A DNA stretch of 60,601 nucleotides from an uncultured Verrucomicrobia subdivision 3 bacterium (GTDB lineage Bacteria; Verrucomicrobiota; Verrucomicrobiia; Limisphaerales; UBA11358), in NCBI GenBank assembly GCA_903827955.1, contig CAIKKJ010000206.1, positions 1-60,601 on the forward strand, given 5' to 3'. The translations under genes and the position numbers were made by a program. Within the stretch, counting starts at the first letter, position 1. The number at the start of each line of letters is the position of its first letter. This document shows positions 1 through 60,601 of the stretch, piece after piece. The notes under the pieces are model-generated. The model searched no databases. It was not told the origin of the DNA and worked only from the letters and a program-made list of their open reading frames with translations.

Positions 1-557
1 CGGTCGGCGCGCTCGAACACGGTGACTTCGTGGCCAGCCTTGTTCAATTGCGCGGCAGCGGAAAGTCCCGCTGGGCCAGAGCCGACAACGGCAACTTTTT
101 TGCCAGTGCGCTTCTTCGGTGTTTCAGGGACGACCCAGCCGTTGGCCCAGCCGTGGTCAATGATGCTGACCTCGATGTTTTTGATCGTGACGGCGGGTTC
201 TTTCATACCCAACACGCACGAGCCTTCGCACGGGGCAGGGCAAACGCGGCCGGTGAACTCGGGGAAATTATTGGTTTTGTGCAGCCGGTCCAGCGCCTCG
301 CGCCACAGACCGCGATAAACCAAATCGTTCCATTCGGGAATGAGGTTGTGAATCGGGCAGCCGCTGGCCATGCCGCTGACGAGCTGGCCGGTGTGGCAGA
401 ACGGAATGCCGCAATCCATGCAGCGCGCGCCCTGTTTTTTCAGGTCGGCCTCGGACTGGTGCAGGTGAATTTCCTTCCAGTCCGCGATGCGCGCGAGTGG
501 TGTGCGGTCGGCGGGCAGTTCGCGTTGGAACTCCAAAAATCCAGTGGGTTTTCCCAT
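1..557 (-). CDS. gltD: Glutamate synthase small subunit, N-terminal part (runs off window)
   Basis: This is the beta subunit of NADPH-dependent glutamate synthase, which takes electrons from NADPH by FAD and passes them through 4Fe-4S clusters to GltB. About 185 codons are visible; the rest lies beyond the left edge. The N-terminal iron-sulfur domain is clear: cysteines at about residues 46, 49, 54 and 67 (CMDCGIPFC) and at 106, 110 and 114 (CPAPCEGSC). The FAD-binding loop GSGPAG follows at about 159-164. The ATG at 557 gives the usual [10 protein letters not shown] opening of the family. It lies 29 bp after the gltB stop on the same strand, so gltB-gltD is an operon. Confidence 0.95.
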
Positions 558-586
558 TTTAGTTCAGTGTAAAATTGAATTTGGTT

Positions 587-3500
587 TCAGTGACCGCCCT
601 TGACATTTTCTTCAAACGCAGCCATGACCGCCTCGTCGCCGGTCAAACCTTGCGACTGCACTTTTTTGAGTGACAGCAATACGCGTTTGTAATCTTGCGG
701 CATGACTTTGACGAATTTTGGAATGAAGTCTTTCCAGTTCGCCAGCATGTTCGCCGCGCGCTGGCACTGGGTGTAAGTCTGGTAGCGCTGAATCAATTTC
801 CAGACTTCTTCAATCTCGTTGGCATCCTCCAATTTTTCCAACCCAACGAGTTCCATGTTGCAGCGCGTGTGAAAATCGCCCGCCTCGTCCAAGACATAGG
901 CCACACCACCGCTCATGCCGGCGGCGAAATTGCGTCCGGTCTTGCCGAGAATCACGACGCGTCCGCCGGTCATGTATTCGCAGCCGTGATCGCCCACGCC
1001 TTCGACGACGGCGTTGACGCCGGAGTTGCGGACGGCGAAGCGTTCACCGGCCATGCCGCAGACAAAAATTTCTCCGGCGGTCGCGCCGTAAAGCGCCACA
1101 TTGCCGATGATAATGTTATCCTGCGAAGCAAAGGTTGAACCCTTTGGCGGATAGACAATAAGTTTGCCGCCGCTCAAGCCTTTGCCGAAGTAATCATTCG
1201 CATCGCCTTCAAGTTCGTGCGTCATTCCCTTCGGCATGAAAGCGCCAAAACTTTGTCCAGCACTGCCGTTGAACTTCAGGTGCACCGTGTCTTCCGGCAA
1301 GCCGGCGGGGCCGTGCTTCTTCGTGATTTCACTCCCAACGATGGTGCCGACCACCCGGTTCACGTTGATGATCGGCAGTTCGGCCTTCACCTTTTCGCCG
1401 CGTTCGATGGCGGGTTTGCAAATATCGAGCAGCTTGGTCACGTCGAGCGATTTTTCCAAACCATGATCCTGATTCTCGGAGCGGAAGCGTCCGATTTCCG
1501 GGCCGACATTGGGTTGGTGCAAAATCGGCGAGATGTCGAGGCCGTTCGCCTTCCAATGTTCAATCGCCTTCCACGGAATCAATTTATCCGTGCGACCAAC
1601 CATGTCTTCCAATTTGCGGAAGCCAAGCTTGGCCATGATCTCGCGCAGTTCCATCGCAATGAAACGCATGAAATTCACGACGTGATCCGCCTCGCCGGTG
1701 AACCGCTTGCGGAGGCGCGGATCTTGCGTGGCGACGCCGACGGGGCAGGTGTTCAGGTGACAAACGCGCATCATGATGCAACCCATCACGACGAGCGGTG
1801 CGGTGGCAAAACCAAATTCTTCCGCGCCGAGCAGTGCGGCCACGGCCACATCGCGGCCGGTTTTCAACTGGCCGTCGGTCTCGACGTAGATGCGACTGCG
1901 CAGGCCGTTCAACACGAGTGTCTGGTGCGCCTCGGCCAGGCCGAGTTCCCACGGGCCACCCGCGTGCTTGATCGACGAGAGCGGCGACGCGCCCGTGCCG
2001 CCGTCGTGGCCGGATATCAAAACGACATCCGCGTGCGCCTTGGCGACGCCCGCCGCGACCGTGCCGACGCCGACTTCGGCGACGAGTTTGACGCTGACGC
2101 GCGCGTTGCGGTTGGCGTTTTTTAAGTCGTGGATCAGCTCCGCCAAATCCTCAATGGAATAAATGTCGTGATGCGGCGGCGGTGAAATCAAACCGACACC
2201 GGCAGTCGTGCCGCGCGTTTTGGCGATGTCCGGGAAAACTTTTTTACCGGGCAACTCGCCGCCTTCGCCGGGCTTCGCGCCCTGCGCCATCTTAATCTGG
2301 ATTTCTTTCGCGTTGACGAGGTAATGGCTCGTCACACCGAAGCGGCCGGAAGCGACCTGCTTGATGGCAGAATTTTTTGAGTCGCCGCGTTCGTTGGTCC
2401 AGATATAGCGCTCTGGATCTTCGCCACCTTCGCCGGTGTTGCTGCGACCGCCAAGGCGGTTCATGGCAATGGCGAGGGTCTCGTGCGCTTCCTTGGAAAT
2501 GGAGCCGTAACTCATCGCGCCGGTCTTGAAACGCTTCACGAGGCTTTCTACGGATTCAACTTCTTCAATCGGAATCGCCGTTTCCGCAAACTTGAAATCC
2601 AGCAAACCGCGCAAGGTGCAAAGTGTTTTGGCGCGGTCGTTGATGAGGTCGGCGTATTCGCGATAAATTTTTTCACTGCCGAGGCGGCAGGCCGTCTGCA
2701 GTTTGTGAATCGTCTGCGGATTGAACAGATGCTGTTCGCCGCCGTCGCGCCACTGATATTGGCCGCCCGCTTCGAGTTCCGGATTGACCGCGACCGGCGG
2801 GAACGCGCGGCGATGGCGGGCGACCGCTTCTTGGGCGATGACGTCGAGGCCGATGCCTTGGATGCGGGTGGGCGTCCAGGTGAAATATTTTTCCACGACG
2901 TCGCTGTTCACGCCGACGGCTTCAAAGATTTGCGCGCCACGATAACTTTGCACCGTGGAGATGCCCATCTTGGCCATGGTCTTGACAACGCCTTTGATGG
3001 CAGCCTTGATGAATTTTTTCACGCCGGTCTTGTGGTCCATGCCGGGCAACAAACCTTCGTGGATCAAATCATCAATCGTTTCGTAGGCGAGATACGGATT
3101 GATGGCGCTGCAGCCGTAGCCGATGAGCAGGGCGAAATGATGCACCTCGCGCGGTTCGCCGGATTCCAGCACGAGGCCGGTTTTACCGCGCGTGCCAACG
3201 CGGATGAGATGGTGATGTAAACCCGCCGTGGCGAGCAATGCGGGAATCGGCGCCATTTCCGGGGAGATTCCCCGGTCGGACAAAATCAAAATGTTTGCGC
3301 CGTCCTTGATGGCCTTGTCGGCGTCGGCAAAAACTTTTTCCAGGGCAGCTTCGAGTCCTTTCGCGCCGTCAGCAGCCTTGAACAAAATGGAAAGAGTTTC
3401 CGATTTGAAACCGGGGCGGCTGATGAAACGCAGCTTGTCCAGTTCCTCATTCGTGAGAATCGGCTGTTCGAGCCGGATGAGCGCGCAGCTTTCCGGTCCG

Positions 3501-5215
3501 GGATTGAGCAGGCCGCCGCGCGAGCCAACCATCGTGTGCGTGGCGGTGACAATTTCTTCGCGGATCGGATCAATCGGCGGGTTCGTGACCTGCGCGAAGA
3601 GCTGTTTGAAATAGTTGTAGAGCAACTGCGGCTTCTCGGACAAAACCGCGAGCGGCGTGTCCGTGCCCATCGAGCCGAGCGGTTGCATGCCGTCGCGCGC
3701 CATCGGGCCGACGATGAAGCGCAAGTCCTCGAACGTATAACCGAACGCCTGTTGCGATTGTAAAACTTTGCGATGTTCGACGCTGGTGTGCTGGTCGGGA
3801 ACCGGCAATTCATCGAGCAGGCAGTGATGTTCATCCAGCCATTTTTTGTAGGGATGCGCCCCGGCGTATTTCTTTTTGAGCTCTTCGTCGGCGATGATGC
3901 GGCCTTGCTCGGTGTCCACGAGGAACATTCTTCCGGGCTGCAAACGTCCCTTTTGCAAAACGCGTTCCGGCGCGACCGGCAACACGCCGGCTTCCGACGC
4001 CATGATCACGACGTCGTCCTTCAAAACGTAATAGCGCGATGGGCGCAAACCATTTCGATCGAGGCACGCACCGATGCGGATGCCGTCGGTGAACGCCATC
4101 GAGGCCGGGCCATCCCACGGTTCGATGAGGCAGGAATGAAATTCGTAGAACGCACGGCGTTCGGCATCCATGCTCTCGTGATTTTCCCACGGCTCGGGAA
4201 TCATCATCATCATGGTGTGCGGCAATTCGCGGCCGGCCATGACGAGCAATTCCACCACGTTGTCAAACTGCGCGGAATCGCTGCCATCAGTGTTGACTAC
4301 GGGGACGACTTTCTTAATGTCGTCGCCGAGCGTGGCGGATTTGAAGTTGGCTTGCGCCGCCTTCATCCAGTTCACATTGCCGCGCAGCGTGTTGATTTCG
4401 CCGTTGTGGGCGATGAGGCGGTTCGGATGGGCGCGGTCCCAGCTCGGAAACGTATTCGTGGAAAAACGTGAATGCACCAGCGCCATGGCCGTGGTGACGG
4501 CGGGATTGCGCAGGTCGTCGTAATATTTTTCCACCTGCTCGGACATGAGCATGCCTTTGTAGATGATGGTGCGCGCCGACAGGCTGGAAACGTAAAAAAT
4601 GTTTCCGCCGGCAAAAGTTTTGCCGTAGCGGATGCGCTGCTCCGCAATTTTGCGGATGACGAAAAGTTTTCTTTCAAACGCCGCATCGTCCTTGATGGCG
4701 GCATTGCGGCTGACGAACACTTGCGCCATGAACGGCTCGGCGGCCACGGCGGTTTTGCCGAGCGAGGAATTATCCACCGGCACATCGCGCCAGCCGAGCA
4801 CGGTCTGGCCTTCATCGGAAACGATTTTGGTGATCTCTTTTTTGATGGCGTCGCGTTCGGCGGGATTTTTCGGCAGAAACATCTGGCCAACGCCGTATTG
4901 GCAGAACGCCGGCAGCTTGAAACCGAGTTTGGCCGCCTCGACCACAAAAAAATCATGTGGCACTTGAATGAGAATACCCGCACCGTCGCCGGTGTTTGCC
5001 TCGCAGCCACACGCGCCGCGATGGTCGAGGTTGACGAGGATTTGCAGCGCGTCGCTCACCAACTGATGGGACTTCTTGCCCTTCATGTTGACGACGAAGC
5101 CGAGCCCGCAGGCGTCGTGCTCGAATTGCGGGTCGTAAAGTCCCTGTTTCTCCGGCGGAGAGATCCGAGGTTGCGCCGGTTGGTTATTAGAATTATTGGT
5201 CAAGTCGCTATTCAT
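587..5215 (-). CDS. gltB: Glutamate synthase large subunit
   Basis: The alpha subunit hydrolyses glutamine and uses the ammonia to turn 2-oxoglutarate into glutamate in the cytoplasm. At 1542 residues it has the normal length. The class II amidotransferase nucleophile is the Cys in HDACGLGF (residue 36), so a propeptide of 35 residues would be removed. The FMN domain lies roughly at 830-1200. The 3Fe-4S cysteines are in [15 protein letters not shown] near residue 1145, and a C-terminal GXGXG beta-helix domain follows. The first gene of a gltB-gltD operon. The 136-bp upstream gap contains a weak inverted repeat (GCAATAA/TTATTGC, 5270-5302) but no promoter I would defend. Confidence 0.97.
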
Positions 5216-5351
5216 CGTTCGGCTGATAAGCCTGCGTTCAGCTATTTTTTACTAAATATTTTCCGCTTCGCAATAATTCATTTCGGAAATTGCGGTTATT
5301 GCGGGATTAGAAACGGGTGTTTTGCAACGGGCTTGCAGTAGCGTGGCCGCT

Positions 5352-8216
5352 CTAGCTGCCATTTTTCAGCGCATCCAGCCGCGCGCCGGCTTGCTGCCAT
5401 TTCAAACTGCCCGCCGGTGCATTGGTCAAAGAAATCTCCAGCTGGCGGATGGCGGCGTTGGTGTCGCGGCGATTTTCCGCAATCTCGGCAAGGCCGAAAT
5501 GCACGCTAAACGGATCCACTGCGGCGTTGGTCAGGAGCAGATAATCTTTTTCTGCCGCTGCAAAATCTTGCAGTTGCATTTCGGCGATGGCGCGATTCAG
5601 GCGGATGGACGGCAGGTTGGTCAGCGCGAGCGCGTGGTGGAGCACCGGTAAGGCCTCGGCGGCGCGGCGCGTCTGGATGAGTAGCGCGGCGCGGTTGTTC
5701 AGCGCGGAAATATTGTCGGGGTTTTTTGCGAGCTGTGCTTCGACCAGTGCCAGCGCATTCGTGGCATCGCCGAACGCGAGGTAGGCTTTGAAGACTGTCT
5801 CGGCCACTTGCACGTCATGCGGATGGCTGGCGGCCAGGTCGGACAACACTTGTCGGCCTTGCAGAACGTTTGTTTGGGCAAACCACGAACGCGCTTCCAG
5901 CACTGCCAGTTCGGTTTCCAAGGTCAATCCCGCCGGTGTGGAATGGTCCAGCCGGCGGCGCATTTCCTTGATGCCCGCAAAAACTTCCGCGTGCATATTG
6001 CAGCGCGAATAGAGCTGCACGAGGGCAATTTGCGGCGGCAATTCATCAGCTGCCAGTTCGTGGGCGCGGTCAAATTCCGCCCACGCCTGCCGTGGCCAGC
6101 CGGCTGTCAGGCAGGCGTTGCCGAGGAGGAAGCGGATGCCCGGATGATCCAGTTCGCCGCAGGCGCTGACGGCTTGCGCCAGTTGTTGGATGTTTCGGAA
6201 CTGTTTTGACAATCCGCCGATGCTGGTAAGTGAAACCGGTTTACCGGCGAGCAAATTCGAGCAGACCTGCGCGTTCACTGCCGCCGCAAAGTTGTTGGTG
6301 TTGAGTGCGAGCGACTGGGCGAAACGTGTCTGGGCCGCGAGAAGTTTTCCCTGTCGCTGGAGCACCACGCCCCAATCATCCAGTGCCGCAGAATACCAGT
6401 CGCGCAGAAAAATTGCCTCGTCATGCTGCGCCGGCACAAGGCCGAAATGGTGTTTAAAAAAAACCTCCCCCGCCGCCGGCCGCAAATGTTTTGGCGTGAG
6501 CGCGGAGAGGTTCAGCTGCCACTCGGTGTCCCAAAACTTCTCGCCCGCCGCGATGGTTGCGGCAGATACGGCGGCGCGCTCGAAATGATTTTCCGGATAC
6601 GGCTCCAACCTGGCCGCCGCGCCGAGCGGTTGCGGCTGGAACAGTTCAAACAGGAAAATTCCGTTGTGCGGTTGGAGGAAATAAATTTTGTTCGTGCGCG
6701 CCACGTGGTTGAGCAACTGCAAAACCTTGTCGAGGCTGATGTCGCCGCTGCCGGGCTGCCAGCCGGCTGGTAATTTTCGCTCCAAGGCGGCGCGATATCG
6801 GCCGTTGGGAAGCAGTTGCAGGTTGGCGGCAAGCCAATTGTCGGCATCCGCCCGCCGGGTCAACGCCGCCTGCACCAGCGACAGTTTGATGCTGTCATCA
6901 GCGAGCACAATGCCGCCGCCCGCTGGCAACGTCGCGGCCACAGTGCGGCCAAAAAGTTCGAGCGTTGGCCGTCCGCCGCCGACCATCGCGGGCCAATTGC
7001 GGGCCAGCAGCGCAATGGTGACGAGCAGCAGCAGCGCAATGGTGACGAGCAGCAGCGGCGCGAGTAGCAAGGGCAGCGGATAGCGTTGGAACAGCAGTCT
7101 GGCTTTTTCAAACCGCGAACGTGAGCGGCGTTCCGGCGGGATAAAAATTGGGAATAGCAGATTGCTTGCGAGAAAGGCCGTGCCCAATGCGCACAGGTAA
7201 TCGAATGTCAGCAGCGGCATTTCGATGCCCATCTCCGAACGCACAATCGCGCGTGGCCCGACAATCGGGTCAAAGGCCAGCCACACGCAGGCCAGCAGCA
7301 GCACAAACCGCAAGCCGCGCAGCATGCGCACTTGCATTTTATCCAGCGGCGGCAGGTTGGGCGCGTCCTCATTTTTCATCCGCATGAGGCACGGCAGCAC
7401 CGGGACGAGCAGATAAACCAGCACGCCGATCACCGCGAGTCGGTGCCACGACCAGAAGTTGTAATAGAGCACGTGAAATGTGCCTTTGAGCGAACGCAGC
7501 GGTGCCAGCCATGATTCACCCGCGCCCAATGCTGAATGGGGATTCAGGCTGTGCCCGAGTGCCGGCAGGAAAAAAAACGCGAAGCCTGCCGCTCCCAATA
7601 ACGCCGTCCGCAACAAAAAATCTTTCTCAAAAAACCGCAGCCCGCGCAGCCAGATCAGAGCACCGACGAATAGCGGTAGCGTGACCAGCATCACCCAGTT
7701 TTCCGCCATGCCTGTGCTCCACCCGAGCACGGCGGCATCCAGCCAGTGACGTTTTTTTTCGACGTTGTGCTCCAGCAGGCACCACCCCGCCGTGGCCAGC
7801 AGCAGCACATCCAGCATCTCGCCGGAAAAGGCCGTGGCCTCCCGCCAGAAATCCAGTTGCAAGCCGCAGCTGATCACGCCGAGCAACACTGGCAGTCGCG
7901 CCAACCAGGTTTTTTCCGGCCGGCCATTCGGGAGGAGTAATTCAATTGAACGCGCCACCGCACCGAGCGTCAGCGCCGCCAGTGCCGCCGCAAAAAAATT
8001 TAGCGCCACGGGAATCCAGCCAGCGGGCAGCAGGTGAAATGGTTGGGTGAGCAGCCAGGTCAGCGGGCGGTCTGCTGAAGGAATCCAGTCCCAGCCAGCG
8101 ACTTTGCACGTCGCTGCGAGGCTGCCGGGCGTCATCCCGTGGCTCAACGTCAGCGCGTAAAATAAAAACGCCGCGCCAGCCACCTGTCTGGGAAATTTAT
8201 TCTGGCCTGCTGTCAC
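5352..8216 (-). CDS. DUF2723 multi-spanning membrane protein with C-terminal TPR region
   Basis: A large inner-membrane protein, about 954 residues. The N-terminal half has some ten hydrophobic segments and the layout of the DUF2723 family (related to TMEM260, a protein O-mannosyltransferase). A loop-and-TPR half follows, with repeats in the last 350 residues. A glycosyltransferase role is inferred from the family only; the donor is unknown. The open frame extends to an ATG at 8330, but that part is antisense-like, arginine-rich and overlaps the helicase gene by 77 bp. I therefore prefer the GTG at 8216, just ahead of the first membrane segment. A perfect 24-bp tandem duplication (7008-7055) repeats LLVTIALL in a membrane segment. 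Last gene of the dnaX-side run. Confidence 0.8.
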   Translation of the reverse strand: MTAGQNKFPRQVAGAAFLFYALTLSHGMTPGSLAATCKVAGWDWIPSADRPLTWLLTQPFHLLPAGWIPVALNFFAAALAALTLGAVARSIELLLPNGRPEKTWLARLPVLLGVISCGLQLDFWREATAFSGEMLDVLLLATAGWCLLEHNVEKKRHWLDAAVLGWSTGMAENWVMLVTLPLFVGALIWLRGLRFFEKDFLLRTALLGAAGFAFFFLPALGHSLNPHSALGAGESWLAPLRSLKGTFHVLYYNFWSWHRLAVIGVLVYLLVPVLPCLMRMKNEDAPNLPPLDKMQVRMLRGLRFVLLLACVWLAFDPIVGPRAIVRSEMGIEMPLLTFDYLCALGTAFLASNLLFPIFIPPERRSRSRFEKARLLFQRYPLPLLLAPLLLVTIALLLLVTIALLARNWPAMVGGGRPTLELFGRTVAATLPAGGGIVLADDSIKLSLVQAALTRRADADNWLAANLQLLPNGRYRAALERKLPAGWQPGSGDISLDKVLQLLNHVARTNKIYFLQPHNGIFLFELFQPQPLGAAARLEPYPENHFERAAVSAATIAAGEKFWDTEWQLNLSALTPKHLRPAAGEVFFKHHFGLVPAQHDEAIFLRDWYSAALDDWGVVLQRQGKLLAAQTRFAQSLALNTNNFAAAVNAQVCSNLLAGKPVSLTSIGGLSKQFRNIQQLAQAVSACGELDHPGIRFLLGNACLTAGWPRQAWAEFDRAHELAADELPPQIALVQLYSRCNMHAEVFAGIKEMRRRLDHSTPAGLTLETELAVLEARSWFAQTNVLQGRQVLSDLAASHPHDVQVAETVFKAYLAFGDATNALALVEAQLAKNPDNISALNNRAALLIQTRRAAEALPVLHHALALTNLPSIRLNRAIAEMQLQDFAAAEKDYLLLTNAAVDPFSVHFGLAEIAENRRDTNAAIRQLEISLTNAPAGSLKWQQAGARLDALKNGS
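7008..7055. repeat. Perfect 24-bp tandem duplication inside a coding region
   Basis: Two identical 24-bp units (7008-7031 and 7032-7055, starting CAGCGCAATGGTGACG) lie inside the DUF2723 gene. They add eight residues in frame to a hydrophobic segment. Identity is complete, so the duplication appears recent. Confidence 0.85.
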
Positions 8217-8253
8217 GATGAGGGATTCTTTTGCAAGCCTGCGCCAAAAGCGA

Positions 8254-10275
8254 TCACGAAATCGCCGAGCGCATCGCGGCAAAAAGATTTTTGCCGGATT
8301 CCAACGCCACTGGCGCTTTGGATTTCGCATCCGAATGTTCCACCAGTTCTTCCGGCAGCTCCTTTAAGAACGGTGACGGGTGGCACGGCAACAGTTGTCC
8401 GTATTTTTTCCGGCCGCCGCAATGGCTGATGGTCAGCGTCTGCATCGCCCGCGTCACGGCGACATAAAATAACCGACGCTCCTCGTCCATTGTGCCTTCG
8501 ACTTTTGAGCGCGTGTGCGGCAGCAGGCCATCTTCCAGACCGACGACAAAAACATGCGGAAATTCCAAACCCTTGCACGAGTGCATCGTGATGAGCGTCA
8601 CGGCGTCCTGCGTATTTTCTTTTTCCTCTTCGCGGTCGCTGTCGAGCGTGATGCCTTCGAGGAAATTTTCCAGCCGCTCGGCGGGCGCGTTGCCGACGCC
8701 GTCCATTGTCGTCAGCATCTCCCGCAAATTGCGCACGCGGCCCTCGGCGACTTCCGGATCTTTGTCCAATCGGTTCAGCTCCGCAAAATAATTCGCCTCG
8801 TTCAGAAAATTATCCGCCCACGCCTGCAAGCGGAATTCATTTGCGGTCGTCTGCAACTGCCCGTGCACGCGCTCGACAAATTCCACAAACGCCTCAATGC
8901 TTTCACGCGTATTTTTCTGAAACGTCGTCGTCACTAGCGGGTTCTTCATTGCGGCGAACACGGAGCCTTTCCGTTCGTGACTCGCACCGAGCAGTCGCTC
9001 CATCGTCACGTCGCTCAGGCCGCGCGCAGGAACATTCGCGATGCGCAGCAGGCTGATGTCGTCGTGCGGATTCAGGAACATTTTCGTGTAGGCAAGAAAA
9101 TCTTTGATCTCGCGCCGGTCAAAAAAACTTTGCCCGCCGATCAAGTGATAACGCACACCCGCCTTGCGCAATTCCGTTTCCAACGGCCGCGACTGCTGGT
9201 TGGTGCGGAATAAAATCGCGCAATCCCGCCAGGGAATCTGATACGCGAGCCGTTTGAATTCAATCTGCGCCACGGTGTCGCGCGCCTCGTCCTCGTCGTT
9301 CGTGTGGGTCGCAAGCTGGATTTTTGCGCCGGCGCCTTTTTGTGACCACAACGATTTGCCGCGCCGCTGGACGTTGTTTTTGATGATGGCGTTCGCGGCG
9401 TTAAGAATCGTCGTCGTGCTGCGGTAGTTCTGCTCCAGTTTGACGACTTTGATTTCTGGAAAATGCTTTTCCATGTTTAACAAATTCGCCACCTCCGCGC
9501 CACGCCAGCCATAGATGCTCTGGTCGTCATCGCCGACCACACAAAAATTCCGGTGCTCTCGCGTCAGCGAATGCACCAACTCGAACTGCGCCGCGTTCGT
9601 GTCCTGATACTCGTCCACCATGACGTATTTATATTTTTCCCGGCACGCTTCGAGCGCATCGGGATGCTCACGGAACAGGCGCAGCGTCAGCAAAATCAAA
9701 TCATCGAAGTCCACCGCGTTGCACGCATGCAACGCTGATTCATAACGCTTGGCGATGTGTTGGGCGAGCGCGCGGACGCTCGGATCGCCAAACGTCGCCG
9801 AGTTTTCGCCGCCATTCTTGAATTTGCTCAACATCCCCAGCACCGCGCCGGGATCGGTCTTTTCGCCCTTCGCGGAAATGGCGGAAAGGATTTTTTTCAC
9901 CGCCGCAAGCTGTTCTGACTCGTCGTAGATGACAAAGTTTTTTTTGTAGCCGAGCTTCTCGATGTGCTGCCGCAAAATTTTCACGCACAGCGAATGGAAC
10001 GTGCAGATGGTCGGGCGTTCTGGCTTCTGGCCGTCCACGGACTTGCGTTTGGGCAGCAGCTTGTTGACGCGTTCCTGCATTTCGCGCGCGGCCTTGTTCG
10101 TGAAGGTGACGCCGAGGATATTCGCTGGTGCGATCCCGCGATCCACCATGTGCGCGATGCGGAAGGTGATAACGCGCGTCTTGCCTGTGCCTGCGCCCGC
10201 GAGGATCAGCACCGGGCCTTTGATCGTCTCGGCGGCTAGGCGTTGCTGCGGGTTGAGCGTGTTCAGGTTCACCAT
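8254..10275 (-). CDS. UvrD/Rep/PcrA-family ATP-dependent DNA helicase
   Basis: A superfamily 1A 3'-5' DNA helicase, cytoplasmic, used in replication restart and repair. Its 673 residues match the usual length of Rep. Visible motifs are the Q motif LNPQQRLA, Walker A AGAGTGKT (about 27-34), motif Ia FTNKAAREM, Walker B VDEYQDTN, motif III GDDDQSIYGWRGA, motif IV QNYRS, motif V TMHSCKGLEFPHV and motif VI VAVTRAM. The text is close to both Rep and PcrA, so I give no symbol. It starts at the ATG at 10275, 55 bp after the HAD gene and in the same direction. It belongs to the run dnaX-ybaB-recR-HAD-helicase. Confidence 0.93.
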   Translation of the reverse strand: MVNLNTLNPQQRLAAETIKGPVLILAGAGTGKTRVITFRIAHMVDRGIAPANILGVTFTNKAAREMQERVNKLLPKRKSVDGQKPERPTICTFHSLCVKILRQHIEKLGYKKNFVIYDESEQLAAVKKILSAISAKGEKTDPGAVLGMLSKFKNGGENSATFGDPSVRALAQHIAKRYESALHACNAVDFDDLILLTLRLFREHPDALEACREKYKYVMVDEYQDTNAAQFELVHSLTREHRNFCVVGDDDQSIYGWRGAEVANLLNMEKHFPEIKVVKLEQNYRSTTTILNAANAIIKNNVQRRGKSLWSQKGAGAKIQLATHTNDEDEARDTVAQIEFKRLAYQIPWRDCAILFRTNQQSRPLETELRKAGVRYHLIGGQSFFDRREIKDFLAYTKMFLNPHDDISLLRIANVPARGLSDVTMERLLGASHERKGSVFAAMKNPLVTTTFQKNTRESIEAFVEFVERVHGQLQTTANEFRLQAWADNFLNEANYFAELNRLDKDPEVAEGRVRNLREMLTTMDGVGNAPAERLENFLEGITLDSDREEEKENTQDAVTLITMHSCKGLEFPHVFVVGLEDGLLPHTRSKVEGTMDEERRLFYVAVTRAMQTLTISHCGGRKKYGQLLPCHPSPFLKELPEELVEHSDAKSKAPVALESGKNLFAAMRSAIS

Positions 10276-10330
10276 CGGGCGCGGATTTTAATTTGCCGCA
10301 GGGCGAACGCAAGTGTGTGGAAGCTTTTTT

Positions 10331-10939
10331 TTAAAGCTCGCAAAATTCCGCCAGTGCTGACCGTGTTTTCTCTGGCGTTTCGTGCAAAATCGCCCGCCAG
10401 CCGCGCGCCGCGCCTGCCTCGATGTTTTCCAGCCGATCATCAATGTAGATCAAATCCGCGCCGCGCTGGCCGCACATTTTTTCCATCGCGGAATAAATTT
10501 CCGGCTGCGGTTTCATAGCGCCGACTTCGTAGGAAAAAATATAGCCGTCAAAGTTTTGGAAGAACGGAAAATTCCGGCGGACGTGTTCGATGGCGAGGTC
10601 GTTGGTGTTGGAAAAAATGTAGGTCTTGAACCCGCGCCGCCGCAGTTCGGAATGCAAAGCAATTGTGTCCGTCATCTCGGAAAAAATGTCCGCGAAATAG
10701 CTGCTAAATTCCTTCAGGTCACCCTGAAAGCCAACGCCGTCGCGGATGACTTCAAAAAATTTCTGGCGTGTGATTCGACCTGATTCGTAGTCCCAAAGCA
10801 AAGCAGATTCGCCGAGATAGGCGGCTAAATGGTGCGGTGGCCGCGTGGAGCGCGTTGCAATTTTTCCGGCGGCGCGCGACCAATCAAAATCCACCAGCAC
10901 TTTGCCGAGGTCGAAGATGAAGACCGGAGAATTGTTCAC
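10331..10939 (-). CDS. HAD-superfamily hydrolase, YihX-like
   Basis: A 202-residue haloacid dehalogenase-like phosphatase, probably cytoplasmic with a small sugar-phosphate or nucleotide substrate (not predictable). Motif I is FDLGKVLVDFD: the nucleophile Asp is present, and Gly replaces the usual second Asp, as in YihX. Motif II is IFSNTND. The motif III lysine is in GAMKPQPEIY and the motif IV acids are in YIDDRLENI. The helical cap lies at about residues 20-90. The start is a GTG at 10939 that overlaps the recR stop by 4 bp (GTGA), which indicates translational coupling. Confidence 0.85.
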   Translation of the reverse strand: MNNSPVFIFDLGKVLVDFDWSRAAGKIATRSTRPPHHLAAYLGESALLWDYESGRITRQKFFEVIRDGVGFQGDLKEFSSYFADIFSEMTDTIALHSELRRRGFKTYIFSNTNDLAIEHVRRNFPFFQNFDGYIFSYEVGAMKPQPEIYSAMEKMCGQRGADLIYIDDRLENIEAGAARGWRAILHETPEKTRSALAEFCEL

Positions 10940-11535
10940 AACATTTCCCGGCGGCCTTCGAGCGCGCGGTTGAGCGTAAGTTCATCGGCAAATTCCAAGC
11001 CGCTGCCGGCGGGCAAACCGAAGCCGATGCGGGAAATTTTCAGCCCGCCGCGCGCGAGCCGCTTTGCGAGGTAGTTGCTCGTGGCGTCGCCTTCCACATC
11101 CGTGCCGAGCGCGATAATGATTTCCCGGACGGGTTCAGCGGTCAGGCGTTTTTCCAGTTCGCCGATGCGCAGATCATCCGGCTCCACGCCGTCGAGCGGG
11201 GAAATTTTTCCGCCGAGCACATGGAACTTGCCGCGAAACGAACCTGATTTTTCGATGCTCAAAATGTCCACTGCGCGTTCCACCACGCAAAGAATCGAAG
11301 CGTCTCGCCGCGCATCGTCGCAGGTGGAGCAGGGGGATTTTTCCGTGAGCGCGCCGCAGGTCGTGCAGAAACCAATTTTTTCGCGCGCCACCAAAATGGC
11401 GTCCGCCAGTTGTGTGACGATGGCGGAATCTGTCTGCACCAGATGCAGCGCCACGCGCTCAGCGGAACGTGGTCCGACGCCGGGCAGCTTGGCCAGCGCG
11501 GTGGTCAGGGTGACGATGGGTTCGGGCAATGGCAT
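10936..11535 (-). CDS. recR: Recombination mediator protein RecR
   Basis: RecR loads RecA on gaps together with RecO/RecF. The 199 residues from the ATG at 11535 match the family. There is an N-terminal helix-hairpin-helix (LAKLPGVGPRSAERVALHL), a zinc knuckle CTTCGALTEKSPCSTC, then a Toprim domain with VVERAVDILSIEKS and HVLGGKISPLDGV. The frame is open 11 codons further upstream, but that extension would run into a double-hairpin repeat (11540-11590), so I place the start at MPLPEPIVTL. It lies between ybaB and the HAD gene in one transcription unit. Confidence 0.95.
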   Translation of the reverse strand: MPLPEPIVTLTTALAKLPGVGPRSAERVALHLVQTDSAIVTQLADAILVAREKIGFCTTCGALTEKSPCSTCDDARRDASILCVVERAVDILSIEKSGSFRGKFHVLGGKISPLDGVEPDDLRIGELEKRLTAEPVREIIIALGTDVEGDATSNYLAKRLARGGLKISRIGFGLPAGSGLEFADELTLNRALEGRREML

Positions 11536-11539
11536 TTTT

Positions 11540-11590
11540 GTAGCGGCGGTCTGTGACCGCCGAATCACGACGCTCCTAGAGCGCCGCCAC
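11540..11590. repeat. Double-hairpin REP/BIME-like element between recR and ybaB
   Basis: A 51-bp palindromic unit. The outer arms are GTAGCGGCG (11540-11548) and CGCCGCCAC (11582-11590), with one mismatch. Inside are two hairpins, GGCGGTC-TGT-GACCGCC and GACGCTC-CTA-GAGCGCC (one mismatch). It fills almost exactly the space between the ybaB stop (11594) and the recR start (11535). A unit with the same plan occurs in metH at 58377-58424. Confidence 0.75.
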
Positions 11591-11593
11591 CAA

Positions 11594-11902
11594 TCACATC
11601 ATCCCCGGCAGATTGAATCCCTGCGTGGCTTTACCCATTTCGGCATTGGAAATTTCCTTGGCCTGATTGAGTGCTTGGTTCGCCGCGGTGAGAATCATGT
11701 CCTCGACGATTTGCGCGTCAGACGGATTCAGCGCTTGCGGGTCAATTTTAATGGACGCGAGCGAGCCATCGCATTTGGCGGTGACTTTCACCGCTCCGCC
11801 GCCGCTGGTGGCCTCGACCGTGCGAACGGCGAGCTGGGCTTGAATCTGTTCCATTTGCTGCTGCATTTTTGCAGCCTGTTTCATGAGTTTGCCGAGTGAC
11901 AT
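11594..11902 (-). CDS. ybaB: YbaB/EbfC family nucleoid-associated protein
   Basis: A small DNA-binding protein, 102 residues, that forms dimers and coats DNA. The N-terminal helix is rich in Gln and Met (LMKQAAKMQQQMEQIQAQL), followed by the compact beta core (SGGGAVKVTAKCDGSLASI), and the tail ends PGMM. The ATG at 11902 gives the typical start MSLGKLMKQ; the longer frame to 11953 would overlap dnaX. It is flanked by dnaX and recR, the order conserved in most bacteria. Confidence 0.93.
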   Translation of the reverse strand: MSLGKLMKQAAKMQQQMEQIQAQLAVRTVEATSGGGAVKVTAKCDGSLASIKIDPQALNPSDAQIVEDMILTAANQALNQAKEISNAEMGKATQGFNLPGMM

Positions 11903-11933
11903 AAAAATATTTAAGCTTTGAAATTTGAGGTTT

Positions 11934-13697
11934 TCAGGCGCGCACTTCCACAATTGTGCCTTTGAAAATTTCCAGCGCTTTCTGGATGAGCGGGTCGTTT
12001 TTGAACTCGTCCTTATTGAAAGCCACGGGCGCAGTTTTCTTTTCTGCCGGCGCAGGCGTTGCGGCTTCGGCGGATTTCGCTGGCGAAGCGGGCGGCGCGG
12101 TTTTGGCAGCCACCGGCGCCGGTGGCGACGTGACGGCGACGCGTTGCCAGCCGGACGGGGCTTCGGCCTTGATGAATTTGATCATCGCGCCATGATGGCC
12201 GAGTTCCGCGAGCTTGGTGGTGAGCAGGGTGTGGTTGCGCGAATTGTCCACGAGGCCGAGGTGGTCGGAAAATTCCGGGTCGTAGCCGATGATGAAAATA
12301 TTTTTCTCGAATGACACTGGATGTGCATCAAGCAAATATCCGCGCGTGAACGGACTGACGCGGCCAACGGCGTCAATCAGGTTTGCCCACAGCCCGGCCA
12401 AATCTCCCGGTGCGGGTTGGACAATCGGCGCGGCCGGTTTGGGGGCGGGCGCAGGTGCGGCGGCGGCCGAAAAGCTTGCGGGTGGAGCAGGGGAAAACGT
12501 GGGCCTGGCCGGCGCACTGGCCGGGACCGGCGCGGTGGCTGTTCCGCTGCCAACGCCTTGTGCACGCAACTGGTTGAGCTGTTTCAACACGGCATCAAGC
12601 GGCAGGGTATTGCGCGATTCAATGGCGCGGAGCAGTGTCACCTCGAGGAGAATTTTCTTGGAAGCGGCATCGCGCAGCCGGAGTTCGGCATCCGCCAGCG
12701 TTTCAAGGACACGCGTGAAAACATCGGTGCCGGCAAGGCCAGCCTGTTCTTTCAACGCGGCGACTTCGGTTTCGGAAACTTCGAGTAGATTCAAATCACC
12801 TTTAGAAACTTGGAAGATGAGCAGATTGCGGAAATGGTTCAGCAGATCGCCGAGCAGCCGGCCCAGGTCTTTGCCGCCCTTGGCGAGATCGTTGAGTTCG
12901 GTGAGCGCGGTGGAAATTTCTCCGGCTAGAACGGCGCGGCTCAATTTCAAAATCTGCCCTTGCGCGGCGAGGCCGAACATCGAGAGCACGTCGGCTTCCT
13001 CAATTTTGTCGCCGCAAAAGCTGATGAGTTGGTCGAGCGTGGATTCGGCGTCGCGCATGCCGCCGTCGGCGCCGCGCGCGATGGCGTGGAGGGCGGCCGC
13101 GTCAATCGTGACTTTTTCTTTGCCGGCGATTTCCGCGAGATGCTGGGTGATGAGCTTGGTCGGGATTCGTCGCAGATCAAAACGCTGGCAGCGTGACAAA
13201 ATCGTCGGCAACACTTTTTCCGGATCGGTCGTCGCGAACATGAATTTCACATGCGCCGGCGGCTCTTCTAGCGTTTTCAGCAGCGCGTTGAACGCTGCCG
13301 TGGAAAGCATGTGAACTTCATCAATGATGTAAATTTTGAATGGCGATTTCGCCGGCGCGTATTTGCATGTCTCCCGCAGCTCGCGCACTTGTTCGACGCC
13401 GTTGTTGCTCGCGCCGTCAATTTCCAGCACGTCCAGCGAACGCCCGTCGGTGATTTCCTGCACGCGGTCATCGGCGTCATCAAAATCCACTTTTGGTCCG
13501 CCGGTGCAGTTCAGCGCCTTGGCGAAGATGCGCGCGATGGTGGTCTTGCCCGTGCCGCGCGGGCCGCAGAACAGATACGCGTGCGCAATGCGTTTTTGCG
13601 CGATGGCGTTGGCGAGTGTCTGGGTGACGTGCTCCTGCCCGACGACGTCGGCGAAACGCTGCGGGCGGTATTTGCGGGCGATGACTTGATAAGACAC
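11934..13697 (-). CDS. dnaX: DNA polymerase III subunit gamma/tau
   Basis: The clamp-loader ATPase that ties the replicative polymerases to the sliding clamp. I start it at the GTG at 13697, giving VSYQVIARKYRPQRF, the usual opening; the frame is open to a TTG at 13715. Walker A is GPRGTGKTT, Walker B IIDEVHMLS, the SRC motif LSRCQRF, and the AAA+ domain III follows to about residue 370. A long Ala/Pro-rich linker (about 385-450) precedes a short tau-like C-terminal domain. Odd point: in the zinc-finger segment only the first Cys (ALNC) remains; the other three are replaced (KVDFDDADDRVQEI). The SRP RNA lies directly upstream. Confidence 0.95.
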   Translation of the reverse strand: MSYQVIARKYRPQRFADVVGQEHVTQTLANAIAQKRIAHAYLFCGPRGTGKTTIARIFAKALNCTGGPKVDFDDADDRVQEITDGRSLDVLEIDGASNNGVEQVRELRETCKYAPAKSPFKIYIIDEVHMLSTAAFNALLKTLEEPPAHVKFMFATTDPEKVLPTILSRCQRFDLRRIPTKLITQHLAEIAGKEKVTIDAAALHAIARGADGGMRDAESTLDQLISFCGDKIEEADVLSMFGLAAQGQILKLSRAVLAGEISTALTELNDLAKGGKDLGRLLGDLLNHFRNLLIFQVSKGDLNLLEVSETEVAALKEQAGLAGTDVFTRVLETLADAELRLRDAASKKILLEVTLLRAIESRNTLPLDAVLKQLNQLRAQGVGSGTATAPVPASAPARPTFSPAPPASFSAAAAPAPAPKPAAPIVQPAPGDLAGLWANLIDAVGRVSPFTRGYLLDAHPVSFEKNIFIIGYDPEFSDHLGLVDNSRNHTLLTTKLAELGHHGAMIKFIKAEAPSGWQRVAVTSPPAPVAAKTAPPASPAKSAEAATPAPAEKKTAPVAFNKDEFKNDPLIQKALEIFKGTIVEVRA

Positions 13698-13713
13698 GGG
13701 AGAAGTGTGAATC

Positions 13714-13747
13714 AAAAATTAAAAATGCGAAATTAAAAATTGAAAAG
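13714..13747. repeat. AT-rich 7-bp-period tandem repeat between ffs and dnaX
   Basis: Five consecutive 7-bp blocks: AAAAATT, AAAAATG, CGAAATT, AAAAATT, GAAAAGG. On the minus strand the tract directly follows the SRP RNA stem and is T-rich, so it could also act as the SRP RNA terminator tail. Confidence 0.5.
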
Positions 13748-13844
13748 GTGTCAGGGTGACTGCGGCAATTGCAAAGCATGCTGCCGTTGCTGCCTTCCGG
13801 CTCTGGCGGGGTTCACAAGTCCACACTCCACAGGCCCTGACCCC
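13747..13844 (-). ncRNA. ffs: Small bacterial signal recognition particle RNA (4.5S type)
   Basis: A 98-nt RNA of the small bacterial type, with domain IV and no Alu domain. The minus strand shows the universally conserved loop sequence GCCGGAAGGCAGCAACGGCAGC-like core, with the GGAA tetraloop and the asymmetric AGCA/CAGC internal loop that bind Ffh. The ends pair: GGGGTCAGGG at the 5' end with CCCTGACACC at the 3' end (one mismatch). T-rich sequence follows on the transcribed strand. It lies just upstream of dnaX, as in many bacteria. Together with Ffh and FtsY it targets membrane proteins during translation. Confidence 0.95.
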
Positions 13845-13847
13845 GGA

Positions 13848-13876
13848 AATTTGCCGCACACGCCGGCGGTTGTCGA
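13848..13876 (-). promoter_or_regulatory. Putative sigma-70 promoter of ffs
   Basis: On the minus strand, TCGACA (-35, 5 of 6 matches) is followed after 17 bp by CAAATT (-10, 3 of 6). Transcription would start at or just before the 5' end of the SRP RNA stem. The match is moderate, but position and spacing are right. Confidence 0.4.
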
Positions 13877-13962
13877 GCCAAAGCAAGCGCGGGCATCACC
13901 AGTTTATTTTGTAGCCACTGACCAGGATATTTCGTCATTGTCTGGCAGCCAACCAATTTAAA

Positions 13963-15507
13963 ATGAAAAACCTGTCCACCTTTGCTGGAAAATTTTTAAT
14001 GCTGCTTTGCGCCACCGGCATTCTCCATGCCGCCGCGCCGGGGCAAAATGTTTTCAACGTCCGCGACTTCGGTGCGGTCGGCGACGGGAATAATCTGGAC
14101 AGTCCGGCGATCGACCGCGCGATTGACGCGGCGGCCAAAGCCGGCGGCGGCACGGTCTTGCTCACGGCGGGAACTTATTTGAGCGGCTCGATTCATCTCC
14201 AGAGCAACATTCATTTGCTGATTGACGCGGGCGCGACCATTTTGGGCGCACCACAATCCCTGAAGGCGTATGACGAGACCGAGCCGTTTCCCGGCATCGC
14301 GTTTCAAGATGGCGGGCATTGCTATTTTCATAACAGCCTTATTTGGGGTGAGAACTTGACGAATGTTTTCATCAGCGGCCACGGCATGATTAACGGCGGC
14401 GGTCTTGATCGGAATCCAAAAATTCTCGACGAAATGTGCGGTTATAATCACTTTCCCACGCCGAACGCAACCAACTATCCGCCTGTCCGCATCGGCAACA
14501 AATCCATCGCCCTCAAGCTGTGCCGCAACGTCGTCATCCGCGACATCACCATTTTTCACGGCGGGCACTTTGCTATTCTTGTGACGGGCTGTGACAATCT
14601 GACGATTGATGGCGTGACGATTGATACTAACCGCGACGGCATGGACATTGACTGCTGTCGCAACACCATCGTGAGCAACTGCCGCGTGAATTCTCCGATT
14701 GATGACGGCATCTGCCCCAAGAGCACCTACGCGCTCGGCGAATTGCGGCTTACGGAAAACCTCACCATCGTCAACTGTCAGGTCTCCGGTTTTCTCGAAG
14801 GCACGTTGCTGGACGGCACCATGAAGCCGGCAAAAAATGGTCTGGGCCGTATCAAATTCGGCACGGAATCCAGCGGCGGTTTTCGCAACTGCACCGTGGC
14901 AAACTGCACTTTCCGCAACTGCCGTGGCCTTGCTTTGGAAGAAGTGGACGGCGGCATTCTCGAAAATATCACCATCAATAACCTCTCCATGATGGACGTG
15001 GGCGACTATGCCATTTACCTCACCACCGGCAAACGCAACCGCACGCCCGGTCTCACGACGAACAGCCGGATGAAAAATATTTTGATCTCCAATGTCATCG
15101 CCGATGGCGTGGGCAAAATGAGCGGGATTCAAATCATGGGGTTGCCCGGACAGCCGATTGAAGGCGTGCGCTTGGAAAATATCCGGCTCACGAGCAATGG
15201 TGGCGGCACGACGAATGACGCGGCTATCAATCCCAAAGAACTTGCCGGTGGTTATCCCGAACCCGGCAAGATTGGCACGCTGCCAGCCTACGGCATTTAC
15301 GCCCGCCACGTCCGCTATTTAGAACTGGCAAATATCCATTTGAATTTTTCCAGGGAAGATTTGCGCCCGGCGGCGATGTTTGCGGATGTTCAAGGATTGG
15401 AGATTGATAATCTCAAGCCGCAAGTCGCCGACGGAGTGCGCGCCGCCGTCTTCGCCGACAACGTGGGCGGCATCACCATCCGCAACTCGCCCGCAGTTCA
15501 AAAATAA
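13963..15507 (+). CDS. Secreted glycoside hydrolase family 28 (polygalacturonase-like)
   Basis: A 514-residue exported enzyme expected to cleave galacturonan or rhamnogalacturonan linkages in pectin. A signal peptide covers about residues 1-25 (charged MKNLSTFAGK, hydrophobic core, HAAAPG). The N-terminal VRDFGAVGDGNNLDSPAIDRAI segment is typical of bacterial GH28, and a right-handed beta-helix follows. Catalytic-region signatures are NRDGMDID (about 223), DDGICPKS (about 247) and GRIKFGTES (about 296), corresponding to the NTD, DD and RIK motifs. The substrate is inferred. It starts at ATG 13963 and is transcribed away from dnaX/ffs. A PL9-like lyase gene lies 0.5 kb downstream on the opposite strand. 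Confidence 0.88.
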   Translation: MKNLSTFAGKFLMLLCATGILHAAAPGQNVFNVRDFGAVGDGNNLDSPAIDRAIDAAAKAGGGTVLLTAGTYLSGSIHLQSNIHLLIDAGATILGAPQSLKAYDETEPFPGIAFQDGGHCYFHNSLIWGENLTNVFISGHGMINGGGLDRNPKILDEMCGYNHFPTPNATNYPPVRIGNKSIALKLCRNVVIRDITIFHGGHFAILVTGCDNLTIDGVTIDTNRDGMDIDCCRNTIVSNCRVNSPIDDGICPKSTYALGELRLTENLTIVNCQVSGFLEGTLLDGTMKPAKNGLGRIKFGTESSGGFRNCTVANCTFRNCRGLALEEVDGGILENITINNLSMMDVGDYAIYLTTGKRNRTPGLTTNSRMKNILISNVIADGVGKMSGIQIMGLPGQPIEGVRLENIRLTSNGGGTTNDAAINPKELAGGYPEPGKIGTLPAYGIYARHVRYLELANIHLNFSREDLRPAAMFADVQGLEIDNLKPQVADGVRAAVFADNVGGITIRNSPAVQK

Positions 15508-15583
15508 AATGCGGCGGCATTTCGGTGAGTGAACTGACTGAATGAAGGCGGCAGTCTGCGGATGTGCCACTAGGGTGCGAAAT

Positions 15584-15949
15584 TTATTTCATGGGCCAGC
15601 CCGCTGCCGTCATGCCTTTGTAACCGCCGATGAGTGAATGGACATTTTTGTAGCCCATTCGCTGCGCGGCATCGCACGTCATCGCCGAACGGAAGCCGCC
15701 GCCGCAATACATGATGATCTCCGTCTGCGGGTCAGGATAAAGTTTTTCCAGGTCGCGCTCCAAAATGCCTTTGCCGAGATGCACCGCTTCCGCCGCGTGA
15801 CCGGCGTGCCATTCGGAATCTTCGCGCACATCGAGCAGGATGACTTTGGGATTAGCGGCGAGTTTGTCTCGTGCTTCCGCGACGCTGATTTCGTTCACGG
15901 ACTTTTTGGCTTCGTTGGCGAGTTTGAGAAAACCGGGTGAATGATCCAT
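15584..15949 (-). CDS. Single-domain rhodanese-like protein
   Basis: A 121-residue protein with one rhodanese fold and no signal peptide. The domain runs from ISVAEARDKLA to the C terminus. VILLDVRE and the CH2A motif EWHAGHAAEAVHLGKG are present. The active-site loop is YCGGGFRS, so the persulfide-forming Cys (about residue 91) is retained. It probably transfers sulfane sulfur or acts in redox signalling; the acceptor is unknown. It lies between two carbohydrate-active enzyme genes, 41 bp after the end of the lyase start region, which may be only positional. Confidence 0.88.
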   Translation of the reverse strand: MDHSPGFLKLANEAKKSVNEISVAEARDKLAANPKVILLDVREDSEWHAGHAAEAVHLGKGILERDLEKLYPDPQTEIIMYCGGGFRSAMTCDAAQRMGYKNVHSLIGGYKGMTAAGWPMK

Positions 15950-15990
15950 GCGGGAAAAATAAATTTTCCGGCGGAGCGGTCAATGCAATT

Positions 15991-17559
15991 TCACGGCAGC
16001 CCGATACGATAAAAATTGGCCGCGCTCCCGGAGGAAATTCCATTCGTGAACGTGCAGTCGCCGGACAAATTAGACAAATTCGTTCCAATGAAAGGCCATT
16101 GCGACACGGCGAGCAACAAATTCGTGGAGGCGAGCAGATAATTCGTCCGGTTTGCCCAACCGCTCGCCGTGAAAATCAAATTCGTTCCCACTCTGGCAAT
16201 CGTCGGGTTCGGCGCGTTGGTGGGACCAAACTCAAACGCACCCAAGTCCGGCGCGGTTCCGTAGAACGCAAAACCTTGGTTCGTTCCGGCGTTGATGCAA
16301 TCGCTCGTGTTCGTGAGCCGCGCGAAGTTGATGTAAGGCAAATCACCGTTCGTCCGGCGCGACGCGGTGAGCAGGCTTTCATCGAGCGTCATGAAGTCAT
16401 TCGTCGCGATGCTGATGGGCAGCGTGAAGTAGTTGAAGTTCGTGTCGTTGACCGGCCCAAGATTTTTCACTTCCGTTCCGCCCTTGTAGCCGAGGTTGTT
16501 TTTCATGATGTGGTTGTAGCCTGGGCAGTCGCCGGCGGAACTGCTGTTGTTCGTGCTGCACAGCATGTCGTAGTTCACGGAGTTGTGGTAAGAGGTGTTG
16601 TTGATCCAAGTCTGGCCGTCGAGATGATGGTTAGCGTAGATGCCGTTCGCGCGATTCCGCACCGCGACGCAAAATTCGATGACCTGACGCGGAATGGGCG
16701 TGGGAAACGAACTGCCGGAAACGCCGTAGCCGCCGCCTTTCACGCCGTTGCCATCACCGGTGCTGCTGGCAAAATTTGTGAAGTAGCCATTCCAGAACGC
16801 CCAGCAATGATCGAACGTCACCACCGCAAACGCATTGATGCAGTCGTAGCCGTCGTCGCTGTTGAACCACGCGCGGCAGCCGCGAATGATATTTCCCTTG
16901 CCGCTGGTCGAGCTGGGATGGCAGCCGAAGCCGTCCGTGTTGCCGAGCGAACCACTGTCGAGACCGCGATTGTTGTAGGCATCGCAATTTAAAACCAGAT
17001 TGCTTGCGCCGGAAGTGAGATACCAGCCGTTGGCCATGCCGTCGTGCATCCGCAGTTGCTCGAAGCGGTTGAAGTTGCCGCCGGCAATGCGAAAATTTTC
17101 CGACTGAGTATGCTGCAATGCCACATCCACCTGCACGCCCACCACGTCGAAACCCTTGAACGTGCAGCCGCTCGCCGTGACCAGAAATGCCGTCACGCGA
17201 TTGGAATTGGCGATGGGTGGACGGACATTGCTAAAATCAAACACCGGCAGCTCGCCCGGCCACGCGACGTAGCTGATGTTGTTTTTCGTCACGTTGTTGA
17301 CGATCACCCACGGCGCGTTCGTGGCGGTTAGATTGGTGTTGGACAAAAAATAAGTTCCGCCGCGCAGCCAGACCGTGTCGCCCGCCGCCGCCGCTGACTG
17401 GGCGCGGGTGAAAGTTGCAAAAGGGCTGTTGCTCGTGCCGGTGTTCGTGTCGAAACCGTTGGTGGCCACAAACCATGTTGCCGCTTGCGCGCAGCCGTCC
17501 AGCCACAAAAACAGCGCCAGGCACGCGGGTAGAAAAAGTTTGGGCAAACGGGATAACAT
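15991..17559 (-). CDS. Secreted right-handed beta-helix protein, PL9-like pectate lyase, with C-terminal FYR module
   Basis: An exported polysaccharide lyase candidate, about 522 residues from the ATG at 17559; the frame is open to 17604, but MLSRLPKLFLPAC gives a better signal peptide (cleavage after CAQA). The beta-helix carries the PL9 pattern: an Asp in NTDGFG (about 206), NSDDGYD (about 233-238), which match the calcium-site acids of Pel9A, and a Lys in GNGVKGGG (about 272), the likely base. A linker FGPTNAPNP leads to a C-terminal module of about 65 residues ending FYRIGLP, shared with two other secreted proteins in this window. It pairs functionally with the GH28 gene. Confidence 0.82.
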   Translation of the reverse strand: MLSRLPKLFLPACLALFLWLDGCAQAATWFVATNGFDTNTGTSNSPFATFTRAQSAAAAGDTVWLRGGTYFLSNTNLTATNAPWVIVNNVTKNNISYVAWPGELPVFDFSNVRPPIANSNRVTAFLVTASGCTFKGFDVVGVQVDVALQHTQSENFRIAGGNFNRFEQLRMHDGMANGWYLTSGASNLVLNCDAYNNRGLDSGSLGNTDGFGCHPSSTSGKGNIIRGCRAWFNSDDGYDCINAFAVVTFDHCWAFWNGYFTNFASSTGDGNGVKGGGYGVSGSSFPTPIPRQVIEFCVAVRNRANGIYANHHLDGQTWINNTSYHNSVNYDMLCSTNNSSSAGDCPGYNHIMKNNLGYKGGTEVKNLGPVNDTNFNYFTLPISIATNDFMTLDESLLTASRRTNGDLPYINFARLTNTSDCINAGTNQGFAFYGTAPDLGAFEFGPTNAPNPTIARVGTNLIFTASGWANRTNYLLASTNLLLAVSQWPFIGTNLSNLSGDCTFTNGISSGSAANFYRIGLP

Positions 17560-17682
17560 TTTTGTGGGCGATGGAAATTTAGTGGCGGCAAACTGTTTTT
17601 TCAACCGGCGGACGGAACAAATTCTGGCGATGCCGGTGGAAAATTAATTCGCAACGCGGCCGCTTTAAATTAACTTCGCCGC

Positions 17683-18597
17683 GTGTCGGACAAAAAAAAC
17701 AATTCAGCCATCGCCGGTGGCCTGCTGCTCACCACGATTTTGTGGGGCGGCAATAACGCTGGGACGAAGTGGCTCGTGGGGACGTGGCCGCCAATTTTCA
17801 CCGGCGGCACGCGCTTTCTCATTGCGGGATTTATTCTGCTCGCGGTGCTGCGGTTCACGAAATTGCTCGGACGGTTTGAATCGCTCACGGCCTTGCAATA
17901 CCGCGCGCTCTGGCTGCGCGGCGGTTTAAGCCTCGCGGCGTATGTTGTCACCTTTTGCTGGGCGTTCAAACTCACGGCCGCCTCGCACGTGGCGCTGTAT
18001 CTCGGCGCGTCGCCCATCTGGGCGCTGTTGTGGGAGGAACGGCCGCAGCGCAACTGGTCCAGCGCGCGACGTTACGGCGCGGCGCTGCTGGCGTTGTCCG
18101 GCGTGCTGGTTTTGTTCTGGCCAGTTTTGCAATCCGGCCATTCGAGTGTGCTGGGCGAATTGCTCGGCCTGCTCGCCAGTTTTCTCTGGGCAAATTTCAG
18201 CCATCAAAGCCGCATCCTCGCATCCAAAATCAATGGTCTTGAAGTCGCCGCAAATTCCATGTGGATGGCCGGGGTCACGCTCGTGCCGTTCATCCTTTGG
18301 GAAGCCACGCGTGGTATCCCGGTGGACGCGCAGCATCTCGGCGTGCAATCGTTCTGCATTTTGCTGGGCAGCGTCGTGCCGTATGCATTCTGGAATTCCG
18401 CGCTGCGCCACTGGCAGACCAGCCGCGTGCTGCTGTTCAACAATCTCATTCCGCTGACCACGACAATCTGGGTGCATTTCACGCTGGGCGAGCCGATCAC
18501 GCCGACGTTTTGCACCGCGATGTTTCTGATCGTTGCCGGCGTGTTGCTGGGGCAGGTGGACTGGTCAAAAGTTTTTAAACTACCGGAAAGTTTCTGA
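17683..18597 (+). CDS. EamA/DMT-superfamily permease
   Basis: A 304-residue inner-membrane transporter of the drug/metabolite transporter superfamily, with ten hydrophobic helices in two EamA repeats (about 8-125 and 150-290). The substrate cannot be predicted. Typical features are WGGNNAGTKW in helix 1, GGTRFLIAGFILL in helix 2 and a positively charged loop after helix 4. It starts at a GTG (17683, MSDKKNNSAIAGG). It ends just before a strong bidirectional hairpin shared with the glucan phosphorylase gene. Confidence 0.88.
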   Translation: MSDKKNNSAIAGGLLLTTILWGGNNAGTKWLVGTWPPIFTGGTRFLIAGFILLAVLRFTKLLGRFESLTALQYRALWLRGGLSLAAYVVTFCWAFKLTAASHVALYLGASPIWALLWEERPQRNWSSARRYGAALLALSGVLVLFWPVLQSGHSSVLGELLGLLASFLWANFSHQSRILASKINGLEVAANSMWMAGVTLVPFILWEATRGIPVDAQHLGVQSFCILLGSVVPYAFWNSALRHWQTSRVLLFNNLIPLTTTIWVHFTLGEPITPTFCTAMFLIVAGVLLGQVDWSKVFKLPESF

Positions 18598-18610
18598 CCG
18601 GTGCAAAATA

Positions 18611-18638
18611 AAAAGCGGACGGTTGCCCGTCCGCTTTT
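18611..18638. terminator. Bidirectional intrinsic terminator
   Basis: A perfect 12-bp stem, AAAAGCGGACGG (18611-18622) and CCGTCCGCTTTT (18627-18638), with the 4-nt loop TTGC. It has A and T tails on both sides and sits between the convergent DMT permease and glucan phosphorylase genes. Confidence 0.9.
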
Positions 18639-18656
18639 CGGTTTTAAATTTCCCCG

Positions 18657-20831
18657 TTACTTTGTCAGGTAAAACTTGTTCGCGTATTCCTTGACCATAC
18701 GGTCAGTGGTGAATTGCGGCACGAGCGTAGCCATGCTGCGGCGGATGCGCTTGAGCCATTCGCGCGGGATGCCTTGCGAATCGCGGCTGAAGAACATCGG
18801 CACAACTTGTTCCGTGAGCGTCTGGTAAAGATTCGCGCTGTCCACGCGATCTTGTTCCTCAACATCGGACGAATGGGAGTCCACGCCAATGGAGAAACCA
18901 TTTGTGCCGTCATAGCCTTCGCGCCACCAGCCGTCCATGATGCTGAAACCGAGGCAGCCGTGGCAGCTCGCCTTCATGCCGCTCGTGCCGGAAGCTTCGA
19001 GCGGACGGCGCGGATTGTTCAACCAGATATCGCAGCCTGCAACCATTTGGCGTGCGACGTGGATGTCGTAATTTTCCAAGAATACCAAGTTGCCCGCGAG
19101 TTCGCTGTGCTTGCTCAAATGAATGATCTGTTGGATGAAGCGCTTGCCGTCGTTGTCGCGCGGATGCGCCTTGCCGGCAAAAATAAATTGCACGGGGCGT
19201 TGCTTGTCGTGGCACAGTTTCACGATGTTCTCGAACTGCTGAAAAATCAGCGGCGCACGTTTGTAAGTCGCAAAGCGGCGCGCAAAGCCGATGGTCAGCG
19301 CGTCGGGATTCAGCAAATGATCGAAGCGGATGTAATCGCCCTGCGTGAGCCGCTGATTTTGCAGCAGTAGTTTGCGGCGCGCGAATTCAATCAGCTCGCG
19401 GCGCAATTTGTAACGCAGCGCCCAAAGCTCTTCGTCGGAAACGAATTCGGGATTTGTCATCTTTTCCCAGAAGTCAGCGTGATTGATGGCGGCGGCCCAG
19501 TCGTTACCGAATTTTTCGCGGAATAACTTCGCTTCGCCGTTGGAATTGTCGCTAAGTTTTTTGCGCCAGAACTGGCGGACGGAGCCTTTCATCCAGCCCA
19601 TCAGGTGAATGCCGTTGGTGATGTGGCCGATAGGAACTTTTTCCACCGGCACATTGTATAGGTGCTGCCACATTTCGCGGCTGATCTGGCCGTGGAGCTC
19701 GCTCACGCCGTTCGCGGCGCGGGAAAGTTTCAGCGCGAGCACGGTCATGCAAAACAGTTCCTGGGCGTTGCCAGCTTCGACGCGGCCAAGCGCCACGATT
19801 TCGTCAAACTTCACCGGCAGCAGCGACAAATAACGCTGCATGGCGTAGTTCATCAGGTCAGCGCTGAAACGATCGTGGCCGGCCTCAACCGGCGTGTGCG
19901 TGGTGAAGAGACATTCCTTTTTCGTGAGCGCCTGCGCCTCGGTGAAATTTTTTCCGGCGGCCATTTTTTCGCGGATGAGTTCCAGTGTGAGGAACGCCGC
20001 GTGGCCTTCGTTCATATGGAACGTGGACGGTTCGATGCCGAGCGTGCGCAGCAACCGCACGCCGCCGACGCCGAGCAGAATTTCCTGCATGATGCGCGTG
20101 GTGCTGTCGCCGCCATAAACGCGCGTGGTCAGGTCGCGGAAATGCTGTTCGTTTTGGGGCAGATTCGTGTCGAGCAGATAAACCGGCACACGGCCGACGT
20201 TGACGCGCCAGACTTGGAAGTCCACGGCGTTCATGCCGATTTCCACGGTGCAGACGAGGCGCGTGCCGTCCGCCTTGAGCACGGGTTCGAGCGGGACGTT
20301 TTCGGGATGGACGGGATTGTAGAATTCCGTCTGCCAGTTGTTCGAGTCAATGGATTGCTGAAAATAACCTTCGCGGTAAAACAATCCAACGCCGACAAAG
20401 CCGAGGCCGAGGTCGCTGGCGGATTTAGCGTGATCGCCGGCGAGGATGCCGAGGCCGCCGGCGGAAATCGGCAGCGATTCGTGAAAGCCAAATTCGGCGG
20501 AAAAATACGCGACGGGATTTTTGTGCAGTTGCGGCGCATGTTTGTGCGCCCAAGTGCCGGCATCTTTCAGGTAGGCGTCAAATTCGTTGAGCACGGTGCG
20601 CACATTGTCTGCGAAGCCGGGTTCCTGCAAATGAACGCGCAATTCATATTCAGAAACTTCGCGCAACACGGCCACCGGATTGTGGAACATGTTTTGCCAG
20701 CCGCGTGGCGAAAGTTTGTAGAACAAATCCTGGGCTTCCTGGTTCCAGCACCACCAGAGGTTGCGGGACATTTGGTTGAGACCGGCGGCGAGTTGGTTGA
20801 GTTCGGCGCCGGTTAGCGGTTTTTTCGTCAT
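18657..20831 (-). CDS. glgP: Alpha-glucan phosphorylase (GT35, short TIGR02094 type)
   Basis: Phosphorolysis of alpha-1,4-glucan or maltodextrin to glucose 1-phosphate in the cytoplasm. 724 residues. It starts with the DUF3417-like segment (NLWWCWNQEAQDLF). The core shows YFSAEFGFHESLPISAGGLG, HMNEGHAAF, TTHTPVEAGHDRF and the PLP site EASGTSGMKA, with the variant GxSxMDGWW context of the short clade. In this clade the N-terminal allosteric regions of classical GlgP are missing. It starts at ATG 20831. A 227-bp gap follows upstream and presumably contains its promoter. Confidence 0.94.
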   Translation of the reverse strand: MTKKPLTGAELNQLAAGLNQMSRNLWWCWNQEAQDLFYKLSPRGWQNMFHNPVAVLREVSEYELRVHLQEPGFADNVRTVLNEFDAYLKDAGTWAHKHAPQLHKNPVAYFSAEFGFHESLPISAGGLGILAGDHAKSASDLGLGFVGVGLFYREGYFQQSIDSNNWQTEFYNPVHPENVPLEPVLKADGTRLVCTVEIGMNAVDFQVWRVNVGRVPVYLLDTNLPQNEQHFRDLTTRVYGGDSTTRIMQEILLGVGGVRLLRTLGIEPSTFHMNEGHAAFLTLELIREKMAAGKNFTEAQALTKKECLFTTHTPVEAGHDRFSADLMNYAMQRYLSLLPVKFDEIVALGRVEAGNAQELFCMTVLALKLSRAANGVSELHGQISREMWQHLYNVPVEKVPIGHITNGIHLMGWMKGSVRQFWRKKLSDNSNGEAKLFREKFGNDWAAAINHADFWEKMTNPEFVSDEELWALRYKLRRELIEFARRKLLLQNQRLTQGDYIRFDHLLNPDALTIGFARRFATYKRAPLIFQQFENIVKLCHDKQRPVQFIFAGKAHPRDNDGKRFIQQIIHLSKHSELAGNLVFLENYDIHVARQMVAGCDIWLNNPRRPLEASGTSGMKASCHGCLGFSIMDGWWREGYDGTNGFSIGVDSHSSDVEEQDRVDSANLYQTLTEQVVPMFFSRDSQGIPREWLKRIRRSMATLVPQFTTDRMVKEYANKFYLTK

Positions 20832-21058
20832 ATTGAAATTGTTAATCTATTGCCGGCTCCTTGCCAGAAAGATGCTTCAGGCTAATTTTTCACGGCGGGA
20901 ATCGCAATCAAATTTGTAAAATCAGCGCCACATTTTCATGTCATCGCGGCGCGGTCGGGCAGGGGCAGGCAACGGCTGCAAGGCTGTCGTTTGACGGGCG
21001 AGGCTGGGAGCGGCAAGTTAATGTCCGCAAACTGCCCGAGCGGAAACCAAAAGTGTTC
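20832..21058. other. Intergenic region upstream of glgP
   Basis: 227 bp with no convincing gene. A plus-strand frame (20861-21223) is open but has no domain-like sequence. I see no clear promoter box, hairpin or RNA gene. It should hold the glgP promoter. Confidence 0.5.
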
Positions 21059-21241
21059 CTAGTTGTGAAGGATCTCAAAAACGCCATGAAGCGGAGCGCG
21101 ATTGAAATACTTCCGCCAATGGCCATCACTATCTTGAAACGCCAAGCAGCGATAGCCTTTGCATTGAACCCAGACGGGTTCGGATTGTATTGGTTTGGCT
21201 TCTTGAACTTGGCTCCCATCTGATTGATGAGTAACACTCAC
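21059..21241 (-). CDS. Small uncharacterised protein (60 aa)
   Basis: A short frame from a GTG at 21241. The C-terminal half looks like a real compact domain: VWVQCKGYRCLAFQDSDGHW followed by RKYF, with two Cys and several aromatic residues and a recognisable Q-x-S-D-G-x-W turn. It lies 45 bp after the accD stop, in the same direction, with AGGAG about 14 nt ahead of the GTG. From memory, similar short proteins are found in Verrucomicrobiota genomes, but no function is known to me. It could be cotranscribed with accD. If not real, 20832-21286 is an empty 455-bp gap. Confidence 0.5.
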   Translation of the reverse strand: MSVTHQSDGSQVQEAKPIQSEPVWVQCKGYRCLAFQDSDGHWRKYFNRAPLHGVFEILHN

Positions 21242-21286
21242 ACTTGACTTCTACGCTCCTAATGAGTTTTTGCAACTGAAAGTTAT

Positions 21287-22228
21287 TCACAGCTTAGGTT
21301 TGCCGGCGGCAAAATAGTCTAGCAGTCGGATCAGCTGTTCCTTTGCCTCCTTGCGCGGAATGATGGTATCAATCAATCCATGCTCCAGAAGAAATTCTGC
21401 CGTTTGAAATCCGGGCGGCAAATCTGCGTGCGTGGTGTCTTTGATGACTCGCGGTCCGGCAAAACCGATCATCGCGCCCGGTTCGGCCACGTTCAAGTCG
21501 CCCAGTGCCGCATAGCTCGCCATGACGCCGCCGTAGCTGTTGTTGGTCAGGTAGCTGATGTAAGGCAGCCGCTGTTGCGCGTGGTAGGCGAGCGCGGCAG
21601 AGGTTTTCGCCATCTGCATCAAACTGAATACGCCTTCCTGCATCCGCGCCCCGCCGCTGGTGGAAATAATGATGACCGGCCAATGACCTTCCGTGCCGCG
21701 TTCGATGAGGCGGGTGAGTTTTTCGCCGACGACCGCGCCCATTGAGCCACCCATGAAACGGAAATCCATCACGCCGAGGGCGACCTGGTGCGCGCCGATT
21801 TTGCCGATGCCGGTGACGACGGCGTCCTTGAGCATCGTGGCCTTTTTGTCGCGGTCGAGCTTGCTTTTGTAACTGGCAAATTTCAAAACGTCCACGCTGA
21901 CCATCTCGGCGTCCATTTCTTCAAACGTGCAGGTTTCCACCAGAGCGTGGATGCGTTCGCGCGAGGCGATGGGAAAATGATGCGCGCACTTGGGGCAGAC
22001 CTGAAGGTTTTCATCCAGTTCTTTGTCGAAAATCATCGCTTCGCATGCCTGGCATTTCGTCCAGAGGCCTTCGGGGATATCGCGTTTCTTGGCGCGGGTT
22101 TTGCCCGAGCCGACCTTGTTTTTCTTGATGAACGAAGTGGTCGTCGCCGACTTGGGCGGCGGCGTCAGCGCCGGTTCAACCTGCACAACACCGTCAATCG
22201 TCTTCTTGATGAAGGAAGTGGTATCCAT
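21287..22228 (-). CDS. accD: Acetyl-CoA carboxylase carboxyltransferase subunit beta
   Basis: The beta subunit of the carboxyltransferase that makes malonyl-CoA with AccA, the first step of fatty acid synthesis. From ATG 22228 it has 313 residues. The zinc ribbon CQAC-x15-CPKC is complete (about 57-79), followed by the carboxyltransferase fold with GGSMGAVVGEKL, STSGGARMQEG and GPRVIKDTT. Odd point: the N-terminal 40 residues contain TTSFIKK twice (3-9 and 30-36) with a Pro-rich linker, suggesting an internal duplication. It starts 20 bp after comF on the same strand. Confidence 0.96.
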   Translation of the reverse strand: MDTTSFIKKTIDGVVQVEPALTPPPKSATTTSFIKKNKVGSGKTRAKKRDIPEGLWTKCQACEAMIFDKELDENLQVCPKCAHHFPIASRERIHALVETCTFEEMDAEMVSVDVLKFASYKSKLDRDKKATMLKDAVVTGIGKIGAHQVALGVMDFRFMGGSMGAVVGEKLTRLIERGTEGHWPVIIISTSGGARMQEGVFSLMQMAKTSAALAYHAQQRLPYISYLTNNSYGGVMASYAALGDLNVAEPGAMIGFAGPRVIKDTTHADLPPGFQTAEFLLEHGLIDTIIPRKEAKEQLIRLLDYFAAGKPKL

Positions 22229-22248
22229 TGGCCGCAATGCTAATGAAT

Positions 22249-22977
22249 TTATAGCCCGCGTGCAACCGTCCAGACACAGACCTCCGCCGCGCCCGCACCG
22301 CACAACGCCTTCGCGGCGGCATTCGTAGTCGCGCCGGTGGTGAACACGTCGTCGAGCAAGATGAATTTTTGCCCGTCTAGCCGCCAGCCGTTGCCCACGG
22401 CGAAGGCGCCGGCTGTGTTGGCGGCGCGTTGTTCGCGGGTGAGCTTGGTTTGCGTGAGCGTTGGTGTGATGCGCTGGAGGATGGTGGTCTCGACCGGGAT
22501 TTTCAGCGCGGCACCTAGATGCCGCGCCAGAATTTCCGCCTGGTTGAATTCCCGTTCACGCAATTTCAACGGATGCAGCGGCACGGGGATAATGGCGTCG
22601 AAATGACTTTCGCGCAGAACCGGCACAGCTTCGCGCAGCAGCAGGTCCGCGAGGAAATTTTCAAACCACAGCGCCCGCGAGTATTTGAAGCGATGGATAA
22701 CGTCCAGCACCATCGCTTTGGCCGCGACTGCCGAGCGCGCGGAGGTGAAAAATAATTCCTGGTCGTGGCAGTTCGTGCAGACGAACTTCGTGGTGAGATC
22801 GCCCTCAAACGGCAATCCACAACGCTCGCAAAACGGCGGACGGATGAAGCGCACCTGCGTCCAACATTCCGCGCAGACAAAACCGTCGCGCGCCGTCGCC
22901 CGTCCAGTTTTGCAAAGCTGGCAAGTCTCGGGATAAAACAAGCCGAGGCCGGCGTTGACCCAGCTTTGGATTTTCAT
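22249..22977 (-). CDS. comF: ComF-like phosphoribosyltransferase
   Basis: A ComF/GntX family protein of 242 residues, linked to DNA uptake in competent bacteria; its biochemical role is uncertain. The N-terminal zinc-binding region has CQLC, CAEC, CERCG and CTNC pairs (about 21-75). The PRTase domain carries the PRPP loop ILLDDVFTTGATTNAA, preceded by PVPLHPLKLREREFNQA. I place the start at ATG 22977 (MKIQSWVNAGLGL), one base after the MBL gene's stop codon. The two genes are therefore coupled. Confidence 0.92.
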   Translation of the reverse strand: MKIQSWVNAGLGLFYPETCQLCKTGRATARDGFVCAECWTQVRFIRPPFCERCGLPFEGDLTTKFVCTNCHDQELFFTSARSAVAAKAMVLDVIHRFKYSRALWFENFLADLLLREAVPVLRESHFDAIIPVPLHPLKLREREFNQAEILARHLGAALKIPVETTILQRITPTLTQTKLTREQRAANTAGAFAVGNGWRLDGQKFILLDDVFTTGATTNAAAKALCGAGAAEVCVWTVARGL

Positions 22978-22978
22978 T

Positions 22979-23815
22979 TTACAATGTAAGTGTTCCGCAC
23001 GGCACATCCTGTGCAGCGATTTGCATCCGGACATGTTTTGCGCCGATGTGGTGGAGTTGCTCGGCCATGACGTGTTCAGCGAGTTCGGGCTTGTTGCACT
23101 CGCGGCTCAAGTGCGCGAGGTAAAGCTGTTTGAGTTCGGCGGACATGATTTGCGCGACGGTCTCGGCGGCGGTGACGTTGGAGATGTGGCCGTGGCGACC
23201 GAGGATGCGTTGCTTCAACGCCCACGAGCGGCGCGGACAATCTTGCAACATCTTCACGTCGTGGTTGGATTCGAGCACGAGCACATTCGCGACGCGGATG
23301 CGTTCCAGCACGAGTTTGGTGACGTGGCCAAGGTCGGTGGCGAAACCGATGTTGCCCGCCGAAGTGCGAAGGAGAAAACCCACCGGATCTTGCGCGTCGT
23401 GCGGAATGGAAAAGGTTTCAATGTCTACATCGCCAATGGCAAAACTCGCGCCGGTCTCGAACAAATGCCAGTCGAGAATTTTTTTCAACTGCGCGGTGCT
23501 GTCGGCGGGTGGATTTTTTTTTGATTCCAGTTTCGATTTTAGCGCCCACAGAGTTCCGTCCTGCGTGCCGCGATTGCAAAAAACGGGGATGTGAAATTTA
23601 TCCGCCAGCCCGAGCAGGCCGGAAATATGATCGGAATGTTCGTGCGTCAGCAAAATTGCCGAAAGGTTTTCCGGCGTTCGGCCGATACCAGCGAGGCGTT
23701 TGCGGATTTGCAGCGGCGAGAATCCCGCGTCCACGAGGATGCGCGCTTCGGCGGTCTCGAGGTAGGCGCAGTTTCCCGCCGAGCCGCTGCCGAGGATGGT
23801 GAATGTGACGGACAC
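22979..23815 (-). CDS. MBL-fold metallo-hydrolase, WalJ/YycJ-like
   Basis: A 278-residue metallo-beta-lactamase fold protein similar to WalJ/YycJ, a group with reported 5'-3' exonuclease activity. Metal ligands are in THEHSDHISG (about 57-66), an Asp in FATDLGH, His in LESNHDVKML and a C-terminal LAHLSRECNKPELA segment. GSGSAGNCAYLE at the N terminus is typical. It starts at a GTG at 23815. It is followed immediately by comF and accD, and its upstream gap to the S53 protease gene contains a 7-bp-period repeat. Confidence 0.9.
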   Translation of the reverse strand: MSVTFTILGSGSAGNCAYLETAEARILVDAGFSPLQIRKRLAGIGRTPENLSAILLTHEHSDHISGLLGLADKFHIPVFCNRGTQDGTLWALKSKLESKKNPPADSTAQLKKILDWHLFETGASFAIGDVDIETFSIPHDAQDPVGFLLRTSAGNIGFATDLGHVTKLVLERIRVANVLVLESNHDVKMLQDCPRRSWALKQRILGRHGHISNVTAAETVAQIMSAELKQLYLAHLSRECNKPELAEHVMAEQLHHIGAKHVRMQIAAQDVPCGTLTL

Positions 23816-23827
23816 ACAACGAAGTTA

Positions 23828-23860
23828 AAGCGGAAGGCGGAAGGCGGAAAGCGGAAAGCG
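23828..23860. repeat. Purine-rich 7-bp-period tandem repeat
   Basis: Four and a half 7-bp units: AAGCGGA, AGGCGGA, AGGCGGA, AAGCGGA, AAGCGCG. It lies between the divergent MBL hydrolase and S53 protease genes, where promoters are expected. Confidence 0.7.
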
Positions 23861-23988
23861 CGCGGCAATGTTTTTGCGCGAAATTGACATTGACTGTTCC
23901 TGAAGTAAATTTCGCCCGTCCAGCCGTTTTTTGGAATGCAACGTGCTGGATGATTGGGCGCGGGTTTGATCCGATAAAATCAGAAAAA

Positions 23989-26988
23989 ATGGCAAGAAAA
24001 TTTCATCTGGCAGCACACCGGCTTTGGCTGATGCTGTTAGTCTTGGGCATCGGCTGTCCCGTTTTCGGCGCCGGCGGCAAAATACTTTCCGGTCACGTTC
24101 CCGAAGTTTCGCGCCATCTGGTGGCGCTCGGAAAAGTTTCTGCGAGCAACGAACTGCGGCTGGCCATCGGCCTGCCGCTGCGTGATGCGGCGGGGCTCCA
24201 AACCTTTCTGGCGGATGTCTATGACCCCGCCAGCCCGAACTACCGGAAATTTCTGACGCCGGAAGAATTGGCCGCGCGTTTCGGACCTACCGAGGCAGAC
24301 TACACAGCGGTGAAAAATTTCGCGCAGAACAACGGCCTGAAGATAACCGGCACGCACGACAACCGTTTGTTGCTCGATGTGCGTGGCCGCGCGGCAGATT
24401 TGGAACGTGCGTTTCATTTCAATCTTCACCGCTTCAAACATCCGAGCGAATCGCGGGAGTTTTTTGCGCCGGATGCCGAGCCGTCCGTGGATGTCAGCCT
24501 GCCGGTGACGGACATTCAAGGTTTGAGCGACTTTTATCGGCCACATCCCAAAATGAGAAAAGCGCTCGCGGCCCAGATGATTTCCAAGAACGGCACCGCG
24601 CCGAACGGCTCCGGCAATTATTTTGGCGATGATTTTCGCAAGGCTTATGCGTCCGGCACGGCCTTGACCGGCGCGGGGCAGTTGGTCGGACTGCTGCAAT
24701 TTGACGGCTATTACACGAACGACATCGTTTCCTATGCTCGGGCTGCCGGTGGCGGGCGGACGAACATCATTATCCAAAATGTTTTGCTCGACGGTTTCAA
24801 TGGCACGCCCAACCCCGGCGCGAACAGCGGCAACAGCGAGGTGGCGTTGGATATTGAAATGTCCATGGCGATGGCTCCGGGCTTGGCAAAAATCGTTGTC
24901 TTCGAGGCCGGGCCAAACGGCTTGCAGAACGATATTTTGAACTCGATGCTCGCCAGCAACATGGTAAAAAATTTGAGCTGCTCCTGGGGTTGGGGCGGCG
25001 GGCCGAGTGTGACGACGGATAATATATTTCAATTGATGGCCGCTGCCGGCCAGTCGTTTTTTAATGCTTCTGGCGACACCGATGCGTTCATCGCCGGTTC
25101 GAATAACGACGTAGACAGCACCGCGCAGGCAAACGCTCCGTCAAGCTGTCCTTACATCACGCAAGTCGGCGGCACGACGTTGACGATGAACGGCGCCGGC
25201 GTCTCGTTTGCGTCAGAGACAGTTTGGAATGATGGCACGGTCAATCCCAACGGCGGTAACTGGGGCAGCAGCGGCGGCATCAGCACTTACTATCCAATTC
25301 CCTGGTGGCAGACGAACACCAGCATGGCGGCCAGCGCCGGCTCCGCCACCAAGCGCAACATTCCCGATGTCGCGCTCACGGCCAATCAGGTTTATTCCAC
25401 CTACGACAATGGGAGTGCGGGTTCAACTGGTGGAACCAGCTGCGCCGCGCCGCTGTGGGCTGGCTTCATGGCGCTCGTGAATCAGCAGGCGGCGAGTTTG
25501 GGCAATGCCTCGGTGGGCTTCATCAATCCGGCGGTGTTTGCGATTTCGCACACGGCGAATTATGCGAATTGTTTTCACGACACGACCGCCGGCAACAACG
25601 CCTGGTCGAGCAGCGGCGGAAAATTTGCCGCCGTCGCGGGCTATGATTTGGCGACCGGTCTCGGCACGCCGAACGGCGTCGCACTGATCAACGCGCTGGC
25701 CGGCTCCACGGACAGTCTGGCGCTTTCGCCGTTTACTGGCATTTCCCTGGCCGGGCCGCTGGCTGGGCCGTTTAATCCTGCCGCCGGAACTTTTCAACTC
25801 ACCAACACTGCCAACACCGCGTTGAACTGGTCGCTCATTGTCACTTCGTCTTGGGTCAGTGCCGCGTTCACGAACGGCACGCTTGCGGCGCACACCACGA
25901 CCAATCTTTCCGTCGGTCTCACGGCGGCCGCGGGCAGCCTGCCGGTGGGAAATTATTCCACCAGCCTGCGTTTCACCAACCAGACCTCGCATGTCGTGCA
26001 GACGATTCCGTTTGCATTGCAAATCACGCAGCCGTTGTCCGTTTCGCCAGTCAAGGGCTTCACCGCCACTGGCCCGGTCGGCGGCGTGTTTGCCAACGGC
26101 ACGCAAAATTTTATCCTGACCAACTTGAGCGGCAGCGCGGTGAACTGGAGCTTGATAAAGACTTCCGCCTGGCTGTCCGTCTCCATCACGAACGGCGCGC
26201 TGCCCGCCAACAGCCAGACGAACGTGACCGTCAGCCTTACGGCGGCGGCGAACACGCTTGCGGCGGCGGTTTATTCCGCGAATCTTACTTTCAGCAATGC
26301 CAGCGGCGTGTTTGCGGTCGTGCCGTTCACACTGTCCATCGGCCAACCGCTCCTGCAAAACGGCGGTTTCGAGACCGGCGATTTCACCGGCTGGACGCAA
26401 TCCGGCAACACTGCCTACACCACGGTCGTCACCACCAGCACCTATGTTCACGGCGGAACTCACGGCGCAGAATTCGGGCCGTCTGGTAATCCCGGTTACA
26501 TTTCTCAAAACCTGCCGACTACGCCTGGCCAGACGTATCTCCTCTCGCTCTGGGTGCGCAATGCCGCCGGCACCACGCCCAATCTTTTTTCCGCGCAATG
26601 GGATGGCGCCACCGTCGTCGCGTTGACGAATTTCACCACGACCGCGTGGACGAATTTTCAACGCCTCGTCACCGCCAGCACTTCATCCACGCTGATACAA
26701 TTCGGGTTGCAGGACGATCCTAGTTATCTGGCCATTGACGACATCACCGTCACCTCCGTCGCCAATCCCAGCTTCAAGTCCACCGTGAAAAACACAAATT
26801 CTTTCAAGCTGACTTTCGACACCACCAGCGGCCTAAAATATCAGGCGCAATATAAAACTAACCTTATACAGGCGAACTGGCTCAATCTTGGCAGCCTCGT
26901 CACCGCGACAACCAACACGTTGTCTGTGACCGACACCAACACCGCCGCCTCGGCACAGCGGTTTTATCGTCTGCTCGTGACGCCGTAA
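23989..26988 (+). CDS. Secreted sedolisin (S53) protease with Ig-like, carbohydrate-binding and C-terminal FYR modules
   Basis: A 999-residue exported serine-carboxyl protease. The ATG at 23989 gives a good signal peptide (LLVLGIGCPVFGAGG); the frame is open to 23884. An activation prodomain (about 35-185) contains SPNYRKFLTPEELAARFGP. The catalytic domain retains all key residues: E284 and D288 (NSEVALDIE, spaced by four as in kumamolisin), oxyanion D363 (ASGDTD) and S484 (GGTSCAAP). DLATGLGTPNG marks the calcium site. Two BACON-like repeats of about 100 residues, a CBM4/9-like domain (NGGFETGDFTGW) and a terminal module ending FYRLLVTP follow. Sedolisins usually work at acidic pH. The next gene starts 23 bp later. 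Confidence 0.92.
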   Translation: MARKFHLAAHRLWLMLLVLGIGCPVFGAGGKILSGHVPEVSRHLVALGKVSASNELRLAIGLPLRDAAGLQTFLADVYDPASPNYRKFLTPEELAARFGPTEADYTAVKNFAQNNGLKITGTHDNRLLLDVRGRAADLERAFHFNLHRFKHPSESREFFAPDAEPSVDVSLPVTDIQGLSDFYRPHPKMRKALAAQMISKNGTAPNGSGNYFGDDFRKAYASGTALTGAGQLVGLLQFDGYYTNDIVSYARAAGGGRTNIIIQNVLLDGFNGTPNPGANSGNSEVALDIEMSMAMAPGLAKIVVFEAGPNGLQNDILNSMLASNMVKNLSCSWGWGGGPSVTTDNIFQLMAAAGQSFFNASGDTDAFIAGSNNDVDSTAQANAPSSCPYITQVGGTTLTMNGAGVSFASETVWNDGTVNPNGGNWGSSGGISTYYPIPWWQTNTSMAASAGSATKRNIPDVALTANQVYSTYDNGSAGSTGGTSCAAPLWAGFMALVNQQAASLGNASVGFINPAVFAISHTANYANCFHDTTAGNNAWSSSGGKFAAVAGYDLATGLGTPNGVALINALAGSTDSLALSPFTGISLAGPLAGPFNPAAGTFQLTNTANTALNWSLIVTSSWVSAAFTNGTLAAHTTTNLSVGLTAAAGSLPVGNYSTSLRFTNQTSHVVQTIPFALQITQPLSVSPVKGFTATGPVGGVFANGTQNFILTNLSGSAVNWSLIKTSAWLSVSITNGALPANSQTNVTVSLTAAANTLAAAVYSANLTFSNASGVFAVVPFTLSIGQPLLQNGGFETGDFTGWTQSGNTAYTTVVTTSTYVHGGTHGAEFGPSGNPGYISQNLPTTPGQTYLLSLWVRNAAGTTPNLFSAQWDGATVVALTNFTTTAWTNFQRLVTASTSSTLIQFGLQDDPSYLAIDDITVTSVANPSFKSTVKNTNSFKLTFDTTSGLKYQAQYKTNLIQANWLNLGSLVTATTNTLSVTDTNTAASAQRFYRLLVTP

Positions 26989-27011
26989 AATTTTTGTCGT
27001 AATCTTTTTTC

Positions 27012-30000
27012 ATGCGTGCCGGAAAAATCAAGGTTCTTGCCGCCGGAATTTTTTTGAGCTTTCTGCTGACCGTCACCGGTGCGGAAGCTGGGCGGACCGG
27101 GCCGCGCGGCCATGTCACCGGTGGGGTTCTGCGCCCGTCAGCGGACCGCTTCGCTTCCACGAATAATCCCGGGCCCGGCGTCGGCATCAACGATAATATC
27201 GTGCAAATCATGGCCCGCGCCCGCGTGAGTGACGCTTCACCGCCCAGGGATCGGCGGTTTATTTCGCACCGGCGCCGCGCCGCGGAACTCGGCGGCGAGG
27301 TGGAATTTCCAATTTTCACCGAAGCAAACACCACCGGCGGCAGCCCGGTCACTTCGTTGCGGGTCGCGCAGCCCGGCCCATTCGGCACCAACGGCACGCC
27401 GCTCGCCTTCACTGGAGCCACACTGCCGGAAACCAGTTCGTATCCGCCGGACACGATGGGTGCGGTCGGGCCGGCGCAGTTCATTGTCGCGGTCAACGGG
27501 CGCATCCGCACTTTCAATAAAAATACCGGCCTCGCCGACGGCGTGCTCAACGCATCCATGGATACGTTCTTCAACTCGGTGATGACGCCGCCGGCGAACA
27601 ACAATTTCACCAGCGACCCGCGCATTCGTTATGATCGGCTTTCGGGCCGATGGTTCGTTATTATCATTGACGTGCCAGGCAAGACCGGAACATCGCCCAA
27701 CCGGGTTTTAATTGCCGTGAGCGATTCTAGCGTGATCACCGCCGGCACGGTCTGGAGCTTTTATTTTTTCCAACACGACCTAGTTTCACCGACGGGGGAT
27801 ACCGGTGAGTTTGCGGATTATCCCACGCTGGGGATTGATGCCAACGCGCTTTATATTGGCGTAAACATCTTCAATGCCACCACAGGCTCATTTGATAACA
27901 CCACGGCATTCGTCGTTCAGAAAAGTTCGCTGCTCACGGGCGGGCCGATTGCGGTCACCGCGTTCCGTCGTCTCATAAGCGGGGTCACGGGGCCATATAC
28001 GCCGCAAGGGGTTGACAATTATGATCCAAACGCCACGGAAGGTTACATCATCGGTGTGGATTTCGGCAGCAGCACGCGTCTGCGTCTCCGGCGCGTCTCC
28101 AATCCAGGGAGTAGCACGCCGACGATCTCGGGAAATGTGAGCATCACCGTTTCTTCCTTTGCCGCTCCTATCGTAGTGCCGAGTTCTGGCACGAGCAGCA
28201 ACTTGGACGGCCTTGATGAACGATTGCTCGCGGCGCATTATCGCAATGGTTCGCTGTGGACTTCCGGAAATGTCGGTGTGAACAGCAGTGGGGGAACTTC
28301 TGCTACCACGCGCAACGGCGTGCGGTGGTATAAAATTGGCGGTATTCCTACCGGCCAGACGCCCAGTGTGCAGCAGTCGGGAACGATCTATGATTCCTCC
28401 AGCACGAACATTTTTTATTGGATGGGCACGGTCATGGTTTCTGGTCAAGGTCACGCGGTGGCAGGTTTCAGCGCCTCCAGCACATCGCAATTTGTCGGTG
28501 CGGCGGTCGCGGGTCGGCTCACGAACGCCGCTGCGGGCACGTTTGGCACGCCCATTATTTATTCTGCCGGTGCCGCCGCTTACAGTCCGCCTTACAATCG
28601 CTGGGGCGATTATTCCTACACCAGCCTCGATCCGAATGACGACATGACCATGTGGACCATTCAGGAAAATGTAAACGCCGCGAATTCCTACGCCGTGCAG
28701 ATCGGAAAATTTTCCGCGCCGCCGCCGGCGTTGCCCATCAGTTGTTCGCCGGCTGTCGTCACGCAGGGCGTCGCCGCCATCAACGTCACGCTGCTGGGTT
28801 CCAGTTCCGGCGGCTTTGGATTTTACGACCCCGGCGCAGGGTTTTCCAACCGGCTGGCCACAGTTGTGAACGGCGGTGGAATCACGTTGAACAGCGTTAC
28901 CTACGTCAACCCCACGAACCTGACGCTGAATCTCACGATAGCCACGAATGCCTTGGACACGGCGCGCACCATTTCTGTCATCAACCCGGATGGCCAGACC
29001 AATACCAGCATCGCCGCCATCCTTACAGTCAACACCAACGGCCAGCCACCTATCATCACCATTCCACCGGTGGCGCAAGCCATTCAATGTGGTAGCAACG
29101 CCACCTTCGCCGTGATCGCCACCGGCACGGCGACGCTGAATTTTCAATGGCGACTGGACAATGTGCCGGTCAGTGGCGCGACCAATGCCACGTTCACCAC
29201 CACGAATGTTCATCTGCCAAGCCACACTGTTGCGGTCGTTATCACCAATTTTTTTGGCAGCGCCAGCAACGCAGTTGCGCTCACCGTTATTGACACACTC
29301 GCACCGGTCATCGCGCTGAACGGCGCGGCACTCCTGAGCAACGAACTTGGTTTACCATTCACCGACCCTGGCGCGACGGCCAATGATCTTTGCGTGGGAG
29401 TTTTATCCGTCACGACGAACGGCGTGGTGAACATAAATCTCGTCGGCACGAACACGCTCACCTACCGCGCCACCGACGGCAACGGCAACACCAACACCGC
29501 CACGCGCACCGTCATCGTGCGCGACACCACGCCGCCGGTGATTGCTTGGAGTTTCACAAATTTAGTTTTGACGGCGAATGCGAGCTGTAGCGCGCTGATG
29601 ACGAATGTGACCGGCACAAATTTCATTCTCGCCACCGATTTGTCCGGCGCGCTCACCATCACGCAGTCACCAACAAACAACGCGCCGCTGTCGCTCGGCA
29701 CGAACCTCATTCTCATCACCGTGGCTGACGCGGCGACGAACAAATCTGTTTCCACCAATCGCATCATCGTGCGCGACCAGACGCCGCCTGTCATCACGCT
29801 CAATGGCGGCGCGCTGCTGACGAACGAATTTGGTGTGGCATTCATTGATCCCGGCGTGACGGCCAGCGATGCGTGCTCGGGGATTTTATCTGTCGTCACG
29901 AATGGTGTGGTGAATGTCAATCTCGCCAGCACGAATACGCTCGCCTACACCGCCACCGATAGCAGCGGCAACACGAACGCCGTCACCCGCATCGTCATTG

Positions 30001-31313
30001 TGCGCGACACCACGCCGCCGGCAATCACCTGGAGCTTCACGAATCTTTTCCTGTCGCTTGACACGAATTGCAGCGCGCTGATGCCGGACGTGACGGGAAC
30101 CAATTTCATCCTCGCGGGCGACTTGTCTGGTGCGGTGGTCATTTCACAGTCGCCGACGAATGGTTTTATTTTGCCGCTTGGAACCAACCTGGTTGTCTTC
30201 GCTGTCGCCGATGATTTTGGCAACACATCGTTCGCAACAAATCAGATTATCGTCCGCGATGCCGCGCCGCCATTCATCCTGATCCAGCCGCAAAGCCAGA
30301 CGAATACTCCGGGCAATTACGCAAGTTTCAGCGTCACGGCCAACGCCTGCACTGCACCGTCGTTCCAATGGTTTTTCAGCGGCGCGGCGCTCGCCAACCA
30401 GACCGGCAATTTCCTTTTGCTTTCCAATCTTAATTTGGCGACGGCAGGAAACTATTCCGTCGTTGTCACGTCGTCCGGCGGTTCTGCAACGAGCACGGTG
30501 GCCGTGTTGACGGTGAACTTGTTTGCCTCGAGTCTCACGCTGGGTGCGTCCGCAAATCCCGATGGCTTCCGCGACAATGTGAATTTTGCCGCCTTTGTAA
30601 CGCCGACGAATGCGACGGGCGCGATCCAGTTTTTCACGAACGGGACGCCGTTTGATTTGCAGCTGCTCGTGAATGGTGCGGCGGCCAGCACGAACTTTTC
30701 CACGTTGCCGCGCGGCACGAATCTCATCGTCGCGATTTATTCAGGCGACCTGAATTATTTGCCCGCCACCAACGCGCTCGCGCAAATCGTCACCAACCAT
30801 CCGCCGGAAATTTCCCCGGCATTTTTCACGCTCATCGCCGGATTGAATTTGAACCTTCCCATCACCAGCCTCGCCACCAACTGGAGCGATGTGGATGGCG
30901 ATGTGCTGTTCATTTCCGCCATCGCCGCCAGCACGAACGGCGTGACGGTGACGAACGCCACGCCGTCATTGTTCTATTTCAATCCTAATTTCGTTGACGA
31001 CCAGTTTGTCTGCACGGTGAGCGACGGGTTTGGCGGGACAAATTTTCAAACCGTGAACATCACCGTCGTGCCGCAGACCAATTCCACGCCGAACATCATC
31101 AGCTTCGTGAGCCAGCCTGCCAGCGGCGTGACGCTCCAACTCAACGGCGGCTACGGCTCGACGTATGTTTTGGAGAGCGTAGCGGATTTGCTCTCCGGCA
31201 ACTGGCAGCCGTTGGCTACGAACACGCTGGGCATCACCGGCGTCTGGCAGTTCACGGACTTTGGCGTGACCAATGACCCCGTGCGATTCTATCGGCTCAA
31301 GCTGCTGCCGTGA
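27012..31313 (+). CDS. Giant secreted modular protein (propeller-like, Ig, DUF5011/HYR repeats, C-terminal FYR module)
   Basis: 1433 residues with a signal peptide (about 1-26). Residues 140-570 form a beta-rich domain (PDTMGAVGPAQFIVAVNGRI, DYPTLGIDANALYIGVN), possibly a propeller. They are followed by an IPT/TIG-like domain (570-675), an Ig domain (677-760), two copies of a DUF5011-plus-HYR pair (762-923 and 924-1084), an Ig domain (1085-1169), a Big_3-like domain (1170-1262), a cadherin-like domain (1263-1353) and a C-terminal module ending FYRLKLLP. No catalytic motif is recognisable. The domains point to surface adhesion or matrix binding (inference). Asn and Thr are very abundant. It is probably cotranscribed with the S53 protease, 23 bp upstream. 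Confidence 0.85.
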   Translation: MRAGKIKVLAAGIFLSFLLTVTGAEAGRTGPRGHVTGGVLRPSADRFASTNNPGPGVGINDNIVQIMARARVSDASPPRDRRFISHRRRAAELGGEVEFPIFTEANTTGGSPVTSLRVAQPGPFGTNGTPLAFTGATLPETSSYPPDTMGAVGPAQFIVAVNGRIRTFNKNTGLADGVLNASMDTFFNSVMTPPANNNFTSDPRIRYDRLSGRWFVIIIDVPGKTGTSPNRVLIAVSDSSVITAGTVWSFYFFQHDLVSPTGDTGEFADYPTLGIDANALYIGVNIFNATTGSFDNTTAFVVQKSSLLTGGPIAVTAFRRLISGVTGPYTPQGVDNYDPNATEGYIIGVDFGSSTRLRLRRVSNPGSSTPTISGNVSITVSSFAAPIVVPSSGTSSNLDGLDERLLAAHYRNGSLWTSGNVGVNSSGGTSATTRNGVRWYKIGGIPTGQTPSVQQSGTIYDSSSTNIFYWMGTVMVSGQGHAVAGFSASSTSQFVGAAVAGRLTNAAAGTFGTPIIYSAGAAAYSPPYNRWGDYSYTSLDPNDDMTMWTIQENVNAANSYAVQIGKFSAPPPALPISCSPAVVTQGVAAINVTLLGSSSGGFGFYDPGAGFSNRLATVVNGGGITLNSVTYVNPTNLTLNLTIATNALDTARTISVINPDGQTNTSIAAILTVNTNGQPPIITIPPVAQAIQCGSNATFAVIATGTATLNFQWRLDNVPVSGATNATFTTTNVHLPSHTVAVVITNFFGSASNAVALTVIDTLAPVIALNGAALLSNELGLPFTDPGATANDLCVGVLSVTTNGVVNINLVGTNTLTYRATDGNGNTNTATRTVIVRDTTPPVIAWSFTNLVLTANASCSALMTNVTGTNFILATDLSGALTITQSPTNNAPLSLGTNLILITVADAATNKSVSTNRIIVRDQTPPVITLNGGALLTNEFGVAFIDPGVTASDACSGILSVVTNGVVNVNLASTNTLAYTATDSSGNTNAVTRIVIVRDTTPPAITWSFTNLFLSLDTNCSALMPDVTGTNFILAGDLSGAVVISQSPTNGFILPLGTNLVVFAVADDFGNTSFATNQIIVRDAAPPFILIQPQSQTNTPGNYASFSVTANACTAPSFQWFFSGAALANQTGNFLLLSNLNLATAGNYSVVVTSSGGSATSTVAVLTVNLFASSLTLGASANPDGFRDNVNFAAFVTPTNATGAIQFFTNGTPFDLQLLVNGAAASTNFSTLPRGTNLIVAIYSGDLNYLPATNALAQIVTNHPPEISPAFFTLIAGLNLNLPITSLATNWSDVDGDVLFISAIAASTNGVTVTNATPSLFYFNPNFVDDQFVCTVSDGFGGTNFQTVNITVVPQTNSTPNIISFVSQPASGVTLQLNGGYGSTYVLESVADLLSGNWQPLATNTLGITGVWQFTDFGVTNDPVRFYRLKLLP
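29295..30263 (+). repeat. Tandem duplication of a 162-residue DUF5011-HYR unit
   Basis: Codons 762-923 and 924-1084 of the giant protein are two copies of the same unit. Both share ALNG or TLNG, GALL-NE-G, NGVVN, TNTL-Y-ATD, RDTTPP, TGTNFILA-DLSGA and SPTN at equal spacing. A third start (APPFIL) is followed by a different Ig domain. Confidence 0.85.
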
Positions 31314-31371
31314 AATCCCGCCCGCCAAATCAAGCCTTTGCCCGGCGCGGTGGAAAATGTAGTTTTTCCGC

Positions 31372-32733
31372 GTGAGTGAATTCCTCCAGCGTGCCGCCGC
31401 CGAAATCCAAAATCGCCGGCTGCTGTCGCCCGGCCAGAAAACCCTCGTCGCCGTTTCTGGCGGCGCGGATTCTATGGTCTTGCTCCACGTTCTGAATTTG
31501 CTCGCCAAAGAAAATCGCTGGAAAATTTTTGTGGCGCACTTCAACCACCAATTGCGTGGCCGCGCCAGCGATGCGGATGAAAGGCTCGTCCGGCAGACCG
31601 CCAAAAAACTGCGACTGAAATTTTTCGGCGGCGGCGCGGATGTGAAATCGTTTGCCGCACAGTCAAAACTGTCCATCGAGATGGCAGCGCGAAAATTGCG
31701 CCACGAATTTCTGGCTCGCATCGCGCGCGAACAAAAAATCTACACCGTCGCCTTGGCGCACCACGCGGACGACCAGGTAGAACTTTTCTTTCTGCGCCTG
31801 CTGCGGGGCGCAGGCGGTGAAGGTTTGGGGGGGATGAAATGGCGCTCACCCTCGCCGGCGGGCCAGGACATTTCGCTCGTCCGTCCGTTTTTGGGATTTT
31901 CCAAAAAAGAAATCATGGCCAATGCCGTTGGGAACAAAATCCATTTTCGCGAGGACGCGTCGAACGGCTCGGCGGATTTTCTCCGCAACCGCATCCGCCA
32001 CGAACTGCTGCCGCTGCTTCGCAAAAATTACCAGCCCGCCGTGGCCAAGACGGTTTTGCGGCTGATGGAGATTTCCGGTGCGGAGGCGGAGTTTGTAGGG
32101 CAGTCGGCTGGCCAAAAACGAGGTTCGGATTTTGCCTCGTGGCCCGTCGCCATTCAGCGGCGGGTTTTGCAAAACGAATTGTCCGCTGTTGGTGTGGCGT
32201 CGGATTTTGAGTTGATCGAATCGCTGCGCGCCGCGCCGGGGAAATTTTTCAGCATCAGTCGGGAAATTTCCTTGGCGCGGGATGCGGCAGGCAAAATCAA
32301 TCTGCGTCAAACAAGGTCTGACGAGTTTAATTCGGCCGAGTTGAAATTCAATTTGCAGGGCAGGGCGGGGCAGGTGGAGTTTGGTGGAAAAGACTTTCGC
32401 TGGGGCATTCAGCCGCAGATTAATTTTATTCTGCCCGCAAACAAAACCGGCATTGAGTTTTTTGACGCAGAAAAAATCGGCGGCGAAATCAGCCTGCGCC
32501 ACTGGCGGGCGGGCGACCGGTTCCAGCCCATCGGATTGAAGTCGGCGGTGAAGTTGCAGGATTTGTTTGTGAACGCAAAAATTCCCGCCGCGCGACGGCG
32601 CGAACTGGTGCTGGCGGCGACGGCTTGCGGGGAAATTTTCTGGGTGGAAGGCCTGCGGATTGGCGAAAATTTCAAGCTGACGGCGGGAACGCGGCGGCGG
32701 TTGGTGTGGGAACAACCAAAAATTACCGGTTAA
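31372..32733 (+). CDS. tilS: tRNA(Ile)-lysidine synthase
   Basis: It modifies C34 of the CAU-anticodon tRNA-Ile to lysidine so that AUA is read as Ile. 453 residues from a GTG at 31372. The PP-loop is SGGADSMVLLHVL (about 30-42), with HFNHQLRGRASDADE and the ALAHHADDQVE motif. The C-terminal TilS_C domain is visible as LRHWRAGDRFQPIGLKS and LVLAATACGEIFWVEGLRIG. A run of seven G residues (31827-31833) lies in codons for the LGGM segment. Followed by rpsO and pnp on the same strand. Confidence 0.95.
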   Translation: MSEFLQRAAAEIQNRRLLSPGQKTLVAVSGGADSMVLLHVLNLLAKENRWKIFVAHFNHQLRGRASDADERLVRQTAKKLRLKFFGGGADVKSFAAQSKLSIEMAARKLRHEFLARIAREQKIYTVALAHHADDQVELFFLRLLRGAGGEGLGGMKWRSPSPAGQDISLVRPFLGFSKKEIMANAVGNKIHFREDASNGSADFLRNRIRHELLPLLRKNYQPAVAKTVLRLMEISGAEAEFVGQSAGQKRGSDFASWPVAIQRRVLQNELSAVGVASDFELIESLRAAPGKFFSISREISLARDAAGKINLRQTRSDEFNSAELKFNLQGRAGQVEFGGKDFRWGIQPQINFILPANKTGIEFFDAEKIGGEISLRHWRAGDRFQPIGLKSAVKLQDLFVNAKIPAARRRELVLAATACGEIFWVEGLRIGENFKLTAGTRRRLVWEQPKITG

Positions 32734-32787
32734 TTCGCTTTACAGGCTGGCGGTAAATAAATTATTCTCCCGCCTCATTTATATTAT

Positions 32788-33045
32788 ATGGAAGCGAAGA
32801 CAAAGACGATTGATTCAGTAAAGTTGCACGCCAAGGACACCGGTTCCGCCGATGTGCAAATTGCCCTCCTCACCGAGCGCATCAACCATTTGACCGAACA
32901 CTTGCAGGCCGCCAAGAAAGATCACAGCTCCCGCCGCGGTTTGCTGATGATGGTCAGCCAGCGCCGCCGTTTGCTCGACTATTTGCAGAGCACGGATCTT
33001 GGCCGTTACCAGACCGTCACCAAGAAGCTCAAGCTTCGCAAATGA
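32788..33045 (+). CDS. rpsO: 30S ribosomal protein S15
   Basis: An 85-residue primary binding protein of the 16S rRNA central domain. Family signatures [22 protein letters not shown] and [18 protein letters not shown] cover the conserved RNA-binding helices, and the end is KKLKLRK. The start at ATG 32788 ([11 protein letters not shown]) fits the family. It is followed by an intrinsic terminator and then pnp, the rpsO-pnp order found in most bacteria. Confidence 0.97.
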
Positions 33046-33049
33046 TTTG

Positions 33050-33083
33050 AAAGGCGTGCCAGATTCTCCGGCCCGCCTTTTCT
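33050..33083 (+). terminator. Intrinsic terminator after rpsO
   Basis: Stem AAAGGCG-T-GCC (33050-33060) and GGC-C-CGCCTTT (33070-33080), with one mismatch and a 9-nt loop, followed by TTCTG. It may attenuate readthrough into pnp. Confidence 0.65.
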
Positions 33084-33151
33084 GTTTGGATGGCCTCCCG
33101 CCCGCGCGAGCGGGGCAAATCCAAAACCACAACCAACTCGCGTAGAAAATT

Positions 33152-33226
33152 CCGCCGTTCCCGGGAAATTTCATTCAGCTCCGAAGACTTTCGGGGTTCA
33201 CTGAAGTTCCTCTGGGGCGCGGCGGC
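33152..33226 (+). promoter_or_regulatory. Possible structured pnp leader
   Basis: The 5' leader of pnp contains a local hairpin CCGAA-GACT-TTCGG (33181-33194) that could be enclosed by pairing of CCGCCG (33152-33157) with CGGCGG (33221-33226). In other bacteria the pnp leader is an RNase III and PNPase autoregulation target; that role here is only inferred. Confidence 0.3.
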
Positions 33227-33240
33227 AAAGAAAGTTAGCT

Positions 33241-35379
33241 ATGTCACATAAAATTACCGCCGCCATCGGCGATAAATCCATTACCATTGAATCCGGCAAG
33301 CTGGCCAAACAGGCCGACGGTGCCGTGACCGTGCAACTCGGCGAAACGATCGTCATCGTCGCCGCCGTCGCCGCCACCAAAGCCAAAGACGGCCAAGACT
33401 TTTTTCCGCTCACCGTTGACTACCGCGAAAAAGCGGCGGCGGCCGGCAAATTTCCCGGTGGCTACTTCAAGCGCGAAGGCCGTCCGACAGAAAAAGAAAT
33501 CCTCACCTGCCGTCTCACTGACCGTCCGATCCGCCCGCTCTTTCCGAAGGGCTGGTATAACGAAGTCCAGGTGCAGACTGTCCTCTTAAGCGCGGATGGC
33601 GAAAATGATCCTGATATTTTGAGCATCATCGGCGCGAGCGCGGCGTTGATGGTTTCCGACATTCCGTGGGCCGGGCCGCTCGGCGCGGTGCGCGTCGGTC
33701 GCGTCGATGGCAAATTTGTTGCGAACCCCACACACGCTGAACAGGCGGACAGCGACCTCGACCTCGTCTATGTCGGCAACGAAAAAGACATCGTCATGTA
33801 TGAAGGCGCGGCCAAAGAAATTTCGGAAGCCGATTTCAGTGCCGCGTTGAAATACGCGCAAGAAGTCATCCAGCCTCAGATTGTCGCGCAAAAGGAACTC
33901 GCCACTAAGATTGGCAAGAAGAAACGCGAAATCACCTTGAAGATTGTTCCGGACGAAATCCTCGCCGATGCGAAAGCACTCGCTGGAGACCGTTTTGTGC
34001 CAGCCTTGCTCACGCCCGGCAAACTCAATCGCGAAGGTGCCTGCAACGCCATCAAGAATGAAGTCGGTGAAAAGCTTGTCGCCAAATATGGCGCGGAAAA
34101 AGTCACGCCGTTCGTCATCAATGACGCCTTTTATTACATCCAAAAAGAAGCCGTCCGCAAATTGATTCTCGAATCTGGCAAACGCCTTGACGGTCGCACG
34201 TTTGATGTCGTTCGTCCGATTTCCAGCGAAGTCAGCATTCTGCCCCGCGCCCACGGCTCGGCGATTTTTGCCCGCGGCGAAACGCAGGCGGTCACGCTCG
34301 TCACACTCGGCACCGGTGATGACGCGCAGGAATTTGATTCCTACACCGGCGGCGGCACGGAAAAGAAATTCATTCTGCACTACAACTTCCCGAATTTCTC
34401 CGTCGGCGAAACCGGCCGCATCTCCGGCCCCGGCCGGCGCGAAATCGGCCACGGCGCGCTTGCTGAGCGTTCCATTGCCTCGATGATTCCGCTCGATACC
34501 TATCCTTACGCCGTTCGCGTTACCAGCGAGATCATGGAATCCAACGGTTCCACCTCCATGGCGTCCGTCTGCGGCGGCACGCTCGCCTTGCTTGACGCTG
34601 GCGTTCCGATGATCCGTCCGGTCGCTGGAATCAGCGTCGGTATCTGCACGGAATACAGCGGTGAGAAAATTTCCAAATACGAACTCCTCACCGACATCAT
34701 CGGCTGGGAAGATGCGTATTGTGACATGGATTGCAAAATCGCCGGCACGTCGAAGGGCATCACCGGCTTCCAGCTCGACTTGAAGCTCAAAGGTCTCCCG
34801 CACGCCATCATGGACATTGCGGTCGAAAAAGCTCGCGTCGCCCGTCTCGCAATTCTTGCCGAAATGGCCAAGACCATTGCCGAACCGCGCAAGGACATCA
34901 GCAAATACGCCCCGCGCATCACTACTCTCCGCGTCAACCCGGAGAAAATCGGTGCGATCATCGGACCCGGTGGCAAGAACATCAAACGCCTCGTCGAAGA
35001 ATCCGGCTGCGAAATTGACATCGAGGACGATGGCACGGTCAACATCTTCTCCGTGTCCGCCGAGGGCATGAAGATCGCCGTGGACGCGATCAGCGGCATG
35101 ACCGCCGAAGCGGAGATCGGCAAGATTTATCGCGGCAAAGTTGTTACCGTGAAAGAATTCGGTGCGTTCGTCGAATTCCTCCCCGGCAAGGACGGTTTGG
35201 TGCACATCAGCGAGCTCGCCAACTTCCGCGTGAAGAACACGGAAGACATCTGCAAAGTCGGCGACGACATCACCGTGAAATGCCTCGGCGTGGATGAAAA
35301 AGGCCGCGTCCGCCTCTCGCGCAAAGCCGCGATGGAAGACCGCGACAAGGAAGAAGCCGCGGAAGCTCCCAAGGCGTAA
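33241..35379 (+). CDS. pnp: Polyribonucleotide nucleotidyltransferase (PNPase)
   Basis: A phosphorolytic 3'-5' exoribonuclease of the RNA degradosome. 712 residues with two RNase PH domains (about 10-140 and 315-545; [27 protein letters not shown]), an alpha-helical linker, a KH domain with [12 protein letters not shown] (about 578) and an S1 domain ([16 protein letters not shown], about 635-700). The acidic tail [11 protein letters not shown] ends the protein. It starts at ATG 33241, 195 bp after rpsO, and an intrinsic terminator follows. Confidence 0.97.
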
Positions 35380-35400
35380 GCGGCCGGAATCAATTCAAAG

Positions 35401-35438
35401 GCGCGGATGGCGAAGGCTGTCCGCGCTCTTTTGTTTTT
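35401..35438 (+). terminator. Intrinsic terminator after pnp
   Basis: Stem GCGCGGAT (35401-35408) with GTCCGCGC (35419-35426), including one G-T pair, followed by TCTTTTGTTTTT. Confidence 0.75.
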
Positions 35439-35519
35439 GGAAATTCGAGGGGGAAACAAATAACAAAACCCGGTTGCCACCATCGCGCTGCTTTGTTAGC
35501 GTCCGCCATTCCCAAAACC

Positions 35520-36743
35520 ATGGCAACGGAAACTCCTTCTAAAAATCACGGCTGGCTCGTGGCGTCGTCCGGCCTCGGCATCAACCTCGCGCTCGGCATT
35601 CTCTACACCTGGAGTATGTTCAAGGCGGCTATCGAAAAAGATTTTGGCTGGAAGGGCGACCAGCTTAATGATCCCTACGCGCTGTGCTGTCTCGTCTTCG
35701 CGTTCGCGATGATTCTGGCGGGCAAGTGTCAGGACAAGTTTGGCCCGCGCGTTACGGCTTCCATTGGCGGATTGCTCGTTGGCGCGGGCATGGTTTTGAT
35801 TTCTACGTCGAACAGTTATTCGACTTGGCTGCTCGGCTTCGGTGTGTTGGTGGGAATTGGCATCGGCTTTGGTTACTCATCAACGACGCCGCCTGCGCTG
35901 AAATGGTTTCCGCCTGCGAAAACCGGACTTATCGCCGGCATCGTCGTAGCCGGCTTCGGCCTCGCGCCAATTTATCTCGCGCCGACGTCACAATACCTGC
36001 TTAGTCATTTTGGGTTGAAACAATCCATGCTCATCTTCGGTTTGGCATTCACCGTCATCGTCATCGGTCTCGCGCAGATGTTGAAGAATCCGCCCGTCGG
36101 TTACGTCACGTCACCGCAAAATTCTTCCACGACAAAAACTGCCGTCGTCGCTTCCGCGCCCGGTGAGATGTTGCGCAGCCCGATGTTTTATCTGCTGTGG
36201 TTGATTTATTTCATCGGTGCAGGCGCAGGCTTGATGGTCATCAGCAGTGTCAGCGGCATGGCCAAGAAAAGCATGGGCGTGAATGCCTTCATCGCCGTGG
36301 CAGTGATGGCGATTGGTAACGCCGGCGGCCGTATCATCGCCGGAATTTTGTCGGACAAGATTGGTCGTCGCTGGACGCTGATGCTCGTGCTGGCGGTTCA
36401 AGCCGCGCTCATGTTCATTGCCATCCCCGTGACCGCGAGCAAGGAGACGACACCCATGCTGATCGTGCTGTTGGCGACGTTCATCGGTTTTAATTACGGG
36501 GCGAACCTCGCGCTGTTCCCGTCGCTGGCCAAAGATTTCTGGGGCCTGAAAAGTTTCGGCATGAATTATGGTATTCTGTTCACCGCGTGGGGCGTCGGTG
36601 GCTTCGTCCTGAGCCGATTGCAGCAGATGCTGTTCACGGCGAGCGGGAATTATCAATCGTCATTCACCGTAGCCGGCGGGTTTTTGCTCGGCGGCGCGGC
36701 GCTTGCGCTGTTGATTCGCAAACCGGCTGAAACCAAAATTTGA
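35520..36743 (+). CDS. MFS transporter, OxlT-like (oxalate/formate antiporter family)
   Basis: A 407-residue inner-membrane transporter with twelve predicted helices. The text (GINLALGILYTWSMFKAAIE, DKFGPRVTASIGGLLVGAGM, GIGIGFGYSSTTPPALKWFP) is typical of the OFA family, which includes oxalate/formate exchangers and monocarboxylate carriers; the substrate here is not predictable. I chose the ATG at 35520 (MATETPSKNHGW); the frame is open to 35493. The next gene (SGNH hydrolase) begins 32 bp downstream. Confidence 0.88.
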   Translation: MATETPSKNHGWLVASSGLGINLALGILYTWSMFKAAIEKDFGWKGDQLNDPYALCCLVFAFAMILAGKCQDKFGPRVTASIGGLLVGAGMVLISTSNSYSTWLLGFGVLVGIGIGFGYSSTTPPALKWFPPAKTGLIAGIVVAGFGLAPIYLAPTSQYLLSHFGLKQSMLIFGLAFTVIVIGLAQMLKNPPVGYVTSPQNSSTTKTAVVASAPGEMLRSPMFYLLWLIYFIGAGAGLMVISSVSGMAKKSMGVNAFIAVAVMAIGNAGGRIIAGILSDKIGRRWTLMLVLAVQAALMFIAIPVTASKETTPMLIVLLATFIGFNYGANLALFPSLAKDFWGLKSFGMNYGILFTAWGVGGFVLSRLQQMLFTASGNYQSSFTVAGGFLLGGAALALLIRKPAETKI

Positions 36744-36775
36744 TTTTCAACGTCCAAACCACTAATCATTCACTC

Positions 36776-37543
36776 ATGAAAAATAAAAAAATAATACTCG
36801 TCGTCGCCTTGCTGGCGGCGGTTCAACTCCATTCCTTCGCCCAGACCAACACCCCGGCAGCGGCGGCGGAAGTTCACAAGAACTTTGCCATCGTCCCCGT
36901 GCCGCGCACCGGCAGCATCACCAACCGCCAGACGCAGGTGTTACAACGTGCCAAGGACGCGCCCGGTGATTATGACCTCGAATTCATTGGCGATTCTATC
37001 ACGCAAGGCTGGGAAGGCAGTGGCAAGAATGTCTGGGCCGAATATTACAGCAAGCTCAAGGCCATCAATTTTGGTGTGAGCGGCGACGGCACACAGCACG
37101 TCCTATGGCGTTTTGAAAACGGCCAGCTTGACGGCATCAAGGCGAAGGTCGCCATCGTCATGATTGGCACGAACAATTCCAACAAGAACAAGGATGGCAC
37201 GGACAGCTACACGGACAATGACATTCTCGAAGGCGTTACCGCCATCGTGCAGCAGATCCGCACGCGCCAGCCGGACACGAAAGTTTTGCTGCTCGGAATT
37301 TTCCCGCGTGCCAAGACGTTCAACCCGCAGCGTGGTCGTTTGCTGGAGATCAACCAAGTGCTCGCCAAGCTTGACGATGGTCAGCACATTTTCTTCCTCG
37401 ACTTCGGCTCGCAATACGTCGAGAACGACGGCTCGATTTCCAAGAGCATCATGCCCGACGCGCTGCATCCGAACGAGGCCGGCTACAAAATCTGGGCCGC
37501 GGCCATGGAGCCGAAGCTGAAGGAGCTGCTCGCCGGTAAATAA
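36776..37543 (+). CDS. Secreted SGNH/GDSL-type hydrolase
   Basis: A 255-residue exported esterase, similar to PAF-acetylhydrolase-like SGNH enzymes. The signal peptide (MKNKKIILVVALLAAVQLHS, ending FAQ) starts at ATG 36776. Block I is IGDSITQGWEG with the nucleophile Ser, block II FGVSGDGTQ with Gly, block III MIGTNN with Asn, and block V DALHPNEAG with the Asp-His pair. The substrate could be an acetylated sugar, since related enzymes deacetylate plant polysaccharides; this is inference. A strong terminator follows. Confidence 0.9.
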   Translation: MKNKKIILVVALLAAVQLHSFAQTNTPAAAAEVHKNFAIVPVPRTGSITNRQTQVLQRAKDAPGDYDLEFIGDSITQGWEGSGKNVWAEYYSKLKAINFGVSGDGTQHVLWRFENGQLDGIKAKVAIVMIGTNNSNKNKDGTDSYTDNDILEGVTAIVQQIRTRQPDTKVLLLGIFPRAKTFNPQRGRLLEINQVLAKLDDGQHIFFLDFGSQYVENDGSISKSIMPDALHPNEAGYKIWAAAMEPKLKELLAGK

Positions 37544-37561
37544 CTTGTTTTGCCATCAAAC

Positions 37562-37591
37562 CGGCGCACAGAAAGCTGTGCGCCGTTTTTT
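37562..37591. terminator. Bidirectional intrinsic terminator
   Basis: Perfect 9-bp stem CGGCGCACA (37562-37570) and TGTGCGCCG (37577-37585), loop GAAAGC, then six T residues. It lies between the convergent SGNH hydrolase and bioA genes. Confidence 0.9.
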
Positions 37592-37613
37592 ATTGCGTGC
37601 TTTTCGCGGCTGA

Positions 37614-39014
37614 TTAAAAAACTTCCTTCACGGCGTCGTGCAGCGCACCGACCATCGTCTGCATCTGCTTCGGCGTCGTGCAATACGGCGGGAGCAGAGG
37701 AATCACATTGCCAATGGGTCTTGTTAGCACGCCGCGCCGCGCCATGGCTTCGCACACGCGGATGCCGGCGCGTTCGCGCAAGGTAAACGATTCACGCGTG
37801 CGCCAGTTTTTTACGAGCTCAATGCCTGCGACCAGGCCAACTTGGCGGATGTCGCCGATGTTTGGCAGTTGCCAGAGCGATTGCAGTTCCGTGTGCAGGC
37901 GCTGTTGCAATCGGGCGCGCTGCTGTTCGGAGCGCTTCGTTTGTAATATTTTCAGGCTCGCTAGCGAAGCGGCGGCACCAAGCTGGTTGCCGGTGAAACT
38001 GTGGCCATGAAAGAAAGTTTTGAACTCGTGATACTCGCCTAGGAACGCGTTGAAAACGCTTTGCGTGGTCAGCGTCGCCGCCATTGGCAGATAGCCGCCG
38101 GTCAGGCCTTTGGCGAGGCAGAGGAAGTCCGGTTGAATGTTTTGGTGCTGGCACGCGAACGTTTTTCCAGTTCGGCCAAAACCCGTCATCACTTCATCCG
38201 CAATAAGCAATGCGCCGTGTGCGCGGGCAGTTTCCGCGACTTTTTTCAACCAACCGTCCGCCTGGGGAATCATCCCCGCCGCGCCTTGCATCAAAGGTTC
38301 GAAGACGAAGGCAGCATAAGGATTTCCTTTCTTCTTCTGCGCGGAAAATTTCTTTTCGACGAGGTGGACGCATTCCCAATTGCACTTACGGTAATGACGT
38401 GCGTCGGCGCGTTCCGGCTTGGCACGGTTGAACGGACAGCGGTAGCAATATGGTGACATCACTTTGTCCGTCTGGAACAGCATCCCGCTGTAAGCCTTGT
38501 GAAAAAGATCAATATGTCCCATTGAAACCGCACCTATCGTGTCGCCATGATACGCGCCGTCGAGCGCTAGAAATTTTGGCTGCGATTGTTTGTTGCGAGC
38601 GCGGAGCGTGAATTGATATGCCAACTTGAGGGCGACTTCCAGCGCGGTGGAGCCGTCGTCGGAATAGAAAACCTTTGCTAGTCTGGTGCTCTGTGTTTTG
38701 TGCTGGGTGTTGGCGGCTGTTAACAGCCGTTCCGCTAGCAAGCTCGCTGGTTCGTTCGCGAAACCCAGTGCGGATGAGTGCGAAATTTTTTTTAACTGCC
38801 GGGTGATGGCGGCGTTAATCTTCGGATGCTGATGCCCGTGCAGGTTCGTCCAGATGGAAGAATTGGCGTCGAGATATTTTTTGCCGCGCACATCGCGCAA
38901 CACCGCGCCTTGGCCGGAAGCGATGACTATTGGCTCGCGCCGCAACCAGTCGCGCATCTGCGTGAACGGATGCCAGACGTGACGTTGGTCGAGTTGAGCA
39001 GTTTTATGCATCAC
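37614..39014 (-). CDS. bioA: Adenosylmethionine-8-amino-7-oxononanoate aminotransferase
   Basis: A PLP enzyme that converts KAPA to DAPA using S-adenosylmethionine as amino donor (biotin synthesis). 466 residues. Key segments are HVWHPFTQM, YLDANSSIWTNLHGH, FYSDDGSTALEVALK, ALDGAYHGDTIGAVSMG, ADEVMTGFGRTGK, the PLP Lys in LAKGLTGGYLPMAAT and RPIGNVIPLLPPY. Its ATG overlaps the bioF end by 11 bp, so the two are translationally coupled. bioB and bioD are not in this window. Confidence 0.95.
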   Translation of the reverse strand: MMHKTAQLDQRHVWHPFTQMRDWLRREPIVIASGQGAVLRDVRGKKYLDANSSIWTNLHGHQHPKINAAITRQLKKISHSSALGFANEPASLLAERLLTAANTQHKTQSTRLAKVFYSDDGSTALEVALKLAYQFTLRARNKQSQPKFLALDGAYHGDTIGAVSMGHIDLFHKAYSGMLFQTDKVMSPYCYRCPFNRAKPERADARHYRKCNWECVHLVEKKFSAQKKKGNPYAAFVFEPLMQGAAGMIPQADGWLKKVAETARAHGALLIADEVMTGFGRTGKTFACQHQNIQPDFLCLAKGLTGGYLPMAATLTTQSVFNAFLGEYHEFKTFFHGHSFTGNQLGAAASLASLKILQTKRSEQQRARLQQRLHTELQSLWQLPNIGDIRQVGLVAGIELVKNWRTRESFTLRERAGIRVCEAMARRGVLTRPIGNVIPLLPPYCTTPKQMQTMVGALHDAVKEVF

Positions 39015-40191
39015 GAAGGCAGGATATTTGTTCAGCTATCGGTGACAGCATTTTAGCAAGCTCCACCACATCACACTCTGTGTGCGAGGCTGTGAGCGTT
39101 ATTCGCAGTCTGGCACTGCGCCGGGCTACGGTTGGATAACGAATCGCAGGCACGAAGAAACCCTTGTCACGCAGCTCGCTCGAAATTGACAATGCCCTTT
39201 CTTCGTCCCAAATCATGAATGGCAGGATTGCGCTGTTGGGCAAGTGGACGGCGCGATTTAACGAGTGAAACATCCTGATTCTCTGCCAGAGATTCGCGTG
39301 CAGTGATTTTCCTTCCTCTGTTTGGAGGATTGTGATTCCTGCAACGGCAGCCCCCGCAGTAGCAGGGACTGGCGCGGTGCTGAATATAAAACTTCGTGCG
39401 CGGTTGACGAGATAATCAATCATAGTGCGGCTGCCGCAAATGTAACCGCCACTAGCTCCGAGCGCTTTGCCGAGCGTCCCCATTTGAATTTCAACATACT
39501 CACTCACGGCGCATTCTTCCGCGAGTCCACGCCGATGCTTGCCGTAGAGTCCAGTTGCGTGGGCTTCATCTACCATGAGCCATGCCCCGTATTTTTCCTT
39601 GAGGGCAACAATCTCTGTTAAATGTGCGTGGTCGCCATCCATGCTAAAGACAGATTCAGTCACGACAAGAACTTGGCCCTTGGTGTTTGCTCTTGCCCAC
39701 TTCAATTTGTCTTCGAGATCATTCAGGTCGTTGTGATCGAAGATGCGGAGCTTTGCGCGGCTCAGTTTGGCGGCGTCCACGATGCAGGCGTGGACGAGCT
39801 TGTCGAGGATGATGACGTCGTCCTTGCCCACCAGCGCGGTGATGGTGCCCAGCGCGGCGGCGAAGCCGGTGGAAAAAGTCAGCGCGGCTTCGGTTTTTTT
39901 GAAAGCGGCGAGGGCTTCTTCCAGTTCATGAAACGGCGCGAGCGAGCCGCAGATGAGCCGCGATGCACCGGCACCTGCGCCAAATTTTTCTACGGCTTTG
40001 ATGGCGGCTTCCTGCAGCGCGGGATGGTTGGCGAGTCCGAGATAATCGTTCGAGGAAAAATTAAGAAAGGATTTACCGCCGATTTCGATGCGCGGGCCTT
40101 GTGCGGAATCCACGCGGCGCAATGCGCGGAACAAATTTTGTTCGCGCAGTGTGGCGAGGCGCTGGTTCAATTCGGCATCGAGTGAAGTCAC
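39004..40191 (-). CDS. bioF: 8-amino-7-oxononanoate synthase
   Basis: A PLP-dependent condensing enzyme that joins pimeloyl-thioester and L-alanine to give KAPA. 395 residues from a GTG at 40191. It has NFSSNDYLGLANHP near the N terminus, GAGASRLICGS, DKLVHACIVDAAKLS, VDEAHATGLYG and the PLP Lys in GTLGKALGASGGYICG. A four-copy 7-bp repeat lies 8 bp upstream of the GTG. It is followed by bioA in the same unit and preceded by the amidohydrolase gene. Confidence 0.94.
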   Translation of the reverse strand: MTSLDAELNQRLATLREQNLFRALRRVDSAQGPRIEIGGKSFLNFSSNDYLGLANHPALQEAAIKAVEKFGAGAGASRLICGSLAPFHELEEALAAFKKTEAALTFSTGFAAALGTITALVGKDDVIILDKLVHACIVDAAKLSRAKLRIFDHNDLNDLEDKLKWARANTKGQVLVVTESVFSMDGDHAHLTEIVALKEKYGAWLMVDEAHATGLYGKHRRGLAEECAVSEYVEIQMGTLGKALGASGGYICGSRTMIDYLVNRARSFIFSTAPVPATAGAAVAGITILQTEEGKSLHANLWQRIRMFHSLNRAVHLPNSAILPFMIWDEERALSISSELRDKGFFVPAIRYPTVARRSARLRITLTASHTECDVVELAKMLSPIAEQISCLRDA

Positions 40192-40198
40192 GGCGGGA

Positions 40199-40226
40199 AT
40201 TTACGATTTACGATTTACGATTTACG
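40199..40226. repeat. Four exact copies of a 7-bp repeat (ATTTACG)
   Basis: ATTTACG repeated four times without a mismatch, directly upstream of the bioF start codon, in the 82-bp gap between the amidohydrolase and bioF. Confidence 0.9.
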
Positions 40227-40273
40227 AGCAAAAAGGGTTTCCGTGCGTCAATCGCAAATCGGATATCGTAGAT

Positions 40274-41533
40274 TTATTTCGGCGGAATCGCCCAGCGGCC
40301 ATCAATCATGCTGGCGAAAATCTTGCCTTCGTGTTGGATGGCGGCGGCGTAGATGTCTTTTAATTTTTCTGGGCAGGGCAGGGCGATGAGGTCGGCAAAA
40401 CTACCCTTGGAAAGTTCTCCGATTTTTCCGGCCAGGCCGAGGGCGTGTGCGCCGTTAACGGTGGCCATTTGCAAAATTTCTTCCGACGAAATCTTTCTAT
40501 CGTTTGCGGCGAGCGTTTGCATCTCGGCAAACATATTGAGCTGTGGTTTTTGTTTTCCATCCTTGCGCGTGGTGGCAAGGCTGTCGGTGCCGAGGCAAAG
40601 ATTCACGCCGGCGTTGGCGAGGCGTGCGCGTTCGAATTTAGTGTGCCGGAAGTAATCATGGCTACGCGGGCAGTGGACGACGTGCGTTTTGGTTTTGGCG
40701 AGCAGGGCCGCGTCGCCGCGTGCCAGATGGTTGACGTGGATGGCGAGGACGTTTTCGCCGAGCGCTTTTTGTTTTGCGTAATGGGCAACTGGCGAGCCGT
40801 GGCCACAGTCGGCATTGTCGCGGCCGTTGCGGGCAAGCCACTCATGCATTCCGCCGCTGGCGTCCTGAAACATTTCAAACTCCGCCGCCGATTCGGCGAT
40901 GTGTGTGCTGACGCGCCAGTTTTTTTTACGCGCGGCAGCGGCGGAAAGTTTCAGCAGCTCCGGCACGGTGGAATAGGGCGCGTGGGGTGAGAGGTGCGCG
41001 GAATGGCGTGGATGTTTGAGCGCGGAAATTTTTCTGGCGGCGTCGCGCAGGATGTTGCGCGGCGGGCGGCGTGATTTAATGCCGGTCATTTCGAGAAATG
41101 AAAACACGCGCAACGGCGTGGCGTCCCAAACTTCCGGCAACAGTTCGGGCACAGCTTCGATATCAGCCACGGTGGTCGTGCCGGTTTTCAAAAGCTGGTG
41201 CGCGCCGCGCAGCCACGATTGGGCGTAGTCGGAATAATCCCAGCTGGCCTTGAAGGCGGTGATGGCGGCGATCCAGTCGGTGAAATTTTTTGGCGGCGGG
41301 ATTTCGCCGGCCATGCCGGTGTAGTCGAGGTGGCAGTGGGCGTTGACGAGGCCGGGCAGGAGCATGACTTCTCCCAGATCCATAAATTGGTGCTGCGCGC
41401 TGCGGTCGGCGTGCGGCGAAATTTTTTTCCACGGCATCACGGCGCGGATTTTTCCGCCGGAAACCAAAACCGCGCCGTCCTCGATGGGCGGCGCGGTGAT
41501 GGGCAAAACTATTTTTGCGCGCAGAAGGATCAT
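40274..41533 (-). CDS. Amidohydrolase, TrzN/MtaD/aminodeoxyfutalosine deaminase-like
   Basis: A 419-residue metal-dependent deaminase of the ATZ/TRZ group. The N-terminal beta-sandwich runs to LLPGLVNAHCHLDYTG (metal HxH, about 60-72). SPHAPYST, STHIAES (metal His), VHCPRSHDYF and the metal Asp in CLGTDSLAT follow, then KGSFADLIAL. Possible substrates are MTA/SAH or aminodeoxyfutalosine (menaquinone futalosine route); the sequence alone does not decide. The ATG overlaps the hpf stop by 4 bp (ATGA). Confidence 0.87.
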   Translation of the reverse strand: MILLRAKIVLPITAPPIEDGAVLVSGGKIRAVMPWKKISPHADRSAQHQFMDLGEVMLLPGLVNAHCHLDYTGMAGEIPPPKNFTDWIAAITAFKASWDYSDYAQSWLRGAHQLLKTGTTTVADIEAVPELLPEVWDATPLRVFSFLEMTGIKSRRPPRNILRDAARKISALKHPRHSAHLSPHAPYSTVPELLKLSAAAARKKNWRVSTHIAESAAEFEMFQDASGGMHEWLARNGRDNADCGHGSPVAHYAKQKALGENVLAIHVNHLARGDAALLAKTKTHVVHCPRSHDYFRHTKFERARLANAGVNLCLGTDSLATTRKDGKQKPQLNMFAEMQTLAANDRKISSEEILQMATVNGAHALGLAGKIGELSKGSFADLIALPCPEKLKDIYAAAIQHEGKIFASMIDGRWAIPPK

Positions 41534-41880
41534 TCGGTTTCCTGCCGGGTGCGTTTGTTGCGGGAGGCGACCTTGTGCTTGGCGGCTTTGCGTTTGTTGT
41601 GGCGTTTGCGGATCTGCTGTTCGATTTTCTTGGTCACGCAGTCGATTGCAACGTAAAGGTCGCTTTCACGGTCTTCGGCAAATAGATCAGGACCGCGCAT
41701 GGTGATACGCATGGAGCAACTGAACTGTTTTTCCGGCACGCGGGTTTTGTCGTGTTCGAGGGTCACGCGGGCGTCCACCGTCCAGCGGTCGAGGTGTTCG
41801 AGCTTGTCGAGCCGGTCAAGGACATGATCTTCAATGGCCTTGGTCAGCGTCACATTGTGCGTTGAGAGAATCAGTTTCAT
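41530..41880 (-). CDS. hpf: Ribosome hibernation promoting factor, short type
   Basis: A 116-residue HPF/YfiA-family protein that binds the 30S A/P sites and stores ribosomes in slow growth. The sigma-54 modulation fold is visible: MKLILSTHNVTLTKAIEDHV, RVTLEHDK, MRGPDLFAEDRESDLYVAID, KKIEQQIRKRHNKRK. The long C-terminal dimerisation domain is absent; a basic tail ends the protein. It is head-to-head with rpoN (123-bp gap), whereas in many bacteria hpf follows rpoN on the same strand. Confidence 0.92.
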   Translation of the reverse strand: MKLILSTHNVTLTKAIEDHVLDRLDKLEHLDRWTVDARVTLEHDKTRVPEKQFSCSMRITMRGPDLFAEDRESDLYVAIDCVTKKIEQQIRKRHNKRKAAKHKVASRNKRTRQETE

Positions 41881-42003
41881 ACAAAAAAGAATGCGCCCGA
41901 AATTTGAAAAAATCCAGTTTTAGTTTCGCGGAAAAGTTTTCAAGCGAGATTCATGCCAGAACCTGCTTGTGGTTTTGAGGTATTTATTTATGCTGCGTGC
42001 GTC

Positions 42004-43524
42004 ATGGCTTTTGGAATGCAACTTTCGCAACGACTCACGCAGTCGCTGGTGCTCGCTCCGCAGCTCCAGCAGTCGCTGGCGTTGTTGCAGGCGCCGACCT
42101 TGGAACTCAAGGCACTCGTCGAGGCCGAACTTCAGCAGAATCCCGTGTTGGAAGAAGTGATGGAGACGGATGTCGAGTCACGCGAAAAATCTGCCGCTGA
42201 GGACAATGAGTCAACTTCCTCAGCGGATCTGGCCGAGCCGCCGGATGACGTGAAGTTTGACACGCCCGACACTACGCCCGACGCGCCGCCGGACAAAGAC
42301 TCAGCCGATGGGACGGATGATTTTCAGGCCGAATTTGAGAAGCTGGTGCAGATGGATCAGGAATGGCGCGACCATTTTTCACAGGCCAGTTCGCCGATCC
42401 GCTCGACGACCGATGACGAGGAAAAACGGCAGTTCATGTTCGACTCACTCACGGCGGAAACGTCGTTGGCTCAGCATCTCGTGGATCAGTTACGCGAAAC
42501 GGATTTGGACGAGAAAGAGCAGGCTGTCGCCGAGCTCATCATTGGTAACATTGACGACTACGGTTATCTCAACGCCACCATCGAGGAAATTGTGGCCCAG
42601 ACCGGCCTGTCGCTGGAGGAAGTGACCGATGTGTTGGATGTCGTGCAAGGATTTGAACCCGTTGGCGTCGGGGCGCGTGATTTGCGCGAATGTTTGATGC
42701 TTCAGTTGGAACGAGCGCGGCTGGATCGCTCGCTGGAATTTCAAATCATCCGCGATCACATGGATGCGCTCGGCAAGCGACGCATTCCTGAACTGGCCCG
42801 TGGCACGGGGCGTTCCCTTGACGATGTGCAGGAGGCGCTCGCCCGCATCGCGCGGCTGGAGCCGCGTCCGGGCCGGGCTTTTCTTCCGACGAATGAGCAA
42901 TACGTTTCGCCCGAAGTTTTCGTCCAAAAGAATGGCGACGATTATACCGTAACCACGAACGACGAGCAGATTCCGCATTTGCGCATCAGTAATGTCTATA
43001 AAGATTTGATGGCCGGCGGCGGCAACGACGCCGAGGTGAAAAATTACATCCGCGAGAAAATCCGCGCTGGAAAATTTCTCATCAAAAGCTTGCACCAGCG
43101 CCAGACCACCATCGCCAACATTGGTCGCGAAATTGTCAAACGTCAGCGCGACTTCATGGACAAGGGTGTGGCGCACCTCAAACCGATGACGATGGCGCAG
43201 GTTGCCGAAGTGGTCGGCGTGCATGAGACGACGGTGAGTCGCGCGGTTTCCGGCAAATACATTGAGACGCCGCAGGGCGTGTTCGAGATGAAATTCTTTT
43301 TCACCGCTGGGCTGCAGACTTCCAGCGGCAGCGACGTTTCCAACACGAGTGTGAAAGATATGATCGCCGAAATCTTCAAGAGCGAGAACACCTCCCGTCC
43401 GCTTTCAGACCAGGAAGTCGTGAAGATGCTTACCGACAAGGGTATCAGCATCGCCCGCCGCACTGTGGCCAAATATCGCGACGAACTCGGCATCCTGCCG
43501 TCAAACCTACGCAAGGTTTATTGA
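42004..43524 (+). CDS. rpoN: RNA polymerase sigma-54 factor
   Basis: The alternative sigma factor that needs AAA+ activators. 506 residues from the ATG at 42004; the frame is open to 41953. Region I is Gln/Leu-rich (MQLSQRLTQSLVLAPQLQQS). Region II is acidic (about 60-130). The core-binding domain holds LIIGNIDDYGYL and FEPVGVGARDLRECL. The HTH is VAEVVGVHETTVSRAVSGKY and the RpoN box is ARRTVAKYRDELGILPS. No activator or obvious -24/-12 promoter was recognised in the window. Confidence 0.96.
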   Translation: MAFGMQLSQRLTQSLVLAPQLQQSLALLQAPTLELKALVEAELQQNPVLEEVMETDVESREKSAAEDNESTSSADLAEPPDDVKFDTPDTTPDAPPDKDSADGTDDFQAEFEKLVQMDQEWRDHFSQASSPIRSTTDDEEKRQFMFDSLTAETSLAQHLVDQLRETDLDEKEQAVAELIIGNIDDYGYLNATIEEIVAQTGLSLEEVTDVLDVVQGFEPVGVGARDLRECLMLQLERARLDRSLEFQIIRDHMDALGKRRIPELARGTGRSLDDVQEALARIARLEPRPGRAFLPTNEQYVSPEVFVQKNGDDYTVTTNDEQIPHLRISNVYKDLMAGGGNDAEVKNYIREKIRAGKFLIKSLHQRQTTIANIGREIVKRQRDFMDKGVAHLKPMTMAQVAEVVGVHETTVSRAVSGKYIETPQGVFEMKFFFTAGLQTSSGSDVSNTSVKDMIAEIFKSENTSRPLSDQEVVKMLTDKGISIARRTVAKYRDELGILPSNLRKVY

Positions 43525-43546
43525 GGTAAACCGTATTTTTTAAGCC

Positions 43547-44122
43547 ATGATTAAGCTGAGCTTTCCCTTCGCCGAGGAAAAAATTCGCGCGCTGAAAGTT
43601 GGCGACGAGGTTTTGATTTCCGGAACCGTGTTCACCGGTCGCGACGCGGTGCACAAATATTTGCACGAAGGCGGCACCTTGCCGGACGGCGTGAGCTTTA
43701 AGGACGGCATCATCTATCATTGCGGCCCGGTGATGATGAAACAGGAAGACGGCTCTTACAAATGCACCGCCGCCGGCCCGACGACCTCCATTCGCGAAGA
43801 ACCGTATCAATGGCAGGTCATCCGTGATTTCGGTTTGCGCGGCGTCATCGGCAAGGGCGGCATGGGGCCGAAAACGCAGGCGGCGTGCAAGGAATACGGC
43901 TGCGTATATTTGCACGGCATCGGGGGCGCAGCGCAGGTGCTGGCCGAGTGCGTGAAAAAAGTTCGCAACGTTTATTTCCTCGAAAAATTTGGGTCGCCCG
44001 AAGCCATTTGGGAACTTGCGGTGGAAGATTTTCCGGCGGTGGTGACGATTGATGCGCACGGCAATTCGCTGCACGAGGAGATTTTTGCGAAGAGTCAGGC
44101 GGCACTGGCGGAGAGGCTTTGA
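43547..44122 (+). CDS. Class I fumarate hydratase beta subunit (stand-alone FumB domain)
   Basis: A 191-residue swivelling domain of Fe-S fumarases and tartrate dehydratases. IYHCGPVMMK, AAGPTTSIREEPYQWQVIRD, GVIGKGGMGPKT and YLHGIGGAAQVLAECVK are family blocks. In two-subunit enzymes the alpha partner carries the 4Fe-4S cluster and is usually adjacent; here the neighbour is rpoN (22 bp upstream) and no alpha gene is present. Fumarase or tartrate dehydratase activity is therefore only inferred. Confidence 0.88.
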   Translation: MIKLSFPFAEEKIRALKVGDEVLISGTVFTGRDAVHKYLHEGGTLPDGVSFKDGIIYHCGPVMMKQEDGSYKCTAAGPTTSIREEPYQWQVIRDFGLRGVIGKGGMGPKTQAACKEYGCVYLHGIGGAAQVLAECVKKVRNVYFLEKFGSPEAIWELAVEDFPAVVTIDAHGNSLHEEIFAKSQAALAERL

Positions 44123-44128
44123 TCTTTT

Positions 44129-44182
44129 GACAGAATGAACAGAGTTTTCAGAATTCGATTCTGGATAATCCGTAATTCTGTC
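44129..44182. repeat. Nested inverted repeat between convergent genes
   Basis: GACAGAAT (44129-44136) pairs with ATTCTGTC (44175-44182). Inside lies CAGAATTCGATTCTG (44149-44163), itself a hairpin. It sits between the fumarase beta stop and the lipoate ligase stop and may work as a bidirectional terminator, although it lacks a clean T tail. Confidence 0.55.
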
Positions 44183-44189
44183 TGAAAAA

Positions 44190-44912
44190 TTAGAGCTTAA
44201 AATTCCACTCGCTGTTCAAGTATTTCTCGCGGGCAAGCTTTTTAATTTCAGTCAGCGGCGGATTGATTAATTCTTCCGTGGCACTCCATTCTTTGGCGAG
44301 CGCGGCTTTCACTTCTGCCGCCGGCAGCTTCAGGTTCGTGACAAATTCCCGGTGCGGGCGGCTGGCACGATAGTCAGGCTGAAACGACGGCATCAAAAGC
44401 AATTCGCTGATGAGCGCAAGGTCGCAGTCAAGTAGCAGTGTGCCATGAAATAGTAAAAATTTTTTTCGCCGCCGCTGCGAGTTGCCGGCGAACTTCACTT
44501 CGCCGAGGCACAAGTCGGTATGACCCTTGATGGAAATTTTGAATTCATCCGTAAGTGATGCCACCGCCGCCCGGTTTTTCTCCATGATGAATTGATTCGC
44601 CGACGTGATGTTCCGCGTCTCGCCGTTGTCGGTGATCTGGAGAATCAAAGAGTAGTTCAACCCGCCGCGCATCTGGACAACCGTTCCACCACCGGAACAG
44701 CGCCGGAAAATCGGAACCCCACCGGCGGTGCATGCAACGGTGTTCACCTCGGTCGCAACCTTGTTGGCGTAGCCGACGACGACAAAAGTTTCACGCGGTT
44801 CCCAGAATAAAAGGGTTTCTTCGCCAGCGCCCGCTTCGCACCAATCCAGTAACGCTTCGTCTGCCGCGAGGGATTCAGCGGGTGAGGGCAGGGCAAGGGT
44901 GAGACGTTTCAT
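44190..44912 (-). CDS. Lipoate-protein ligase A-like (BPL/LplA family)
   Basis: A 240-residue ligase or transferase that should attach lipoate or octanoate to E2 or GcvH proteins. From ATG 44912 (MKRLTLALPSPAESLAADEA). Conserved blocks are FVVVGYANKVATEVN, RRCSGGGTVVQMRGGLNYS, and the catalytic-site Lys in GEVKFAGNSQRR followed by LLFHGTLLLD. The usual HHGT is FHGT here. It is divergent from aceE, with start codons less than 100 bp apart, which fits a role in lipoylating the pyruvate dehydrogenase complex (inference). Confidence 0.87.
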   Translation of the reverse strand: MKRLTLALPSPAESLAADEALLDWCEAGAGEETLLFWEPRETFVVVGYANKVATEVNTVACTAGGVPIFRRCSGGGTVVQMRGGLNYSLILQITDNGETRNITSANQFIMEKNRAAVASLTDEFKISIKGHTDLCLGEVKFAGNSQRRRKKFLLFHGTLLLDCDLALISELLLMPSFQPDYRASRPHREFVTNLKLPAAEVKAALAKEWSATEELINPPLTEIKKLAREKYLNSEWNFKL

Positions 44913-45001
44913 CGGGTGGCGGGATTTCGCTGGCAATGTGTGACGTTATTCGGTTTAATTTGGGTGAACTATTTTCGTGTTCGCATAACGATTTTATCCC
45001 A

Positions 45002-47695
45002 GTGAAAGCCTCCAAAAAAGACATTTACGGTTCGCGCAGCAATGCTTCATCCGCCGCCAACGGCGACAAATGGTCGGAATCCATGCAGTCAGTCTTTGAG
45101 CTGGCGCTGGAAAACCAAGGGCCGGAACGCACCGCACAACTACTCGAAAAACTCGCCACGCAACTTCGCAGCGAGCCGCGTCCGACCGCCGGGCAGAACA
45201 CGCCCTACGTCAACACCATCCTACCCGAACAGCAGCCTGCCTATCCGGGCGACCGCGATATCGAACGGCGTATCAAGAGTATTATTCGTTGGAATGCAAT
45301 GGCCATGGTGGTGAAGGCGAATTCAAACACGAACGTCGGCGGTCATATCGCGTCGTTCGCTTCATCCGCGACGCTTTATGAAGTGGCGCAGAATCATTTT
45401 TTTCGGGGCCGTTCGGAAAATTTTCCGGGCGACCAGATATATTTTCAAGGTCACGCCGCGCCGGGAATGTATGCGCGGGCTTATCTCGAAGGCCGTTTGA
45501 ACGAGGCGGACTTGCAAAATTTTCGTCAGGAACTCGCGCCCGGTGGCGGTTTGTGTTCTTATCCGCATCCGTATCTGATGCCGGAATTCTGGCAGTTTCC
45601 GACCGTCTCGATGGGCCTCGGCCCGATCATGTCGCTATATCAGGCGCGGTTTAACCGCTACTTGCAGGCGCGCGGCTTGGTGAACTGGAAATCGGAACCG
45701 AAAGTTTGGGCGTTCCTCGGCGACGGCGAATCAGACGAACCGGAATCCCTCGGCGCTATCACTTTGGCGGCGCGCGAAAATCTCGACAACATTGTTTGGG
45801 TTGTGAACTGCAATTTGCAGCGGCTTGACGGGCCGGTGCGCGGCAATGGAAAAATCATTCAAGAGCTCGAAGGTCTTTTCCGTGGCGCAGGCTGGAATGT
45901 CATCAAAGTCATTTGGGGGACCGAGTGGGACGAGATCATCAAGCGCGACAAATCTGGCCTGCTGCTCAAGCGCATGGATGAATGTGTGGACGGCGATTAT
46001 CAGAAATATATCGTCGAGCCCGGCAGCTATACGCGCAAACATTTCTTTGGTAAATATCCGCAGCTACTCGAATTGGTCACCCATTTGAGCGACGAGCAGA
46101 TTTCCAAGCTCCTGCGCGGCGGTCACGACGTTCGCAAAATGTATGCGGCCTACAAGGCGGCGACCGAACACAAAGGCCAGCCGACCGTCGTGCTCGCAAA
46201 AACCGTCAAAGGCTACGGCCTCGGCGAAGCGGGCGAAGGCAAAAACATTTCGCACCAGCAGAAAAAAATGAACGAGAAGGAACTCCGCGAGTTCCGCAAG
46301 CGTTTCAACATCCCGATCAGCGACGATGTCATCGCCGACATGCCGTTCTTCCGTCCTGCGCCGGACAGCCCGGAGACAAAATATTTATTGGAGAAGCGCA
46401 AGGCGCTCGGTGGTTTTGTTCCTGCGCGCATCGTCAAGCCCGTCACGCTCAACGTGCCGAAGCTGGATTTTTTTGCGGAGCTCGTTAAAGGTTCCGCGCG
46501 TGAAGCCTCGACCACGATGGCGTTTGGCCGCATGTTAAGCCTGATGCTTAGGCATGAAGGTTTGAAAAAACATCTCGTGCCAATTATTCCTGACGAAGCG
46601 AGGACGTTTGGCTTGGATCCTTTGTTTCGCGAGATTGGAATTTATTCGCCGAAAGGCCAGCTCTACGAGCCAGTGGATAGTAACACAAACAGCTATTACC
46701 ACGAGGCGAAGGACGGACAGATTTTGGAAGAAGGCATTAGCGAAACCGGTGCGATGTCGTCGTTCATCGCCGCCGGCACGAGCTACGCTTCGCACGGCGT
46801 GCCGATGGTTCCGTTCTATATTTATTACTCGATGTTTGGCCCACAACGTGTCGGCGACCTATTCTGGCTCGCCGGCGACATTCGCGCGAAAGGCTTCTTG
46901 CTCGGCGCGACGAGCGGCCGCACCACGCTCAATGGTGAAGGTCTGCAACATCAAGACGGCCACAGCCTGCTGCACGCGAGCACAATTCCGACGTGCCTGC
47001 CTTACGATCCCGCGTTCGGCTACGAACTTGCGGTCATCGTGACCGACGGTTTGCGCCGGATGTATGTCGAACAGGAAGACGTTTTCTACTACCTTGCCGT
47101 TTACAACGAGAACCACGTCATGCCCGCGATGCCGGCGGATTGCGAAGAAGGCATTCTCAAAGGCCTCTACAAATTCAAACAAGGCGTCGAAGGTAAAAAA
47201 ATCAAGGCGCACATTTTCGGCAGCGGTTCCATCATGCAATCCGCGCTCAAGGCGCAGGAAATTCTCGCGGAAAAATACGGTGTCAGCGCCGATGTCTGGA
47301 GCGCGACGAGCTACAAGCTTCTCCGCACTGATGCCATCCGCACTCAGCGTTGGAACATGCTGCACCCGACTTTGCCCGCGAAGAAAAATTACGTTGAGAC
47401 GTTGCTGGCAAAAGAGCAGGGCGCATTCGTCGCCGTATCCGACAACATCCGCACTGTTCCCGACCAGATTGCACCGTGGGTTCCCGGCGGCTTGTTCACG
47501 CTTGGCACGGACGGCTTTGGTCGCAGCGACACACGCGGACGTTTGCGCCGCTTCTTTGGCGTGGATGTCGAATCTACCGTTATCGGCACACTCTACGCGC
47601 TCGCGGAGAAAAAATTGATTGATCGCAAAATCGTCGCGCAAGCGATTAAAGATTTGGGCGTGGATCCCGAGATGGTGCAGCCGCAGTTGGTTTGA
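45002..47695 (+). CDS. aceE: Pyruvate dehydrogenase E1 component, homodimeric type
   Basis: Thiamine-diphosphate-dependent decarboxylation of pyruvate and transfer of the acetyl group to lipoyl-E2. It matches E. coli AceE along its length (YFQGHAAPGMYARAYLEGRL, SYPHPYLMPEFWQFPTVSMG, FLGDGESDEPES for ThDP/Mg, NCNLQRLDGPVRGNGKIIQE, LGTDGFGRSDTR). The frame opens at ATG 44936, but that would leave only 23 bp to the divergent ligase start. I prefer the GTG at 45002 (VKASKKDIYGS), about 897 residues. E2 and E3 genes are not in the window. Confidence 0.94.
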   Translation: MKASKKDIYGSRSNASSAANGDKWSESMQSVFELALENQGPERTAQLLEKLATQLRSEPRPTAGQNTPYVNTILPEQQPAYPGDRDIERRIKSIIRWNAMAMVVKANSNTNVGGHIASFASSATLYEVAQNHFFRGRSENFPGDQIYFQGHAAPGMYARAYLEGRLNEADLQNFRQELAPGGGLCSYPHPYLMPEFWQFPTVSMGLGPIMSLYQARFNRYLQARGLVNWKSEPKVWAFLGDGESDEPESLGAITLAARENLDNIVWVVNCNLQRLDGPVRGNGKIIQELEGLFRGAGWNVIKVIWGTEWDEIIKRDKSGLLLKRMDECVDGDYQKYIVEPGSYTRKHFFGKYPQLLELVTHLSDEQISKLLRGGHDVRKMYAAYKAATEHKGQPTVVLAKTVKGYGLGEAGEGKNISHQQKKMNEKELREFRKRFNIPISDDVIADMPFFRPAPDSPETKYLLEKRKALGGFVPARIVKPVTLNVPKLDFFAELVKGSAREASTTMAFGRMLSLMLRHEGLKKHLVPIIPDEARTFGLDPLFREIGIYSPKGQLYEPVDSNTNSYYHEAKDGQILEEGISETGAMSSFIAAGTSYASHGVPMVPFYIYYSMFGPQRVGDLFWLAGDIRAKGFLLGATSGRTTLNGEGLQHQDGHSLLHASTIPTCLPYDPAFGYELAVIVTDGLRRMYVEQEDVFYYLAVYNENHVMPAMPADCEEGILKGLYKFKQGVEGKKIKAHIFGSGSIMQSALKAQEILAEKYGVSADVWSATSYKLLRTDAIRTQRWNMLHPTLPAKKNYVETLLAKEQGAFVAVSDNIRTVPDQIAPWVPGGLFTLGTDGFGRSDTRGRLRRFFGVDVESTVIGTLYALAEKKLIDRKIVAQAIKDLGVDPEMVQPQLV

Positions 47696-47707
47696 TGGAA
47701 ATGTGGC

Positions 47708-47736
47708 TTGTCAGCGCGAAGTAAATCTGTTTTCAT
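47708..47736 (+). promoter_or_regulatory. Putative promoter of tRNA-Phe
   Basis: TTGTCA (-35, 5 of 6) and TTTCAT (-10, 4 of 6) are separated by 17 bp. The expected start site lies about 9 bp before the tRNA 5' end. The region also contains a small inverted repeat (GCGCGAA/TTCGCGC, 47714-47742). Confidence 0.4.
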
Positions 47737-47751
47737 TCGCGCCCCACGGTT

Positions 47752-47827
<76 letters not shown>

Positions 47828-47833
47828 GTCTAC

Positions 47834-47862
47834 AAAACCACTGATAAAATCAGTGGTTTTTA
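47834..47862 (+). terminator. Intrinsic terminator after tRNA-Phe
   Basis: Perfect 12-bp stem AAAACCACTGAT (47834-47845) and ATCAGTGGTTTT (47849-47860), loop AAA, with a T-rich tail. Confidence 0.92.
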
Positions 47863-47944
47863 TTTTTACGCCAGATTCTCGAAGGCTGGTTCAGGCTTAA
47901 ATCGCCGTTGGCTTTTCTCGCTCCGCCTGCTACTTTCCGCGCCC

Positions 47945-48865
47945 ATGTCCGCTCCCGCCCATGCCCCGCTCCCGCCCGGCAAGGCGCAGGTTTTCCTGCG
48001 TCGCGCGGCGTCAACGCTGCTCTTGTGGACGGTGGTCATCGCGGCGATGTTCTCCGGCAATCGCGTGCTATCAGATGGTGTGTGCGGGCTATTCATCACC
48101 GCGCTGGCGCTCGTTGGTTTACTCGAGTTTTACGGACTGGCAGAGAATTGTCGGCTTGCGTGCTTTAAATTTTCCGGTGTGGTTGCGGGCGGGTTGTTGA
48201 TGGTGGGGACGTTTGCGCACTTTCAAGGCTGGCTTGGCATTCACGACACACCGGCGCGCGTGAACGACTTTGAAACCGGCCTGCTCATCTTGTTCGTCCT
48301 CGGTCTGTGCGTTCGGCAATTTCTATCAAAGGAAAACTTCTCTGGCATCACGGCCATTGCTGTGACGCTTTTTGGCCTGATGTATGTCCCGTGGCTGCTG
48401 AACTTCATCCAGAAAATTTTTTATTTTCCCGGCCTCAATGGCGACGGGAAATATTACGTCCTCTATTTTTTGCTCGTGACCAAATTCAGCGACATGGGGG
48501 CGTATCTCCTTGGTTCACTCATTGGCAAACACAAGATGATTCCGCGCATCAGTCCGGCGAAGACGTGGGAAGGTTTTGCTGGCGCGATTCTCGTCTCGAC
48601 CGGCGGCAGTCTGGCGTTTGTGCATTTTTTCGGCGCGCACATGGCCGGCATGAACACGTTGCATGCCCTGGTTTTAGGGGTGGTGTTGAGCATCGCGGCG
48701 GTGATTGGCGATCTTATTGAATCGCTGTTCAAACGCGAGGCTGGCGCAAAAGATTCCGGCAAACTGTTTCCCGGTATCGGCGGCATTCTGGACTTGCTGG
48801 ATAGCCTGCTGTTCAATGCGCCGTTGATGTATCTCTACCTGCGCCACATTTTGACGCATCCGTAG
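47945..48865 (+). CDS. cdsA: Phosphatidate cytidylyltransferase
   Basis: A membrane enzyme that makes CDP-diacylglycerol from phosphatidate and CTP. 306 residues from the ATG at 47945; the longer frame to 47795 overlaps the tRNA and is rejected. It has about eight hydrophobic helices, KFSDMGAYLLGSLIGKHKM, ISPAKTWEGFAGA and the C-terminal family signature ESLFKREAGAKDSG followed by PGIGGILDLLDSLLF. Odd point: the usual PGHGG and DR residues are PGIGG and DL here. It converges on upp, 21 bp away. Confidence 0.92.
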   Translation: MSAPAHAPLPPGKAQVFLRRAASTLLLWTVVIAAMFSGNRVLSDGVCGLFITALALVGLLEFYGLAENCRLACFKFSGVVAGGLLMVGTFAHFQGWLGIHDTPARVNDFETGLLILFVLGLCVRQFLSKENFSGITAIAVTLFGLMYVPWLLNFIQKIFYFPGLNGDGKYYVLYFLLVTKFSDMGAYLLGSLIGKHKMIPRISPAKTWEGFAGAILVSTGGSLAFVHFFGAHMAGMNTLHALVLGVVLSIAAVIGDLIESLFKREAGAKDSGKLFPGIGGILDLLDSLLFNAPLMYLYLRHILTHP

Positions 48866-48886
48866 TTTTACGGAAATCAATCCGAC

Positions 48887-49510
48887 TCACGTCCCAAATA
48901 ATCGGTCACCCGCATCGCCAAGCCCCGGCAGAATGTAGCCGCGTTCGTTCAGTTTTTTGTCCACGGCGGCGGTGAAAATCGGGATGCGCGGATGATGTTT
49001 CTGCACGTTCGCAATGCCTTCTGGCGCGGCAACGAGGTTCACGACTCGGATGTGTTTTGCCCCCTGTTCACGTAGCAAGTCCAGCGCGGCCACAGTGCTG
49101 CCGCCGGTGGCAAGCATCGGGTCGATCAAGATGACTTCAAAGCGTTCGAGATTTTGCGGCAAGCTTTTGTGATAGAACATTGCGCGCAACGTCGTTTCCT
49201 CGCGCTTGAGGCCGATGAAGCCGACGCGCGCGTGCGGGATCAACTCCAAAATCGCATCCAACATTCCCAAGCCGGCCCGCAGCACGGGGACAAGCGCGAC
49301 TTCACGTTCGAGCCGCACACCGGCGGAGGGCGCTAGCGGCGTCTGCACGGAAATTTTTTTCACGCCGAGCGAGCGCGTGGCTTCGTAGATCATCAGTGAG
49401 GAAATTTCACCAAGTAGGCGGCGAAACTCCTGCGATTGGGTGCGCCTGTCGCGCAGACGCGCGAGGTTGTGCTGGACGAGTGGATGGGCGATGACGGTGA
49501 CGTTTTTCAT
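48887..49510 (-). CDS. upp: Uracil phosphoribosyltransferase
   Basis: Pyrimidine salvage: uracil plus PRPP gives UMP. 207 residues from ATG 49510 (MKNVTVIAHPLVQHNLARLR). The PRPP loop is LIDPMLATGGSTVAALDLL, and the uracil-binding end GYILPGLGDAGDRLFGT is complete. The frame remains open to 49663, but this part overlaps sppA. The start lies one base after the sppA stop, so the two are cotranscribed. Confidence 0.95.
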   Translation of the reverse strand: MKNVTVIAHPLVQHNLARLRDRRTQSQEFRRLLGEISSLMIYEATRSLGVKKISVQTPLAPSAGVRLEREVALVPVLRAGLGMLDAILELIPHARVGFIGLKREETTLRAMFYHKSLPQNLERFEVILIDPMLATGGSTVAALDLLREQGAKHIRVVNLVAAPEGIANVQKHHPRIPIFTAAVDKKLNERGYILPGLGDAGDRLFGT

Positions 49511-49511
49511 T

Positions 49512-50705
49512 TTAGTATCCGGGTGCCTGCCAGAGGTAGTAAAGACAGCCTGGACGAAGCTTTGGCATTGCCAATCCGAGGTCGAGTTTGATGTCCTTGG
49601 CCTGACTGTTTTGGCCGAACATGGAAAGAAAATTTCCAAAGTCGTAGCGTTCGCGGTATTCAACGAGGTTGGCGCTCTTGATGTGCGCGATGGTCAGGGC
49701 GCGATCCACGGCGTTGTCAAAATCGCCGAGTTCGTCCACGAGTCCAAGGTCGAATGCCTGCGTGCCGGACATCACGCGGCCGTCGGCGAAGTCCTGCCAG
49801 TTTTCCGCGAGTGCCTTGCCCTGATCTTCTTTTTTGGATTCTTTTTTGTTCAAATCGTGCGCGGTGTCGCGGCCATCGGCAACGATGCCCTTAAATTTTT
49901 CGTAAGTTTCGTTGATGAGCGCCTGCATCATGTCGTGCTCTTCAGCGGGAATTTCATTTGTCGCCCGGTCGGGGCTTAACATATCTTTAAACTTACCGCT
50001 CTTGAAGGTCATTGGCGCGATGCCGACCTTGTCCATGAGGCCGCGATAATTGATGCCGTGCATGATAACGCCAATGCTGCCGGTGAGCGTCAGTTCATCC
50101 GCGACAATCCAGCGGCATGGCGCAGAAATATAATAGCCGCCGCTGGCTGCGAGACTGCCCATCGAACAAATCACCGGCTTGCCCTTATGCGCGACCTTGC
50201 CGTGTTCGTCGTTATCATCGAGTTGGAAACTTTCAATGGCTTTGTAAATCTGATCGGAAGCCATTACTTCGCCGCCGGGTGAATCCACTTTGAGAATCAC
50301 GGCTTTCACGCGGTCGTCATCGGCGGCGCGGTCGAGCTGGGCTTTGATGACGTCCACGAGATTGTTGCCGGCCTCATCAGCCTCGTGGCTGGAGATGATG
50401 CCGTCCACGGTGATGACGGCGATCTTGTTGTGGGAACTGTTTTCCTCCAGCACGCACTCATCAAGCTTCGGGCCGACCTCGCGGGCGTTGGCGGTCTTGA
50501 AGCCGTGATTGAAATTCAATGAACGCGTGAGGGACTGGCCGATGATGACGAGTCCGGCGAAACCGAGCAAAATCGTGAGCACGATGCACAAAATCATCCA
50601 ACCCCAACTACGGCGCGGTTTGGGCGCAGGTGGGGGAGCGATGACTGGCGGCGGCGGTAACGGTGGTGGTGGGACAAAATCTGGCGAACCGGAAACATTT
50701 TCCAT
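49512..50705 (-). CDS. sppA: Signal peptide peptidase SppA-type (S49) membrane protease
   Basis: A 397-residue protease that degrades leftover signal peptides in the inner membrane. A cytoplasmic Pro-rich N terminus (PPPPLPPPPVIAPPPAPKP, about 12-30) precedes one membrane helix (about 35-57). The S49 domain has VDSPGGEVMASDQIY, the nucleophile Ser in GSLAASGGYYI (residue 188), TGSIGVI and the lysine segment FKSGKFKDMLSP. It is a single-domain form like that of Bacillus. It starts at ATG 50705 and is divergent from yhbY. Confidence 0.92.
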   Translation of the reverse strand: MENVSGSPDFVPPPPLPPPPVIAPPPAPKPRRSWGWMILCIVLTILLGFAGLVIIGQSLTRSLNFNHGFKTANAREVGPKLDECVLEENSSHNKIAVITVDGIISSHEADEAGNNLVDVIKAQLDRAADDDRVKAVILKVDSPGGEVMASDQIYKAIESFQLDDNDEHGKVAHKGKPVICSMGSLAASGGYYISAPCRWIVADELTLTGSIGVIMHGINYRGLMDKVGIAPMTFKSGKFKDMLSPDRATNEIPAEEHDMMQALINETYEKFKGIVADGRDTAHDLNKKESKKEDQGKALAENWQDFADGRVMSGTQAFDLGLVDELGDFDNAVDRALTIAHIKSANLVEYRERYDFGNFLSMFGQNSQAKDIKLDLGLAMPKLRPGCLYYLWQAPGY

Positions 50706-50785
50706 ATTACGCGGAAGCTAACGTAAACTCTGCGGCGCGGCAAATTTCAAATTTTCCTTCGCGGTGGTGAAAAATCGCGCATCAT

Positions 50786-51077
50786 ATGGCCATGTTGTTG
50801 ACCAACGCTAAAATTCGCGAACTGAAAGCCCGTGCCCAACACCTCGAACCTGCGCTCAAGGTCGGCCACGAAGGACTGTCTGAAAAATTCATCGCCGCGC
50901 TGGATGTGGAACTCACGCGCCGTGAACTGGTCAAGGTGAAGTTTTCCGATTTCAAGGAACAGAAAAAAACGCTCGCGCCGCAGCTTGCCGAAAAGACCGG
51001 CAGCGAACTCATCATGCGCGTCGGGAATGTCGCTGTGTTGTTCCGTCCGAAACCAGCCGCTCCCGAGCCTGCGGGCG

Positions 51078-51085
<8 letters not shown>
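50786..51085 (+). CDS. yhbY: CRM-domain RNA-binding protein, YhbY family
   Basis: A 99-residue ribosome-assembly protein that binds pre-50S RNA. The whole protein is one CRM domain: LTNAKIRELKARAQHLEPAL, the loop KVGHEGLSEKFIAALDVEL (GHEG at the GxxG position), and ELVKVKFSDF. An acidic/Pro tail ends it. The stop overlaps the next ATG by eight bases (ATGAATAA). Confidence 0.92.
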
Positions 51086-52491
<1,406 letters not shown>

Positions 52492-52507
52492 GCTCCCACA
52501 ATAATTC

Positions 52508-52541
52508 AAAGCGGCGACTTGGCAACAAGTCGCCGCTTTTT
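52508..52541 (+). terminator. Intrinsic terminator after gap
   Basis: Perfect 14-bp stem AAAGCGGCGACTTG (52508-52521) and CAAGTCGCCGCTTT (52526-52539), loop GCAA, T tail. Confidence 0.93.
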
Positions 52542-52676
52542 AATTTTCAACCCTCGAAGTCCGCAGTGAAAACTCCGAAAAATTGGCGGGTGATTTCACG
52601 GCGGCGATGCGTCATTCCGGTTGTTTGCGATTCACGCTTTCTTCCTCCCTTGAAGCCCGCTAACTTGTCCGCGTTT

Positions 52677-52681
52677 AGGAG
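52677..52681 (+). promoter_or_regulatory. Ribosome binding site that fixes the start of the MFS gene
   Basis: AGGAG stands 7 bp before the ATG at 52689. This supports that start over the first ATG at 52566, whose extra 41 residues look non-coding. Confidence 0.7.
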
Positions 52682-52688
52682 TAACAAA

Positions 52689-54164
52689 ATGGCTGCCACG
52701 CAAAATCCCGCCGCGAATTTTCTCGGCAAGTTTACCGTGCTCAATGGTGCGGCACGCGAACTATGGCTGACGTTCGCGGTGAAATTTTTAAACTTCGCAG
52801 CTTATACCGTCACCAACCTTACGCTGAAACTTTGGCTCTCGCATGAATTCGGATACTCCGACAAGCAGGCCTTGGGGCTGGTGTTTGCCTGGGGCATTTC
52901 TATGACCTGCGTCACGCTCCTGGTCGGGGCGCTTACGGACGCCATCGGGTTGCGAAAAACTTTTTTTCTCGGCATCTGGATTTGTCTGTTCGCCCGCGCT
53001 GTCATGATATTTGCACCAACGCCATGGTTTGCCATCGCGTTCGGATTGTTTCCGCTGGCAGTCGGCGAGGCGCTCGGCACGCCCGTGCTGGTCGCTGCTG
53101 TCCGAAAATTTTCAACGACCCGCCAGCGCTCCATGTCTTTTTCCGCATCTTATATGATGGTCAATGTCGGCTCGCTTGCCGCCGCGTTTTTGTTCGACTG
53201 GGTGCGGCAGGGTTTGGGCGAACGTGGCCACCTCGCATTGCCGATTTTTGATTCCACACTGACGACGTATCGCACGCTGTTCCTCGTCAGCTTCGGCCTC
53301 GAACTACTCATGCTGCCGCTGGTCTGGCTGATGCGTCCCGGCGTGGAAGTGGCCGACGACGGCGTGAAAATCATTCCGCCCACAACCAAGCCAGTCGGTA
53401 ATTCTTTTCTGACGGCATTTTTTGAAGCTGTGCTCGAAAGCGCGAAACAAACCATCCGCATCTTCCGCGAACTCTTCAAGCAATCAGGGTTTTACCGGCT
53501 GCTTGTGTTTCTGCTGTTGATTGCATTTTTGAAATTAATTTTGATGCAGATGTATTATGTCTTTCCTGAATTTGGCATCCGCGAACTCGGCGAAGGCGCA
53601 CCCGTCGGAAAACTTTGGGCCATCAACGCAATCATCGTCATCGTGCTTTCGCCCATCGTCGGCGCGCTCACCCAACGTTTTCCCGCCTACGGCATGGTCA
53701 CGTTCGGCGGCATCATCGCGGCCGCATCGGTCTTCATCATGGCGCTGCCGCCCGTGTGGTTTCAGCCGCTCGCGGACGGCGCGTTTGGCCAGTGGCTCGG
53801 TCACAGTTACCTCGGACTGACCGGCGTGGTTCATCCGTATTACCCAATGATTGCCATCTACGTCATCATGCTTTCCATCGGCGAGACGTTTTATTCGCCG
53901 CGCGTCTATGAATACGCCTCGGCCATCGCGCCAAAAGGGCAAGAGGCTTCCTACGGCGCGCTTTCTTACATTCCGTTTCTGCTGGCGAAACTATTGATTG
54001 GAACGGTTTCCGGAACCTTGCTCGCTACGTATTGTCCTGCCGTCGGCGAACGACATTCGGAAACCATGTGGCTTTTCATCGCCCTGATTGCGACCGTTGC
54101 ACCGGTGGGATTAATTGCGCTGCGGAGCTTGATCCGCGTGCCGGAAGCCGGGCGAGAAAAATAA
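52689..54164 (+). CDS. MFS transporter
   Basis: A 491-residue inner-membrane protein with about twelve hydrophobic helices and a large central loop (about 215-265). The N-terminal MFS motif-A-like loop is GALTDAIGLRKTFFLGI. It has some likeness to the POT (peptide) group in gene length and layout, but the POT signature ExxERFxYY is not visible, so the substrate remains open. The C-terminal half contains PYYPMIAIYVIMLSIGETFY and APKGQEASYGALSYIPFL. It converges on the C39 peptidase gene with a gap of two bases. Confidence 0.85.
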   Translation: MAATQNPAANFLGKFTVLNGAARELWLTFAVKFLNFAAYTVTNLTLKLWLSHEFGYSDKQALGLVFAWGISMTCVTLLVGALTDAIGLRKTFFLGIWICLFARAVMIFAPTPWFAIAFGLFPLAVGEALGTPVLVAAVRKFSTTRQRSMSFSASYMMVNVGSLAAAFLFDWVRQGLGERGHLALPIFDSTLTTYRTLFLVSFGLELLMLPLVWLMRPGVEVADDGVKIIPPTTKPVGNSFLTAFFEAVLESAKQTIRIFRELFKQSGFYRLLVFLLLIAFLKLILMQMYYVFPEFGIRELGEGAPVGKLWAINAIIVIVLSPIVGALTQRFPAYGMVTFGGIIAAASVFIMALPPVWFQPLADGAFGQWLGHSYLGLTGVVHPYYPMIAIYVIMLSIGETFYSPRVYEYASAIAPKGQEASYGALSYIPFLLAKLLIGTVSGTLLATYCPAVGERHSETMWLFIALIATVAPVGLIALRSLIRVPEAGREK

Positions 54165-54166
54165 TT

Positions 54167-55285
54167 TCAGTTCTCCCAATGCCCAAATTTATCCGCTGGT
54201 ATTTTTGCGCCGGCAGGATAAACGAGGTAAACGGCATTGTGCGATTTTGTCCATGAATGAATGACGTCGGCGCGTTTGTAAATTCGATGGACCGGCTCGC
54301 CTTTTTCCAACCGCGTCGCGGGATCGTTGATGACCACGTCGCCGTCTTTCGTGAAGCCGATGCAGACAATGAGATGCCCGTCGTGATCCACCGGCCGGCC
54401 CGGCAGCAGCCAGTCCCAGCGCGCAGAAAGAATCACCGGGATGCCCGCTGCAATCCAATCCTCAACCTCTCGCAAATCATCCAGCCGCGTGACGCAAGCT
54501 TTCATGCCGGGAAAGCCGCCGGCGAACGCGGTGTTGAACGGCCAGTTGCCCGTGCCTTTAAAATCCGCGTCATAAACTCCCGCCGCCACATCCGGCACAG
54601 TTAGATTCATTTCGGGCCGCGACAAAACTTCCGCCCAGCGCGACAACGCCATCGAAAGCGACGTTGGGCTGCACCAGCCTTTGTTCGTCCACGCGCCGTG
54701 CTGCGAATGTTCCGGCGTGGGTATGATTTTGCCCCACGCCGCGCGGTTCGGCGCGCGCACAGCCACGGGAATTTTGGTGTTGGCGAAGGACAGGCCGAGA
54801 AATTTCAGTGTTGGTAAGGCGCCGTTCGTGCCGCCGAGCGTTACGCGGAGTTGCGCGGTCTGTGCCGGCTGGTTCAAAATTAAAGTGTCCGTGTCCACCG
54901 TGCCGTCGTTGTCCTGCTGGCCGCGAACGCTGGCGCGCGGATAAAGTTTTCCGTCCGGCGACCAGTTGGCGATGGTATAAAACTTCGTGTCGTGGCCGGA
55001 CGAAGCCGCGCAGGCTTCGAGTTTCAAAAAAGTTCCCGCAGGCGCGACAGCGTTCCACGATACGATCAGTTCGTTCCAAGGAATCCGCGCCGGGATTTCC
55101 GGCGAGAGCAAAACGGTTTCGCCATGTTCATTTTGTGACCGCTGAAATTTTTCAAAGTTTTCCACGCCAACAAACCGGCTGAACTGGCTGTGACGCGAAG
55201 TTGAAATACTTTTGCAGCCGGACAGCAGCACCGCGAAGGAAGCGGCGATGGCGACTACCAGTGTGCTTTTGAATTTATTTTTCAT
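54167..55285 (-). CDS. Lipoprotein with C39-type peptidase domain (copy 2)
   Basis: 372 residues from ATG 55285. The signal peptide ends in the lipobox LLSGC (Cys 24), so the protein is expected to be membrane-anchored. A beta-rich N-terminal domain (IPWNELIVSWNAVAPAGTFL, VRGQQDNDGTVDTDTLIL, LRVTLGG) is joined to a C39_2 peptidase domain with the nucleophile in GWCSPTSLSMAL (about 202), His in DHDGHLIVCIGF and the polar partner in VVINDPATR. This plan is known in actinobacterial C39 family proteins. It overlaps copy 1 by 11 bp and is a clear paralogue of it. Substrate unknown. Confidence 0.87.
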   Translation of the reverse strand: MKNKFKSTLVVAIAASFAVLLSGCKSISTSRHSQFSRFVGVENFEKFQRSQNEHGETVLLSPEIPARIPWNELIVSWNAVAPAGTFLKLEACAASSGHDTKFYTIANWSPDGKLYPRASVRGQQDNDGTVDTDTLILNQPAQTAQLRVTLGGTNGALPTLKFLGLSFANTKIPVAVRAPNRAAWGKIIPTPEHSQHGAWTNKGWCSPTSLSMALSRWAEVLSRPEMNLTVPDVAAGVYDADFKGTGNWPFNTAFAGGFPGMKACVTRLDDLREVEDWIAAGIPVILSARWDWLLPGRPVDHDGHLIVCIGFTKDGDVVINDPATRLEKGEPVHRIYKRADVIHSWTKSHNAVYLVYPAGAKIPADKFGHWEN

Positions 55286-56393
55286 GCGATTCAGAGAACC
55301 AGTGACCAAAGCGGTCCGCCGGCAATTTGGTGTTTTCAGGATAGACGAGATAGACGGTATTCCGCGAAGTTGCCCACGCGCGGCGGACGTTTTCGCGTTT
55401 GTAAATGTGCCGCACGTTTTCCACTTTCAAATCCGTCCACGGGTCGTTGATGATGAGGTCGCCGTTTTCCGTAAAGCCTCGGCAAATGGTTAGGTGGCCG
55501 GTGAAATCATCCGCGCGACCGTCCTGCAACAAATCGTAACGCGCGGAAATGATTACGGGAATCCCCGCCGCAATCCAATCTTCCAATTCCGAAATATCGC
55601 TGAAGCGCGTGACGTAGGCGCACATCCCGTCGAGGCTGCCCGCGAACGCGGTGTTGAACGACCAGTTGCCCGTGAGAAATTTGAAGCCATGATCTGCCAC
55701 TCCCGCCGCGACTTCCGGTGCATCAAGATTCCAGTTAGCCCGATTTGAAATGGCTCCCCAGCGCGCCAGCGCCATCGAAAGCGACGTCGGGCTGCACCAA
55801 CCGCTGCCGCCGGAATACGATTGTTGTGAACGCTCGACGACGAAAATTTCTTTTCCCCGAGCCGCCCGGTTTGGCGGAAGCGCCTCTGGTTTTATTTGCG
55901 TGTTGCAGAATGAAAGGCCGAGAAATTTCAATGATGGCATCGCGCCATTTGTTCCACCAAGCGTGATCCAAATTTGAACAGCGTCCGCCATTTTGTTCAA
56001 AGTCAGCGTGTCGGCGCGAACATCACCGTCAGCGTCCTGCTGATTGGTGATGCTGTGGCGTGAAAAGGTTTTGTCATCCGACGACCATTGGCCCCACGAG
56101 AAAAATTTGGTCGCGTGACCGGGCTGAATTGCGCTTGCCTCGATGCGGATAAAGGTTCCCGGCACCGGTTTCGCGTTCCATGACAGCACCAGTTGATTCC
56201 ATTTGATTGGAGCCTTTAGTTCCGGCGAAAGCAGGACGGTTGTCCCGCCGAAATTACACGACGGGGAAAAATCTAAAAAATTCGTGATGGCAATAAAACG
56301 GCTGTAACGCGCATGATTGGACGCAGGCATGGTTTTACAGCCTGTCACGACCAGCAAAACTAAAAGCGGCAACGTTGCCTGCACCTTGTTCAC
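55275..56393 (-). CDS. Lipoprotein with C39-type peptidase domain (copy 1)
   Basis: A paralogue of the next gene downstream, with the same plan: lipobox LVVTGC, N-terminal beta domain (IKWNQLVLSWNAKPVPGTFI, DADGDVRADTLTLN, WITLGGTNGAMPSLKFLGLS) and C39 peptidase (GWCSPTSLSMALARWG, GHLTICRGF, LIINDPWTD). I start it at the GTG at 56393 (VNKVQATLPLLVLLVVTG), which yields a clean lipoprotein signal and avoids overlap with the GT87 gene; the frame is open to 56528. About 372 residues. The two copies share many identical blocks along their whole length, which indicates tandem duplication. Confidence 0.85.
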   Translation of the reverse strand: MNKVQATLPLLVLLVVTGCKTMPASNHARYSRFIAITNFLDFSPSCNFGGTTVLLSPELKAPIKWNQLVLSWNAKPVPGTFIRIEASAIQPGHATKFFSWGQWSSDDKTFSRHSITNQQDADGDVRADTLTLNKMADAVQIWITLGGTNGAMPSLKFLGLSFCNTQIKPEALPPNRAARGKEIFVVERSQQSYSGGSGWCSPTSLSMALARWGAISNRANWNLDAPEVAAGVADHGFKFLTGNWSFNTAFAGSLDGMCAYVTRFSDISELEDWIAAGIPVIISARYDLLQDGRADDFTGHLTICRGFTENGDLIINDPWTDLKVENVRHIYKRENVRRAWATSRNTVYLVYPENTKLPADRFGHWFSESHEK

Positions 56394-56434
56394 AAAAACA
56401 TTCTGCGCCGAAGACGAAAAAAGTCGAGCCGTAG

Positions 56435-57862
56435 TTAAACCGCCTTTGCTGGTAATTTTTTCTGCTGCATCAAAATCATCGCGCCCGTCCACAGCAGCCA
56501 GATGAGGCTTAACGTCGTCACGCCCCAATCGCGTAGGAGAGGTCCGACGCCCGGCATCCGCGCCAGCAAATCTGCCAGCATGAAAAAAGCGACGGGCAGG
56601 AGCAGTTTCCAGTTCGGTGCAGAGGATGGCGACTGCGGCACTCCCAAATCAACCAGCGCCGCCACCAGCGGCAGCAGGAGCAGGTAATAAAAATTATGCA
56701 CGACGGGATTGATGAGCAGCGCGAGACCAATCAGCAATCCGGCGATTATGAATAATTGATGGGGCGTATCGCTCCGCCGCCAGCCGATGACGAAGAGCAC
56801 ACCGGCAATCATCACCGTGCCGACGGCATAAACTGCGTTGCGTTCCCACGCGGCGGCTTCCACCGGCCGCTGGCCGCGTGGCTGTGATCGGTTTGTCCAG
56901 TTGTGAATGGCCGCGAGCAGCGACTGGTTGTCCGTGCTGCCCATGCCGGTGAGTTCGCTTTGGCGCGACGTGTCCGTGCCATGGCCGAGTGCGGGCTTGG
57001 CGAGGACTTCAATCCAGCACTGGTAAAGTTCCTTTGTGCGTTGCGGCCCCAGCGTGGCGACAGGCAGTGCGGCGAGCAAAATGAATAGCCCGGCAATGAC
57101 GCCAAAACCCATGCGCCATTGCCGACGCAGAAACGGATACGCCAGCAGGAATGGTGGAAATAATTTGATCGTCGCCGGCAATGCGAAGCACAGCCCGGCA
57201 CGAAAATTTTTATTCGTGACTGCCAAAAAAATCCCAAAAGAAATCGCGGTCAGCATCACGATGTCCGCCTGGCCGCGCGACAGATCCGTGCCTGACGAAC
57301 CGGTCAGCACCGCGAGTGGCAGCAGTCGTCGCCACCACCAGCGGCGGCGCGCGGTGGAATCTTCCGGTGGCGGAGAGCGCAACGTTTTTCCTTCCAGCGC
57401 GCAGCCGAGCGTGTGCGCGGAAAAAATGATTCCCAGCACGCTCAACAAATACCACGCGGCCACAGAAAAAAAGAAATGCGCGTTCTCGGCGTGCAGCGGG
57501 TAAAAATTATTTCCATCCACGCCGTAGCCCCACGGCGTGTTGGCGGCTGTGCGTTTTTCGCCGGGCGGCAACGTCAGCGGCGGCAGTGGAACCGGTTCGG
57601 CCAGCGGCAACAACACAATGGCCAGCGCGGGCGGATACTGGTAATGCCAGCCGTGCCAGTCGGGAATCGAATAGGGGTTTTGTCCGCTCCAGACCGCGCC
57701 GGACGCGATGCAAAAAACACCGAGGTCGGTCATCGGCGAGTGGCGCAGCGCCGTGCGTCGTTCGAGCAGGCAACCGAAAGCAGCGAGCACAACAAGCGCA
57801 ACCGTCAGCCAGATTTTTTCCGCACGATAAAAGCGCCAGCGATGTTCGATGGCGGGATTCAT
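56435..57862 (-). CDS. GT87-family (DUF2029) membrane glycosyltransferase
   Basis: A polytopic glycosyltransferase, 475 residues, likely using a polyprenyl-phosphate sugar (family knowledge: mycobacterial mannosyltransferases). Start ATG 57862 ([19 protein letters not shown]). The first extracytoplasmic loop has [20 protein letters not shown] and [20 protein letters not shown], with the Asp and YPP motif typical of GT-C enzymes. About ten helices. The ATG overlaps the metH stop by four bases (ATGA). Upstream codons to 58030 are out of frame with metH and are rejected. Confidence 0.86.
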
Positions 57863-60601
57863 GACGGGTTGTAATTCAGCCAAGGCCCCAGCCAGCGTTC
57901 CATTTCGGTAGCGGTTTTGCCTTTGCGCTTGGCTAGATCTTCCACCTGATCTTTGCCGAGTTTTCCGACGGCGAAATATTTTGACTCCGGATGCGCGAAG
58001 TAAAGGCCGCTCACACTGCTGCCGGGCCACATCGCAAAACTTTCCGTGAGTTTGATGCCGGTGTGTTTTTCTACGTCGAGCAAGTCCCAGAGAATTTCTT
58101 TCTCCGTATGATCCGGCGACGCGGGGTAGCCGGCGGCGGGACGGATGCCGCGATATTTTCCTTCAATCAAATCGGCGGTTGTCAGCTTTTCCAATTTGCC
58201 AAAACCCCATTCGTCACGGACGCGCTTGTGCAAACACTCGGCGAACGCTTCCGCCAACCGGTCGGCAATCGCTTCGGCAAGAATCGCGTTGTAGTCGTCG
58301 TGTTCAGCTTTGAACTTCTCGACAATTTCTTTCAAGCCATGTCCACTCGTGACGGCAAAGCCGCCGATGTAATCTTGTAGCGCAGCCGTCTTGGCTGCGG
58401 CGGCAGGCGAGACGCCTGCGCTACTCTTTGGCGCAACAAAATCCGCCAGGCAATAGTTCGGCGTGCCGTCGCCTTTTTTAATTTGCTGACGAAGAAAATG
58501 GAATTTTGTCCGCAAATGTTTGCGCGAGCCGTTCGTATAGACTTCCACATCGTCGCCGACGGCGTTCGCGGGGAACAGGCCATAGACGGCTTGGAGTTTC
58601 AGCGATTTGTTCGCGACGAATTCCGCGAGCATTTTTTGCGCGTCGGCGAAAAGTTTGGTCGCTTCTTCGCCATGTTTTTCATGTGTGAGAATTTTCGGAT
58701 ACACGCCGCGCAGTTCCCATGTGTGAAAGAACGGTGTCCAGTCAATGAACGCAGCGACTTCCTCGATGGAAATGCTGAACGCTCCGGCGTGTCCGTGCGA
58801 TGAGCCGCAGCCGCATTTGCCGGGGTTGAATTCGCCGGACGAAAGCGTGCGGATGCCAGTGAATTCCGGCTTGGGCAGATCCTCGTATTTCAGCTTCGGC
58901 GCGTTGGCGCGCGCGGCGGCGAGCGAAAGTAGTTTTACTGCCGAGCCGGCGTGTTGCGTGCGGAGTTTCTCGTAGTCTTCGCGCAGGTGTTTTACGAACG
59001 CGGCCTTGCCGTCCTTGCTCAAGAGGCTGCTCGTCACCGGCACGGCGCGCGAGGCGTCGAGGACGTGGACGACGGGTTCGCTGTAATGCTGCGCCACTTT
59101 GACCGCAGTGTGCGCCCGGCTGGTCGTCGCGCCGCCGATGAGCAGCGGGACTTTGAAGCCCTGCCGTTCCATCTCGCGGGCGACGTGGACCATCTCGTCC
59201 AGCGACGGCGTGATGAGTCCGCTCAAGCCGATGATGTCAGCTTTCTCCAGCTTAGCGCGCTCCAGAATTTTTTCGCACGGCACCATCACGCCCATGTCGA
59301 TGACCTCGTAGTTATTGCAGGCCAGCACGACGCCGACAATGTTCTTGCCGATGTCATGCACGTCGCCTTTGACAGTCGCGAGGACGATTTTCCCCTGCGC
59401 CTTGACGACCTCGCCGCGCGCGACCATGGCGGCTTTCTCCGCCTCCATGAACGGCGTGAGATACGCGACGGATTTTTTCATCACGCGCGCAGACTTCACG
59501 ACTTGTGGCAAAAACATTTTGCCCGCGCCGAACAAATCGCCGACGACGCTCATGCCGGCCATCAACGGACCTTCGATGACGGTGAGCGGCTTGCCGTATT
59601 TCGCGAGCGCTTCCGCGGTGTCGGCATCCACATAGAGATCAATCCCCTTAACGAGCGAGTGCGAAAGGCGTTCCTCTACCGTGCCTTTGCGCCATTCTTC
59701 CTCGACCATTTTGTCGGTCGCGGTTGTGCCGGCGCTGGCGGCTTTGAGTTTTTCGCCGTGCACAACGAGACGTTCGGTCGCGTCCGGACGGCGGTTGAGC
59801 AACACGTCTTCGACGAGTTCTTTCAACTCCGGTTCGATCTCTTCGTAAACTTCCAACATGCCGGCGTTGACGATGGCCATGTCCATGCCGGCTTTGATGG
59901 CGTGGAATAGAAACGCACTGTGCATCGCTTCGCGCACGGGATTGTTGCCGCGGAAACTGAACGAGACGTTCGATAACCCGCCGCTGACTTTCGCGTGCGG
60001 CAGGTTCGCTTTGATCCAGCGCGTGGCTTCGATGAAGTCCACGGCGTAGTTGTTGTGCTCCTCGATGCCTGTGCCCACGGTGAGGATGTTCGGGTCGAAA
60101 ATGATGTCCTCGGGCGGAAAGCCGACTTCGTCCACGAGAATTTTGTAGGCGCGTTCGCAGATGCGAATCTTCTCCGCATACGTCGCGGCTTGGCCGTTTT
60201 CGTCAAACGCCATCACCACGACCGCTGCGCCGTATTTCAAAACTTTGCGCGCGTGTTCACGGAATAATTCCTCGCCGCCCTTGAGCGAAATGGAATTCAC
60301 GATGCCTTTGCCTTGGACGCATTTCAGGCCAGCTTCGATGACTTCCCACTTCGAGGAGTCCACCATGAACGGAACTTTGGCGACCTCGGGTTCGCTGCCG
60401 AGGAGTTGCAGATAGCGCGTCATCGCCGCGACGCCGTCAATCATCCCTTCGTCCATGCAGATGTCGATGATGTTCGCACCGTTCTCAACCTGCTGGCGCG
60501 CGATGGCCACGGCTTCCTCGTATTTATTTTCCTTGATCAGCTTGGCGAACTTGGGCGAGCCCGCGACATTCGTGCGCTCGCCGATCATGATGAACGAGCC
60601 A
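57859..60601 (-). CDS. metH: Cobalamin-dependent methionine synthase, C-terminal three quarters (runs off window)
   Basis: Transfers a methyl group from 5-methyl-THF by cobalamin to homocysteine. About 913 codons are visible; the homocysteine domain lies beyond the right edge. The pterin domain is at the visible start ([50 protein letters not shown]). The cobalamin domain has [20 protein letters not shown] with the axial His, and [14 protein letters not shown]. The AdoMet activation domain has [16 protein letters not shown]. Odd point: between CLADFVAPK and DYIGGFAVT there is an extra segment [17 protein letters not shown], encoded by a 48-bp double-hairpin repeat; E. coli MetH has only a few residues there. 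Confidence 0.96.
58377..58424. repeat. Double-hairpin REP/BIME-like element inserted in frame in metH
   Basis: A 48-bp unit. Outer arms are GTAGCGCAG (58377-58385) and CTGCGCTAC (58416-58424). The inner hairpins are CGCAGCC-GTCTT-GGCTGCG and GGCAGGCG-AGA-CGCCTGC. The length is a multiple of three and the metH frame stays open through it. It follows the same plan as the 11540-11590 element. Confidence 0.85.

Follow-up and report, generated by a model that had tools for sequence, protein, structure and literature searches.

The stretch of DNA analysed here (the window; 60,601 nucleotides from an uncultured Verrucomicrobia subdivision 3 bacterium) carries the genes ybaB/ebfC (positions 11594 to 11902; profile TIGR00103, YbaB/EbfC) and recR (positions 10936 to 11535; profile TIGR00615, RecR), both on the minus strand. 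The ybaB stop codon (11594) and the recR ATG (11535) are separated by 58 bases, 51 of which belong to a palindrome at positions 11540 to 11590. A sequence-only reading had described this palindrome as a 51-bp double hairpin, with competing outer arms and inner hairpins, that nearly fills the gap between the two genes. That description is accurate: the sequence and coordinates are exact when checked against the letters of the window, and the computed folds agree.

The palindrome has the layout of a REPIN, in which two GTAG-tagged REPs are arranged head to head, and its halves represent two subtypes of a REP family that we call REP-A. The alpha unit (GTAGCGGCGGTCTGTGACCGCCG, positions 11540 to 11562, plus strand) consists of a GTAG tag, an 8-bp stem, and a 3-nt loop. 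It is identical to the family consensus and scores 40.6 bits with the covariance model described below. A 5-nt spacer, AATCA (11563 to 11567), joins it to the beta unit (11568 to 11590, minus strand), which is the reverse complement of GTGGCGGCGCTCTAGGAGCGTCG and has the tag GTGG and a GGCGCTC-type stem. This second unit is decayed and scores 30.9 bits. Both tags face outward, such that the REPIN ends in GTAG on one side and GTGG on the other.

On the mRNA strand, three nucleotides lie between the ybaB stop codon and the hairpin, and four between the hairpin and the recR ATG. The recR reading frame is open upward across one REP unit to a GTG codon within the REPIN. Full pairing of the outer arms is possible only on this strand, wherein an A-C mismatch of the plus strand is read as a G-U pair, and the second inner hairpin includes one such pair as well. 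The minus strand folds as RNA with a free energy of −32.4 kcal/mol (z −4.8; none of 200 shuffles as good). When the plus strand is folded with DNA parameters, two separate hairpins are favoured (−15.8 kcal/mol, z −3.7). The left 23-nt unit has one match within the window at up to three mismatches, where 0.00 are expected from 100 shuffles. An Rfam scan of the window at the gathering score returns a tRNA and a small SRP RNA only, leaving the palindrome unmatched. Elsewhere in the window, a coding stretch at positions 29304 to 30277 contains repeats of 483 bases that are tandem-like and about 75% identical.

REP-A units occur as pairs throughout the genome

The genome assembly to which the window belongs comprises 3.86 Mb in 213 contigs and is 95% complete. 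A search with the left 23-mer yields 15 matches at up to three mismatches, compared with none for the reversed pattern. We built a 23-nt covariance model (R1) solely from 19 REP-A units and used it to score 150 of 3026 first-look candidates, a sampling by which weak copies may be missed. Among the candidates scored, 24 clear REPs were recovered at E ≤0.08, and beyond these the score falls to 22 bits or less, with the next match at E 1.6. Judged by position, every one of the 24 REPs belongs to one of 12 head-to-head pairs and none stands alone, again among the candidates scored. Thus the further copies foreseen from the sequence alone do exist. Spacers within the pairs measure 4 to 26 nt, except for one of 152. 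The GTAG tag is kept by most of the 24 units, and the base preceding it is T at 20 of the 24 ends. Besides the ybaB-recR copy, which is extragenic, REP-A is present at 11 further places, in other genes, and at least 2 of the 12 copies lie in frame within a gene. One of these pairs is inside valS (L003, positions 1474 to 1523) and the other is at the activation loop of a Ser/Thr kinase gene (L008, positions 1456 to 1523).

The alpha and beta subtypes are distinguished by one swapped base pair at stem position 10:18, where 10 of the 19 model units have G-C and 8 have C-G. Heterodimers of the two subtypes make up 10 of the 12 pairs; of the remaining two, one is alpha/alpha-like and in the other this base pair is broken. 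Stem positions are paired in 94.1% of cases versus 86.0% in shuffles (a level that none of 500 shuffles attains), and only three stem pairs show a change on both sides, a number that 23 of 500 shuffles reach. Hence REP-A does show genuine covariation, most of which is due to the two subtypes. The earlier proposal had offered either compensatory change or a family of subtypes, and it is the subtypes at 10:18 that the data support, rather than many independent compensations. Shuffle expectation, fold z-scores, copy number, and covariance model matches together rule out a chance palindrome. We regard REP-A as a new REPIN family of a known kind, judged against the descriptions of published GTAG families, one of which it may equal.

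A REPIN of another family lies inside metH

The sequence-only reading had also pointed to an element of the same architecture, with the same GTAGCG ends, near metH. This element is indeed present, at positions 58377 to 58424 (48 bp), with GTAGCG at both of its ends. It is not intergenic, as had been assumed, and instead lies in frame inside metH (57859 to 60588, minus strand; TIGR02082; cut by the end of the window), where it codes for about 16 residues. Its REPs are of the GTAGCGCAGGC type, another GTAG family, and the genome contains no second pair of this type at up to three mismatches. The metH REPIN resembles the REPs found around the RAYT genes of two loci in relatives (L075 and L078), and REP-A has RAYT genes of its own in other relatives (L074, L094, and L096), such that each family has its own RAYT type. 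The two REPINs are therefore the same kind of element from separate REP families, and the notion that they are copies of one element fails. A covariance model proves workable when based on the 19 REP-A units, but the recR and metH elements are not one covarying element, and a joint model of the two would be wrong, since they represent two different families.

REP-A pairs are present or absent at given sites

The in-frame copy in valS permits a comparison with sites in relatives. Twelve genomes were searched with ValS, 10 loci were compared, and 9 could be aligned (L280 and L281 were left out). The REP-A pair is absent from eight of the nine aligned relatives; the ninth carries an insert that differs from it and is longer. 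This contrast is one between species, and neither excision nor insertion was observed as an event. The net insert in valS measures 69 bases (23 codons) versus 50 for the REPIN, which indicates that extra bases came with the REPIN or after it. The valS gene of G013 (L278) carries another, longer insert at this site, with CCCTCACCCCGGCCCTCTCCC-like hairpin arms. Separately, residues at about 470 to 550 of the ValS carrying the REPIN seemingly constitute a second extra stretch, since in several relatives the match to this ValS is interrupted from residue 468 to residues 544 to 553.

We examined 59 genomes, from the same genus and from other families of the order, for REP-A. Units with up to two mismatches are found in 32 of the 59 genomes and in 8 of 24 genera; the reversed controls gave 0 matches each. 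Scanning a large collection of genomes for exact matches identified at least 117 stretches with a REP-A unit. The 80 titled matches listed are mostly from Verrucomicrobia, with some from Acidobacteria and a few from others, and they include the isolate Chthoniobacter flavus Ellin428. Among the exact sites listed that have enough flank and come from named genomes, 82 of 117 are accompanied, at a distance of up to 90 bp, by an inverted partner placed head to head, compared with 35 of 2300 random places. The partner at these 82 paired sites is of the beta type in 42 cases and alpha in 40, and thus the excess of heterodimers is a trait of the genome studied here rather than a general one.

Cognate RAYT genes are found in relatives

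The sequence-only reading had named a REP-associated tyrosine transposase (RAYT) as a possible mover in trans and had advised a search for its gene. A search of 15 genomes with profile NF047646 returned matches in 14. RAYT genes bracketed by exact REP-A units are present in three relatives, at L074 (G025), L094 (G021), and L096 (G015), with those of L074 and L094 exceeding the profile cut-off. In two of these loci (L094, positions 1720 to 1775; L096, positions 1709 to 1766), REP-A units are located inside the RAYT frame, in the portion that separates the HUH motif from the tyrosine part. Close matches to the REP-A RAYTs were confined to these three genomes among 36 of the genus searched. Many-copy genomes such as G022 and G010 revealed no cognate RAYT among the loci examined. 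The fact that most genomes with REP-A have no recognisable cognate RAYT counts against active movement in them.

The genome studied here has five NF047646 matches (on contigs C151, C152, C118, C211, and C191), of which those on C151 and C152 exceed the cut-off, that on C118 is inside alaS, and that on C191 is an IS200-like gene. The RAYT on C211 is nearest to the REP-A RAYTs by sequence, at 38% identity. The gene on C151 is bracketed by GGAG-type REPs, that on C152 is near GTAGGGACAG-type REPs, and the flanks of C211 hold no REPs of the tagged kind. None of these three groups with the REP-A RAYTs in a phylogenetic tree, and none of the five matches falls near them. We therefore consider these resident RAYTs unsupported as movers of REP-A, given that their flanking REPs differ and the tree places none with the REP-A RAYTs. 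The expectation of a RAYT gene thus holds in that the genome has RAYTs and its relatives have cognate ones, but profile search, sequence search, and tree revealed none of the cognate clade in the genome itself.

In the same tree the REP-A RAYTs do not form one supported clade, and L074 sits beside a long-branch row. RAYTs of different families with like REPs cluster, as seen for L075 with L078 and for L076 with L079 and L120. At least two GTAG or GGAG palindromes accompany 27 of 41 RAYT loci, as counted by hand with no random control.

We also noticed RAYT-like Y1_Tnp (PF01797) domains situated in frame inside AlaS, PriA, DnaE, ClpB, and a DinG-like helicase, with Pfam domains of the host protein on both sides. 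Such domains occur in AlaS in the genome studied here and in relatives, at more than one site. The example from our genome spans positions 3332 to 5554 of L122 (G000, contig C118), where the domain is nested in AlaS. Further loci are L132 (2428 to 5766), L130 (3635 to 6526), L286 (1193 to 5599), and L289 (481 to 3546), as well as L283, L293, L294, L295, L284, L131, L282, L287, L290, L291, and L292. Two others, L288 (PriA) and L121 (AlaS), are alike by motif with PF01797 below the limit, and in L285 the Y1_Tnp domain follows the AlaS SAD domain in a frame at a contig end. Our literature searches found no report of RAYT domains nested in housekeeping genes, and these domains may be more surprising than the ybaB-recR REPIN itself.

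The ybaB-recR junction is occupied by different hairpins across the genus

The gap between ybaB and recR was compared in 34 of 35 genomes with RecR (G016, a partial match, was left out). Because gene starts were placed by comparison with the proteins encoded in the window, the gap lengths may be wrong by a few codons. The gap is 5 to 9 bp in 4 genomes, 37 bp in 1, and 50 to 110 bp in 29. When folded, 21 of 30 gaps have a z-score of −2 or below. None of 30 dnaX-ybaB gaps, located just upstream, do so. The recR-HAD gap is at most 11 bp in 14 of 31 genomes, and when it is long, 9 of 16 fold with z ≤−2.

REP-A itself occupies the ybaB-recR gap in only 2 of the 34 genomes, the one studied here and G030, whose copy is decayed (47 to 48 of 58 positions alike) and has the same end, CTACAAAA, before the ATG. 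The sole other tagged pair (1 of 34) is the GGAG-type pair in G023 (L124), which is like the pair around the RAYT of L073. Most other gaps hold hairpins of at least four unrelated makes, as grouped by eye, and the two nearest genomes (G035 and G013) have other hairpins there. No clean empty site for the recR copy was found in a close relative (G035, G013, and G030 were compared). These sequences indicate a junction that was originally short and has been filled repeatedly by insertion.

Long imperfect hairpins with quasi-repetitive arms fill the ybaB-recR and recR-HAD gaps of L044 to L072 and L123. Their arms are GAATGATGAA-, CCTCGTC-, AATTAAAA-, or GTTAAATCG-like, and they are without a GTAG tag. 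Hairpins of these four types were also considered as possible RAYT ends, and inspection by eye of 11 plus 41 RAYT loci revealed none in this position.

Discussion

REP-A doublets are dispersed, are present or absent at given sites, and have a cognate RAYT in relatives. We conclude that the ybaB-recR palindrome is a REPIN, a non-autonomous mobile element composed of two inverted GTAG-tagged REPs, and we assign this reading a probability of about 90%. The earlier suggestion of a subtype family mobilised in trans is therefore the best reading, given the RAYTs flanked by REP-A in relatives. The transposase that most likely dispersed REP-A persists in some of the relatives.

The location of the hairpin, 3 nt from the ybaB stop codon and no more than 4 nt from the recR start, would also suit a conserved cis-acting RNA structure that has been selected at this site to regulate recR, such as an attenuator, a riboswitch-like element, or a translational coupler. 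The hairpin is strong, and some hairpin is found in the gap of most relatives, with 21 of 30 folded gaps at z ≤−2. A conserved regulator is nonetheless very improbable, because the sequence at the site is not conserved. The junction has been refilled repeatedly with mostly unrelated hairpins, REP-A and the other tagged pair account for only 2 and 1 of the 34 genomes, and four genomes manage with 5 to 9 bp. Moreover, the same REP is found at the 11 further places in other genes, and there is no match to an Rfam family. A G+C-rich hairpin after a stop codon likewise brings to mind an intrinsic transcription terminator, yet the scan for terminators at the palindrome found neither a terminator-like site nor, on either strand, a T run following the stem, and we give this explanation almost no credence.

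A third possibility is that hairpins arrive by chance and that any hairpin, regardless of sequence, is then retained by selection for tuning or coupling the translation of ybaB and recR. The predominance of gaps of 50 to 110 nt (29 of 34), mostly holding hairpins, together with the unfolded dnaX-ybaB gap (0 of 30), fits this proposal. However, long recR-HAD gaps are filled with hairpins as well (9 of 16), which suggests that filling is general, and the dnaX-ybaB gap may simply be protected by signals that are needed there. Retention of interchangeable hairpins thus seems improbable, if somewhat less so than a conserved regulator. Comparison of relatives offers a direct test of whether these insertions are neutral or have been retained because they affect the downstream gene.

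Under the mobile-element reading, a RAYT acting in trans would cut and join a single-stranded REP pair at the GTAG tags, as outlined for known REPINs (PMC3116915, PMC8266576), probably on the lagging-strand template. In this way a copy would have entered the ybaB-recR junction, which at first measured only about 7 bp. Since no RAYT of the cognate clade was found in the genome studied here, either its copies are probably no longer moving or the gene lies in the part that the assembly lacks. Within the ybaB-recR mRNA, the REPIN would be bound to form a strong hairpin reaching from 3 nt past the stop codon to 4 nt before the start codon. When located near a stop codon, REPs can slow ribosomes or shield the mRNA. 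Stabilising or splitting of the mRNA, as proposed from the sequence alone, would be a putative role here; no terminator-like T run follows the hairpin, and in relatives this gap is empty or taken by unrelated hairpins. We infer that the effect here would be small and tolerated, since the hairpin folds out the added length and keeps stop and start close together.

More tentatively, the REPINs and RAYTs of this order might constitute a mobile system that is compatible with coding. REPINs are open in several frames and could settle in frame, as in metH, in valS, and at the kinase activation loop; RAYTs read through their flanking REPs; RAYT domains are found in essential genes (alaS, priA, dnaE, and clpB); and the recR copy can give RecR an alternative N terminus starting from the GTG. 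We consider this broader proposal rather doubtful. If the in-frame copies are functional, they would illustrate the way in which small mobile elements are tolerated by essential genes.

The closest parallels are provided by the REPINs of Pseudomonas fluorescens SBW25, which, as outlined by Bertels and Rainey in 2011 (PMC3116915), consist like REP-A of two inverted REPs and a spacer that form one long hairpin or two, and in which the doublet is likewise the basic unit. According to the same account, each SBW25 REPIN type has one RAYT type. The SBW25 elements described there differ in their stems and in number, with hundreds of copies compared with 12 for REP-A, which has no singleton. Unlike in that description, alpha/beta heterodimers prevail in the genome studied here and no cognate RAYT was found in it. 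The GTAG-tagged REP families, as summarised by Di Nocera in 2013 (PMC3733652), share with REP-A a GTAG placed directly before a stem of 6 to 9 bp with a loop of 2 to 3 nt, and they also form head-to-head dimers and heterodimers with different stems. That summary counts 24 families, with members in Verrucomicrobia (Opitutus terrae) and also inside genes.

Among RAYT classes, the descriptions of TnpA-REP subclass 2.5, or group 3 (PMC6006769, PMC8266576), come nearest to what we observe, with short perfect palindromes and RAYTs that carry DHLH or DHIH, WQ, and a YxxxNP-like motif. The location of REPs within the RAYT frame in L094 and L096 corresponds to a feature given in PMC6006769 as unique to subclass 2.4, a likeness that is by motif and description. 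As presented in PMC6006769 and PMC8266576, group 3 is known mainly from Pseudomonas and Xanthomonads. The genus examined here adds to these systems one operon junction that has been filled again and again by different hairpin elements, and a well-defined REPIN family, with its subtypes and cognate RAYT, that is placed in a poorly studied group.
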